DNA from: Glutinoglossum americanum
Lineage: Eukaryota > Ascomycota > Geoglossomycetes > Geoglossales > Geoglossaceae
NCBI GenBank assembly: GCA_020080175.1
Contig: JAGHQL010000056.1
Coordinates: 1 to 64,000, forward strand
Direction: 5' to 3'
Length of the DNA: 64,000 bases
Part shown: positions 1 to 64,000 of the stretch, in pieces
Position numbering within the stretch: the stretch's first letter is position 1
Layout of the letters: each line of letters opens with the position of its first letter
Notes under the pieces: model-generated
Seen by the model: the letters and a program-made list of their open reading frames with translations, nothing else
Databases searched by the model: none
What the model was told of the DNA's origin: nothing
Translations under genes and position numbers: made by a program

Positions 1-1063
1 CCCCCGCTCCCCCGCCCACCCCCCCCCCTCCCCTCCCTCAGCCACCACCAACACAACCCCCTAGCCCCTCCCCAAACCCTGGAAACCCACCCGCAAACCC
101 CCCAGAAGCCTCCCCCCAACCACTACCACCAACTCTCGACCCCCTCCCTGGGGCCCTAGAAACCCCCCACTAACTATCCCTCACCTAGCCTGACCCAGCT
201 AGCTGGCCCCGCGGCCCCTAGCCGGGACCCGGCGCGGTGGGGGAGGGAGGGGGGTGGTGGTGGCGGTGGTGGGTAGGGCTGGTTAGCGCGGGGGGGAGGG
301 AGGTCATTTCGCGCACGTCGCCGGGGGGGGGGTTGTGCGTGCGAGAGGGTCGGATCGGGGAGGGAAGGGGGGAGTGAGGAGGGGAGTGGGGAGCGAGGTG
401 AGGTAGGGAGGTGTTTTTTTTTTTTTCGCGTCACGGCAATGGGGAGACGTCCGCCTCGGTTTGCTTGGGGAAGAGGAGAGGGGACAGAGAGAGAGAGAGA
501 GAGAGAGAGGTGGTACGCGATGTTTTTTTCTTCTTTAAAATCGTGTAGATTGAGATTAATAAAAGGGAGAGAGAGCTAGTTTAGGGAATAGAAGAAAAAT
601 ATTTTTAAGAGAGGAAAAAAAAAAAAAAGAAAAAGAGGATATTATTTTGTGCGTGCGTGCGTGCCAAGGAGCGCGGAGGCAAGTAAGCAAGTAAGCAGTG
701 AACGATGGGGGTCTTCACCGCTGTTTGGTCGAGCCAAGCGAATACGAATGAGAAAGCCGAGATATGCAATCGATAAGAGAAACGCCGTCCGTCCTCGTAG
801 TCCCATTCCACCCATATAGGAAAAATCCCTAGACCCGCCGTAGAGTTGCCCGACACCGAACGAGCATGTGAAACTTTAGCAAAAGATGGGGAAATCCATG
901 CCGAGGAGAGAGAGAAAAAGTCTTGGTTGACTTTCAGCAAAGGTTTTTTTTTTTTTCTCATGCAAGTTGTGGGGAAAGCAAGGATAGGGGAAAGGAAAAG
1001 AAAGAAAGAAAAGAAGAAGAAAAAGAGAAAGAGGGGGAAAACAAGAAATGGCCGCGTTTTTGG
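1..1063. other. Low-complexity gene-free left flank
   Basis: No credible gene. The first ~180 bases are almost only C with some A/T, and from ~230 to ~420 the same strand becomes G-rich with many runs of 3-9 G. A (GA)n run lies near 487-508, homopolymer A/T tracts near 414-426, 613-628 and 945-957, and a short GCGT repeat near 650-664. The part nearest 1063 should be the 3' untranslated region of the glycosyltransferase gene. Reading frames here are shadows of simple sequence. Confidence 0.6.
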
Positions 1064-4000
1064 TCACCACGTGAAGAGCATAAGGGCGGGATTGAGCGCG
1101 ATCGGGAGGAAGAAATGGCTGAAGACGATTGTGACGAGCGGCCAGATGGCGACGAAGGTGTCGATTCGCCATAGGGGTGGCAGCGCGAAAGCGCCGGCGA
1201 TCATGCCGGCCGTGCAGAGGATGCAGAAGAGGAACGTGTACTTGAATTTGCCCATGACCTTTGGTATTTCCTCGAAGAAAGTTGTGTCCTCTACCTCCTT
1301 CGCCGTCGCTCCCCAGGTCATGTCGATCCCAAACATGTGACAGAGCAGCGCTTGGCTTACGTGTATCGAGACACCCCCTAGGAAGATGGTCATGAGGAAT
1401 ATCCATCTGAAGTTTTCGCCCACTATTGGTCGCCCTTTTTGTCAGTCGAGTGCACGGCCGCGGGGAGGGCAAGTAGGTCACGGGTTGAATTGAATGCTCA
1501 CAGGCAGCGAAGAGGCTCTTTTCCTCTAAACGGTACCTCAAGACAGCCAGCGAGATGTTGCCCAATGTATTAAACACAATTACGATAGAAAAGTACACCT
1601 GGAACGAGTCGAGGTAGTACTTGTCGAGATGTCCCACAAACCAACCCATGAGAAAATAATTGGCCAATGTCAAAATCCATGCTGACCCGATTGCATAGTA
1701 CGTGCCGATATAGGCGATGATGGTGATTTTGGAAGGCAGCGGCATGTTAGAGCCGATAAACTTGAGGAAGAGCGGCGTGAGAGGCCCACGAGTCAACCAG
1801 TAACGAATGGGATGGAAGATAAGTTCGTTGCAACCGTACGCGTACTTTTCCCAGCGCGCCAGCTCGTCGTAGACGGTGAGGGAGACCCCTTCTTTGTAAC
1901 CGTCTCCAGCGTACGCCGCCAGGCGGATTATGTGGCCGTTGGTTTGCAAACGGAGAGCCATGTCAAAATCTTCAGAAACGGTGGATTCGGACCAGTACTT
2001 TTCATAGCCATCCTCGTCCTCGTAACCAATCTGCTGTATAGCAGACCAGCGGAGTATGGCATTGTGCCCGACGAACGGGGCAATGTCTCCATTAGCGACG
2101 GCAAACTTAATAGCGGTATAGATCAAATTAGTGAAAAACCTGCGCGATGGTCAGTGGTTGCGGTAAAAAAAAAAAAACTAAGCCCGACAATTCTCACGTA
2201 ATTCCGTTCTCGAAGAAACTCGTCGTGACATTCATAACGCCGGACGCGAATTGAATGATGGCCACTTCCGGCGAATTCTCCATCTCGCTAACCGCATCCA
2301 GGAAAGAATCCTCAGGGATCCTTGTATCCGAGTCGACTAGGAAAAAAAAAGGGATTCTATCAGCTAGAGGGACCTTTGAAGAAAATAACCTGGAAGCACC
2401 TACTCAGAAGGATATAATCCCCCATTCGCGTGTTCCCAGCAGCCCACGTCCTACCGTCGTCCTCGTCCAACACCTCCCTGAGGCACTGCATGTAGGCTTC
2501 ATCTTCATCCTCTTGTGTCCAGGTCCCGACTCGATGCACCCTTTCCAGCTTTTCTTCAATTCTGTTGCTGACCATGAGAGCGTAATTCATATTTGAAGCC
2601 TGGCGAATATTTCAACTTCTCAAGCTCAGAATCGGTCAAAACGAGGGTCGTGTTACCTTTTTGAATTTGCCCCTCCTCAAAAACAGTTGCTCGCCCTCTT
2701 TTGGTTTTGAGTTGTGCCTTGGTCGGGCTACCCAGCCGATATTGTGATCGTGGTAGAACCCCTTCCGCGCTTCCGCGTCCTCTTCAGAGAGTAACTGCAT
2801 ACCGTCGTCGTTGATAAAGATGTTCGCAGTTCCTCCTTGCAGGCCATATGTGGACATGGCAGCTTTAACGGATTTAATGGTGGGTTCGATGACGGCATGG
2901 AGGCCTTCTTTATAGACGGGCATTTGTATGGTTACATGCGGAAGTGCTCCTTGATCTCGACGGAGACGACGTGGTGGTTTGGCTGAGTAATACTTGGAGT
3001 TTTGGCTCAACTGGCTAATCGGTCCACAGAGCTGAGCCAGGCAGCCAGCAACGCTCTGCATGAAGAACTTGGAGATGGTCAGTTCAGGGGCGGTCTAGCC
3101 CTTACGCCGGTGAACACATACCAAACTTAAAAATATCTGAGCAGGAACAACTGTCACCAGTGCCAACCGGACGAAGGCCCCGTCTACTTTAGTTTGAAGT
3201 GCGAGCCGTTTCCAACCATTTCCCAATGCGGCAATGAGTATGGCTAGCGTCACCCCGGTGAGGATCGACTGGATCAGCACCGTAGGCCGAGACTCCACAA
3301 CTAACGCCTCTTCCAGATCTGGGATCGATACGCCGGACCCAGCATCAATTTCTCCCACTTCAGTGATGCTAGTCGATGGGCTATTCTTGCTATAAGTTTT
3401 CTCATCCCATGGCGAATTATCCTTCCATATCATCTCCATCAATTGCTTTTCAATTCGCGCAGTTCGTACCAGCACGTGCCGGGGCTCGTCGTCCCACACC
3501 ACCAGCATAGCTACATCCGCTATAAACGCAGCGAAGTGATTTTTTTGGGCGCGCTGGAGGTCCTGCATGGTTGGAAGAATTTGTAGTCGTAGTCCATCTA
3601 ACAAGGGGACAAACGGAACGTTTCTATTTCGAAGAAACAGCTTAATGACTCGGGTCTGAACCGTTATTGCCACCTACACCATAGGCCATATAAGCAGAAA
3701 CTCCATAAGGGAAGGCAGACCGAAGCTCACTTGGACATTCATAGATTCTATAGCATCAAAAAATCCGCCATCGTGATACCGCAGTTCAGGCGGGCAGCAC
3801 GAGTAGACCCCTCTTTTTTTCTTGAGGACGACTCCCTCGCCACTTGCGCGGTTGGCCCAGAGGTTCGCCATCTGCTCTTGGTGTAGCCAATTGACCATGA
3901 CATCGGCCTTGATTTCGGCAATTTCATCTTCGGCGCCGTTCCGGAAGTCTCCCTCGGGATATATGGAAGATGGCCGTGAGGTGTGTGCTGAGGAAACCCA

Positions 4001-4695
4001 CGGCGGAGAAGGAAGGGGGCTTGGTATCTCTAAACTCTTCTCTTTCAAAGGTTGGAAGTACGATTTAAAAACCTGCATTTTGAGAGATGAGGTAAAAACG
4101 AATGGCACGAATTAACGTCTATGAGAAGGCAGCCAACAAACTTCGCCAGGCCCAAGTCCAAAAGAGTGAGGGCTTGGGCGAAACTGGCGCGCTTAGGAAA
4201 GATATGTAAAGGAGAGTTGAAGAGGCAAGTCACGAAAACTCCGTACTACGTTCGAACGATAGCAAACCAAACGTCCCACTCATGGTAGGAGACACACAAG
4301 AGACTACGGAGAAAAGTTGGGTAATCGGGCATAGATAGACCAAATCCAAATGGAACGACCGATAAGTGGGGGTACCGGAAAAAATATTAGTGAGACTTGC
4401 CCTGGTACAGGTTATCCTTTAGGGTGATCAAAATTGTCTATGCTTCACCTGTGCGTCGCTTTCCTGAAGTTTATCCCACGCACGCAGACCCCAGATCGAC
4501 CCTGAGCAGCATTAGGAGCTTGAGCATCGCAGGGTAAAATACGCTACCGACAAGGTACCAGTGATACATGTTTGGCCAGAAAACGACTGCAGTACCCGAC
4601 GATACAAACGAAGAGGCACCAATGAACTTTCGCAAGAGCCATCCAAGCACCGACGACGGGGGAAAACAGCCCGCAAACCCTGTTGTCCTTGACAT
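1064..4695 (-). CDS. Family 2 glycosyltransferase (fungal GT2, ZtGT2-like), multi-exon
   Basis: A membrane glycosyltransferase of the fungal GT2 family. Members are needed for hyphal growth on solid surfaces in plant pathogens (Zymoseptoria GT2); the polysaccharide made is not known. Visible in order: a first membrane segment (YLVGSVFYPAMLKLLMLL); a family-specific region with RYHDGGFFDAIESM and HFAAFIADVAMLVVWDDEP; a second hydrophobic segment; the catalytic core with IQMPVYKEGL, INDDGMQLL, a DSDTRIPEDSF stretch, GHNAILRW and SEDFDMALRLQ; then RWEKYAYGCNELIFHP and several C-terminal membrane helices ending LFTW. Introns are clear at MNVQ|VAIT, at ENGIT|FFTN and at LFAAL|GENF. The 5' end is the weak part: the first exon (4471-4695) joins the rest only through a long intron of about 400 nt, so the start may be wrong. 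Confidence 0.82.
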
Positions 4696-6263
4696 TCTAA
4701 GACATAAAAAAAGACGCTGGAGGCGATACTGCAGCGGCGCCCGCGGGTAGTTGCAGTCTACCGGATATACAAAAGTAGGAGCACGGGAGGACAGGTACTC
4801 TGGCAGGGGAAGAGGTTACCACATTTCCCTCTGGAGGCTCTTTTAACCATCTGCAGACGGTCAACCAATTGACACGCATCCAATCAGAACCAGTCATAAG
4901 GAGCCACCAACGGTTGCACGCGTCTTAGTCATACGTCACACCGAAAGGCAGAAGAAGCCACCTGAAAAACAAATGTTCAGGTGTTACTTTGGAATCAACT
5001 ATTACGGACGATTCTTGGGACAGCTCCCCTTGCAAGTCATGTAGCACAACGATATTATACGGTTACTGCACCGAGTGCAACATGATATCGAATCTCGCCC
5101 GGATTCAAAGGAAATTACGTGCGAAGTTTGGGCATGTACGGAGCACTCTTGACTGAATTTTTTGTGAACCAAAGGTGCAACTGGTCTCAGACAGTCAGCC
5201 ATCACGCCCCACTCGCCATCTTCGAAGACTTCCCGGCGATTCCGGTTCTCACACGGCGTCTGGGTTTTCGATGCGCGGGTGCTTCGTAGATCTGAATGCA
5301 CTGAATCTCTGTACTTTGCCCGCAATGTGCTGGTTTGCGTGCGGATACGAGGTATGACGCATGCTGATCATGGGTTTTGCGAGGCGAATTGCAAATTGAT
5401 CGACGTTGCTCCCTTTAATCAAACAGGAAATATCATCCTCACTTACCTTTGGCCTTGGCCGTCTGTCCTTTGGATGAGCCACTAATGGAAATCCCAGGGC
5501 TGACGGACACACCTACCATCAACGGGTCTACGGATCATGGGTTTCCCCCCAGTAGATGTGAATCACCAGCAACGGCTTCCAGCCAACTCGCCAACAGGGA
5601 CAATCTCAACGGAAAGAGGCTGGGCAGAAATTCCGATCATGAAGACGTTTCAGATATTGAGGAATACACAGAACATGCATACTACCTATCATATTTACCG
5701 CTGAGGGAAATCCGAAAAACCGCTCAATCCATATAACTTCGGACCTTACATTGGAGACGTACAAGCCATGTTATTTTACGTACGCCTACCGCCTTAGTCG
5801 GAAGAGAGGACCGAAGGGTGCCAGCGTGGTTGACCGCTCTGGACTCGACTCACACGCGGAGACATCTCCGTACTTTGTACTTGGGGGGTAGACGAAAGTC
5901 TCTGCCTAGCAACCATACATTCGCTTGCGCGTTGCTGGGCAGAGACTTACCCTCGCCCCCCAAGTACATAAAGCCTCGTCTCGCGTTTCACCACCCGTCT
6001 CGTACTCTACGAAAAGGTGGCAACGAGAACGCTCCTCTCGTTTGTCCTATTCATAGCTCTGCTTTCTGGAGAACACGGAAGTTAGAGTTTGGAGAAGGCC
6101 TCGCGCACGAGGGGATCATAGATGGAAGAGGAACGTAAGCGCGGAACGCGGGACGGCGAACGGGGGTGATGAGATACTGAGGGGATATACGATCCTAAAT
6201 CGGAGAGTACTGGGTGAGACGGGGAAGAAATTTCATCAGCAACAGAAGGCGCTTCGGAGGCCG
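4696..6263. other. Intergenic region with one inverted repeat
   Basis: Upstream region of the glycosyltransferase and of the next frame. No protein family is recognisable in either strand; frames are under about 110 codons and lack domain signatures. The one structured element is the inverted repeat at 5873-5973, listed separately. Confidence 0.5.
5873..5973. repeat. Imperfect inverted repeat (hairpin)
   Basis: Arms 5873-5913 and 5931-5973 are reverse complements with a 17-nt loop. After GTAC the arms align over 33 positions without gaps with 26 identities, and most of the mismatches are transitions. One 2-nt length difference lies near the outer end. Both arms contain TTGGGGGG and AGTCTCTGCC. 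No flanking target duplication or transposase was seen, so it could be a small decayed MITE-like element or a structured RNA region. Confidence 0.7.
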
Positions 6264-6995
6264 ATGGCTGGAGATTGGAGGATGGCAGAAATAGCTTCCG
6301 CAGAGCCAAGCAAGACTGAATTGCGGGGAAAGAAGGCATGGTATATAGTGCATGCCGTGGGGTCTGCAACCCACGCATTGCCCAACGGTACCAGCAGACT
6401 CAAATACAGCACATCTCCGCCAACATTCCCCGCAAAAGAAAAGAATCTGGAACCGATAATTGACGAGGTCATGTACTTTATGTGGGATTCCCCCCTATCC
6501 AACACCCGCCGTTATCACTTCGCCTATCAGGGCTACGGTTTCTACTGGAAGGACGCAACAGCCCCTAAGGGCTAGAAGTGCTCGAGAATCGTACTCGCAT
6601 TCAACCACCTGAAGCTCGTGGTTGCCGTACCGGACATCGACAACACAGCGACGAAGACCGAGATCTGCCTGGCTAAATTAGCTTCCATGGCGGCCAAACG
6701 CAAGTCTGGCCGACTGGAAGTATACGACTCCGTCATTGAAGAGCCCCTGTCAGAGCACTTACTCAAGGCCCCGAGCGCCGCGGGGGAATCGCTCCCTCCA
6801 CCGCCGGCGGCGGTTGATAAAGCTGACAATGATGGGGACTCTTCTACCTACGATAGTGGGATCGAGAAGAAACGCGCCCGGTTTGGAGACGTCGCGACGG
6901 CGACGGCAATCTGTATGGTCGTCGGCGAACGGCAGAAGCGGGGGATACTCCTGGAGATCGTCCTCTTGGCCATCGAGGGTGCTCAGAACGGCTAA
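6264..6995 (+). pseudogene. Conserved hypothetical protein frame with one internal TAG
   Basis: A single frame of 244 codons reads through with protein-like composition except for one TAG at 6573-6575. The upstream part contains LRGKKAWYIVHAVG, PTFPAKEKN and SPLSNTRRYHFAYQGYGFYWK. The downstream part continues in the same frame with IVLAFNHLKLVVAVP, TEICLAKL and a hydrophobic end, VATAICMVVGERQKRG. The pattern of aromatic motifs followed by FNHLKLV resembles a group of uncharacterised Pezizomycotina proteins, perhaps with a tubby/LURP-like fold, but I do not recognise a named family with confidence. The TAG may be a CAG-to-TAG change (a CpA site, as in RIP), in which case this is a recent pseudogene. 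A short intron removing it is possible but would delete the YWK motif. Confidence 0.55.
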
Positions 6996-8300
6996 GATGG
7001 CTATGATGTAAAAAAAAAAGGCCCACGGAGCATTCTCTTCCCGTTCGATCCCCCCCACCGGTCCCGCATGCCAAGAACCGTCGTCTGGATCTTTCGTTTC
7101 AACTCCTGTTCCGGGCCGCGTGGTAGAACTTTGTTTATTTTAATTATTATTATTTCCCCACTGCTGCGGAACCACCATCTTGTATACGTTACATTACACG
7201 TAGGGTCCTTTTCTCGCCAAGATAAGACAAAAGAAATCCAACAGGACATTTTATATTCCCGTGAAGGAAAAAAAAAAATAACAACTGCGGAGAGGTGTTT
7301 CAAACAGTCCCGGCATTGTGGGGGACAAGGAGAGACCCCTCCCCAGCGTGCGAACCTTACCCTCGGGTCCACCGCTAATACGTATAACTATTTTTGAAAA
7401 AAAAAAACCTTTTTTAATTGTTTTTAATCTCGCTCGCTCCTGCCTTATGCACGGACAAGACGCGCGCGCATGGGGAAAAGATTACCCAACGGCTTTTTTT
7501 TTTCTTTTCTTCCTGGGTTTTCCGGAATATATGCCCAGCCAACTATATTTATTGCGATGAGGAAAATTGTATCGGTGGGATGGCGCTAGTCAGTCGAAGC
7601 CTTTATCCAATGTTCTCTTGGTTCATTGGGACCGTAGTGTGTTTGTATCCCCATCCTGGCCTTTTTTCCCTTCCCTCTTTTCCTCCGAATTTTTTCCAAG
7701 GACCCAAATGGAACCCCCTCGCCCTTGTGCCGTGCCCTTTTTCTTTTTTTTTTTCAAACCTCCGCTGTGGTATTCCTCCGGCCGTTGCCTCTCGTACTGG
7801 GGGATCAGTTTGCCGGCCCGGCGTCCATCACTGCTTGTGCCGCTGGAGCTCATCCCATGCATACCCAGCATGAATGACCCGCCTTATACTCAACTCCCCA
7901 ACGGATTGGAGGATTTTCATCACACATAACGGTGTTGACATAGCCCCACAATTGTCCCTGAAGCGAGAGGGCACGCCTTCTGTCGTCCGGGGTGCCCTTC
8001 CTACTCCTCCCAAATCCGGCGGTATGCGCATCTGTCAACTTGTATTATCCCTTGGTGGGGCAGTGGTGTCGTTTAATCCTCACGATAACGCCTCAGCTGA
8101 AGCCCTCGCCGAGTTCGGGTGCCAAGCGCAAACCCAACGCTTTGACCTTGGCAAAGATCCCTGCGCCCTTAGTTGGTTTTATCCTGTCAATTCTTTCCAG
8201 CGGCCCAGGGCGATCTTGAGGGGGAGGGTAAGCGGTTGTAGCGATTCAAATTATTGACTGCGGTTGACGCTGTGACAGAGGACTGGTGTTTTGAATGTCA
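6996..8300. other. Homopolymer-rich intergenic DNA
   Basis: Runs of A or T of 8-11 bases recur (near 7009, 7269, 7398, 7497, 7747) between mixed sequence. Frames seen here are built on these runs (poly-Phe, poly-Lys) and show no family signature. Nothing else is supportable. Confidence 0.5.
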
Positions 8301-9090
8301 AACATATGCATTGATGCCCTAATGCCGGTTGGGCCAACATCGGGGAAGGATTATCCCGGCAAGGGCAGCCTCAATATTTCCTTTTTTTAAATAAACCCCT
8401 TCGGAAAATCACCAGTGGGCACTGCTGAATGGCTAGCGACGACATGCAACGAAAATGCAGTTCGCCCTACTGATTATAGCGGTGTGATATTAAATGGATC
8501 ACCTGTCTTCAAGTGACTCCCACGGGTAAGGGCTTTCAGAGGAAGATATCGAGATGCATGAATCAACCCGCGACTTCCCCAGCGAACCCCAGGTAGTGCG
8601 CCTAACTGCATGGTCAAATTATCCCCAGAGTGCTTCGTTGTGACATCTGCTAGACTGAGGCGCGATGGTAGGTTAATGCACATTGGCGGCGGTCGATAGG
8701 TGGTGTGAAGTTGAGGCGTCTGGGACTAGTATGTATGAGTGTTGTTTCTGGTAGCTGGACCACTCCTGACTTTTGAATGGATGGGCCACCATCATTTTCG
8801 ATTTCCTCGGAAAGGTGGAGCGTCAGATGGTTATGGTAGGGTCTTCCCAAAAGAAAGAGAAAGAATCCTTCAGCTGGGTTGTGACATAAGATACTACACA
8901 CCTTTGCTAGGATGTGCACGTGATAGCCTTTCCCCCTTCTCACCTAAGCATTCATTATATAAAAGTTATTAAAAATAAAAAAAATTGGGTGCTGCAAGCC
9001 AGCTCCATCCACACGACCCTCATAGAACTGGTCGTCAGGGTGCTTCACCCTGGCATGGCATTCCGGGTTGCTTGCTGGAGCAATTGCACC

Positions 9091-9452
9091 TTAGCTATCA
9101 CCTAGAGCGGTGACCATAGCAGCATCGGGTCTCTCGTAGCCCAGTTCGGCAAGGGAACTTCCTAGCCATATGACTTTTTTCACTGCATGTGTGCTGGCTA
9201 TATGCTTGGCCTCACGGACGGGAGCTACAGTTGGCTCTTGTTTGGGGGGCCAGCTGGCTGCGTTAGAACCCAGCAAGAAGATGTAGCTAGGGATGAACCC
9301 CCCGGTGGCACACCACTGGATCGATCGGCGTCAATATAGCCTAATAGACTGCCTTTAAGATAGATGGTGCCTGCCCAATATGGTACGGCTCGGCGCCCGT
9401 TGTTCGGGTAGCTGGTGTACTCCCCAAGGACTACCGTTGTGTCATAATACAT
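9091..9452 (-). mobile_element. Fossil Ty1/copia retrotransposon fragment (RNase H part)
   Basis: The minus strand encodes recognisable remains of a copia-type RNase H: a GYIDADR segment near the start, a PPKQEPTV-like segment corresponding to the usual SSKKQPTVALS, and a REAKHIAST...KKVIWL segment corresponding to TEAEYxA...KExxWL. Only this part of pol is identifiable; no LTRs, integrase or capsid part were recognised nearby. It is broken in several places and looks old. Confidence 0.75.
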
Positions 9453-10352
9453 ATAACCATGGGCATGCCCTCAGATGACGACGGGGAGAGAGGGGGATGG
9501 AAAATACGATACTTGGAAAAAAAGGCATGTCAAAATCGGGAGTGCTGTTGTGGCAAACTTTTTGTGGTATATAGGTAAATGAAATAGGAGGTTATAGTTT
9601 CGAAAACTATCCCTTGAAAGAGAAAAGAGCACTAATGCCATATGAGTAGCGTAGGTATGCGGCCGATTCCTTGACCTCCTTAGGGATGGGATAGAGGTCC
9701 GTCACTCCTAAACAGACGAACTTGTTGCTAGCACATGCGGGTGGATGGCATAGCTGATTTGCTACCATCGACCCTTTCTGCATGGCAGAATACTTCCCGC
9801 GTTGGCGATTATGCGGGATGGCAGCGAGATGCCGTAGATGGTACTAATGCTGAGCAGACACAAAGTTTGGTAACGGGCCAGGATGGGGGTGGCAAAGTTG
9901 TCCTAGTTACGGGCTTTTTTATGAAATGGGCCTAGGGAGAATTTATTTTGGGACAGCGTTAGATCGTGTTCTAAGACATGAGAGTTAGCATGATTTGCTC
10001 TATAAGTGAGAGGGGAGAAGCCTGGATCGCAGTCAAGCCAGAGGCAGATCCCGATGTTCCTCGTGTTGCGTTGACATCTAGGAGCGGTACCACTTCTCGT
10101 AGGAAATGGTCCGTATGCATAGATCTCTCGCAGCTAGTGAAGGGGGTTTACCGTAATGACAGCTCAATGTAGATAGAATGATTCCTGCCTGCATCAAGGC
10201 ACGGGATGCATATGATAATAAGAGGCTGGAGCCAGTCAGCAGATAAATCTATCGACCTCGCAATGGCTGGGAGAGCCCACCACCGAAACCGCCATAGACG
10301 TCCAATAGCATGGTATTAACGAGTTAGCAGTTGCCCCATAGTCAGCTGGAAG

Positions 10353-10406
10353 GCAAATATCTTCGATCAAATTGCTACACATACCAATCGTACATGGAAA
10401 GAATGT
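10353..10406. repeat. 54-nt dispersed direct repeat, copy A
   Basis: Starts GCAAATATCTTCGATC and ends GGAAAGAATGT. The second copy is at 11068-11121 in the same orientation and differs at two positions only, both C/T or G/A transitions. Flanking sequence is not shared. Confidence 0.85.
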
Positions 10407-11067
10407 AGCCTGCTGGGCAGTTCCTAGGGTGTTCGACGCCTATCGAACATTAGCGGAGAGCAAAGACGCCACCGTTACATTTCTTAGAGAGGTAGGTTAT
10501 GCATAGACTGGTTGGTGTATGCCGATATGTAGGGTGTACAAGTACATATTGCGCCTTAAGTTATTTGGATGATTGCCTGGCAAAGTACCTGTTTGCGGAT
10601 GGATGACGTCAGCGCTTCGGCGACAACTTCAAGAAACATACGTGATGGCATCTTACACATTCAATTTTTTAATGGATAGTTGCTTGAACGCTTCTGGAAA
10701 TTTGTTTTATTTACTCAGATACCATAGGAACTCATGAGAGTATCATAAAAGTAACGTGAGAAATACTGCAGTGCTGCGGTTGTGCATTCAAGAAGGGCCC
10801 AAGAGCTACCCATAGTCACGCCACCGGAAAACAAAGAGATGGTTAAAAAAGAAATACTCTTGAAAGGTAATAGGGTAGGAATCGGAATTGGGGGCTCCAG
10901 AAAATTGATTTTAATAAATATTCTTTCGAGTTTTCCGTTTTCGCGATGTGCGAGTGGACAAGTGCGTAGCATAATCCACGGTAATAGCCCTCATTTCATC
11001 TGCCGTGTCACCTCGGACAACAACCAGGAAATTCTGAAAGGACACCGCGATCATATGTATATGATGC

Positions 11068-11121
11068 GCAAATATCCTCGATCAAATTGCTACACATACC
11101 AATCGTACGTGGAAAGAATGT
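11068..11121. repeat. 54-nt dispersed direct repeat, copy B
   Basis: Same orientation as the copy at 10353-10406. This copy has C and G at the two differing sites, so copy A may be the mutated one. It lies about 365 bp upstream of the kelch gene start and may be a leftover of a repeated element. Confidence 0.85.
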
Positions 11122-11485
11122 CTCAGCCCCAGTCAGTTAAGCCCATACACCACCCAATCACGGTTGTTTCATTGGCTGTGTCTCACTTCCGACTTCGAGC
11201 AAGTTTTTATCTTCACCCCCGGGAGGAACAAGTCAAACATCTCAGCCATTTACCGCTCAAGAGACCTCTAGCCTCCCCAGTGCAAATCTCAGATCAGTTC
11301 TAGCATCAGTGTGCTATCATTGGGATTCACCTGCTGTTTCCCGACACGGTTATGTGGCGAGGAACATAACAACAAAGTTAACTTTGGACGACCATCTGAC
11401 GTATAGAGGTTCGCCTGATATCTTGGACGGGTTTCTGTGAAAATTCCCAACCGCTTCATGCCCTTTTTCGACGTCTGTATGATCA

Positions 11486-13679
11486 ATGGCGAATAGACCG
11501 CCATTATTCGCCTCGCCAGTGTGGGCTGCCTTATTGATTTCTCTACTCGTGCTGCTTCTGCATTGTCTATGGCTACCGCCGTCAGTTCACTACTCCAGTG
11601 CGGGGTTGAAAGGCCGTTTAACTAAGCAAGGGGAGCGGAGGGGTACACGGGTTGGAGGGCTTGTCAGGCGAGGGAATAGTCCGACCGACATATGCACAAG
11701 ATGGAGCCATCAAAGTGAGTACATGACTCGGTTTCTGGAGTGTGAGGGAAGTAATCGGTCTAATAAAGAGGCTAGGTGCACTGGTAAACGGCACCCTGTA
11801 CATCTATGGCGGACAGAGCAAAAGCGAAGCAGGGCAATCGACTAATACATGGAGTAAGTAACAGTCCAGATGAGCCTTAGCTACACTAACCGCTCTTATG
11901 CAGATAATAACTTTCTCGACTTACCTTTAACTGCTAATTTTGATATTGCCTCACCCACTCTTCACGGGCTACCACAGCCCTCTGGGCCCCCGCCCGTTGC
12001 GAACGGTTACCTCTGGCACTCACAGAGTTCTCTTTTCCTATACGGGGGTTTATTCTCTGACAAGCCGGCAACATCTCCCTCGCCCTTTAGCATGTGGGAA
12101 TACGATATAGGTTCATCGTCTTGGAAAGAACATCAGAACCCAGTAACATCCGCTGGAAATCATTCTGATCTAGGAGGCCAACCTGTTCAACGCGCGGCTG
12201 AAGGCGCTGGCGTCAGTGTCCCTGAGCTCGGTAGGGGTTGGTACTTTGGGGGCCACCTGGACGGCTACACCACGAAGGGGTGGTCGCAATCAATTCCCCG
12301 CGTATACCTCAAGTCACTACTTGAGTTCACCTACCCCGGTTTCCAAAATGATGGTGTAGAGGATTTAGCTAGAGGGAAAAGTGCGCTGAGCGATGGCGCT
12401 TGGCGAAATATTACACAAGGCGGCCTGCAAGAAAGCTCAGGGTTTACGGAAAGAGCTGATGGTACATTGGTTTATATTCCTGGATGGGGTAGGCAAGGGA
12501 TCCTAGTCGGAATGGCCGGGGGGACAAATGCTACTTTCGTTGGTTTCCCCAACCCGCTTCTTCTAATGGACCTGATCTAACTCATTTGTGACATGTTGTC
12601 AGACCCAGATGAATATAGTAGATATCTACGACATAGCGGACTCAACATGGTACAAGCAAGCGACCAGCGGCCCAACTCCCAGCTTTCGTGTCAACCCCTG
12701 TGCCGTTGTTGCATCTGCCACCGACGGATCAAGCTTCCAAATTTATATGTACGGCGGGCAGAACCTCATCCCATATGGGAGTCAGATACAGTATGACGAC
12801 GTGTGGATTCTTACTGTGCCATCCTTCACGTGGATAAATGTGAGTATGGGTGGCCAATCTAATCCGCCCGGAAGAGCAGGACACACTTGCGACGTTTGGG
12901 ATGCTCAAATGGTCGTTGTAGGAGGCTACGTAGGACAAGACCTTAGTTGTGATAGCCCTGGTATCTACGTCTTCGACCTTTCGGAATTGACATGGAATAC
13001 ATCGTTCACATCGCTTAGCGGTAGCAACATGGCAGGTGCCTCTGGTCAGGGGAAAGCCGTCGGACTCAGCGGGAGCTATGGCTACAGGGTTCCCCGGGCC
13101 GTTCAATCAGTTGTCGGCGGAAACAGTCAGGGCGGAGCAACTATCACCACGCCGGTAGTGTCTGCCACCGCTGGTCCATTACATACTGGCAAGCCCCCGA
13201 TCTTCACCGTCACATCCACCGCGACGGCTACAGCCACTGGTCAGTCGGGCAGTGGTGGAAGCAAGGGCAGCAGACCCAACAAAGGCGCCATCATCGCTGG
13301 AGTCATTGCGGCCGTCTGCTTCGTCGCCGCAGCTTACTTCGCCTTCTGCACCTGGGTGTACAGACGCCAGCTCATTCTCTACAAGAACCACGTAGCCGTG
13401 GCTCAGCGCGCCTCATACGAAGGCCCTGAGAAAGTCGTCGCGGCATTCACCTCGGGAAATGCTGGAGCCGCTGCCTCTTCTGGGAGGAGCAGCGCTGGTC
13501 CTAGTGCTACTTCGAGCGGAGGATATAATTCCGCTGCACACCAGCAGAGCAATCCCTATCAGCAGGCTGCGAGTGTAGCTGGTAGCAGCACGGATGATCT
13601 AATGAGGGGGCAGGAACCGAGTTTCCTAGGGGTCTTGTTGAGTCCGAGGAGGAGTTTGAGGGTCATCAATCGTGACTGA
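11486..13679 (+). CDS. Kelch-repeat cell-surface protein with one transmembrane helix
   Basis: A 672-aa protein from four exons (11486-11714, 11776-11853, 11904-12538, 12603-13679), all with GT..AG borders and consistent phase. The N-terminus has a hydrophobic signal-type segment (AALLISLLVLLLHC). Kelch blades follow: LYIYGGQ, SLFLYGGLFS with MWEYDIGSSSW, RGWYFGG, VDIYDIADSTWYKQ, FQIYMYGGQ, MVVVGGY with IYVFDLSELTW. A Ser/Thr/Gly-rich stalk leads to a transmembrane helix (GAIIAGVIAAVCFVAAAYFAF), then a low-complexity cytoplasmic tail rich in Ser, Ala and Gln. The order (secreted beta-propeller, stalk, membrane, tail) is common in filamentous ascomycetes, where these proteins are thought to act in cell-surface or polarity functions. 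The exact role is unknown. Confidence 0.88.
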
Positions 13680-15399
13680 CGGGACAGGCGTTTGCGGCTC
13701 ATGTTTTCTGGGTGATATGTCGGTTTAGCCTTTTAGCGGGATGGGCAATATCTAACGATGGTTGCCTCCTCTTGTTGTGCTGTTTTTCTGTTGACCAGTC
13801 TCCAGGAGTTCTTTTTCCGATCAGTTATGAAAAAAAAAAAAGCTTTTACTTGTATGATTCCCCCCCCTCATGAAACTATTTCTTTAGGTCCGGGTAAGCC
13901 AACGCTGTTACGTTACATACCCTATATATTATATATTATATATACATATATACCCCATTTCTGCGGAAACATGAGGAATGGTACCTTGGAGGCAGGCTTC
14001 GTTTGTTTTGTTTGTCGTCTTGGGTCATCGGTTTAAGGAATGGGAATGCCACCCGTTTTATCAACGGTTATATTTATTCCTAGGGATAATTTCTCAAGGC
14101 GCCAGGACTTTATTTTATTTTATTTTACCCGCGGACACCACAAAAAAAAGAGTTTACTTAGAATACCGCGAGTCGACAATACAGAGCCGTAACCTCTCCA
14201 AGATTAAGACCATTCTGTGCGCTGTAGAGTATATATGATTAGAAGACCACAGGCACAACCCCAAAGACGCACCGTCGCTGCACCACAGCGCGCGCATACG
14301 TTTGGGGGGGGACTCTTACAACTAGCTATAACGCATACCCCAAGGACCACCCGTCACCCTGTCAAGCTGCGCATGCGTCCGGGCGTCACGGATGAGAGGG
14401 GGGAGAACGTCGTGGAAGAAAGGTGCCGTCAGAAGAGCAAGTTTATTATCCGATATTATGAACAGGAGGTTGTTGCATGAAGGAGGGGGGAAGGAGGATA
14501 GAAAATCTTCACACACACATGGCGTCAATAACTGAGCCAAAACAAGCAAAACCAACAACCGCGTTGATATTGGCGGTATGGCCTGATCCCATAGCGCTGG
14601 GAGACCCCCATCGGGCACGTCTCCGGAGAATGCAGAGAGATGTGGGTCTGGAAAGCAGCGAGCGGGGTTAGGCCCGGTGAGCTTTTCTTGTGGTGCCTGA
14701 GCGGGTGAAGTGAAAAAGGAGAGGTCGTGGTGGTTATATGCCCTGGGCGGGGTCCTTCGTAGCCGGCGTTGGTGGCAGGTTCATTGCTTGCGTGGCTACG
14801 CGATGGTTTTCTTTTGTAAACGGACAGTTACTCCCCCGTATCCTTTCGGGGAGCCCTCGGTTTGGGGCTCTGACGGGGTGGCGGGTATTACGTCTTTCGT
14901 GTATGCTTCCCGTACCATGGGCGTGGTATTCATTTGGCGTTGTTCACCCGCCGATGTCGTAAGTGGGGGGCTTAAGGCAAAAATTAATGGGGTGGTCCCA
15001 GGAATCCATCTACAAAAATGATTTTTAATTTTAGAAGGTCATACAGCGGGGTTGGTTCCCAAACTGGCATTCGTAAGGGCCCCCAACTGGGATCTGTGGG
15101 ATTCGTTAAGACAAAAGGGGAAAAGATATGAAAAGAGCAGCCAACTATCCTCGCCACGTAACCTCGCTCTCCAGCAGCAGTAGCATAAACAAATGAATGG
15201 CCGTCGTGGTACCTAAGAGGAACTGCGCGGCTAAACGCGTACCCGCACCAATCTGATTTTCTGAAGAACCGTTACAGCAAATATTTCAAAAACTCAACAC
15301 ACCAATAGACCTTAAGCAATGAAGAAAGTATGGTGGAAATTCGTTAGATGAAGATACGTGATGAAAATGTGGCTACCTCGCCAACCAAACAGCCTCTCA
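13680..15399. other. Intergenic between convergent kelch and deaminase genes
   Basis: The two flanking genes converge, so both ends should be 3' untranslated sequence. It contains an AT-alternating tract near 13921-13950 and a TTTTA repeat near 14111-14128. A minus-strand frame at 14322-14618 has a hydrophobic stretch but no family signature. No gene or RNA is supported. Confidence 0.5.
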
Positions 15400-17376
15400 T
15401 TACCCATCAATTCGGACCGAGCCAAGCAGCGATGGTGTCGGGCGATACGGCAGGTAGCGGGTGCTCACACCAGTCGACGAATCCGGATGTGACCTCCACT
15501 GGTTCTGGCCAATACCCCCCCTGAGCTGCTCACTTAATTGAGCTCTGATCTTCTTAACCATTTCATTGATGATATTCTCCCTGCACTTTTGGAGGTGATC
15601 CAACTCTTCCTTAGGACCATCGTCGATGATATCCGGGTGGCGCCAACCCCTGTAGAGTTTATTGTGGGTGGCTGGAAGTGCGAAACCTCCTGGGTGCGCG
15701 GAGATGTATTCGTAGCAGAGGAAACACGCTGGTTTGCTGCACCCAACGTATTTGTCGCTGTCTACAAAATTGAGTTGTTTTGCGTGGAAATGGTCCACTA
15801 GGAGGAGTTCGGCATGAACTCTAGTTTTAAATTGGCAATTTTTTTTGAGTTGCTCTGGAAGCCCCAAAGCGTCACTAAGAGGCCTCAGAGGCCTCAGTAG
15901 TGCATCCCTCTCCGCCGAGTTTGAGAACATGCGGTTGAATATACCTTCGATTGTGCTATTCTTTGGCAGTAGCTTGTACAGCTCAGGCCCAGGCGAATTG
16001 AGGAGCTTTATCTCAAACCCCGAGAAAAGAGCTCGATCTGTAGTGGACGTTTTGACCATCCGCTTTGTTATAGCAAGGTGCTTTCCAAGTCTGCAGATGT
16101 AGTAGCGCAGCTTCTCAAAGCTCTCCGACTTCGTCTTGCCGTCGCCTATGAACCGCTCAATGGCAGTGAATTGCTCCCCATGGACACCGCCCCGTGCAGC
16201 ATTATAACATTCCCGCACAAGAGATTCCGCCGTTTCAGAGCAGTCGACAAGCTCTACTTCTAGCCATCGTATGAGCTCATCTCGACCTAGTTGCCAGCAG
16301 CAGTTAATATAGGGTGTTTTGTAATAAAGTGTAATTGACCAAGTGTCCCCTAAAAAAGAAACCTCCTTTTATGCACTCCCTTCACAAACTACCCCTATTA
16401 GAGGTCGAGAGAATATAAAGGGTTGTATACCTTTGAATTCCTTGGACTCGCGGATGACCTCAAGGCACGGTCTAATACGCAGCTCCGCCCTGTCCCAATA
16501 GTTATCTATCCTCCTCCTGTTAAACCGTACAATCTTTCTAAATATCCATGATTCCGTTTCTATTTGGCTAACCTCGTTTTGGGTATCGATGTCTACTAAC
16601 TTCGCTAGGATGTCGCGCAGGAATGCTATAACATTTTCGCCAGCTCTGGTGCTGTTGGCCGCGAGCCACACGGTGATCCCCTGCGGTGTCTGCTCTAGAG
16701 CAGCGGCCATAACGTGTCCACCGCCAGTATCGAAGGCGCATATATAAGCAATTGCATCCGCGAAATCTCGCCGACGCTCTTGCCTAGAATGCCTAAAGTC
16801 ACCCGTATCAATGGGGCGTTTGGTGCGAGCGCCTCGGATTTGGCTAAGCAAATGCATTAATAGTACCGGCTCGTAAAACCGTCTAGCGAGTTTCCTCTTA
16901 ATGCTGATTGTGGGGTACTCCTGTTCCTCGGGCGGAGGCGTTCCGTCTACGCCTCCACTCCAGGGTACGGGGGTGGCTTCGGCTCCGCCAGTATGTTCGA
17001 GCGTCGGGGGCTGGGCTTCGATTGTCTGAAGCCAACCGGGTGGGTCAGGCTGCTGGTCGTCGAGAAGCGGGAGCCCCCCTGCCAGACTGACGCCTCCCTC
17101 TAATGCGTCGCTAGCATATATAGGCGAAGGGGGGCCTTCGGTTGACACACTAGAGTCCCGTCTAGCTCTTAGGGACTCAGGTACTCCCGAAATCTCGGTT
17201 TCGGGCATTCCAGACCCAGCTTCAAGTCCGTTTCGAGGCATATGAGGGCTTTTTGTCGTCTCCGGGGACGACTCTCTGTCATATACGGTGGGGGGCGTGG
17301 CAGAATATCTCCTCTCGGGTGACTCTGGAATCTCTGGTTGAGCCCTTGCTTTCGACTTACTTTTCTTTTTCGGCAT
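15400..17376 (-). CDS. OTT_1508-like nucleic-acid deaminase family protein
   Basis: A 610-aa protein from two exons (16431-17376 and 15400-16286) joined by a GTATAC..CTAG intron that keeps frame. The first ~130 residues are a basic then Pro/Ser-rich disordered region (start MPKKKSKSKARAQ). A helical region follows (FYEPVLLMHLLSQI, RRRDFADAIAYICAF). The C-terminal half carries the zinc-dependent deaminase signature: VHAELLLVDHF supplies the His and Glu, and KPACFLCYEY gives the P-x-C-x-x-C pair, followed by YRGWRHPDI. This matches the fungal OTT_1508-like group of the cytidine deaminase superfamily described by comparative genomics. The substrate is unknown. Catalytic residues look intact, so it is probably active. 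Confidence 0.8.
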
Positions 17377-18088
17377 GGAGTCTTCAAGGGATATGAGAGA
17401 TCAGACACGGACTAACAGACCAACACCAGATTAAGAGAGATGCGGATCTTGAGGATATATAATGGGGTATATGGCTGCGGACATAAGAGACCCTCTGTTT
17501 GCCAACATTCTCCACAGCAGGTCAGCCAGGTTCATGCCTCCCTCCCTGGATCAGCTAATCGTTCGTAGTCCAGAGCGGTGGCCGCACTGCAAGCTTCCCC
17601 ATCGGGCAAAGCTGAACATCCTAATCAGTGGGTAAGCCCAGTAGGCAATCGATGTTATTCTCAGTCTACCTCAATCCCTCACCGGCGAAAGAGTCATGAT
17701 CGTATTGAAGCTTCCTATTCGCTAACGAGGTTGGGGTTTGGATTCGATTGTGCCGGTGCCAGCGTGCTACGTAGTACAACATAACCATCATGCCAGGGAA
17801 TGTCGGCTCGGCGAATCGTATTCTCTTAAGTGCGCGTATTCTTGATATGAAAAAACTGCTCAGGCAGTTTCTCCGCCCTATGGCGCCGAAACCTGCCCAA
17901 TAGTGCCGCCCTTACTGCCTTCCTCGCCTTCCTTGAAGCGGGGTTTCTATGGTCAAGTCTGGGGGTGGTTCGGGATTGCAACAAATGGATCGAGTGTTGC
18001 TACAGCCGAGGCATCAACTTGGTACGCGATGACACTGTCGTTTGATTAGTCGATTACGTTTGACTTGGTCGGAAAAGCTCACGCAAAC
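17377..18088. other. Divergent promoter region
   Basis: Lies between the deaminase (-) and the methyltransferase (+), so it should hold both promoters. No frame with a family signature, repeat or RNA was recognised. Confidence 0.45.
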
Positions 18089-19036
18089 ATGTCCATACAC
18101 CCTCTATCTGCAGCGCGCGCGCGTCTCCTTGAACATTTCTCGGTACCAGATAGCACCTTTGGCGAGCGCTGGGCGTTGCTTTGGGATGCCGGAGACTTCC
18201 TGCCCTGGGATAAAGGAACACCCAACCCGGCTCTCGAAGACCTCCTGGAGAACCGTAAAGACCTCTTAGGAGGCTCTGTTTTCGTGGAAGGAGAGAGCGG
18301 CGCCCTGCCTGGAGAAAAGAGGAGGAAGAGAGCGCTGGTTCCTGGGTGTGGACGCGGATACGACGTGTTGTTGTTGGCGAGTTACGGATATGACGCTTAT
18401 GGGTTGGAGATATCGGATACGGCGGTGAAGCTATGTGAGGAATATGCAAGTGAGCACGGCAAGGACTATCCTGCGAGGGATGAAAGCATCGGCGTCGGAA
18501 AGGTAAAGTTCATCTTAGGAGACTTTTTTAAAGAAGAGTGGGAAAAAGAGGTAGAAGGGGCAGCGAGGTTTGAACTATTGTATGATTATACGGTATTATA
18601 CTATCCGATATCATTTATGCTCTATATGGGATCTTAGTTGTACGTGGTCCCGCCACGAGAGTTGTGATAATAATCTTGTGTCCACCCACAGTTCCTCTCC
18701 GCTCTCCCACCATCCACGCGCCCTGCTTGGTCACTTCGCTACTCCCAGCTACTCTCCTCGTCCACCTCAGGCTGTCTCATTTGCATCGAGTACCCCACAT
18801 ACAAGGATCCCGCTACGCGCGGACCACCGTTCGGCCTGCCCCCTAAGGTTTATCTTGGACATCTTAGCCACCCGGGAGAGGAGCTGCCCTACGACGAAGA
18901 AGGGAGCCTGTTGGAGAATCAGATAGTAGGTACGGGTAGTACAGCTTCGCTAGAGAGAATTGCGCATTGGCAACCCGAGAGGACCCATGAAATCGGGAAA
19001 GGCACGGACTGGGTCAGCGTTTGGAGGCACATCTGA
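18089..19036 (+). CDS. TPMT-type S-adenosylmethionine thiol methyltransferase
   Basis: A 282-aa protein from exons 18089-18592 and 18692-19036. It belongs to the thiopurine/thiol methyltransferase family (PF05724), cytosolic enzymes that transfer a methyl group from SAM to thiols or halides. Family marks in order: ERWALLWDAGDFLPWDKG near the N-terminus, the SAM motif I ALVPGCGRGYDVLLLA, the acidic motif II YGLEISDTAV, FILGDFF, the YDYT|FLSALPP junction across the intron, RPAWSLRYSQLL, and LICIEYPTYKDP. The start at MSIHPLS is the first ATG of the frame. Length fits fungal family members (about 280 aa). Confidence 0.87.
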
Positions 19037-19450
19037 CGCAGTACGACCATGTTCGAGTATCAGGCGATCCTCAGCTTCAAAATTGTGCAACCTCAGATTC
19101 GATCATTTGTTTCAGGCGGTGATATATGAGTCACAACTCTCATGCCGGACTCAATACAATTAGACATGCCACCAAGCGTATAGGAGTGCTAGACTGGGGT
19201 TCCCATTTCTCTATGAGAGCGTCCGAAATTCCGACGGCTGCTTTAGTCATCGCTCTGGGGTTATTAGTACCCCCGCTCCCCGATTTCGTACCGCCCGCTC
19301 GTCATACGCTCAAGCATGTACATACATATACATCCGCTAGAGGTTCACCAGGCAAAGGCGCATGTTCGACATTTGTGGCTTGAAACTCCATCCATGCCTC
19401 GTTCTACCAATCGAGCTCCCATGTCAATGTGTGCCACGGCTTAGGTAAAT
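19037..19450. other. Short convergent intergenic region
   Basis: Between two convergent genes. Nothing recognisable beyond presumed 3' untranslated sequence. Confidence 0.4.
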
Positions 19451-20398
19451 TTATTTCCCTTTCCTCAGAGAATTATAATGTTCCCCTAGTCCGAAGCTGT
19501 GCCGGTAATAAGCCAGCCAAAGCTCCTTTCCATCACTAACGCCTTCGCCGGGCCCCACGCTCACTATTCTACCATCGCCTTGCAGTACATTTATCTGGGC
19601 CCCATACGCCCGTGCCAGGGCCAGAAGCTCGAGCTGCCCACCCCACTCTGCAGTATCGCGAATTTTATGTACGTATTCGCTCAGGGGTTCCTCCAAGAAG
19701 GGAGAGAAGTCATCTGGATGCTCCGAGATAAACTTCGCTGTTACCATCCTGACCCTACTGTATTCTGGTAATTCGTTTCTGCTTCCTTCAACCCCGTTTG
19801 GTGCAGTTGTGGATGCGAGTTTTGGTTCTAGATCTATACCCAATTCTGCCAATTGGTCCGCGACAGCGGAGTACAGACAGTGACCATCCGGCCGGACCTC
19901 TTTTTCACTAAGCCCATGTACCTCGAATTCTTTTAGCATTGTTAGACGCTCTTGTTCGCGGAGATCAGGAAGATTCGCTGCCTCCTCTGCGGCTTGAGCC
20001 GCTAAAGTTTCTTGTTCGGCCGTACGCCGAGCCAGACGAGCCTTCTGGCGGTTTGGTTTTCGAGGTCGCTCGGGCTGGATAGATTGAAGCGAGGGGGGTG
20101 ATAAGGATCTGAGTGATTTCTGGATCCTGTCAGGCTGGCCAGGAAATGGTGGCTCATCTGTCTCTTCTGGCTCTTCTGGTTCATCTCCAACGATACCTCC
20201 ATTCATATTATTGGTAGGCAACCCCCCAGCAAGCTCAGATAGCTCCAGATCCTGTTTTTCTTTTAACTGCCGCTCCAGTGCCTCACATTCTTCATTGACG
20301 CCTTTTCGAGTCTTCTTAGTTGCCGATTTCTTCTTCTGCGTTATACGAGCCTGTAGGTCGCGCAGTTCCTTTTTGTGTATGGTTCGTAGCTCCTCCAT
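19451..20398 (-). CDS. OTU2: OTU-family deubiquitinase (yeast Otu2 / OTUD6 type)
   Basis: A single-exon 315-aa cysteine protease that removes ubiquitin; Otu2/OTUD6 enzymes act on ribosome-associated ubiquitin. The N-terminal ~115 residues are charged and coiled-coil-like (MEELRTIHKKELRDLQ, CEALERQLKEKQDLELSEL). A basic linker (RPRKPNRQKARLARR) follows. The OTU catalytic domain begins RPDGHCLYSAVADQL, giving the Asp and the nucleophile Cys, continues with FSPFLEEPLSEYVHKIRDTAEWGGQLELLALARAYG and ends with GLGEHYNSL, which supplies the catalytic His. Domain order and length match OTU2. Confidence 0.92.
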   Translation of the reverse strand: MEELRTIHKKELRDLQARITQKKKSATKKTRKGVNEECEALERQLKEKQDLELSELAGGLPTNNMNGGIVGDEPEEPEETDEPPFPGQPDRIQKSLRSLSPPSLQSIQPERPRKPNRQKARLARRTAEQETLAAQAAEEAANLPDLREQERLTMLKEFEVHGLSEKEVRPDGHCLYSAVADQLAELGIDLEPKLASTTAPNGVEGSRNELPEYSRVRMVTAKFISEHPDDFSPFLEEPLSEYVHKIRDTAEWGGQLELLALARAYGAQINVLQGDGRIVSVGPGEGVSDGKELWLAYYRHSFGLGEHYNSLRKGK

Positions 20399-20607
20399 AC
20401 CGCGGTAGTCCAGCAGTTATATCAAGGTTGCGGTTGAACTGGGTAGGAGTTAGATGCGTACGAGCCAAGAGCTTGAGGCTTATAAGCAAGGATGATGACG
20501 TAAGGCTGCAGATGAACCTCGGCAAACTATAAACCCAATACATATAATGTTCCCGAGTTTCCCACCATTTAAATCTTGAATTAGCCTTTAGAACTTCAAA
20601 TAACATA

Positions 20608-21627
20608 ATGGACGTCTCAAATCTATTCAATGTGAAGGTACTTTTAACCCAATTATGTACCTCGATAGCTATGAGGAACTAAATAACGCCAACAGGGCAA
20701 AGTCGCGTTAGTCACAGGCGGAGCTAAAGGTGTTGGCCGAATGATTTCGGAGGGGCTTGTGCAGAACGGTGCAACTGTTTATATTTCATCACGGGACGCA
20801 AAAGCTTGTGGCGAAGCCGTTAGGGAGTTGAATGATTTAGGGAAAGGGAAGGCTATTGCCATCCCCGCGGATTTCTACAAAGAAGAAGACTGCAAAAGAC
20901 TCGCAGCGGAGCTATCCAGAAGAGAGCCAAGTATAGCCTTCTAACCCCATAATGAATTCCATTACTTCCGCTAACGCGTTGTAGAACTCCATATTCTGGT
21001 CAATAATTCGGGGTCGAATTGGGGGGCGCGCTATGACGAGTATCCCGACTCAGCATGGATAAGAGTCTTGACTCTGAACTTGCATCGGGTTTTCACGATC
21101 ACCCAACTGCTCACACCCTTGCTTGAAAAAGCAGCAAGCCCTGGGGACCCAAGCAGGATCATCAACATCGGGAGTGTGGATGGTCTGAGAGTCCCACCGC
21201 TAGAGACATAGTGAACGCTCTTGAATTCCGAGTTGTGAAAGTATTATGCTAACTATTCGAAGTGCATACTCATCTAGCAAAGCGGGTCTCCACCACCTTT
21301 CACGCGTGTTAGCGAGTCACCTAGGAAAGAGAAATATAACGTATGTTCTTTTCATATCTATTTACCCCCAAAAGGTCCAAAGGTTCATGTTAACGTCCTT
21401 AACATAGTTCCAACACTTTGGCCTGCGGGCCCTTCGAGTCAAATATGATGAAGGCGATATTAGAGAAGTTTAAAGACAGCATCGAGGCAGATATTCCTTT
21501 GGGTCGGATTGGATCACCAGAAGACGTTGTTGGTGCGTGTCTGTTTTTAAGCAGCCGGGCCGGAGCATATGTGAGTGGAGCAACCATTGCTTTAGATGGT
21601 GGAATGTTAGTGGGATCGAAATTGTGA
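20608..21627 (+). CDS. Short-chain dehydrogenase/reductase (RhlG/FabG-like)
   Basis: A 262-aa NAD(P)-dependent oxidoreductase from five exons (20608-20637, 20696-20930, 20985-21210, 21263-21340, 21408-21627), all in phase. The tiny first exon gives MDVSNLFNVK. The Rossmann cofactor motif is VTGGAKGVG, the structural motif LHILVNNSG, the catalytic Ser lies in INIGSVDG, and the catalytic Tyr-Lys pair is YSSSK, formed across the third intron. The C-terminal NTLACGPFESNMM and GSPEDVVGACLFLSSRAGAYVSGATIALDGG are typical of the RhlG-like fungal SDR subgroup annotated as 3-oxoacyl-ACP reductase. The substrate cannot be told from sequence. Confidence 0.88.
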
Positions 21628-23016
21628 CTTCTCAGGTTCTACAATAGGAAGAGCTTTTGGAGGTGATTGTTCCCCTTTAAATAATAGCTTTCAGTTACCA
21701 GTAGTACTATATGCAGAACATGTACAGGGTACATACATACATGTACGTTCCAAGTGACATCGCACAGCTCATTGCCCACAGCATCTAGCTTCCCTCAGTC
21801 ACAGATCCTCGTTGAGGCCTGGAAATTCATCACGCGTCTGCAGTCGTATGACTAACACCGCACCGCACCGCATTGCAGGCCCACGGTTTTATCGCTTTTG
21901 GGGAGGAGGCCCGTGCTCTTCTAGCCTTACGTTTTAATGCTGCTAGGAAAAGACAACATAAATAGCGCTATCAACAGCGATGCATTCTGAATGAAAAGCA
22001 CAACGCTCCGGACGTATCATTTGTATCTTAGTTATGCGGAATCTCATAGAACTTTCAGAATAAATCTACGGTGTAGCCTCACCATACAGCGTACGTGGCG
22101 TATCAATGGGCCAAGTTGAATCACCACTTTTTTGGGTTCCTATGTACGAATCTTCCAGAATCGGATTGAGCTCACCGAGTTTTCAAGCCAGAAACCGAAT
22201 ATTAATTTAGACCCGGTTTGTCCTCTGCTGCACTACGAAGTAACGTGGACACAGCATTGGGGAAACCGCGGTGCCCTTATTGCTGCTGTGTTATGGCAAA
22301 ACAACCAGCGATCTTAACTCGGAGCGATGTCGCACTTGGAACTTTTCGTTCTGCTTGGGATGTACTCGGACGGTACGAAGTACAATACACACCATAGGAG
22401 CGATCCCATTCGCTGAGCTCCTTTCCCCTCTCGCGTACTTCGTACAGATCTTCGCAAACAAACACAGAATAAAGAACTCCACGACTCGCAAAGCTTCGGA
22501 ATATGTGGCGGACCCTACCGTTCATTTCTACAGTAACATCGCATAATTCGCCGATAATTTTTGCATATCCGTCCGGCAACCGACACGTCGTCTAACCACT
22601 CATCGACATCACTGCACATTAATTCGGTAGGATACTACCACTCGGAATCAACCTCCCGTTCGCCCCCCCAACCAAACCGATTCATCCCGCGCAATGCAGC
22701 TTTTAACGTGTTTTGACTTTGCATGCAGTGCTTGGGTGTCGTCGAAAACGATCCAATTGTCTGGCTGTGTCTTTGACGTGGCTCCAATGATGAACTCGCG
22801 CTGCTTGGTGCAGGCAGGCGACGATGGAACGAAAATAACAAATAATATGGATGGGGCGATATCGGGGACATGTGGCTTGAGAATTTTAACCCTGCTCTTC
22901 TGACGCCTTAATTTCTTGAGGGTGTTCTGTTTTCTCATTCTCTCTGGTTGAACTGCTGCGTCTTTCTTCGATTCGTTCCAACTATTTTGTTGTGACCCAT
23001 CAATTCGTTCTTCAAG
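21628..23016. other. Intergenic region, no gene recognised
   Basis: Frames on both strands are short and without signatures. There are short palindromic ACATGTAC copies near 21718-21753 and a small ACCGC repeat near 21861-21872. The right end should be the promoter of the low-complexity protein gene. Confidence 0.45.
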
Positions 23017-26000
23017 ATGGGGAGGAAGAACAAGAAGAAGGTCAACAGTCGAATGCCCGTTTCTCAGGGTCGAGAGGGTGTACGGGGTCAATCCTCTTCT
23101 CCAGGAGACAGCGCGACAGTTTGTCACTCTTTCGATCACTTGCATTGTTCTTGTGCCAGAGGCTTCGTCTGACCTCTTGCATACACAGATTCTCGAAATA
23201 TCCTCGGATAGCCCAGAAGGTATCGTCGATGTGGACAAGACAGATGAGCAAACACCAGGGAAGTTAGACGACAACATGTCGGGCTCTCTATCGCGTGTTG
23301 ACGACGGTGCGTTGAACCACTGTACAATAATCATCACGTTAAGCGTCTTTGCTGATTCGTATCGTTGTTGTGTAGCGAGCCCTGAACAAACCAACAGCAA
23401 TACAGCTGACGAAGGAACGAAAGAGAGGGGGAAACCAGAGGAAACGACAACTGCCACGGATTCAAATAATACAGATAAACCCTCCAACGAATCTACAACT
23501 ACTCCCACCATCGCTATAGAGAACACCGAGGAAGAGAATGAGGCCGATAGTAGGGTGATCGAGCTCGTAGCGAATCCTGAAACTGCTTCCGTTAAAGAAA
23601 ATGAGGGCTCTCAAGAGGCTGCACCGGCAGAAGCGTCTAAAGGCGATGCTAATGCTCTCCAGGATGGAAACCCTGCTACGGAAGGGTCTCCTAAAGAGGG
23701 AGAAGACGGAACCGTAGAAAGTAATGTTTCTACAGAAGTAGCTATCTCTGAAGAGGCTTCGGGAGGAGAGGAAGTTAAAGCTGAAGCCTCCGCTATCACA
23801 GCCGAAACTAATTCTATAAAAGATTCTATTTCTAATGAAGATACATCTGCCTCCGGGGAAGCTGCTACTATCAATGCTGAAGAAATCACTCCCGCAGATT
23901 CCCAAGATGCGTCTGTCGCAGAGGGTGTTATCCCTACCGAAGACACTGCTCTTAACGAGCAAACTACTACTTCCGATAATGCTCCTAGTGAGGAACCTGG
24001 TGCTTTCGAGAGCACTACCCTATTAGAAGAGGTTTCTGTCATCAGTGAATCTTCTACTACCCAGGACGTTTCTACGGTCGACAACTCAGCTATCAAGGAG
24101 GTTGCACCGGTCAATGGTGAAGCGTTACCCGACGGAGACGCCAATGCGGCGGAGAATACCGAAACAAGAGAGGATGGTACTCCCGAAGGGCCATCTGGAG
24201 AGGCCCCTACTATTGAAGATGAGGCAACCGAGGGCCAAAAAGGAACCAAGAACGAACCTACAACACCAAATGAAGCTGGCGTTCGTGAGAATAAGCCATA
24301 TATCACCGAACACACCGAAATAGAAGCGAGTTTGGACGAAGTAGATCCTGTGGTTCCAAAATCGGAGGTTGGATCACCCACACGAGAACCGACCGTATTG
24401 GTCCCTGAACTTGAAGAAGTGGAGCCAGAGCTACATGGGACGGACGATCATCTGCCGAGTTCGATCGCAGAGGTAGAGGCTGTCTTAGATGAAGTTACTC
24501 CCGATTTTAATGCGGAGAATGAGGAAGATAACAATCCAGCCAATGTGGAATCGACAGGTGGCCAGGTCGAGAGTACAGACGATGCAGGATCAAACCTGGA
24601 AGAAACAACCGGCAGTGATATAACGGTCCCAACCACTGAAGGAGGTAGCGTATGTGGCGATTCCACAGCCAGTGAAGGCACAGCAGCGACTGAGGATTCA
24701 ACTGCCGATGATGCCAACGCAGACAAACTTACTATTTGCGGGGAGGAAGTCACTACCACTGAAGGAACTTCCGCTGAAGCTACGTCTGATGTTGAGAAGC
24801 CTGCAATTGTCGAGGACCCCCAAGTTGTCGGCGAAATCTCTATCGTCAAGGAAATACTTGTCGATGAGGGCGCTCCTACGCTAGGTGAAGAGCAAAATAC
24901 TGGAAAGAGTGCTATCGAAGAATCATCTGAAAAATCTCCAGTCGAAGAGGCTAGTCCTATTAGAGAGACTGCCGTTATCGAAGATACTCCCGCCGAGCCT
25001 CCCGCCGAGCCTCCTGCTACCGCCGAGAGCCCACCTGTCGCGGACAAAAGTCCCGCCGGGGAAGATACCGTTCTAGAAACATCTACTGTCGAACCAGACA
25101 CTGTTCCTGGAGTAGAGGATTCCTCTACCGAAACAAAAGCCCTTCCATCCACAGAGGAAACCCCCTCCTCTGATCTACAGGCCTCTCTACCCGAAGGAGC
25201 CCTTGCAGTCGAACCGGAAGCTTCCTCACCCAAGCTAGAGTCTCCTGCTGAAGTATCCCCTGTCTCCGAGCCAGCGCCTCCCATCGAAGAACCTGCTGTA
25301 GTCAAAGAGGAAGAGCCTCCTGTCGTCGAACCAGCGCCTCCTATCGAAAACCTTCCTATCGTCGAGCAAGCACCCTCCACCGAAGAAAACCTTCCTGTCG
25401 TCGAACAAGCACCACCCACCGAGGAAACTCCTCCTATCGTCGAACAAGCACCATCCACCGAAGAACCTACTATAGTCAAAGCGGAGGAACCTCCTACCGA
25501 AGAACCTACTATAGTNNNNNNNNNNAAGAACCTACTATAGTCAAAGCGGAGGAACCTCCTACCGAAGAACCTACTATAGTTAAAGCGGAAGAGCCTCCTA
25601 CCGAAGAACCTACTATAGTCAAAGCGGAGGAACCTCCTACCGAAGAACCTACTATAGTCAAAGCGGAAGAACCTCCTACCGAAGAACCCCCTGTCGCCGA
25701 ACGGGCACCCCCTGCCGAAGAACCTCCTGTCGCCGAACAAGCACCTCCTACCGAAGAACCTCTTGTCGCCGAACAAGCACCTACCGAAGAACCTCCTGTC
25801 GCCGAACAAGCACCTCCTACCGAAGAATCTCCTGTCGTCGAACTAGCACCTGCTGGAGAACCTGCTGTAGCCAAAGCGGAAGAACCCCCTGCTGCCGAAC
25901 CAGCACTCCCTATTGAGGAACCCGCTATAGTCAAACCGGAAGAGCCTTCTGTGGTCGAACCAGTTCCTTCTACCAAAGAACCTTCTATCGAAGAATCTCC

Positions 26001-27195
26001 TGCCGCTGAGCTAGCTCTTCCGGCGGCCGAGCAAGCTCCTGTCGCTGAGCCCGAAGTAACCCCCGCAGAGGGAAACCCCGTTGAACGAGGGGTTCCTCCT
26101 GCTGAAGTTGAAACTCCTCTTAAATCATCACCTCCTCCACCCGAGGGGGTTCTTGCCACCCATCCGGGGGCCTTCACCGACGAACCAGAAATCCCCCCAG
26201 CCGAAAGAGCAATGGCTTCCGCTGAAGCTGATGTCACTGTTGAAGATGGCCCATCCGGGGAAACCGCCCGTGGGGTCGCAGCTGGAGATCCACCCGCATC
26301 CCCAACATCTAGGAGGAGAAAGCTCCACTGGTCGACAGAGAATAAAGATGAAAATCTATTAGAGCACATAATACGACCTCATCGAGCGAGGAGAGAAAGC
26401 GATGCCAGTGTCTTCACCGTCAAGGCTGGCAAAAGCATGACTGATACTAAACACCACCATCGGAGAAGAGAGAGTGGTGCCAGTGGCCACAGCAAAGTTG
26501 ACCGTGACTCCTTGAAGAAGAAGTCGAGAACCCCTGAGGAGGAAGAAGAACGAAAGAAGCGCAAAGAAGCGAAGCAAGCAATGTCTCCGGAAGAACGAGA
26601 GGAGCGACGAAAACGCAAAGAGGCGAAGAGGTCTCTGAAAGAGCCCGATCAGTTTTCGGTCGGGAGTCACGGCGGCGATAAAGACGGTCCAGACAAACCC
26701 CGACACCGCCATGAGCGCCGCGAGAGTACCTCTTTGTCCAAACAACCCACTAGGCCAAAGCTTCTCGGTATATTTCATGCTGAATCCGACTTTAAAGCTC
26801 CTATGCTTTGGATCAACACGGGCACTACCGCAGTCAAGGAAGCAAGACCCTCATCTCACCCGTCATCGCCAAAATCGCCAAAATCACACCGCCATTCTCA
26901 CCGTAGTACCGATAAGGAAGCTCACCGATCGAGGCGCGAGGAACGCAAGCGCGAGACGGAGGCGCAAGGCGCGCAAGACGGGGAGCAGGAGGAGAAACGA
27001 TCACCCCGTGTAGGCCAGGAAGCCGACGAGGCCCCTCACCGGTCTGGCCACCACAAACATGGAGCCAGAGAACACCACCGGGAGCACCACCGGTCATCGA
27101 AGCGTGGGAAGGACCGCATCAACGATGGAGACAGCCCTATGACGGTGTTCCGAAAAGTGATGACGCGGGAGTTGAAGAACCTCTTTATAAAGTAA
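23017..27195 (+). CDS. Large low-complexity acidic/basic protein, unknown function
   Basis: No family recognised. A short basic start (MGRKNKKKVNSRMPV) at 23017 is probably spliced to the main body, which is clear from about 23380 after an intron ending TTGTGTAG. The first ~850 residues are an acidic, Glu/Thr/Ala/Pro-rich disordered chain with loose repeats, including a 13-residue repeat (KAEEPPTEEPTIV) encoded by a 39-bp minisatellite. From ~26310 the composition flips to strongly basic: RRRKLHW, repeated RRES motifs, a Glu/Lys/Arg block (EEERKKRKEAKQ), Ser-Pro-Lys and His-rich stretches, ending VFRKVMTRELKNLFIK. The run of 10 N at 25516-25525 breaks the frame in the assembly (see findings). 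The 5' introns are not resolved. Confidence 0.65.
25460..25680 (+). repeat. 39-bp coding minisatellite with assembly gap
   Basis: Unit starts GAAGAACCTACTATAGTC and encodes 13 residues. One full and one partial unit precede the N run at 25516-25525; four units follow (25525-25563, 25564-25602, 25603-25641, 25642-25680). Units differ by a few silent or near-silent changes. A second, less regular repeat encoding EEPPVAEQAPPT follows to about 25850. Confidence 0.9.
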
Positions 27196-29009
27196 AATAT
27201 TGGTGGCTATTCGCCATAGTCCACGACAGACCCTTATCATATACTCAGGCGTGTTGTACGTATGTTTGTGACTTAGTCTTGAATGTTAGGGAGATCGGTG
27301 AGCGAACCCAAAAGAGGAAAAAAAATTTTTAACCATTGACAGGAATGTTTTATTTATATTATTATACATATGTTTTTTCTCATTACTTGAATCGACGTTC
27401 TGTATAATTTCCAGCGGTTCGATTCTCTGTATAGTCACCTCTTCTGCTGTACTTGCCTCCCCCCATTCTCTGTATGTAGTGTCGAACACGGATAACTCAT
27501 GTCTGTACTTACACAAAAGAGCACAAACTCTATTTCCACCACCACGAATCCACAAGTCCTGATCATTCCAACTTCTCTGAAAGCAAGTAAGCAAGCAGGC
27601 AAACAAGCAGGCAAGCAAGCAAGCAACCTGCTCCCCTTTGGTCCAAAATTCCTTCCCCCGGTTTGCTCCATCGCCCTCCGGGACATGGCGTTCCAGCGCC
27701 AACAGAATCCCTTTCTTTCCCTTTGCGACTTCGGAATCCCTCGCAACCTGTACCCCAACTCCGCATTGCATGGCGCACGCGCGAGAGAGCAGCATACAAG
27801 AATCAGGGCATCGAAAACAGTGAGCAAATCCCGGCTCCCGTGGGAATAGTTGATGCGTACGTCGCTTACCTCTCCGACCCTGTCAACAAGCAAAAAAGAA
27901 AAAATTGCCGCAAGCTCTCCCCATTGCTGCTGCTCCGATTCCCATCCTTCCTACTCTCACCTTCACACCCGACTTGACAGACCGAGCGACGACACGAATC
28001 GCCCCAACAGCCTCGTTCCGCAAATCCCCCTAGAGGACCCCAATAAAACTCAACGATGGGACAAGCCGGCGTCCCCCGCGCCAGTCAGAACCCTCCTCTC
28101 GCGCGTCAGAGGGCTGAACGGCGAGGAAGAGGGAAAGAAATTGCCCCGGATCTAGCCCTTGCCCCAAAGCACCAGCACCCGTCCTTCCCGCACGTTCCAT
28201 CATCCGGGGTATGTACGGAGGATACTCGGTCCCCATCTCTGGAGTCGCGAGCTATTTCCCCGGGTATTTGTGTCTGGCTCATTTGCTCCTAAATCAGCAC
28301 GGCCTTTCCTGGCTTCGTGTCCCTATCCAAGGGCGCATGCGCATTGCGATGGGGTAATGTAGAAAAGGCGCCGTCCGGCCGCTCCGGCTTTCTTCGTCGT
28401 CAGGGTGTATCTTTGGGGCATCGGGATTTAAAACCTCTTTTTTTTTCAAGTCTTGAGGCTTCACGACGCGCATCTCAGCGACTTGTCTGGTTTTCTAGTG
28501 CCTGGGTTGATTCGTGCGGATGCGCGCTTCTTGAACACATTGTCCTATGCAATGCATCGCTTTTTCGAAATAGTCGGATAACGTCTGTTATCGCCGAACA
28601 GATAAGGTCCCAGATTTTGGCGGGATTGCTGGTCTCCTGAGATTTCTTTGAGCCTCACGCACAATTTGTGAGGGCCAGTGTGAGTGGGCCCCGCCCAAGG
28701 CGATTTTTTGGTGGAAGCGTTTTATCATGACTCATGAAGTTCCGCACAGCCTCGACAGGGTGCGCGTCTCCAACCAAAGACACAAAGCGTTCTCGAGGCA
28801 AAAATTTCGTCCTTTGTTCTCGCAGCTCGCCGCAAGCATACGACATTGAAGTACGAAAGTGACCGGGAACCAAAAAAGGCCACAAACATGCATCGTCAAG
28901 CGAACATAAAGCTTTGAAGAAACGAAGAGGGAGGAGACCACATAACACCTTACCCTATATCGGATACCCCGAACAGCTAAAAGAACTACAAGGAGAGGTC
29001 ATACCCACC
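27196..29009. other. Long intergenic region with AAGC-type microsatellite
   Basis: No gene recognised. A degenerate GCAA/GCAG tetranucleotide tract lies at about 27581-27631. Frames covering it are poly-Cys/Leu/Ala shadows. The right end is the leader of the kinase gene and holds a 9-codon upstream reading frame at 28888-28917 (MHRQANIKL then stop). Confidence 0.5.
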
Positions 29010-30651
29010 ATGCCTCACCCTACCACCCCGTCTAGTGGTGAAGCAATGGGACGGTCATACTCAGGTGAAGGGAAGAATATCCAAAGGACCATGACTGGGC
29101 TCAGAACCCCCGAGCAGCCATTCACAGAGATGCCGCTATCCAGCACGTTAAAGCCGCCGCGCTCCTCTGTGAAGGCAGAGATCCGGTTCCCTATAGATGT
29201 TGTGCCAACGCCTCCTCAGTCTCCTACTCTATCATCGCCGTGGAAGCCTCCACTGTATCGAGCTGGCCGAGAGGTCCAGAGTCCGCCCGTAACGCCTGAG
29301 AGTCGCAGATACTCAAATGCTCCTACCATTTCCGGTCGACGCGGAAAGATAGACGGTGATTCTTGGGAAGAATTCGCAGACAGGCTAGCAGATGAGCTGT
29401 CGGTTGGTGGTTATAACAATACTGCGAATACGGGAAACGAGAAGGTAATAATATATTGCCATTACAATCAAGCCTATGGAAGATCCAAACCGTGGGGCCA
29501 CCGAACGCTGATTTCCAGAATAGGAAAGCCCAACCGAGAAGAGCCAATCACCAACAGAAAGTGCTCTAACCGGAAAGGCTCCTCCAGTAGCAATGCCCAA
29601 GAGCCCTCGGGATTACGATGGCACATTCAACCTGATTGTGGGGGACGAGGACCACTACGAAGAATATGGACGAGGGGCATGGAGTATCGTTTACCGTGCC
29701 GAACATATTCCCAACAACCGAACCCATGGTGTTAGTGGTGGCACAAAGATGATAGTAGCCGTGAAGGCCCCGATTTGGCCAGGATCGTCGCCGATCCTTG
29801 AACACGAAGCGCTCATCCTCACATACCTGCAGCCCAAGGCACCATCTACCCAGGGTCAAGGGGAAATCTTCCGACACATTGTTTCATTCCTTGGGTATCA
29901 CGAACCCACCAAATCGCTCGTGCTAGAGTCTGTCCCCCTGACGCTCGCAGGTTACAGCGGAGCCAGAGGGGCAGAGGCCAAGAAAAACTTCTCCCACAAG
30001 ACGATGCGTGATCCCGTGGTGGGGATGCAGACCTGGCTATACATCGTGCGAGATCTCGTCGCAGGGTTAGAGTTCTTACACAAAAGGGGTGTCGTGCATG
30101 GAGACATCAAACCCATGAATATCCTCATGCGGCCGCGCGCCACCACCAGCGGAACCGGCAACACCCCCAACGAAAACACCCCCCTCCCAGGAGGAGACGC
30201 CTCGCAGGACCTCTACACCCCGGTCTTCTGCGACTTCTCCTCCGGCCGACTCGCCCACCCCTCCATCCCCCCCACCGAACCCTCCGCCCTAACCGACCGC
30301 TTCGCCCCCCCCGAACTCCTCGACCACCGCAAACCAGGCATCACGACCTTCGCCTCAGACACCTACTCCCTGGGCGTGGCGCTCCTGTCCCCGGTCCTAG
30401 GCGCCGACGTCTACGCGGCCGCCGCGAACCAGATGCAGGCGCTGCATTGGGCGAAAGAAGGGAGGCCGCTGGATTTCGCGAGGAATACGGAGGGCGGGCT
30501 GAGGGTTGGGAGGGGGGGCGTGGTGGATAGAGTCGTGAGCGGGGCGACGAGGAAGGAGAGGGGGGAGAGGTGGAGCGCCACGGAGTGGATGGAGGTCGTG
30601 AGGAGTATTTTCGCGGAAAGGGCGCAAACACCCTCGTCGGCCACGAAATGA
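29010..30651 (+). CDS. Protein kinase-like protein with atypical catalytic motifs
   Basis: A 520-aa protein from exons 29010-29444 and 29524-30651. The N-terminal ~190 residues are disordered (TPPQSP, SPPVTPES). The kinase domain begins near GRGAWSIVYRAE (glycine loop); IVAVKAP carries the ATP-anchoring Lys; the catalytic loop reads VVHGDIKPMNIL, so the usual HRD is HGD; the metal motif is CDFSSGR instead of DFG; the activation segment ends DRFAPPELL; and FASDTYSLGVALL is subdomain IX. Catalytic Asp, Lys and Asn are present, so weak or altered activity is possible. Similar uncharacterised kinases occur in ascomycetes. The start at MPHPTTP has an ACC context. The last third has extreme strand skew. 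Confidence 0.82.
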
Positions 30652-31376
30652 GGAATCACATCTAGATCCCCCTCCCCCCCTTTTTCCCCTCCTCCCCTTA
30701 CCTTCCCTCTCATATGTTCTCCCTCTTTTTTTTTTTTCCACACTTGTAACCTTAGACACACCCCACCAATAGACAGAGATTTCCCCCCCACACACAAAAC
30801 CTGGGTTATACATGCATACATGCTTAACACTTGACTATAAGGATGGAAACGGGGGAGGGGGGGTGGGGGGCCGCTGGGGTGTTGTGGGCGTGGGGTGGGA
30901 TCCCCCCACTCAAATAATTATTGGGGGCCTAGGGAACGTCCCGGTTAGAAGGAATCCAGATACGAAAATAAGAATGTCCGCAGCCTTTTTTTTTTTTTCG
31001 TATAGGAAATGTTCTTAAACCCGCTATACCCAACATCCCGTGAGTAGGCCCGATGGGGAGAGCCTGACATTCGATAAAAGAGCGAAACCGCGGTGCGCTG
31101 GTGGAAATAAAAAATTTTTTTTTCTTTTGGTGCCCCGAGTAAATTAAAAAAGAGACAAAGTTTTCATAGGCATTCAAGTAATTTTTTAAATCTTAGCTCT
31201 TTATTTACCATTTCCAAACACTAGGTATAGTATATAGACATTAACACATTAAAGTTCGCCCCCCTCTGTATTTTGTTTTGTCATAAGTATTCGTGGGGAA
31301 AAAAAAAACGCCGGTACCAATGCTGCTATGCTCGTATATATGAATGAAAACTCCCGGAAGATCAAACCCTCAATTT
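30652..31376. other. Low-complexity convergent intergenic region
   Basis: Pyrimidine-rich (30660-30740) then G-rich (30840-30900), with poly-T near 30727 and 30986 and poly-A/T elsewhere. It lies between convergent genes and should be mostly 3' untranslated sequence. No gene seen. Confidence 0.5.
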
Positions 31377-33151
31377 TCATATGTTAATGGTCTCGTATCC
31401 ACTCTTCTGCCTAATCCGCGGGCCCCATGCCCACAATACCCACGGCACGGGTAGTAGAACAAGGGACAGGAAACCTAGAAGGCTTGTCGCCCATGCGGTG
31501 CCCAGGTGGTTATACACTGTGAAAAGTTAGACGTCGGGTTCCCTCTCGAGTTATTACGGGGACTTACTAGGAATGGTGAAGAGGGGAAAGGCGGCGCCAA
31601 AGACATAGCGAGCCATGCCATTCGCTGCGAGGGCAGAAGCGGCAGTGGGGGCGGAATAGGTGTCGATCATGTACATTGCCGCTGAAGTCTGTGGAAGGGG
31701 TCTTGTAAGCTCCTATGCATTGGTTTCAGGGGGGTATAGGCGAGGGAACCTACAAAGATACAGAGGTTGCCCCACGCAAATGGGATAGCTGCCGCGACTG
31801 GGCTGGCCCAGTGAATGTCTGATCTTGCTGTCCATGCGAACCAAAATAAGGAGATCGGCAACCCCGCACTCCCAACCATAGCAGGGTACAACCGGTATTC
31901 CGGCCTGATGATACCATCCCCGCCAATTTCCATATCCTTCCTCACCAACTTTTGATAAATCTTCAAGTCCGCTATCACCACCGTCACGACGGCAAGCATA
32001 CATCCGGTGCCGATCGCGAGGAAAGTCAACCCGACCTGCGCGCCGTCAAACCCGTACACGCGCTGGAACACGAGCGGAAATGCTGCGAAGAACGCAAAGA
32101 GCACGCCAAATGCGAAGGAGACGTAAAGGCTGAAGAAGAAAACGATGGGTTCGGTGACCAGCATGTGGAGGGGTCTGGATAGCGTCGCGGTGAGGAACTT
32201 ATTGGCACGGGCGAGAGGGGAAGGTTTGTTGCCCTTAGAGGGTAGTGGCTGGCCAATGCGTTGGGCGTGGCGTCGGAGAATAATTTTTTTGTAGGTTTCG
32301 GAGGACATAAGGGCTAGGAGGTAGGAGAAGCCGGCGAAGAAGAGAATGGTCCAATGCGTCCAGCGCCAGCCTCTCTGCGCAGCGAAGCCGCCAATTACGG
32401 GGCCTGGGGGTATATGTTGGTTAGCTTGACGTGCTTGACAGCAAATCGGTGATAGAAGCTTGATGTTTAAGGGAGCTTGAGATGGCCACCTACCCAATGA
32501 TGGCCCAGCGAATGGCGCCAACAGAAACAAACTCGTAGCAACCCCCCTATCCTGCACAGCCCATAAATCCGCAATCGTGCCCGCTCCCACGGCCAGCACC
32601 GGACTCCCAAAGACCCCTGCCAACACCCTAAACGCCAGCACTCCACCCCATTCCCTCGACGTCCCTCCGCAAATCACAAACACCACAAACACCGGCATCG
32701 ACACTAAGTAAACGACCTTTCTACCGTAAGTCTCGCTCAGTGGCGCCGCAATTATGGGACCGAACGCGAGGCCGAGCGTGAATAGGGAGAGGCCTAGGAG
32801 CGCGACAGTGGTAGAGATGTGGAACTCGTGTTGGAGGGATGGGATACCGGGGGTGTAGACGGAGGAGGAGAAGGAGATGGTAAAGCCATAGAGGGCAGGG
32901 ACGAGGATGTGGTGAATGCGTTTTGAGAGAGGCCAGTTGTAGGGGTTTAAAGGCGTGGTGTGCCAGTCGAGTGGTGAGGGGGTGGTGATAGAGGATGAGG
33001 AAGAGGAATCGCTCGATGGGAGGATCTTTTCGATGTCGGCGGAAAGCTGGGAATCTGTAGATGCGGCATTTTGAGGTCGCTGCTGATGAACGGGAAGGGG
33101 AACCGCGATGTTGGCTTCAAGTTCCTTCTCCATATTAGTTCCCAACGGCAT
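31377..33151 (-). CDS. MFS transporter, DHA1-type (drug/polyamine:H+ antiporter family)
   Basis: A 522-aa, 12-helix plasma-membrane transporter from four exons (32494-33151, 31754-32403, 31568-31688, 31377-31516), phases consistent. After a Ser-rich N-terminus comes the DHA1 signature PLNPYNWPLSKR, then TM1 with VYTPGIPSLQ, FGPIIAAPLSETYGRKVVY (motif A) and AGVFGSPVLAVGAGTIAD. The second intron-flanked half has VIGGFAAQRGWRWTHW (motif C-like region), the long central loop and EPIVFFFSLYVSFAFG, and the C-terminus TSAAMYMIDTY...MYNHLGTAWATSLLGF. The substrate is not predictable. Two start codons are possible (MPLGTNM or the Met five codons later). The frame extends further upstream but without an ATG. 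Confidence 0.9.
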
Positions 33152-34425
33152 CGACAGCACGATCAATCGATATAAGTTACGCACTCTTTCTTTCTCTTTT
33201 CTCACGTCCTCTCCTTAGGCCACCCGCTCTTATATCCCATAGCCATACTCTGTCTACGCATAACTAATCACTCGAGTGCCACCTCGGTGTCCCAAGGACT
33301 AATAGCAATACGACCAGTCAAAAACGTCATCGAAAGCGAAAGACCATTTCGATCTCGTAACCGTACCATGCCGCTTTCCCGTTCTCTTGCATCAAATGAA
33401 TTCATGTGCGCGAGTAATGAAGAGAGCTAGAGGAGTGCCAAAAGAGAGCCGAAAGAAAACCAAAAGGGAAGTTGAGAAATCCATCGATTAGTTGCTCCGC
33501 ACTTGTCGGAACAAGCCAACCGAGGCCCATCCTGACGATTTCCCCCAAACTATTGGATGAACGCCCGGGTCAGTGATACCAAATATGTATCGGCCCGCGG
33601 CTGTGGCGTCGAGTGGCTTATTAATGTCTAGAAGTATGCGAAGTACTCCATAGTTCGTGTAGTGAGTAGTGACTGTACTACGTCGGAACAAGTGCCTGTT
33701 TCTGAGTCGGGACCCACAAAGTAGGTTGTTGGAACGAATGGTTGGTGAGGATTCCCTGTGAAAGAACTCTATTTCAAAGCGCAATGCAATGACCCGTAGA
33801 CGGCTACACGGCAATAAACTAGCAGCTTGACACCTCGAAGATTCGATGTGTACACTCCTGCATGAGGCTTTGTATCGCTTCAGGAGTGGATGCTTATGGT
33901 CTTGTCTCATAGCATGGCTAGCAGGCTATTGATTTGTTCGACTCTCTCTTTTTCGTTTTCGGAGGCTATGTATATTCTCTTGCAGCCCACCCCACATGAT
34001 CTAGTTACCCCTGATCGAAGAACTTGTCCCCAATCTGTTCTGTTACAAGTCGAGCCCAAAGAGCCGTGGAACCCTCCTGTGTCTAGATGGTGGTGGTAGT
34101 AGCGGTATTTGCCGTAAAGGAAATAAAAACTAGGATATCCTAACGCTATTTGAACAATGAATATGTCACGCGAACATCGCAGTGGATTTGGGCTGTTATT
34201 GCCCATGTCATCGCCCCAAGACCTCGGCGTAGACAACAAAAGGCCGAGAGAGCGATGACGAGGAGTGATTATAGCTCCATGTATTTGTCGGTTTTTGTAG
34301 AAATGACATAAGAAACCGCCCTGCAACGGGTAGGAATAATACGCGATCTCCATGGTAAGAAAAAAAAATTCCCGAGAAAAACTGGCGGTTTATACGCCCC
34401 GGAACTGGAGGAGCTTTGTCAGCCA
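33152..34425. other. Intergenic region, no gene recognised
   Basis: Holds the MFS promoter on the left and the chitin synthase 3' flank on the right. A 140-codon minus-strand frame at 33488-33910 has no signature and unusual composition and is not supported as a gene. Confidence 0.45.
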
Positions 34426-37400
34426 TCACATCTCACCAGAATTTGCGCAGGGCATATTTGGGGAATCCGGGACATGACTTACTATTCTTACAATCAAGAA
34501 CCAAAGGGCACCAGCAAACTTGAACGAGGATAGACCAGCAACACTCCACAACACGACTTCCATGTAAATCCTCGTTTTTCTCTGTGCGTCTGAATTAGAC
34601 TTGAGGTTAAGCCTCTCTATGCCTGCCGTACCCAGGACGACAGCACATAGGGAGAAATTGCAAAGCATCCAGAACAGCACAACCGCGCTTCGGAAACCCT
34701 TGTAATAATCCTCCTGTTTCTCGCTCGCACTAGGTACCTTCTTCTCCTCAACAGCTTTGTTTTTGAAACGATCCAATTCCGCTTCGTATTGCGCATTGAG
34801 GTCACCATCATCGGTGGGGATATTAACAGCGATCTTGCCATCCGCTTTGATCACAGCACTTGGTAACTTTTCGGCCTTATCGTCCCCCTTGGTTCCCCAA
34901 GTGATGTCGTGTGTGTTACAAAATGCGTAGACGTTCAGAATGTTTATGTAGGTTGGCGTGAGAAGTAGGTATTGGATGAACTGCAGATAGGTCAGCTGGA
35001 TGGCAAGACCAGAGGGGGCTGGGCTATGGGCTATGTGAGAAGCACTTACGCTAGTGAACATATGCCAAGGGTCGAAGAACAGGAAGGACGCAAAAAACCA
35101 GAGTAGATAGGTCGATGCCAATGATACAATCAGCGAGAAGAAAAGCTGGTTCTTGACCAAATCCGATATGTTGAATTGGTGATCTGCTGTCTCTATCTGT
35201 ATGGATCTCACCGTGATATAGACAGCCGCGAAGGTTAGGTACCTGTTCGAAATTATTAGTACAGGCCCTGGGTAACGCCATTCAGGTTTCCACCAGGGTT
35301 CAAACGTCAGGACTACTTACATCATGATGACAACCCAAAAATACACCATCGACATATAGAATTTGTTCGATCCCTGGGGTCGATTACCCAACGCTAAGAC
35401 GAAGCACGTGAGAAGAGTTGCAAGGTATAGCCATTCAAATACTACTCCTAGGATGCCGCCAACGTTTTTGAGGAGTTCCTCTTGACCAAGAGAGGTCGTC
35501 AGGATTCGGAAAACAAGGAAGAAGTTGCCCTAGCAGATGTAAGTTACTCTCCTGGGCGTTGAAGGGATGGGAACCTACAATAGCGAACCAAGCGAAGAGC
35601 ATATTGAAGGCCTGATAGACAAACTCGATGAGAAACATTATCTTGCGTATGAAGCTATGATCGCTCCTGTATATCTGGTAGAAATGTGCTAGCGCATATA
35701 CAGCAGCGAAGAAACTCCCATTCAACCACCTTCGTCGTTGCAATATGAGTTCGGCCATGGTATCGGGAACATCCGTTTCACCGGTAGACGATTTGACGTA
35801 TTGCAGAATCCAATGACACCGACGCTTGGCGACGAGTTCAAAACAAAGGATACGGTCTTCCGCGAGGTACATGTTGGCAGTAAAGATGCCAGCGTTAGCT
35901 CCATGCATCTTCTCGCCAGCAAAGTACTTTTCCAGCGGTCCCTCTCCCTTAGCGTCGTTCTGAAGAGCAATATACCTGTATGCAGAAAAGGCACCAGGCA
36001 ATACCGTGATGAACCCAAACGCCGACTCGAGGGGCTTGTCGAGAATGTTGCTCATCTTGTACTCGAAGTTTTGCGTCGCAACGAGAGGGTTGAAGAGATT
36101 TTTGCCCCCTGGGCCCAGCATGGCTTTGATCTCTCCACAGGCTCCTCCACACATGGGCTCAAGGTCAAATGCTTTCCAAAGGTGGTAGATCGAGTCTCTT
36201 CCTGGTTTGGTCCCCGCGTCAATGAGGACACAAATGTTGGGATCAAGGACACTGCCGAACGCCTGGAAGAACCAGCGATGTGAGTTGATTTTCTTCTGAT
36301 TCTTTTCCTTCAGGCAGAATAGCATCTGCACTGGACAGCCTCCTTTTGGATTCAACTTGACCACGTCCTTCTTCACTTCGATGCCTACCTGGGTAGTGTA
36401 CTATCGATCTCTGTCAGTTTGCACTTGCAAGGTTATGTATCGAAGGGATATACCTCATAAAGATGGGCAGTAACGTCTTTGCCGTTAACCTGCTGCTTGG
36501 CGATTCCATCTTGATAAACGCCCATCCCTGCTAATACAGCTCTGGTTCTCGGGTTAATCTTGGCACGGCCATCGCTGACTACACAGACTACAATCTTCTT
36601 CCAAGCCTCCTTGCCCCAAGTTGTGCTGCTATTTCTCCCGCACATGTACTCGATGTTCTTGAAAACGCCACTCATTGTTCGGGCGAAGAGCACATCATCT
36701 TCATTGTACATGGTCACCACGATAAAGAGTTCAGTATGTCTAGGTTTGGCAAACAGCCTCTGGCGTAGTGTGAACCCTTCCGAGCGGAAGTGTTCAGGAT
36801 CGCAGGTGGCAGCTGAATAGCGCATATGGGTGAACTCATCTCGTTCCGGTGGCGGTGCATGATCTACCATGCTGAGGAGCCTGGGGGGAATGGGACAGTC
36901 CAGTACAAGATTGCCTTGAAACAACTGCACTTCTTTGACAGTCTTCCATCGATGTATGGGCTTTGGGCTTGGAGTCGGCTTTGGTTCGATAGATTCGCCA
37001 GGACCGTCCTGCTGACCAGAGCCTGCTCGGTTCGGACGCTGGAGGATAGGCTGCTGATCGTCATCATAGTATCGAGATTGATTGGTATTATATTCTGTTA
37101 GGGGATGTCCATATGTTGGATTGTAATAAGGATCGTGGTCATCTTCAGGGGAGACAGGGTAGTTATGCTCCTCATAACCATACCGTTGTGAAGGTGGTGC
37201 TGCCTCGTACTGGTCATTATGATTGTAAGAGTGGGAGACGTTTTCGACCGAGTACTGCAGTTTACAACAACACTATCAGCAATGGCCATTTACCGTGGTC
37301 CGCTACCAAATTTTTATGATTCCCTGAATGCTAAAGAATATAGTATAGGGTGAAACCGGAGAGTAGGACTCACCGTGGGTTGCGCCGCTAATCGGTCCTC

Positions 37401-37767
37401 AGGACCTGTGGGTATTTCTAGATGTCCATATCCTTGCAGTGGTTGACCAGGCGATGGCGTTCGACCACGCCTTGGGTCCATGGTCGGGGAATGTGGTTCT
37501 TCGTCGCCAGGCCGACCAGAAAAGGCTGTGGGAAAATAAGAAGGTTAGATGGCTTGGCTGGAGAAACGGATGTGTAAAGTTGAAGATATGAGTTTAAGGG
37601 TCTCCTGTCGCCAGTTAAGAGGATAACGTGGTAGGAACATGAAACTCGACGGATGTACACGACGGGACGAAATTACAGGACGGGCGAACGTGGGGAGAGG
37701 GAGATCTGGTTGCGGTCGCAAAAAGCATGATGGAAATGTACGTACCTAGTCTACTGTACGACGACAT
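34426..37767 (-). CDS. Chitin synthase, class I/II
   Basis: A plasma-membrane GT2 enzyme that polymerises UDP-GlcNAc into chitin. The first exon is 22 nt (MSSYSRL), then a disordered Tyr/Asp-rich N-terminus, the chitin synthase N-terminal region ([33 protein letters not shown]), the catalytic core ([76 protein letters not shown]), the acceptor-site motif [10 protein letters not shown] and the product-site [12 protein letters not shown]. Several membrane helices follow, ending ALWFLIVRI. About six introns are implied. The last residues are uncertain, because a GTAAGT directly after IVRI could be another donor. Subclass I versus II was not resolved. Confidence 0.93.
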
Positions 37768-38661
37768 GTTGAAAGGAACCCCGGTAGCCCCAGATTAGAC
37801 CTGCTGATCAAAGAGTCTAAATTGCTATTGTGGAAATGACCCAACAGTGAATCGGATAGGGTGCAGTAGAGTAGAGTGTGTGTGGTGTAAGGAGCGAATC
37901 CAGAGAAAGGGATGTTAATTCGTAGGATTGTTTCAGGAGATGACGGCAGTTGGAAGTGAATGCCTCAGGGGTTGAGCGAAGTTATTAGTGTCCCAAGAGT
38001 ATTGTTATTTACTTGGTACTTGGCTCAGCCACAAACGACGCGCGCTTGTATGTTGTACGGAGTCTGCCTGACACTTGGAGCGAGCCCAGCATTAGCCACA
38101 TGGCGGAGCGCAATATACGGGGTAAAAAGCCTGAAGCTCTAATTCACAGCGACGACAACGGCCCGCAAGCCCAACATCGCGTAGCTGGCTGATTCGCCCT
38201 TTTGACTTCACTGCGCCACGCTCAAGAATAGCAACAACACTACGTGTATGCGTCGATCAACATTTGAGGAGCTGAGACGCACCAATTACCACAACGTGTT
38301 ACTACTAGTGGCAACCAGAGTGCTGTACCAGGTCTTTAGCTAAGAACTTAACCTCGCGAGCCATGGGAACTGGATGGGCCTGTTGCGCACGGAAGACGGA
38401 GTGGCTTTGAGGAGATCCTCAGCCGCTGTTCGCTAACGCGGATGACATGGTATCCGACGGGGATCGTTGGAACCCGTCTCATTCAGCCTTCCAGTCGCGA
38501 GCTCTTCGCACAAAGAAGACCATATGTGCAGTATTATTGGCCGTGGTGTTTAGCTCCACAAAACGCCGTAACACGTGACTGCTTATCCGACCTGATAATG
38601 GAATATTTGACACCGAGCATATAGCATTACTCCCTCGCTGGAACGACCTTCTGCCCCAATC
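37768..38661. other. Divergent promoter region (chitin synthase / LMW-PTP)
   Basis: Non-coding on present evidence. Frames are about 60 codons and lack signatures. It must carry both promoters. Confidence 0.45.
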
Positions 38662-39266
38662 ATGTCTTCGTCCGCGGAGCCCACTTCAAAGCCGGTTTCA
38701 ATTCTCTTTGTTTGCCTAGGCAACTATTGTAACATGTCTCCTTCCTTTTAGCTTGTCAGTCGCAAACTAAATCTCCATCAGGCCGTTCCCCAATGGCGGA
38801 AGCCTACTTCCACTTTCTTGTGCAGACGCACCCCTCTCTCAGCGCTAGGATCTCCCAGCTAGACTCCGCAGGCACGACTGATTATCACAGCGGCTCGTCT
38901 CCTGATCCACGCACCCTGTCCGCATTGCGCTCCAAAGGGATAGAGTCCTACAAGCACACTGCCCGTCAGATCGCCGCGAATGACTTTGTTGATTTCGACT
39001 ACATCCTCGCCATGGATAATTCCAATTTGCGAGATCTTCAGCGAATGCAGAAAAGAGCTCTTGAGAGGAACCCAACTCTTAAGCAGCCTGAGAGGAAACT
39101 CGGACAGGTGCGGTTGTTTGGCGAAGGAAGAGGTGGAGATGAGCAGGTGGGAGATCCGTATTACGGCGGGGATGAGGGCTTTGAGGAGTGCTTTGCACAA
39201 ATAGAACGATTTGCATTGGGGTTTGTTAGAGAAGCCTGTGAATGGGAGGGTGAAGAGGTAAAATAG
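38662..39266 (+). CDS. LTP1: Low-molecular-weight protein tyrosine phosphatase
   Basis: A 183-aa cytosolic phosphatase from exons 38662-38728 and 38782-39266. The active-site P-loop CLGNYCRSP is assembled across the intron, giving the nucleophile Cys and binding Arg of the C-x5-R motif. FDYILAMDNSNLRDLQRM is the usual family motif, and the general-acid Asp is in GDPYYGGDEGFEECF. Length is a little above the family norm (about 160). Yeast Ltp1 and fission yeast Stp1 are the expected relatives. Confidence 0.93.
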
Positions 39267-39942
39267 GCAAAAGATAGTGCTTTTGGTATAATGGGATGCG
39301 AAGCGTTTGCATTTTACTTCATCTATAGAAAATCATGCGGCCTTCGTGACCTGAGTACGCCTCATAGACGCATAAGATAGGCTGCTGTATAGCTGTGTTG
39401 AGCAACCCTATGAAGAAACAACGTTGCCGGCAAATCGAGAATCCATCATACGCCGCATCAGCGAAGGAAATAAACCACAGACAGAGTGGCACATCACCAG
39501 AGATTCCTGTAACCTTTTTGTGTTCTGCAAAAAAGAATAGAGGCATATAATCATTGGATCATCGCGCCAGCTTCGCCTTCTCTAGCTGATTAGGGTGATA
39601 ACCGCTGCCTTCTGCAGAGGGCTATAAAGGAATGCTACACGGAGGCCTTCCAAATACGAGAGCGATCTCAGTGCTGTGGATCTAATCTTTTCATATTTAC
39701 CAAAGAGTGAAACAAGTATCATGTAGAAAGAAAATGGAATTTTCGGCTGAACAACCGTAAGGAAAATAAAACGAAAATGGAGGGGCTGCTGTACTAGGAT
39801 GCACGAATGACTCACAAAGGTGTGCCGTGCCAAAGAGGTAGGAAAGTAGCCATGAGTATAGGCCTACTGCATGCTGTTAAAATATCCAAAGATAAGCATG
39901 GACATCCATCTTTCAACCTCCATTCCATCATCACCCGAGGAA
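39267..39942. other. Convergent intergenic region
   Basis: Between LMW-PTP (+) and RTF1 (-). Nothing recognised beyond presumed 3' untranslated sequence. Confidence 0.4.
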
Positions 39943-42099
39943 TTACAACTCGATGTCTATCCCAAAATCCATTGCCGCAAGATAGTCGTCATCAGTGAGA
40001 GGACGCGAGATCGTAGGAAGCCCACTAGTAGTGGTCCTCCGGTTCGGGAGGGGTGCCACTGGTGTTCCACTCCTCTGCGGTGTACCCGCGGTTGGGGTTC
40101 CAGTAGCATGGGCGGGCGTCGCAGCCCTGCTATTATCGCTCATTCCATCCCCGAACAAGTCATCTTTCTTGAATGGTGCAAGGGCGTCAGCGTTGGCATC
40201 ATAGTGGACCTTGGCTCTGGTTTTGACCCGCTTAAATGAATCAGGTAGCGCTTCTCCTCTCGCAACAGCCGCCTGGGCTTTCATATCTTCGCGCCTCTCC
40301 CGAATCTGGGCCTTCCTCACGGATTCGGCATTTGCCTTTCGATTTCTACGATTGATTTCTGCGAGGCGGTCTTGCTGGCCTTTTTCCTTGGGTTTGACCG
40401 GAGAGTGTGTGAGTGAGGTGCCGAATGCGAGTTTCGGTCCTTCGAGTGCAGCGAGCTCAGCGTCGCATTTTGCAACCTCGGCTTCCTCTCCGCGCTGAAC
40501 GGCTTCTTCGCGGCGGCTCTTGATCATGTTGCGTTCTATGGGGAGAAGCCGCTGCTGGATAGCGCCTGAACGCTTGAGCTTTTCAGCAATCTCAGCTTCG
40601 GTCCACGAGCGATGAATAAGCCCATCAATATCCTTCGTTTTGCGAATCAGGAAGGCCTTCGTGGGCATAGTGCCAGACTCGAATTCCAGAACCTTTCTGT
40701 ACCGCTCAAGCTCCGCCTAAGACACTTAGGACGAGACACCAATAGGATACTTTGGAGAAGGAAAACCTACATCGGTGATTCTCCCATTGGAACAGGCAAT
40801 AAATGGCCACTCCTTCTGGGCCTTCCCATGTGCGCATACAGCATATTGGTCAGTAACAAAATTACTGTTGTTCGCACCAACCATTGCGTATGGCCTGCCT
40901 TTGCTGAAGCCTTCGTGGGTGTCAGCTAGCCCTCATTATCAAACTCAAAGTAGCTTCGCTAACCTTTGATATGGGCCAACCTGTAGACGTTCTGTCGTGT
41001 TTGCTTATCCTCGCCAATGCAAACCCTTGCGAAGCAGTTTACAATTGCATCTTCAAAACCAGGGTAAAAGCACACTTCTGCAAAGTTCCCACTCCCGACC
41101 TTGCACCTTTCGAAATCATGAAGGTTTGGCTGCGGGTCGCCCCGTGCATCGGACCGCGATACCTCTATGGTTGGGGCGGTCTCCTTGTCGCCTGCCCACT
41201 CAACTTCGCTATCCCCTTCAGCATCACGATCGGAGTAGCCGTCGTCATCAGGACGTTTGCCTTTCTTTTTAGGTTTTCCCTTAGGATCTTCATCACGCTT
41301 CCTCTGTTCATTATGTACTCCTCGCTGCTCTCTTTGGCGTTTATATTCTTGTAGTGCTCCCGATGTCTCACCCTCCTTTCTTCCCCCCAAGGTAGTCTTC
41401 TGTCTAGAACTCTTCCTACGATTTTCATCTTCCGGGTCAGTGGTGGGGGCCTTTCTCTTTTTTCGTTCGAGCGCTTTGCCTTCCTCTCTAGCTCTGTCCT
41501 TCAGCAGCTGTCGCAGATAGCGATTTTGCTGCTCTTGTTCTAGCTGCGAAGCACGCTCTGCGAGTATCTGTTCGCGCTTGATTTCAGGAAGTGTTAGAAT
41601 CTCCATTTTGTCGACTTCAGATTTGTACTTGTTCTCGATAGGAAATAGAGGGGCATCTTCATCGATATCCTCGGGGGATGAGTCTGAATCAGATTCTGAC
41701 ATTGGCGCAGAATGGAGTGAAGAGTGAGGCGAAGGAGGTGCGGAGCTTGAGGATCTGCGAGCTCATGAGGTTAGATACCTTCAATCTTATATACTATAGA
41801 GCGCTTAAAGATAGCACTGAGCTAGTTGGTAACACTTACGCTTCTCCATCTTCTGGACTATCGTCTTTCTTTCTCTTTTTGGCGTCGGTCTGGATAACTC
41901 CATCAGACTCATGCACATTATTCACCCTCTCAATGCTAGGCATTGGAGATGTAGACCTCTTGCGTTTGCTGGCTGGACTTGCTGGTTTCGTAGCTGGAGG
42001 GGATTCTGGTTTGGTGACAGTAGCATTCTCGTTAGCGGTCTCTTCTCCAGTGGATTCGTCACCGGCAAGAGCGAGAATGTCGGCATCGATATCGGCCAT
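39943..42099 (-). CDS. RTF1: RTF1, Paf1 complex subunit with Plus3 domain
   Basis: Nuclear transcription-elongation factor, part of or associated with Paf1C, which promotes H2B ubiquitination. The first exon encodes an acidic start (MADIDADILALAG) and a basic/Ser-Pro segment. The second has MSESDSDSSPEDIDEDAPLF, Glu/Arg-rich helices (EIKREQILAERASQLEQEQQ) and the charged DGYSDRDAEGDSEVEWA. The Plus3 domain follows: DFERCKVGSGNFAEVCFYPGFEDAIVNCFARV, YRLAHIKGFSKGRPYAM, then LERYRKVLEFE. The C-terminal part has long basic helices (RLAEINRRNRKANAESVRKAQIRERR) and ends DYLAAMDFGIDIEL. Four exons are implied. It is divergent from COQ7 across ~500 nt. Confidence 0.93.
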
Positions 42100-42598
42100 C
42101 TTGGGTGAATGTTATTCACTTAGTTCCACTGAAGGAATATTTTGTGAATCGAAGCGAAGATTGGGACGGTCTTGTGGGTTGAAAGACAAATCGCTCAAGA
42201 AAGTTAAGTGAAGTAGACAGAAAAGCTGATGGATGAAAAACACAAAACGTGCTGAGGATTAGGCAATGAGGCTGAGTTGACCACGGGGAGCGTTATATGA
42301 GGGAGCAGCGTCAGATGGTGAGAGCGTGGACGGGTGAAGGAGAGTTGAGCGAGGATCTGAAATGCGGCGGCTTGCGGCTCAAAATAATGCCCAGCCATCA
42401 TAATTGTGGTTGGCTATTTGGAGTTTAGCTGTTGCCGAGGGGCTGGCAAACTTAAGCGAAACAATTTGTCTCGGATGTCCCCGGTCTTGACATTATCGGA
42501 GATGGAGCATAGCAGTTGCCGATTCAGTTTCTAATCCTCAGCGACCTGCCCTAGTCATTCTCTGTAGCTTCCCACTTTCCCTGTTTCACGCTTCGGCG
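42100..42598. other. Divergent promoter region (RTF1 / COQ7)
   Basis: No frame of note. Should contain both promoters; no specific site can be supported. Confidence 0.45.
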
Positions 42599-43420
42599 AT
42601 GGGTGCCACAGTACCGCGAAGAATGGCCTTGAGTGCTGTGATCCGGAGATTTCCTGCCCCAAGCATCGTATGGTCCCAGCGTAAATGTCGCTGGGTCTCA
42701 ACTGCAGCTGAATCACGGTTAGAGACAGTGGCTAATTCTCCTAAAGTGCCTTTGAGAAGAGAGGACCGAGATTTCCTCGATAGCGCAGTACGTTTGTCTG
42801 TAATGTAATGGATCGCCATCTGATGGAGCCTTCAGCTTCGAGTCAACCAAGCCGGTGAACTCGCCGCGACTCTCATCTACAAGGCTCAAATGCCTCTGCT
42901 TTCGCGCGCCCACCCACACCTTCGCCCTCTAATGAAGCACATGTATGACCAAGAGGCTGGTCATTTTTCTACGTTCAATAGCCTCCTAGCACGGCACCGT
43001 GTTCGGCCAACGGCTCTATATCCTGTCTGGCGGCTTGCCGCAACGGTGCTTGGGTGGAGCACGGGAATGATGGGCCGAGAAGCAGCAATGGCGTGTACAG
43101 AGGCGGTAGAAACAGAGATTGGAGACCATTACAATGGGCAAGTGCGCTTGTTGCTGAAGATGATCGGGGAGATGGAAGCAAGGGGCGAAGAAGTGAGCGA
43201 AGAAATAAGACACCTGGTGGACACAGTGAGAAGGATTAGAGACGAGGAGCTAGAACAGTGAGTACTTTGAGAGGGTGCTGGCTGGATGGTTACTGATGGC
43301 AACTCTAGTCTTGATCATGCGGTAGAAAACGACGCGAAGAAAGCTGATGGTCATGGGGTTCTTACGAGTGCCATAAGAGGAGGCTGTAGAACTGCTATAT
43401 GGATCAGCGAGCGTGTATAG
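42599..43420 (+). CDS. COQ7: COQ7, 5-demethoxyubiquinone hydroxylase
   Basis: A 240-aa mitochondrial inner-membrane di-iron hydroxylase that makes the penultimate intermediate of ubiquinone. Exons 42599-42787, 42836-43257 and 43309-43420 keep phase. The first exon is a basic, Arg/Ser-rich mitochondrial presequence (RRMALSAVIRRFPAPS). Iron ligands are visible: Glu in RVNQAGELAATLIYKAQ, E-x-x-H in YDQEAGHFSTF, Glu/His in EAVETEIGDHYNGQ, and E-x-x-H in DEELEHLDHAVEN, the last completed across the second intron. It ends TAIWISERV, close to family ends. A stable hairpin sits just after the stop. Confidence 0.95.
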
Positions 43421-44097
43421 GCTCTCTATTCCATGAGCAGCTTCGGCTGCTCCCTTTAAAATAAGCATAATTCCACTAGCCCTTGTGTAATAGCATTTAG
43501 GCTGCTCTGTCTAAATGACTAAACGGCATGATCCTCGCTCTATATGTCGACTTTGAATTTCTCAATATAGATATTAAATGCCAATTATTCATTACCTGGG
43601 CTTAAACATCATGAGCCTTTGACACCATACACCCTCACCCGAGATTCGTCCGCGAACTATGTCTACTGGATTTCAAGTAGAGATCAAGATTACCACAGCT
43701 CCTTTGGAAGTTTGTAGGTGCCGTAAGACCAATGACAAGCTCACTACCGGCAGGCAGGTCGGATCTCCATCCAAATAGCTCGGGAGATTCTCAACCCGGC
43801 AACGAAATACTAATGTGATACTTCACGAGAACCTAGATACGGAACAGGTGTGTAAAAGCGATATGATTCAAGCCGATTACGGCCGCGATCTGACAAGGGA
43901 TCATCAGGGCTAGCCCTCAAATTCGCTTTTGATCCCTAGGTAGCCTATTCTAGAGTGATTCCCAATTAATGTCACATTTTACTTGAGCTTGGAGTTTTAA
44001 CTCTAATTGTGAATTTGGTTTGATGTGGGAGGCGTTTCGATCTCCCGATGATGCTTGATTAGCACCAGCTCATATAGTGAGAATGGGTTCGCTCGCA
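43421..44097. other. Convergent intergenic region with hairpin
   Basis: Contains a perfect 7-bp stem with a TTCG loop at 43435-43452 (listed separately). The rest shows no gene or repeat. Confidence 0.45.
43435..43452 (+). promoter_or_regulatory. C(UUCG)G hairpin in COQ7 3' untranslated region
   Basis: GAGCAGC, loop TTCG, GCTGCTC: a perfect 7-bp stem closed by a C-G pair around UUCG, the most stable known tetraloop type. It begins 14 nt after the COQ7 stop. Function is unknown; stabilisation or 3'-end processing is possible. Confidence 0.5.
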
Positions 44098-45363
44098 TTA
44101 ATGACCATTACTGCTACTGTCGGAGTTCCTGCCATCATCGCTGCCGCCGACTTCAGAATTCGAGTGGGCACTGCCGCCGCTACCGCCGCTACCGCTGCTG
44201 GACGAGTTGGAACTATTAAAGCTGGAAGACGAATCCGATTCGTCAGATGAGCCTTCAGAAGAATCTGATTCTGAAAATTCTGTACTGCTTGAGCTTGATG
44301 AGCTGGAGTCGCTGCTCTCCTTGCTATCCCCAGAAAATGTCCTCTTCTTGCGTTTCCGCCCTCGGCTCTCCGCCAACTCGTTATCCAACTTTAGTCCCTT
44401 CCGGCTGTCTATGCCCGCAACTATGCCGTTGGCTCCAGCTGCGGGGGCGATATCTCCGCCAACGTCCCCAAGCGCCGACAGAAGCCAAGCGGCCCGCAGG
44501 ACCTTCCCGCCTACATCCACTATAGAGCCTTCCACCTGGGCGCTCTCACCAGTCTCTTCAACTTTGATCTTCTCTGCGGCCTCCCTAACCCGAATCCTAG
44601 CACCTTGACCCTGCAAACCCCCAATATAGTCTCTTAAAGCTTCATTGTAATCGGCCGGTATCTTGTCAAAGTCGAACAAGTGCTTGAGCAGGTAGCTTTG
44701 TTTTGCTTTGTTGAACTTCCAATTATCTCTAGAGTGGTGGTGATCCAGGAGGTAGACGATCGCTGAATGCGTGTGTACGCCATTCATGCTCGAAGCCAGT
44801 CGCGGGGGCCGGTGTGCTGTCCGCCCATCCTTTCCTCTTCTTTGTCCTTGGGTTTCCTGTGGTCTCTTATTATCCCCTATATCTGGCTCACCGTGAATCA
44901 CTCCGAACCTGAAGGCTTTCACAATTTCCCCCGCTTGAAATCCGGGGTCCTCAGCGTTCTGCTCGGAAACCCAAGCATTGAAGAGTTGCTTGACGCTGTC
45001 ACCATCTTCAGCTTTTGTTTCCGGAGTGAATGTGACGGACTTCTGCTTTCTAAGGTGGGGCGTCGAAGAAGGGGGATGAGTGGAGGTGCTGCTCGGAGCC
45101 CGAGACAACTTCACCAGTGGATCAGTTGCCATTGGCTGCAAGGCTGACAGTCTGGATTTTTTTGACGGTGAAGCTGAGTGAAGATCGCCGACAGCTGCTT
45201 CGCGCGCTGTTCGCTTTGCCTTCTTGTCATCCCGTCCAATTTGAGTTGTGCCATTGACACACCCGGGGACTTCGTTCTCCGAGAACTTGAGCTTCAGTCC
45301 TATTCTTCTCCATGCAGGGACGTGCTGTGCGCCATGGCCAACGATCGTCAATTGGGGGTACAT
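44098..45363 (-). CDS. WKF-domain protein (C7orf50 family)
   Basis: A single-exon nuclear or nucleolar-type protein of about 421 aa. The N-terminal part is basic and disordered (DDKKAKRTAREAA, KSVTFTPETKAED). The WKF domain (PF10180) is AIVYLLDHHHSRDNWKFNKAKQSYLLKHLFDFDKIPADYNEALRDYIGG in sense, with the key residues Trp-Lys-Phe, KQ and DKIP visible. A helical stretch (ARIRVREAAEKI) follows, then a basic patch (GRKRKKRTFSGD) and a long Ser/Asp/Glu-rich tail. The human relative C7orf50 is nucleolar; the function is not established. Start chosen at MYPQLTI. The frame extends 8 codons further upstream without an ATG. Confidence 0.8.
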   Translation of the reverse strand: MYPQLTIVGHGAQHVPAWRRIGLKLKFSENEVPGCVNGTTQIGRDDKKAKRTAREAAVGDLHSASPSKKSRLSALQPMATDPLVKLSRAPSSTSTHPPSSTPHLRKQKSVTFTPETKAEDGDSVKQLFNAWVSEQNAEDPGFQAGEIVKAFRFGVIHGEPDIGDNKRPQETQGQRRGKDGRTAHRPPRLASSMNGVHTHSAIVYLLDHHHSRDNWKFNKAKQSYLLKHLFDFDKIPADYNEALRDYIGGLQGQGARIRVREAAEKIKVEETGESAQVEGSIVDVGGKVLRAAWLLSALGDVGGDIAPAAGANGIVAGIDSRKGLKLDNELAESRGRKRKKRTFSGDSKESSDSSSSSSSSTEFSESDSSEGSSDESDSSSSFNSSNSSSSGSGGSGGSAHSNSEVGGSDDGRNSDSSSNGH

Positions 45364-45638
45364 TAAGCGTACCGCCCAATGTTGCACACGGGACAGCTGC
45401 CTGCGTAGTGGATTGAGCGAAAAAATTAATGCTTGTTGCTCTAAGAAAATTGTTTCAATAAAAGCCTATGTTTTGTGGATGATGACTAAGGGATCTTGGC
45501 GCCCAAGGCACGAATCTCACACGCGTATCCGGAGCTTCTCCTGTAACAAACTGTTGTCGCCAGCTAACCTTCCCTACGACCCGGTTTCTAATCCATCAAT
45601 TCAGCTTCGCCTTTGAGTGGACCTAAATTCTCGCAAAG

Positions 45639-46639
45639 ATGTCGGGTGGGTGACGGCACTATCACAGCTTATCCTCATTGTTAACTCCGTAATATAACAG
45701 GCAGCGCAGGTTTTGATAGACATATCACTATTTTTTCAGACCAAGGCCGATTATATCAAGTCGGTGAGTGGCATTCTCTAGGCCAAGCTGCCTCCGAAAA
45801 TGTTTAAGAGTTTTCTGTACTAACTATGTCTCTTACGCTCAGAATATGCCTTTAAGGCTATCACCGCCGCGAACATCACCTCCGTCGGTGTAAGGGGCAA
45901 GGACTGCGCTGTGGTTCTGTCACAGAAGAAAGTCCCTGTATGTGCTTATTCAATTTCCCTTAGCAATAAATAGCACTAAGGATCAAAGGACAAACTTATC
46001 GACCCCTCATCCGTCTCCTATGTTTTTAGACTGTCTCCGTCTGTCGGATGTGTCATGACCGGATCCATTGCCGATGCGAGAGCGTCTGTCACCAGAGCGC
46101 GAGGAGAAGCTGCTGAATTTAGATACAAATTTGGATACGAGATGCCTTGCGACGTACTCGCGAAACGGCTGGCCAATATAAACCAAGTCTATACACAGAG
46201 GGTAAGTGGGTTCGTCATTCCCAGAAGTGACCGTTCCGTTAACGGATGACAGGCGTATATGCGGCCTCTGGGTGTGGCAACAACGTTGATATCTCTTGAT
46301 TCCGAATTCGGCCCGCAGCTGTACAAGTGTGATCCAGCGGGATATTACGTTGGCTACAAGGCAACTGCATCCGGACCTAAGCAGCAGGAGGCCCTCAACC
46401 ATCTGGAGAAGAAGCTCAAAAACAAGGATTGCGCCGACGGTGGGTGGAAGGAAGTTGTGGAACTGGGAATATCGACACTGAGTACAGTGTTGAGCGTAGA
46501 CTTCAAGAAGGGCGAATTGGAGGTTGGGATCGTAGGGGGACCGCGCGCTGATGGCAAAGAGGGAACGGAACAAGGGTTCAGATCGCTCACCGAAGATGAG
46601 ATTGAGGAGAGATTGCAAGCCATCAGTGAAAAGGACTAG
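45639..46639 (+). CDS. SCL1: 20S proteasome subunit alpha-1 (Scl1 / PSMA6)
   Basis: A 254-aa core-particle subunit from five exons (45639-45645, 45701-45763, 45843-45937, 45989-46201, 46253-46639). The first coding exon is only 7 nt. The alpha-type signature is [27 protein letters not shown] in sense, built across introns, followed by [57 protein letters not shown] in sense (here with KFGYEMP), [13 protein letters not shown] and [18 protein letters not shown]. The combination GFDRHITIF with YTQRAYMRPLG identifies the alpha-1 subunit rather than the other six. Lengths and phases all agree. Confidence 0.95.
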
Positions 46640-47412
46640 GGACTTGGAGACCATCGTCGTGCGGCAATGCATGAAACGACCCAAAGAAACGCCAAGGCGG
46701 GCGGGGCTTTGCGTACTTGTCCCCGTTTGTGACAATAGATGTGAGCGCAAAACCAACATTAATAGCTATTGAACTCCCAGCGTTGGCGCACATGGATTTA
46801 TTTCGGAGTACACAGCCCTATGGTGGCTTGTGTAGTCATCTGCAGCCAACAAGTTTCTCGCTTCTGACTCGTTTCTCACTAACTGCTGTCCAGTGCCCGC
46901 CAGTGTCCAGAGGCAGGAACAATTCAAACATGATTGGACTTGATTAAAGGTTGCTTCCGCTTTGACTGGGATTGTTTCGACAATTCAGCTACTTGGTGGA
47001 CCGAGGTCGAGATCGCAAGGGTTTTATGGTCGCGCTAGATTGGGTGGCGAGCTGAAGGCGCAAAACCACCACCTGACTATGAGCCTCTTTCTCTACCAAT
47101 GCGTCTGATTTACAGCTTGAGAAGAGACACATTTGAGCTTGTATCTTCAACACCATTTTGCGCTTCAATTTCATTGAGTTTCCCAGGTTACAAGAAAAAT
47201 GTTGCGAGCGTCGAGTGCCCAATTGTTTATATCCAGCCAGCCACCCTTCGGTAAACATGAAGATCGACCAGAGTGAGATAGGGCTCCGAGGCAATAGGTT
47301 TTTAGGATTTAAACCCCCCCGAGCGACACTCGAAATTTCTTTTGAAGCAAATATCCATCATCGAAGTATTATTGACGAGAATCCCACAAACCGCACCCTC
47401 GTCCGAAACAAC
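46640..47412. other. Intergenic region, no gene recognised
   Basis: Holds the SCL1 3' flank and the promoter of the next gene. No frame with a signature or repeat was found. Confidence 0.4.
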
Positions 47413-48159
47413 ATGGCTGACGGAAGTAAGTCTTTTCCGCTTTGTTTTGGTTAGAAGAAGTATGGTCGGCCTTGCTGATAGGGGGCGACAACTCATCAGT
47501 GAATGACTTTCGCGCCGTCCGGATTGCCGAAATCATGAACGATTTCCGTACGCTCCAGTACTATATTTCGCAAACCAAAGCCAATCCAACTCGTCCAGAA
47601 GACTACTATGAAGAAGGTTATGTAGTCCTTCGACAATGCGTCTCAGATGGCCAGGCTGTCCTTTCTTCTAATTTTAACGCCGGTGACTCTGCGACCCCCG
47701 GTGCGAATGGAGAGCGAGAGAAGGTGCAATTGCAACGGTAGGTGGTTTCGTGAGTCTTGAACTCTGTCTCGGGGGACAACCGTCGTGGCTGATCTACCCT
47801 TCTGCAGTATCATGCTTGATGCGAGCGCACGTCGCTTTCAAGCACAGAAAATCTACCTCCGTGCCATGGCAGCGACGCGGTGGGCCAACTCACGGGCAGT
47901 CATCTTGCAGGGGCAAAAACCGCAGGCAGGATACCTCCCGTCATTGCAAGCAACGAGCGAAGGACTAAGGGCGGTAAGCCTCTAGATAGAACGGCTGTTT
48001 TCGGGCTGACTGCTGACCATAACCTTTAAGGAGCTTGCTGCGATCTCCGACCAAAAAGTCCATTCGGATTTGTTGACTGCGGACTACCACGCTGGACGTT
48101 GGATCCAAGAGGACCCCTCCTTATCTACTGTCCTAAACTGGATTCACTCATCGCGCTGA
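47413..48159 (+). CDS. Hypothetical small helical protein (187 aa)
   Basis: I do not recognise the family. Four exons (47413-47425, 47482-47737, 47808-47973, 48031-48159) join with good GT..AG sites and consistent phase, which strongly supports a real gene. The first coding exon is 13 nt (MADG plus one base). The product is mostly helical and soluble: VRIAEIMNDFRTLQYYISQ, DYYEEGYVVLRQCVSDGQAV, VQLQRIMLDASARRFQAQK, LRAMAATRWANSRAVILQ, then LNWIHSSR at the end. No membrane segment, no signal peptide and no metal-binding pattern. The compact helical layout would suit a subunit of a small complex, but that is a guess. Confidence 0.75.
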
Positions 48160-48839
48160 GCCCTGCGCACTAGGTCGACTTCCGCACTTCTCAGTAAAAG
48201 TTGTGTTTTTGCATCCAACCATTTCCGTCCTTTGCTTTCTCGACTCACTCTACGACGACAGTGTTGCACCTTCGTCCCTTTCTAGCCATCGCCATATACC
48301 TCTCGTTTTCAGGCGTCGGCGCGCGTTTTTCATTTAAAGCAGGGTCTTTTGTTGGGAATATTATCACCGTTTATTTTACTTGTTAACCGCATTGCGTGGG
48401 GTCTTGCGTTCGTTCGATACAAGCACTAATGGGAGCGGATTCCGCTCAATAATAATATTGCATGGCATGTGGGCCGCGGGACAAAAATGCACTAGGCCTT
48501 CGGGATCTCTTGTTCTGTTCTGTTTTATTTGTGCTTTGCTCTTTCTAGCCCTTCGTTTTTCACCTTAGATCGAGCAGATCAACTTTTTCCGTCTTAGATA
48601 ATTGAAAGCCATTTTAATGGCTACAAATTCGCGTCCACCTTTACTACACGGCAAGTGTATAGTCTGCCCATCCATTTGACTAGAACACTATGATCGCCTA
48701 TTGTGCGTCTACTCCCTATGGAACCTGCCTCTTTCTCAACGGCTACCCCGAGATCCCCGAACCACAAAAGGAAAATAACATGGAGATGGTGTAATAGATG
48801 GATGTATGAACAAAAGAAATGAAAAAAAAAATATATTGA
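48160..48839. other. Intergenic region upstream/downstream of tRNA
   Basis: 3' flank of the hypothetical gene and 3' flank of the minus-strand tRNA. A run of T on the tRNA strand (the A tract at 48822-48830 on the plus strand) starts 10 nt beyond the tRNA 3' end and should act as the Pol III terminator. Confidence 0.5.
48822..48830 (-). terminator. Pol III oligo-T terminator of tRNA-Leu
   Basis: On the minus strand a T run follows the tRNA 3' end by about 10 nt. A run of four or more T is the standard RNA polymerase III stop. Confidence 0.6.
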
Positions 48840-48994
48840 TGCGAGCTGTGAGGTTCGAACTCACGCATCCTTTCGGATAACAGAAAGCGAAAGTAGAACT
48901 TAAGTCTGTCGCTGTTCGTCCCAATTTGATTAGTCAAAAGTTTGGCTATGTGGCAGAATTTTGACTTACCCTTAAACCACTCGGCCAAACTCGC
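48840..48994 (-). tRNA. tRNA-Leu(UAA) with two introns, one spliceosomal-like in the D-stem
   Basis: Minus-strand type II tRNA. Acceptor strands GCGAGTT and AGCTCGC pair over 7 bp, followed by discriminator A. The A box is TGGCCGAGTGG. The T arm GTGAG-TTCGAAC-CTCAC is perfect and holds the B box. The variable arm ATCC-GAAA-GGAT is typical of Leu. The anticodon stem ACAGA/TCTGT encloses CTTAAG with anticodon TAA at 48900-48902. A 13-nt segment (48886-48898) lies after position 37, where eukaryotic tRNA introns normally sit. A second, 58-nt segment (48912-48969) splits the D-stem between GG and C. It begins GTAAGT, has GACTAAT about 18 nt before its end, and ends CAG. Removing both leaves 84 nt with the D-stem GCC/GGC restored. 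Confidence 0.85.
48912..48969 (-). other. 58-nt GTAAGT..CAG insertion in tRNA-Leu D-stem
   Basis: Candidate spliceosomal intron inside a Pol III gene. It has the full fungal set of signals: GTAAGT at the 5' end, branch-like TTGACTAATC, and CAG at the 3' end, with a length normal for this fungus's mRNA introns. AGTCAAAA directly after GTA is perfectly complementary to TTTTGACT directly before the branch site, so an 8-bp stem would form. It sits far from the anticodon-loop position used by tRNA splicing endonuclease. Confidence 0.7.
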
Positions 48995-49164
48995 TTCAGA
49001 TCTTAACCGGACTATTAAGTCAATTACATTCGTTTAAGAGCCCTTCGCCTGCGCTTGACTTGCCAGGTTTTATTTTATTTTTTTTATTTTACTTTTAATG
49101 TGCTTCATCGCAGGAGACAAAATATCCGCCCTACAGGAGATTTCTCGCAAAATTAATCCTGCTA

Positions 49165-50877
49165 ATGGCAGCACCGGTCACCAGTTTACAGCCGGTCAAG
49201 CTGCCAGCTGGGCCGTCGCCCTTGACGCCTGAGCAACAATATTGGCGCACATTCCGTTCACAGCTTCTCATTCCTTCGCCATCCTCCTACGCAGTTACAC
49301 ATATATCTGCCCCTCTACCCTCACCCAATGGCCTCAATATCGCATTGACGGAATCGTTTGTTGTCACAAGTGGCACGCGTTTACAGATCTTCTCTAGTCG
49401 GACCCGCCAGGTAACAAAAACTTTCTCCCGGTTCACCGACATAGCCCATTCGGGTGAAATCCGTCGTGATGGCAAGGTTGTGGTCGCCGGGGATGACAGC
49501 GGTCTCATACAAGTCTTTGATACCACATCGAGAGCTATTCTTAAAACATGGAACGAGCACAAACAGCCTGTATGGACAACTAAGTTCTCACCGACGGATA
49601 TAACAGCTTTGATGTCGGCGAGCGATGATAAAACTGTTCGACTGTGGGATCTTCCATCGCAGAGCTCAGTGATGACACTTACCGGACACGAAGACTACGT
49701 CCGAAGTGGGGCATTTCTACCCGGCTTCTCGTCAAAACTACTTACATCCGGATCGTACGATGGTACGGTAAGGATTTGGGATCCGAGGACTGCGGGTAGG
49801 TCAGTCATGACGTTTAAGCACTCCTCTCCGGTCGAAAGTGTCCTCCCCTTGCCATCAGGTACAACCACACTAGCGTCGTCAGGTAGCCATATATCTGTCT
49901 TGGATATGGTTGCTGGGAAACCCTTACGACTACTGCAAAACCATCAAAAGACTGTGACGTCTCTCTGCTTGGCGTCAGATGGTAATAGGGTTATTAGCGG
50001 AGGACTAGATGGGCATGTCAAAATTTTTGAGACTACGGGATGGAATATGGTTGCGGGATCTAAGTATCCGTCACCGATTCTATCGGTGGGCATCGTTCGT
50101 GCTGGGGCTAGTCAGGAGGATAAACATCTTATCGTGGGCATGCAATCGGGCCTACTCTCTATACGGACACGACTATCCGGGCAACAGAAAGTGCGTGAGA
50201 GAGAAAGGCGGAAGGAAATGAAAGCACTAATTGAAGGTACTGTCAATGAATTTGATAAGAAAAATGCAAAGAGGAAGAAGAAGGGGCGAGGTTGGGAGAA
50301 AAGACTTAGAGGGCGGGAATTCATAGGAGAGGGTACAAGTGTGGTCATCGAGGGGAATGATAGAGAAAGGGTAAAAAAGGAGACAGTATGGGAAAGAGAT
50401 TTGAGGCATGGAAGATACACTTCCGCTTTGGATCGGGTATTGGACAGCGTAGGTTCCCCACCCGCTAAGTGCCGTCTCTGAATTGCGCGTTTTTGCCGTA
50501 TAACGTCCGCTCAGCTGCGGTAAATAATATATGACTAATGGGAGCAAGTACAGTCACAACCCCCCCTTACCATTCTGACACTCCTGACCGCACTTCGGCA
50601 TCGCTCAGCTATGCGCTCAGCACTTCAGGGGCGTGACGAAGTGACTCTTCAACCCATCCTCAAATGGATCACCAAATTCGTAGCTGACCCGCGATACGTC
50701 AGCACAGCCGTGGAGGTTGCTGTTTTGATAGTTGATCTGTACTCTGCGCAGGCTGGTCAGTCATCAGAAATCGATGATCTCATCAGCCGACTGCACGATC
50801 GTGTCAGGCGTGAGGTCGAGAGGGCACAGCAAGCGTGCCAAACTAGCGGAATGTTGCATATGTTGATGAGCGGGTGA
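49165..50877 (+). CDS. UTP15: UTP15, U3 snoRNP / small-subunit processome WD40 protein
   Basis: A 535-aa nucleolar protein of the t-UTP subcomplex, needed for pre-18S rRNA processing and rDNA transcription. Exons 49165-50448 and 50554-50877. The N-terminus has TPEQQYWRTFR, then WD40 blades: DGKVVVAGDDSGLIQVFD, DITALMSASDDKTVRLWDL, SSKLLTSGSYDGTVRIWD, TTLASSGSHISVLD and GNRVISGGLDGHVKIF. A basic stretch (KKNAKRKKKGRGWEKRLR) precedes the Utp15 C-terminal helical domain, read across the intron as LTLLTALRHRSAMRSALQGRDEVTLQPILKW in sense. Domain order and length match UTP15. Confidence 0.95.
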
Positions 50878-51239
50878 AAACCTTTCATTTCTCGCATGCA
50901 TTGATGATTTTCTGATAGTATATCCCGAGGTTTGCATGGTAATGGAGTTTGTTTCTAGGCTTCATGCACATATGGGAGTACCTCTTTGTTATTCAGAGAG
51001 CACACACATGTAGATTCAATGCGATGCTGATCGGAGCCCATTGGAATATAAGACGATAGAACGCTTAATCTTAGCAACGGTTTCGCCATCTTGCTCATCA
51101 AATTTGAACATCAACGAGAGTACAGCATCTGCAGACTAGCCACCCCTAAGCTTTAACTATTTAGTTGTTTGGTTACCCACTAAGAGAGCAACTCCGCCCC
51201 CTAGGGTGGGGTTTCTAATTTGCGAGGCGACCTGTAGCA
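50878..51239. other. Convergent intergenic region
   Basis: Between UTP15 (+) and the dioxygenase (-). Nothing recognised. Confidence 0.4.
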
Positions 51240-52282
51240 TTACTGGTTCTGTTCAGAGCCCTCTGATTGAAACAACCGACTGAAGCCTTCCTTGGTTGGC
51301 TGTAGCCAATTTCTCCCGTCGTATTCGCTCTGACCCTCAATTACATGAAACGTGTAGATGAATCTGCTTTTGTTGCTCGTGTTCCTTTCGCTCTTGTGGA
51401 GTAGATTCCCATGTATCAATACTAGCGTCCCCGCCTTCACCTCTCCAAGTGTATACGCCTCATCCCCATCCTCCCCTTCCCTATCCCTAGTAGCCTCTTG
51501 TACGTCTAGCCCTTTTGGGAATCGTGGCTGCGGGAGTTTCTCATACCCAGTTCCCCCCTCAGGCACCCGGACGAATCGTTTGCCTACCCCTTTCCACAGA
51601 TGGCTTCCCGCAAGGAAACTCAAGCATCCATTCTCCGCCGTTGCATCCTCAAGTGCATACCAGAACCCCACTGCGCTCGGTGGGTCTGTAAATAGGAATG
51701 TACTGTCCTGGTGCGGAGGCACACGACCGCCAATCTCTGGTTGTTTGCAGATTACCATGCTCTGTAGGACGAGCGGGTCATGGAAAGAGAGATCGCGTAC
51801 GATCGCTGCGTTCTTCTGGGAGAGAGTCGCGAGCCGAAAGGGAGGAGAAATATTGTGGAGAGCATGGCCTATCTTGTTGATGGCGAGGGCTTTGGGTTTG
51901 AGGAGAGTGCCCTGTGCATCAAAAGCATCTACGAGGGTATCAGCAATTCATCCCCAAAAAATCGCAACAAACAATAGCGCAGGTAAGACAATTCACCTTC
52001 TTCAAAGAAAAAGCGGATCTTATCGCCACTGGAGAGGAAATAATCGTCACCTACATGATCCTTATTCGTTCCCTCGCCAGTAGAGAACCTAGTCATGGGA
52101 TGGTCGTCGAGAGAAAAGTCAACGAGCATCTGCTTGGTCGTGCCCATCAGGGACACTACGGTCTCATTGCCTAGAGCATCTGGAATGATCAGATAGCCGT
52201 TTTCATGCCAGAACCGCAGCTGTGACGGTGTGAGGCCTACAGCTCCGGAAGGGGTAGACGGTTCTGCCTTGGTGGGGTACAT
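51240..52282 (-). CDS. Phytanoyl-CoA dioxygenase family protein (PhyH / PHYHD1-like)
   Basis: A 324-aa Fe(II)/2-oxoglutarate-dependent oxygenase from exons 51997-52282 and 51240-51928. Early motif LTPSQLRFWHENGYLIIPDAL is typical of PhyH starts. The metal facial triad is His and Asp in PPHQDSTFLF and the distal His in VLIHGNLLHKSERN. The 2-oxoglutarate-binding Arg is expected in RFIYTFHVIEG. GFWYALEDATAENGCLSFLAGSH lies between them as in PHYHD1. It ends SEGSEQNQ with no peroxisomal SKL-type signal and no mitochondrial presequence, so cytosolic location is likely. The substrate is unknown. Confidence 0.9.
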
Positions 52283-52614
52283 GACAACTTTCGAGGGTGG
52301 AGGAGAGCGGCCGAAATCTCGTTTGGGTACACGTCAACTCCCATCATCTCATGCTGTGCGTAATAATGCTTGACTTTTGAGAACTAAGTAACAATATGTG
52401 ATGTTCTATTTCCATCTGAGCACATTAGGGCCTGGAGACTCTTAATAAAAGTTGATTGCTAATGCCGCCGCAAACAAAACCGCCAACGCTATCACGCAAA
52501 ACCAAAATTATTACCTAGATTTTGCCTGAAGGAATTATACCAAGGTCTTTCGCTCTAAAAAAGTTTTATCGCCGCTGTAACTCTTATGACATATTGGTCG
52601 CCTGACCTAGTCAC
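52283..52614. other. Short intergenic region
   Basis: Promoter of the dioxygenase and 3' flank of the next minus-strand gene. Nothing recognised. Confidence 0.4.
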
Positions 52615-53556
52615 CTATGTCAAGGTATGGTGGTAATTATGAATAAGTTCATATCCATCCTCCGACGGTAACAGTAATCGGGAAATGCAAAATACGGCAG
52701 CCGCTAGTTGGCAGATGCTCCAGCTGATGGTGCATAACACCCAAGACGTGTCCAATCGCCAATCCATAGAGAATCGAGGGTCGTTATCATAGAGAAAAGC
52801 CTGCGATGTTGGGGAAAGTGTCAACTAATATCACCCAGGAGTTCGCCTGAACCTTCGTATATAGCAAGCAGGACACTGGAATCGCTCACCACTAAGGCCA
52901 TGCTAGCACACTGCACCATTCCCGCCAGCACCAAGAAGAAGCTTAATAACTTCCACCCCGTTTCCCGCTTCTGTCTCCCCCCAAGCAGAATAATAGTGTA
53001 CGCGACTAGAATTATTCCTTCCAGGAGGACGGCAAAGGACATGAGGAAGCCGATAGATCTCCACATAGAACAGAAATATCTGTCTTCACCATGGCAGTCC
53101 TCATACTGGGGGAAACGGCTGCAGGAATCGGAAACGGAGGAGCAGCGACGATGGAGACCATAGGTGTAGTGAACTTGGCTGCCATTAGACTAGGATGGAG
53201 AGGTGAGATCAGCAATCACTGTAGCAGATATCGGAGATGCTTCCAGAGTCTGGCAAGGTTTCGATTCGACGATAGACGTCCAAATTATTTGGTAAATGGT
53301 CTAAAGAGGATATCGATGCCCCTCCACGCACGCAACCCCGCAGCACCAGGCTCTACCACAAAGGAAGGGTACCTACTGTCGTAATATCCCGGCTAATCCA
53401 CCTCGGAATTATGATAGATGCCAAAGTCATCGCAGAAGCTGGACCAAACACACATCAACGAAGAGGCCCCAACGCGGCATCATCCAGCTCGCGCACACAG
53501 CACTCACCAGCAATAACTGCTACCAGCGTAGCGCTGTAAATAATGACGCGCGTCAT
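52615..53556 (-). CDS. Four-helix fungal membrane protein (claudin/SUR7-like topology)
   Basis: A 198-aa protein from four exons (53508-53556, 53377-53438, 52890-53189, 52615-52800), all phases consistent. Helix 1 is MTRVIIYSATLVAVIAASAMTLASIIIP in sense. The first extracellular loop has a cysteine pattern (LHRRCSSVSDSCSRFPQYEDC, FCSMW). Helix 2 is IGFLMSFAVLLEGIILVAYTIILLG, helix 3 LLSFFLVLAGMVQCASMALVA, and helix 4 SWVLCTISWSICQLAAAVFCIS. The tail is LLPSEDGYELI. This layout is shared by a group of uncharacterised Pezizomycotina proteins resembling SUR7/PalI or claudin-type scaffolds. The function is not known. The third intron uses GTGAGC after MALV, which joins naturally to AFLYDND. Confidence 0.8.
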
Positions 53557-54154
53557 GGTAGAAAAGTCACTCTTCACTAGACTTAGAAGACTGGTCGATT
53601 GATTAAGGGCGCACAGCGAGCTTCTGACAGTCAGAGTGAAATGTCCATTAGCCTGCGGCCCCAACCATGGCAGGCAGTCGACGGAACATGGTTTTGAGTA
53701 AAGAGGGATATTCGCAGTGACTCTGATTGGATGAGCGAGCGAGAATTGCAGATTTTCCGATGAGATGTTGCATACACTACGTATTTCAAGGTATCATGAT
53801 GTGGGGTATGATAAGATAAGTAGGTTTCGGTATGTAACAAAGTATGCCGGTTATACATGAATTAATTAACTGCGATAACAATTTATCTGGCTCTTAGTGT
53901 AAGGCATTTTTATATGTATGCATATACTTCGTACGTTCGTATGTGTGCAAGTCAAGTATCTTTTGTGTTTGGCTAAACCGTATATGCACTCGACTACTAC
54001 ACATCTATGTTGGTAGTAACCCGCATCAATGACGCATCGAATTGTCGATCCTTTGGTTCCTAAGTGGATATCAATCACAGGAGACGCTCTGGATCTGAGC
54101 TTTCCGGGGGGATTTCTAGGTTAGACCAGAGCTCTAAGCTTCGTAAATTAACCT
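53557..54154. other. Divergent intergenic region
   Basis: Promoters of the membrane protein (-) and the CDK-like kinase (+). The true first exon of the kinase may lie here; a candidate ATG is at about 54029 but its splice to the conserved part is unclear. Confidence 0.4.
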
Positions 54155-55761
54155 GAGTTCGAGCCTGTTAACATCGGCCAAGGCAAGTGCTCGTCAGTAT
54201 CGTCATATGAAAGACTCAACCAGCTTGGAGAAGGCAGTCAGTCTCAGAAACCAATGTGCGGATTCGTGGAAGTCTAATCAGCTAGGAAAAGCTTATGGCG
54301 TCGTATATCGAGCCCGAGATCGAAACTCCAACATCGTGGCATTGAAACAAATTCGCATTCTACCACAGGAGCGACAGAACGGTATCCCAATTACTGCAAT
54401 CCGTGAGATAGCCATCCTGCAGTCTCTTAGGCATATTAATATCATCAATATACTCGACGTGGCGGTTGGCCAGGGAAGTGAAAATTGTAGTGATGACGGC
54501 TCAGAACGGAGATCTGAGGGGCGGGGTTTAGACGAAGTGTACATGGTCATGGAATACGCAGAGCAGGTTGGTGACCCGCTGCCCGCGGTGTGACGCGGAG
54601 ATATCATTCTATTTTGGGCATTGGGCACACCTCGCTGGCTTATCTTTCCTCTGCCGTGAGGACGGCGGGGGAAGTGCCGGTTGCACGGAGATTCTAGGAT
54701 CTGGCAAATCTTCTTGATCACGTACGGGTCAAATATACTCTCAGCGAAAGTAGAATCCCCCGGGTCATACATTGGGATTCATCAGCTAATGGAGGTAGTC
54801 AAATGCCTAATGAGGCAGCTTCTTGAAGGGCTCGACTATCTTCATCGCAATGATATCATACACCGGTCTGCAGAGTACCCCAATGCTAGCCACTAGCCGG
54901 GGAGACCAATCACTAACTTAGAGATGTTTCAAGAGATGTGAAGATGTCGAACCTCCTTCTCACATCCCAGGGTATCCTCAAAATAGGTATTCATTCCTCT
55001 AATCCTAAAGATGCAGAGTAGGAATTGACTCAAAATGAACAGCTGACTTTGGCATGGCTCGTGAATACTCCCCCCGACCACTCACCCCTGGCGTTGTCAC
55101 AATTTGGTACCGGTCGCCAGAGCTTCTGCTCGGGACCTCGCACTACAATCCTTCTGTCGACCTATGGTCTGCAGGCCTTATTCTTACCGAACTCCTCCTC
55201 TGTACACCGCTATTACCTGGCGACACCGAGATCCAGCAACTTGCTCTTATCGTCAAGCTCCTTGGTACCCCATCCCCGGATAGCATAGCCGCATTGTCTG
55301 CCATAGGTTGCCCCGACCTGAGCCGCTGGCGCCGGGAGCAGCTGCCACAGGGAAGAGTGGACAATCTTGAGCGGAGATTCTTGAGCGAGACGACGAAGGA
55401 AACAGTAAGATTCATCGGCGGGCTACTTAAATGGGACCCAGATGAACGGTGGACGGCAGCGGAGGCATTGGCCAAAGGGCGGAACAAAAATGCCGGAGAG
55501 GCAGAGCGATGGTGGAGGGAGAGTCCAAGAGAAGTGGACAAGGACCTGCTACCGACATTTCCAGAGATAAGGAATGGTGAGCGGATCGGGGGGGAGATGG
55601 TGCATAGAGGAACTGATAAGATTTCGACGAGAAAAGGCAAGGGGAATGACGGAGCTCGATCTGCGAAGGGAGCGTCCTTAGAGAGCTATGTTTTCGACTT
55701 CGGCACTGACCAAATGGAAAGCCAAAGTCAAAGAGTCACAAAACGGCACAGAATACGCTAG
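54155..55761 (+). CDS. Cyclin-dependent kinase, CDK10-like
   Basis: Ser/Thr kinase of the CDK10/CDK11 branch. The N-terminal GKCSSVSSYERLNQLGEG corresponds to GRCRSVKEFEKLNRIGEG of CDK10. An intron with a GTCAGT donor joins it to AYGVVYRARDRNSNIVALKQIR, which carries the ATP-site Lys. The cyclin-binding helix is PITAIREI. Exons then give VYMVMEYAEQ, DLANLLDHVR (30-nt exon 54698-54727), LMRQLLEGLDYLHRNDIIHR|DVKMSNLL (HRD intact), ADFGMAREY (DFG), VVTIWYRSPELLLGTSHY and SVDLWSAGLILTELLLCTPLLPGDTEIQQL. The T-loop phosphosite Thr is in GVVTIWYR as in CDKs. The tail is basic. Exon borders from 54566 on are firm; the 5' end is open. Confidence 0.85.
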
Positions 55762-56500
55762 CGACTGGTTGATTTATGTTTAAGTCACTAATATCGAGAT
55801 ACATGGACAGGTTGTCTGCAGTTGACCTTACTAGTGCTGATCAGCCGATTCTGGGAATTAGTATTTTACTTCATCTCTTGCTTCAGATATGCAAGGCGAT
55901 CATGAGAACACAGCTGCCCCAAGGAGCTGGGCGAAGGCCAGACAAACCAAAGGATTTCATTGCTACCTATCCCAAAAAGCAACTATCGAAACACCATTGC
56001 TACTCCGAAATTCGCACAGAGTGTCCTGTGTCCTGTGTTCTCCCAAAGTAGTTTCTACGACGCCAGAAGCGATAAAACAGACGTACAGGAAACTTGTGTA
56101 CACATCCCCGTAGGAACCATCAAGCCAAGCCACTGCCGTGAACAGTGCGAGAGTAGTTGGGCACGACGGGGTTCGTAGAATACATGTGTATTAAGCTCCG
56201 ATTAAGGTGAGACGGCGAGGATACCCAGCACGTAGTGGCACACCCCGAGTCACTTCGTGGGTCTGTACAAGCGGGAGAGCACCGTCACCGCCAACCAAGG
56301 AGCAACAACGTCAGGCTCCAGAGGAGCCTGTTCCGAATCGCTTTCTATGCATTTCACAAGGAACCGATGTAGAAGCCGGACTGCTAGACCCAACACTGAA
56401 GAGCCGCCGTCAATGCCATGTTACAGCAATACTGCCGTCCAAATGTCGTGTGAATCGTTGGTCTCGTGAACCATATCCTGCGATGACCGAGTCCCACGCT
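55762..56500. other. Convergent intergenic region
   Basis: Between the CDK (+) and the bZIP gene (-). Frames are short and signature-free. Presumed 3' untranslated sequence on both sides. Confidence 0.4.
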
Positions 56501-58604
56501 TTAAGCTCCAAGTCCTTTCCTAAAATTGCCCATTTGAGTTGATCCGTCGTGAAACCCTCTGCCAGATTGTCCCGCCATAACTGGGCCAGCATTCGCCATC
56601 CCCATACCGTAAGGGTTTGCGTGGTGGTTGAAGTCGGGCATGTTATTCATCCCCATACTGGTCATGCCCTGTGCTTGAGATACTGGACAGTCTTTGTGAG
56701 CAAGAAGCAATGTCTTGAGATTGACAATTTCTTCTCTTAATTGTGTGACCTGTGCACTGAGGGCATCGTTCTCGCTGCTAAAGATCTCTACCTTCGCTTG
56801 CAGATTCGCAAGCCATTGTTTCTTCCGCTGTCGGCACTTCAATGCAGCGACCCTATTCGGGAGAACTTAGTGATCATTTCCCTGGAAGCCTGCATCGTTG
56901 AGATGAACAAACCTATTTCGCTCCAGGAAATTCTTTCTCTTTTCCTCATCTGTCATCTTCTTCCCATCGATCCCTCCGGACTCGAGGTCCTGCTGCATAC
57001 CCATATCATCATCTGAACTTCCAGCATTTTGCGCGTTACCGTTATTTCCCTTCGACCTTTTACTGTTTTGAGCTCTCGAACCGGCCGGGCTCGCATCAGC
57101 CTTCCGTCGTCCATTCGATGCACTTTGCCCTGTCTTCGCAGTTGTGCCCCTCTTACCCCTGTTGCGAGTATTTGGCTTGGCTTGCTCACTAGCCCCACTA
57201 TCTGACAGGTCCCCGCTCATTTCACTGATTCCCCTAGCTGACCCAGAAATACTGCCAGAGCCACTAGCGTTATTAACAGTTGACCGTTTAATGAGGTTAG
57301 GAGAATTCTCTTGGGCTTGTCTAACATTAGCCATCTGAGTAGACATCGAAGACGGTGGAAGCACATCAGGTCCAGCGTTTTGCTGCCCTGGCATGGCGAA
57401 TTGAGTTGGGCCTTGGGGATCATTCCTCGCTTGAGCGAGGAGATACAATCCGTTTGCGGCATCGTTGGCGTCGTGTTGGCCAAAAGGGTCAGTCGAATTC
57501 TGCACACCCGGCACTTGTTGCGATACTTTACTCTCCATAGCTACGGCCTGTATATCTTGCACTAGCTGGTCCTGTCCCTGAGTCTGCGAGAGATCGGTGT
57601 TGTTTTGAGGCGCAAACTGGTTATGGGAAGCTAGTTCTTTGTTTCGGGCGGCTGCTGCATTCATCGCCGTACGGTGGAAGTCTAAAGTACCCGGGGTGGC
57701 GCCTCCACTGGCTAGTTGCTGGAAGAGAGCTTGGCTGTTCGGACTTGGAGTCGGTGGGAACATCGAACCACCCCCACCTGGAGTGAGCCCTGTTCTAATA
57801 GAAGATTCGTTGGGTGTAGGAAATCCTCCCCTAAGATGCCCGTCGAAAAGATCGTTTGAGCCAGTAGGACCAGTTAGCATAGCAGGACTCAGTGGCCCAG
57901 ATCGAAGGGAGTTTGGCCAATTGAAACCTCCACCGGAAGTGCCACCAGGTAGGAGAGACGCGGGAGATGTGAGAGCAGCTACCGGAGGTAGCAGCGATTT
58001 TCCAGGTGTTTCAACGGATGGATTGCCGAAAGATTGTTCGAACGGGTTGGGTTCTAAAGAAAAGTGGCTGCTATTGTGTACGGAGGAGAAGTAGTCGGGT
58101 GTATCTGAGGTGGATTGTTGCGCAGGTCGAGGTGGAGGCGCGAGGGGTTGGGATGCATCCGCATTGGAAGTGTTTGGGGCGTCAAGCTTTGAAGTCTGGT
58201 CGGGAGGTTGATTGATTGTAGTCGGAGGATCTTGCAGACAGGAGTCAGTAGTGTTCATCCATCATTGCGACGAGCATCACTAATACGAGACGGCAATAGA
58301 AATCGCGTACCTGCGCGCGGCGGAGACTTCCTACCAACGACTTGGTTCGACTGAGTTAGCGAATTCTTCGAATTATCTAAAACTAGTCAGAAGCAGCGAG
58401 CAATTAGTATCCAAAAGTCACATCGGAATCTAATGACACGCAAAAAATAAAGCGCACAGCGTTCGCATCCACTGACTAACCTTCAGATTTCACCACGTTT
58501 TTCTTGCTATCCAGTGTTGAGTTTGTCGCCATCCTAGAGCTCGGATTCGACGTGGTGTGTGAAGGTTTCTGATGCTCGAATCGCGTAGCCACAGCCGCTG
58601 ACAT
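56501..58604 (-). CDS. atf1: Atf1/AtfA-type bZIP transcription factor
   Basis: A 619-aa nuclear factor acting downstream of the stress MAP kinase (Sty1/SakA/Hog1) in stress, spore and virulence programmes. Exons 58481-58604, 58311-58376, 56913-58230 and 56501-56852 keep phase. The N-terminal MSAAVATRFEHQKPS is characteristic of the family. HFSLEPNPFEQSFG and TPGKSLLPPVAALTSPASLLPGG are the conserved HRA region, and SGPLSPAMLTGP and TGLTPGGGGSMFPPTPSPN follow, with SP/TP sites for MAPK. The bZIP is ERKNFLERNRVAALKCRQRKKQ in sense (basic region, split by the last intron) and then a leucine zipper through ENDALSAQVTQLREEIVNLKTLLL. The tail ends MGNFRKGLGA. Confidence 0.92.
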
Positions 58605-60005
58605 GACAATGACGACTTTCCGAATAAATGAGAAACGACGGACGATGGGGGTAACTGCCCGATTCGGACAGGCACGATGGCTGGTTAAATCGCTTCACAA
58701 GCCTCTACCTTTTACCCCTCAGATTTATCACAAGTAAAAGCGCAGCCAGCCCAAGGTAGGCGGGGTGTCGCACAAAAAGTATCGAGTGTGTGCCGTTTAG
58801 ACTATCGATCGCTTCCCTCCCCCTGCGACATCAACTGGAAACTAAAACTTGGACAACTCAGGCCAAAGCTCGAGATTGATGGCGATGGCGATGGCGATGG
58901 CGATGGCGATGGCGATGGGGATTGCGATCGAGATACTAGATACTTAACTCGCCCCGAAGATCTAGAAGGTCTAGTCTCGCATTCAAATCGGTTTGTGGAT
59001 CTAGATAAAAAAAGTTTGAGCGATAATTCGAATTAACAAACGGAAGACATCGCCGGCTGAAATGTCGGTGGCAACAGCACAAGGAAGTATTACCAATCTG
59101 CTATTTCCACCCGTTCCAGCCACAAGAAGTCGAAAGGGAAGAGCAAGTAAATTCCCAGCACGCTAGTATCTCCTGATTGTAGAATCCCCAGCACTGGCTG
59201 CCTTGGTCCCAGTATTGGATAAAAGATTGCGACTCGTTGCTGTGACGTAGCGAGGTCCGAAAAATCCTCAAAAAGGGGAGAGACGAGAACGCCAAATTCG
59301 CGATGAAAGAAGCGCGCACAACTCGAAAAGGCTCGAGAGTCGATGCGGGCCGCCGAAAGCACACAATATCGAATGAAGTACTGCTGTGTCCCTCGCAGTA
59401 ACGTCGGCACTGCTTCCGCTATCGCGGCTGCGTCGGTAATTCACTGGACGGTACTTACGATATGGGATATTCTGGGGAATTGTTCAGAGTGCAGGTTCCA
59501 TGACGTGCGGTGACTTAAGAGGCGATTCTGCCCTCAGAAATGGTGAGGGATGTCTTGGCCAGTGCGATAATTGGACTGTTGGAGGGGGGACGATGACACT
59601 AATTGGCCGCGCTGACAATTGAGATTACGTCACTCGCCTCCAGGGTCAGAGCTGCAAGCAGTCCCGGCCCAAACTCTTTCTTGAGCTACCATGCTGCATT
59701 TGCTCCCAAACTCGACATTTGCCCCATCGCCGGCTTATCTCATGTATACTAGTCCGAAGCGGATGTACTCTACATACGCGCACACATGCTGCACCCGCCT
59801 GTGCCCTACTTGGCAGGGACCGATCGGTACAACATACAGTCGTAGGGCATATTCAAGCTTTGAAGAAGATAGTTGCCACAAAGCAAATTGTTCAATTCCT
59901 GTTCGCCGTAAGATCGTAGCAGCATTACACAGTGTGGCCTAAGCACATGCTTTCCGTCACTAAGTATTGGCGGCATGGAAAGTCGTATATGTATGTTCGT
60001 CCCTT
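58605..60005. other. Long intergenic region with GGCGAT microsatellite
   Basis: Upstream of atf1, so the left part is its promoter. A (GGCGAT)6 run is at 58881-58916. Overlapping minus-strand frames at 59090-59410 have no recognisable family, and the plus-strand frame at 59691-59942 looks random. No gene supported. Confidence 0.45.
58881..58916. repeat. (GGCGAT)6 hexanucleotide microsatellite
   Basis: Six perfect units preceded by a partial one. It is in frame with an 82-codon frame (poly Gly-Asp) that has no other support, so a non-coding repeat in the atf1 upstream region is the simplest reading. Confidence 0.9.
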
Positions 60006-60488
60006 CTAACTCCCGCGATATGTCGTATAACTGAACGGACCCAAGAGCAGAGGCACATGGTAATGCTCCTCTACCCCACTCACAAAAAACTTGATCTCCA
60101 CTTCTGGGAAAAAGGTCTTCCCCTGCCCAAAATATGACCCAGTATCAAATTGCAGAGACCAAACCGTTGCCCCATCGTTCGCTGATGCGAAAAGCTCCTG
60201 CAGTGAAGGACCGGGAGCGATCGCGCTCCAAGACCTGACACGGCCGTCGGAATCGGTGGTTGCCGTAAAGGAGTTTGTGCCACTAGCCGTATCAAGAAGG
60301 GTGAGGGTTACACCGAGAGAGGCCGCTGGGCGACCTGTTACCGTGTTAAGAACATGGCAGGTTATGGGAGACGAAGCCATAACGAGCGAGGTATTTTGTA
60401 GGTGAGATGATATCACCGATATACGCTGAGCTGGCGTTGCGGTGGCCCGATCGCTTGTTCTTGTCTTGGTGGTTGAGAACTTGCTCAT
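60006..60488 (-). CDS. 5-hydroxyisourate hydrolase (transthyretin-like)
   Basis: A 160-aa enzyme that hydrolyses 5-hydroxyisourate, the second step of urate degradation to allantoin. The conserved N-terminal motif is ITCHVLNTVTGRPAASL with the active-site His. Arg in DGRVRSW and the C-terminal HYHVPLLLGPFSYTTYRGS in sense, ending in the diagnostic YRGS, complete the active site. The catalytic part could also start at the internal Met of MASSPITCH. The longer start adds a basic, Ser/Thr-rich N-terminus (MSKFSTTKTRTSDR) that might be a mitochondrial or peroxisomal (PTS2-like) leader. No other urate-pathway gene is in the window. Confidence 0.9.
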   Translation of the reverse strand: MSKFSTTKTRTSDRATATPAQRISVISSHLQNTSLVMASSPITCHVLNTVTGRPAASLGVTLTLLDTASGTNSFTATTDSDGRVRSWSAIAPGPSLQELFASANDGATVWSLQFDTGSYFGQGKTFFPEVEIKFFVSGVEEHYHVPLLLGPFSYTTYRGS

Positions 60489-60848
60489 GAGAAATGGGAG
60501 GCTTGAATATCTTAGTAGAATGCCCTTTTTTCTTATAGTTGTACGCTCGTTCGGAGATCGATTAGTGAAAAGTGCCCATTTTCGGATGTTGCCGAACACC
60601 GGCAGCCTTGTAGGGTAGATCACATCAAAACGTCGGAGCTTGCCAGAAGAACGAGGGGAAATTAGAGCGAGATCAAATCATTCGAAATTCGAGGTAGAAA
60701 GCCTTGGTAACAACTAGCAATTGGGAGCCTGGGAACTGAAACTTATAGGAAGATTCTAGAACACTGCATTTCCCGAGTTTACGGAATATCCTACTTCCCT
60801 CATTCTACAATCATCGGCAACCGTCACAAGGGTCGCCCGCCCGAAGCA
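60489..60848. other. Divergent promoter region (HIU hydrolase / GET3)
   Basis: No frame or element recognised. Should hold both promoters. Confidence 0.4.
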
Positions 60849-61992
60849 ATGTCATCAAGCGCTGCTGTTATCCAAAATGACCTCGATGTGCTCGAGCCTT
60901 CCCTTCAGTCAATACTCTCCCAAAGATCGCTACGTTGGATCTTTGTTGGCGGAAAAGGCGGAGTTGGCAAAACCACAACTTCATGCTCCCTCGCCATCCA
61001 ACTTGCCAGGGTCCGCACCAGCGTTTTACTCATTTCGACAGACCCAGCTCACAACTTGAGTGATGCATTCAATCAGAAGTTTGGGAAGGAAGCAAGGCTT
61101 GTTGATGGTTTCACAAACCTGAGCGCCATGGAGATCGACCCAAACGGGAGTATGCAAGAGTTGATGGCAGGTGCAGGAGAAGGCGGAGCAGAAGGCCTAG
61201 GCGGAATGGGGGGCATGATGCAGGATTTGGCGTTTAGCGTGAGTGCAATCCCAGACATGCTCAAGGCAGCAGGCTCCGAATACCGGTAAGGCGATTAACG
61301 TCCGTTAAAGATACCTGGTGTGGATGAGGCCATGTCATTCGCAGAAGTCCTAAAACAAGTCAAATCACTATCATATGAGACCATCATATTCGACACCGCA
61401 CCTACAGGCCACACGCTCCGATTTCTTCAATTCCCCACTGTACTTGAAAAGGCCCTAGCCAAAGTCTCCCAGCTTTCTACACAGTTTGGCCCCATGCTAA
61501 GTTCAATCATGGGGGCCCGAGGTGGCATGCCCGGAGGCGGCCTTGATGAGATGTTGCAGAAGATGGAAAGCCTCCGGGAAACGATTGCAGAGGTTAATAC
61601 GCAATTCAAGGACGCTGATCTAACAACATTTGTGTGTGTATGCATACCGGAATTTCTCAGCCTTTACGAGACGGAGAGGATGATTCAGGAGCTAGCAAAC
61701 TACGAGATTGATACGCACTGTATCGTCGTGAACCAGCTCCTTTATCCAAAAGCTGGGAGTGAGTGTGAGCAGTGCAATGCGCGAAGAAATATGCAGAAGA
61801 AGTACCTAGACCAGATTGAGGAGTTATACGAAGAGTTTAACGTCGTAAAGATGCCTCTACTGGTGGAGGAGGTGAGAGGCAAGGAGAAACTAGAAAAGTG
61901 CGTCTCTCGGTCCAGCATACATTCACCCCCTTGCTAACACATCATGCAGATTCAGCGAGATGTTGATAAATCCCTACGTGCCACCGTCATAG
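60849..61992 (+). CDS. GET3: GET3, ATPase of tail-anchored protein insertion
   Basis: A 339-aa cytosolic homodimeric ATPase that carries tail-anchored proteins to the Get1/Get2 receptor of the ER. Exons 60849-61238, 61311-61897 and 61950-61992. The deviant Walker A is [15 protein letters not shown]. Switch I has [12 protein letters not shown], switch [19 protein letters not shown] Met/Gly-rich stretch ([14 protein letters not shown]) joins across intron 1 to [14 protein letters not shown]. The zinc-binding C-x-x-C of the dimer interface is [37 protein letters not shown] ends the protein in sense, completed by a 43-nt last exon. The first intron keeps frame but has internal stops. Confidence 0.96.
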
Positions 61993-62430
61993 CAGTCCCC
62001 AAAAGGCGACCACCAACTTGGAGGAGTTAGTATTGGGCATTGCTATACATGATTCCGAATCAGTAAATTTAGAGCATGTACTTAGATTCGTTATTAAGAT
62101 CTCAAAAGGGGCTGAAAGGGGAGGAACCGGGAGCGGGAAGCGAGTCTGGTGGTGACTTCTTTAATCCGATAACGCCTAATAGGCTATGCCCTATTAATCC
62201 CCTTAATCTCCAAGTCACAAGAGAAAACCGAACGAATCACGAAGTGCTTCAACATTGCTCTGGGGCATTTGCTGGTATTAATAATAGGTTACATAATCAG
62301 ATATCTATTCGCGTAGCTTAGCTGTTTCGCGACTTGCGCCCGACACGTCCCCCCATAAATCTCTGGCGCGTTCGATGTGGCGCCGTCATTTGGCAATGCG
62401 GGGTACTTCATGAATTATCCGCATCTTACA
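61993..62430. other. Intergenic region upstream of GCP3
   Basis: 3' flank of GET3 and promoter of the GCP3 gene. Nothing recognised. An alternative in-frame GCP3 ATG lies at 62410. Confidence 0.4.
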
Positions 62431-64000
62431 ATGTCTGATGATCGAGGGCGACGTATTGACGACGCGCTTTCCTCTCTTATTGACGCGTTGCTACCCGTAC
62501 AACAAAATGAAGATGATGATGTTACAGATGATAGGCGTGAGCATGCGCTTGATCTAGCTAAGGGCACTATCGTCAGGTTAGTTGCCCCTAGCCCCTATAG
62601 TAAATGACTAGTTATGCTAACGCTAGGGATTAGCCAAATAGCTCCTGCTATTGTTTCAGACGTTAATCATGCTTCTGATCTGATTAAGAAGAAACGTAAG
62701 AATTCTCAAAGGCAAGCGTGATGGTATACAGGCTCTAACGGCTACTCATTTCAGTTATCAGAGATAATCCATCTCCCGATAAAGCTATTCGTTTCTCAAA
62801 CCTATATTCCCGGCTTCTCACCCAGCCTGTACTCTCCCAGAAATGGGCTATCCTCTATCTCCTCTACCAGTTGGCAGACTCGACCCCACAGGGAACTGGG
62901 GCTATTCAAACTCCTTTACCTATTCAAAATATTCAACAGAGTAATCTAGGAACAGTGCCGCTCGGTGTGGAATCATCGCTGAATACCGGAGCTGAAAGAG
63001 CAGTAGGAGGAGCGTTTTCCGATGCATTTTCCCACATGGGCCTACACAGACTACCTGAACGAGAAGGGGGTCAAAGGAGCCGGGAAGAAATGGATGCTGC
63101 TTTTGGTTCGCTAACCGGGACCAGGAAGGAGAAATCCCCAAATACAATAACAAAGATAGGACTTCTAACCCAGAATCGCCCCCCAATAAATCCGCCGGCG
63201 ACGTCGCTATTGCGAGATCTACCATTCACGTTGCAGGGACTCTCCTCTACAAATTTGCCCTTTTCTTCAATATCTAGTCTCACGCTTCCAACCACCCTTC
63301 CATTGCCCATAATATCACTTTTACATACTCTTGCGGAGCCATCTCTATTATACCGAGGCCTCTCAGCCTTTGTACAATCGTTAGAGGGAGGATTAGTGGG
63401 CCAGAGCCTTCGAGCAGCTCTAGGCGAAGAGCTCCGAGCCTATCTGGGGTTGGTAGCCGCACTTGAAGGCGAGATTCGGCGAGCTTTGGCAATGGTTGAC
63501 ATCAATGAGCCACGGGGCGGAATTGGAAAAACCGGGGTGACTCTGAAGAGATGTGTGATTTGGACGAGAGAAGCTACAATGGGTTTACGGCTAATGAGCC
63601 TGATGGTTGAAAAGTCAAAGAGTGAGTGGTTAGTTTAAGTGGTTTATACAATCTAATACTAACAATTGCTGCAGGCAAAAGAGGTGGTCAATTAATATCG
63701 ATGATCCATGGTTTTTCGTCATCACACGGTGACCCGTTTGTTGGAGCCTTTGCTGAAAGGCTATTAATGCACGTGACCCGACCTTTTTACGACATGCTGC
63801 GTCAATGGATTTATGATGGAGAGCTCTCTGATCCGCACTTTGAGTTTTTCGTGTTAGAACAACGTTCCAATATGGAGACAGAGATTAATGGAGACGGTCG
63901 AGCTCGAGGCGGAGCAACAAGCGTATGGGAGTACAAGTACCAACTAGATGAAGAGATGATTCCAAGCATTATTACGAAAGATTTCGCGAAGAAGGTTTTT
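62431..64000 (+). CDS. Gamma-tubulin complex component GCP3 (Alp6/Spc98), 5' part
   Basis: The N-terminal portion of a spindle-pole-body protein that anchors gamma-tubulin; the gene continues beyond the right edge. Exons 62431-62576, 62634-62695, 62755-63621 and 63675 onward. The start MSDDRGRRIDDALSSLIDAL is followed by VNHASDLIKKKLIRDNP and FSNLYSRLLTQPVLSQKWAILYLLYQL in sense. Then a disordered linker, and the grip1 domain: SLLRDLPFTLQGLSSTNLPF, LPIISLLHTLAEPSLLYRGL, GLVGQSLRAALGEELRAYLGLVAALEGEI and, after intron 3, GGQLISMIHGFSSSHGDPFV and MLRQWIYDGELSDPHFEFFV. The RDLPFTLQG and LYRGL motifs fit GCP3 better than GCP2. Confidence 0.92.

Follow-up and report, generated by a model that had tools for sequence, protein, structure and literature searches.

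Short inserts with spliceosomal-type signals in six nuclear tRNA genes of Glutinoglossum americanum

Does a nuclear tRNA gene of this fungus carry an mRNA-type intron beside a canonical tRNA intron? To our knowledge, mRNA-type introns are generally assumed to be absent from tRNA genes. The question is raised by one locus within a stretch of 64,000 nucleotides (hereafter the window), where an earlier note had described a type II tRNA-Leu(UAA) gene that closes fully once segments of 58 nt and 13 nt are removed, the longer of which lies in the D stem and runs from GTAAGT through GACTAAT to CAG. Coordinates, letters and the ARAGORN call all agree with this description.

The interrupted tRNA-Leu(UAA) gene

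The gene and its parts are arranged as follows.

48840..48994, minus strand: tRNA-Leu(UAA) gene, type II, with two introns; full cloverleaf once 58 nt and 13 nt are cut out
48970..48994, minus strand: exon 1, 25 nt (letters GCGAGTT TGGCCGAGTGGTTTAAGG), comprising the acceptor 5' strand, the A box and the D arm up to position 24
48977..48987, minus strand: A box TGGCCGAGTGG, positions 8-19, unbroken and upstream of the 58-nt insert (from the sequence)
48912..48969, minus strand: spliceosomal-type intron, 58 nt, between positions 24 and 25 in the D stem (from splice motifs and excision tests)
48899..48911, minus strand: exon 2a, from position 25 (C25) through G37, with the anticodon TAA (from ARAGORN and the sequence)
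48886..48898, minus strand: canonical tRNA intron, 13 nt, 3' of position 37 (ARAGORN i(39,13))
48840..48885, minus strand: exon 2b, comprising the anticodon stem 3' strand, the long variable arm, the T arm, the acceptor 3' strand and the discriminator A (from the sequence)
48851..48861, minus strand: B box AGTTCGAACCT, positions 52-62 (from the sequence)
48822..48831, minus strand: run of ten T (T10), a likely Pol III terminator (from the sequence)

The two promoter boxes were recognized by what we take to be their consensus sequences. The placement of the A box at positions 8-19 and the position of the B box follow the numbering in the available excerpts of PMC3978253. The 58-nt insert, whose letters run GTAAGTCAAAATTC...TTTTGACTAATCAAATTGGGACGAACAG, combines a GTAAGT 5' site with the branch motif GACTAATC (the A lying 18 nt before the end) and an AACAG 3' site. 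The neighboring ORF (49165-50481) encodes UTP15, and its best species-named relatives, each with 85% identity, come from two Geoglossomycetes, Trichoglossum hirsutum and Geoglossum umbratile; the next species-named relative shows 71% identity. By this one protein, the source would most likely be placed with the earth tongues, close to both species. Elsewhere in the window, at approximately 25.5 kb, long repeat-rich ORF translations contain XXXX, which probably reflects a short stretch of N in the assembly.

In its unspliced form the Leu(UAA) gene is not called: ARAGORN finds no tRNA genes in the 64-kb window (the intron setting of that run is not stated), and Rfam at gathering scores gives no matches in the window, the unspliced gene included. 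With the 58 nt excised, ARAGORN names tRNA-Leu(taa) with a 13-nt intron. Of the 3105 windows that were cut out in turn, 109 leave a sequence that ARAGORN reads as Leu(taa), and four are GT-AG cuts with a branch motif; the 58-nt cut is the only one to combine the two. When the letters of the insert were shuffled singly, 1 of 20000 shuffles passed the GT...CTRAY...AG test. The pattern GTAAGT-N30-60-CTAAT-N10-20-CAG has two overlapping matches in the 64-kb window, both starting at the GTAAGT of this insert (chance mean 0.12; two matches in 1 of 100 shuffled windows).

Interrupted tRNA genes and the U6 gene elsewhere in the genome

The phenomenon proved wider than first noted, with interrupted tRNA genes for four further isoacceptors and an interrupted U6 snRNA gene found elsewhere in the genome. 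The assembly (G000; 25,765,983 bases in 317 contigs) was searched with the RF00005 profile, which, with 63 of the 786 first-look candidates scored, gave at least 44 matches; contig C161, taken for the mitochondrial contig, accounts for 16 of these. Further genes came from B-box patterns with and without a terminator run, after which the fetched stretches were read by eye. The census comprises 49 nuclear tRNA genes for 45 isoacceptors, of which 43 genes are uninterrupted (canonical introns aside; all 43 verified in fetched DNA) and six are interrupted. The candidates for fetching were picked by eye, so more tRNA genes may exist. In this census, Gly(GCC), Asp, Ile(AAU) and Gln(UUG) alone have two genes each, and overall there is nearly one gene per isoacceptor. 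Isoacceptors were assigned by eye; ARAGORN on raw loci misses some genes and disagrees on others (Ser(cga) against Arg(TCT) by eye at L017, Arg(tct) against Gln(CTG) at L079, and Thr(ggt) against His(GTG) at L144). The claim of the earlier note that a nuclear tRNA gene carries a spliceosomal-type intron is supported by inserts in 6 of the 49 genes and 5 of the 45 isoacceptors, in addition to U6.

Several side observations were made during the census. Many nuclear tRNA genes carry canonical introns (judged by length), and many B-box matches in the assembly are not accompanied by a cloverleaf. Two tRNA-like loci (L062:1396-1522 on C39 and L107:177-302 on C273) match RF00005 at 38.6 and 42.1 bits, respectively, with no readable anticodon; the inserts in their anticodon arms hold a common stretch, GATTTTCTGCTTTCGGAGTTCTGCGATGATACCC, part of which resembles what we take to be a box C motif. 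Two other loci (L097 on C222 and L133 on C63) possess a T arm, an A-box-like GGCTTAGCGG and similar middles without a full cloverleaf, gave no Rfam match at E<=0.5, and perhaps represent a tRNA-derived element. Finally, two loci (L064 on C47 and L088 on C155) resemble the 3' half of tRNA-Asp, the 5' half not being recognized nearby.

Besides Leu(UAA), five tRNA genes contain in their 5' half an insert of 47-61 nt of the form GT...CTAAY...AG. The inserts, with their positions, locations and signals, are as follows.

Leu(UAA): 58 nt after position 24; the gene of the window; GTAAGT...GACTAATC...AACAG
Leu(AAG): 47 nt after position 30; contig C302 (L115); GTAATT...GACTAACC...GCAG
Ile(AAU), two genes: 51 nt after position 28; contig C241 (L043/L049 and L048); GTGAAT or GTAAAT...AACTAATT...GTAG or TTAG
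Gln(UUG): 61 nt after position 15; contig C252 (L130); GTTGGT...TACTAATC...GCAG
Arg(UCG): 57 nt after position 16; contig C292 (L146); GTTAGT...TGCTAACC...GTAG

The insert sites, as read by eye, are 15/16, 16/18, 24/25, 28/29 and 30/31, none of them the canonical 37/38. After excision, ARAGORN returns the expected tRNA for all six genes (Leu(taa), Leu(aag), Ile(aat) twice, Gln(ttg) and Arg(tcg)) and places canonical introns that measure 13 nt in Leu(UAA), 15 nt in Leu(AAG), 17 nt in Gln and 12 nt in Arg. When the unspliced sequences are run with a 30-nt ceiling on introns, four of the six genes yield no call and both Ile genes are misread; raising the ceiling to 70 nt gives Ile(aat) with a 51-nt intron for both Ile genes, Pyl for Leu(UAA), Ile(aat) for Leu(AAG), Lys(ctt) for Gln and no call for Arg.

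Across the 2040-3105 cut windows tried per gene, the GT-AG cut of the insert is among those that restore the tRNA in all six genes. The splice-motif cut is unique in Leu(UAA) and Leu(AAG), has one additional candidate in each of Gln and Arg, and has three and two additional candidates in the Ile genes. Between 31 and 563 cut windows per gene restore the expected tRNA, a tolerance such that ARAGORN alone does not fix the insert boundaries. Letter-by-letter shuffling of each insert (20000 times) produced 1-9 sequences that pass GT...CTRAY (8-20 nt)...AG, a figure that takes no account of the 1-6 alternative cuts per insert that give identical exons.

Two sets of related genes bear on the history of the inserts. 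The Ile(AAU) genes, located approximately 13.6 kb apart on one contig with 40-nt flanks that are dissimilar by eye on either side, have spliced exons identical at 74 of 74 positions and inserts identical at 38 of 51, with the splice motifs kept; conserved exons and splice motifs with a drifting remainder make up the pattern of a used intron. For Gln(UUG), an uninterrupted paralog (L124 on C61) reads GTGTAG TGG where the interrupted gene (L130) reads GTGTAG[61 nt]TGG, and thus presents the empty site, although the two forms could stem from two genomes in a mixed assembly. Pairwise comparison of the inserts gave p<0.05 for 4 of 21 pairs (300 shuffles each), of which the Ile pair alone stands out clearly; similarity in the remaining three may reflect shared motifs.

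All six interrupted genes display an A box, a B box and a T-run terminator (by eye in the five beyond Leu(UAA)). The six inserts all fall within positions 15-31 (in our own numbering), downstream of where the A box starts and upstream of the anticodon. The Gln and Arg inserts split the A box; the Gln intron begins GTTGG, which leaves TAGTGTAGGTTGG, an acceptable A box, and in Arg the A-box match is only partial. TTTT, a possible weak Pol III stop, occurs in the Leu(UAA) insert and in one Ile insert. Five T in a row occur in no insert, an absence that carries little weight because 34 of 40 likely mRNA introns also lack such a run. Judged from the sequence, the layout of the inserts fits transcription by Pol III.

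The sole U6 match over the Rfam cut-off (L161:170-349, equivalent to C280:33219-33398; 47 of 1361 candidates scored) spans 180 nt compared to the 105-nt model. It contains a 70-nt insert, GTAAGT...CGCTAACC...GTAG (letters GTAAGTAG...TTCGCTAACC...GTAG), placed after ...GATACAGAGAAGAT. With an intron in the U6 gene, the spliceosome presumably already handles at least one other Pol III transcript in this genome. A B-box-like GCGTTCGAATC was also observed within this spliceosomal-type intron.

Splice signals and alternative explanations

As a comparison set, reading frames in the window and in 52 loci (221,993 bases, with overlap among some of the loci) were used to infer mRNA introns of this genome, a 5' site of the form GTRNG[TAC] being required. 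A branch motif was present in 48 of 172 candidates compared to 3 of 93 in the reversed control, which left 40 distinct introns; a scan of the window alone found the motif in 7 of 23 candidates and in 0 of 17 of the reversed control. The 40 likely mRNA introns are 43-98 nt long, have CTRAY 7-38 nt from the end, and terminate with CAG (31) or TAG (9). The inserts (six in tRNA genes and one in U6) are 47-70 nt long and so lie inside this range; all seven have GT...AG ends at an excisable position and a branch A 10-18 nt before the end, likewise within the mRNA span, and CTAAY is found in all seven compared to 20 of the 40 mRNA introns. The earlier description of the segment as exactly like the mRNA introns of this genome holds for Leu(UAA); GTAAGT is shared by Leu(UAA) and U6, whereas the remaining five of the seven inserts have 5' sites outside GTRNG[TAC] (GTAATT, GTGAAT, GTAAAT, GTTGGT and GTTAGT). 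The mRNA set was preselected for GTRNG[TAC], so the frequency of weak 5' sites in the genome is not inferable from it. As a guess, the strong branch sites may make up for the weak 5' sites.

Short motifs are easily found, and some GT-AG+CTRAY segment of 40-65 nt is present by chance in 3 of the 43 uninterrupted tRNA genes, so unrelated insertions or assembly artefacts that merely resemble introns have to be considered. Against this stand seven loci with excisable inserts, each of which passes at 1-9 in 20000 shuffles, the same site in two diverged Ile copies, and the empty site of the Gln paralog; given the insert shuffles, the pattern count in the window and the control with uninterrupted genes, chance or artefact was rejected, its probability being close to negligible. 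The inserts of 47-61 nt seem too short for either group I or group II introns. The tRNA endonuclease might instead cut the inserts at a bulge-helix-bulge (BHB) motif, which would make them ectopic tRNA introns like those of Cyanidioschyzon merolae and certain archaea. Eukaryotic examples of ectopic introns in the D arm have been described (PMC3978253 and PMC4090602, in the excerpts available), and an alternative frame of Gln(UUG) (shift -1) has a 4/4 central helix together with a 3-bp outer helix. However, among the 23 frames over the seven inserts, a 4/4 central helix occurs in one, and full central, inner and outer helices occur in none under strict geometry. The BHB moreover accounts for none of the GT...CTAAY...AG motifs in every insert, including that of U6, a known host of spliceosomal introns. 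On the strict geometry and these motifs, introns of the BHB type were rejected as a most unlikely explanation.

It could also be that the interrupted genes are inactivated copies and that unseen intact copies serve the cell, which would agree with the supposition in PMC4090602, as far as its excerpts go, that an insertion in the D or T arm marks a eukaryotic tRNA gene as a pseudogene, mostly one of many synonymous genes. The existence of an uninterrupted Gln(UUG) paralog is compatible with such a scenario. However, a query with the spliced exons of the five tRNAs (E<=10) recovered from the assembly the interrupted genes and the one uninterrupted Gln(UUG) on C61 (82%), and no uninterrupted Leu(UAA), Leu(AAG), Ile(AAU) or Arg(UCG), whereas the 40 isoacceptors outside the five interrupted ones were found uninterrupted. 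The recovery of Gln(UUG) indicates that this query is able to detect uninterrupted copies. An uninterrupted Leu(UAA) copy in particular, named in advance by the earlier note as the case that would speak against it, was sought in the 25.8-Mb assembly and not found. The 317-contig assembly is possibly incomplete, so an uninterrupted copy could be missing from it; Val(UAC), which was sought in the assembly by B-box patterns, was not found either. All six spliced genes are nevertheless complete, and the uneven divergence of the Ile exons and inserts, with the splice motifs kept, counts against pseudogenes, of which even decay is expected. Given the results of the spliced-exon query of this assembly and the Ile comparison, inactivation was rejected as very unlikely.

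Predicted processing, known systems and implications

Of the explanations considered, we favor the gain of short spliceosomal introns of the U2 type by six nuclear tRNA genes that are functional and transcribed by Pol III; the spliceosome would remove these introns before the tRNA endonuclease acts. On the signals described above, this is very probably the case. Pol III would transcribe the full tRNA gene, insert included, from its A and B boxes, and the spliceosome would recognize GT, CTAAY and AG in the precursor and excise 47-61 nt as it does from mRNA. Removal of the insert would let the tRNA fold, and the tRNA splicing endonuclease and ligase would then take out the 37/38 intron in Leu-UAA, Leu-AAG, Gln-UUG and Arg-UCG. 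As we understand it, the endonuclease gauges the folded tRNA body, so the D-arm and anticodon-stem introns are presumably removed first. The introns possibly originated by reverse splicing of an excised intron.

Spliceosomal introns are present in the nuclear rRNA of lichen-forming ascomycetes (Pezizomycotina), and these resemble the inserts in being mRNA-type introns in a structural RNA; the rRNA host transcript differs in being long and, as we take it, made by Pol I. According to the available excerpts of PMC5832005, no small structured RNAs other than U3 and U6 are known to carry introns frequently, U6 introns are known in fungi, and 133 of 138 spliceosomal introns of fungal U3 snoRNA are located in the 5' half. 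The fungal U6 introns are similarly short GT-AG introns with a branch site in a small Pol III RNA, whereas in the present case the host is a tRNA, five isoacceptors are affected, and four of the six products also need the tRNA splicing endonuclease. The U3 introns share with the six tRNA inserts the spliceosomal type, the structured host RNA and the location in the 5' half, but U3 is not a tRNA and is subject to other promoter constraints. The tRNA genes of C. merolae and of the nucleomorph of Guillardia theta likewise have introns in the D and anticodon arms, and some of these genes contain further introns as well. In the excerpts available on these two systems, however, no GT-branch-AG signals are reported; the introns of C. 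merolae are of the BHB type, and those of the G. theta nucleomorph are 3-24 nt long, with splicing that is described as not understood. The canonical 37/38 introns are also present in four of the six interrupted genes, and the inserts differ from them in position, length and motifs. Among the open-access titles and abstracts listed, no nuclear tRNA gene was described as carrying a spliceosomal intron; on that scope, priority is not proven. Viral contigs were also scanned for a 5' splice site downstream of a Leu A box, with no matches.

Neither ARAGORN nor Rfam, in the runs made here, called the Leu(UAA) gene, and similar genes may therefore hide in published fungal genomes. If the five sites represent separate gains, introns entered tRNA genes at least five times. 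The empty site of the Gln paralog and the diverged Ile pair provide exact sites at which the gain of introns by structured RNA can be tested. As far as the genomic data go, it is quite probable that the spliceosome would be needed for the tRNAs of several codons apparently without another tRNA (which we take to be Leu UUA, Leu CUU/CUC and Ile AUU/AUC), and that single pre-tRNAs would pass two unrelated splicing machineries in turn. If true, spliceosomal introns can invade another class of Pol III genes, and in this fungus the spliceosome would feed directly into translation.
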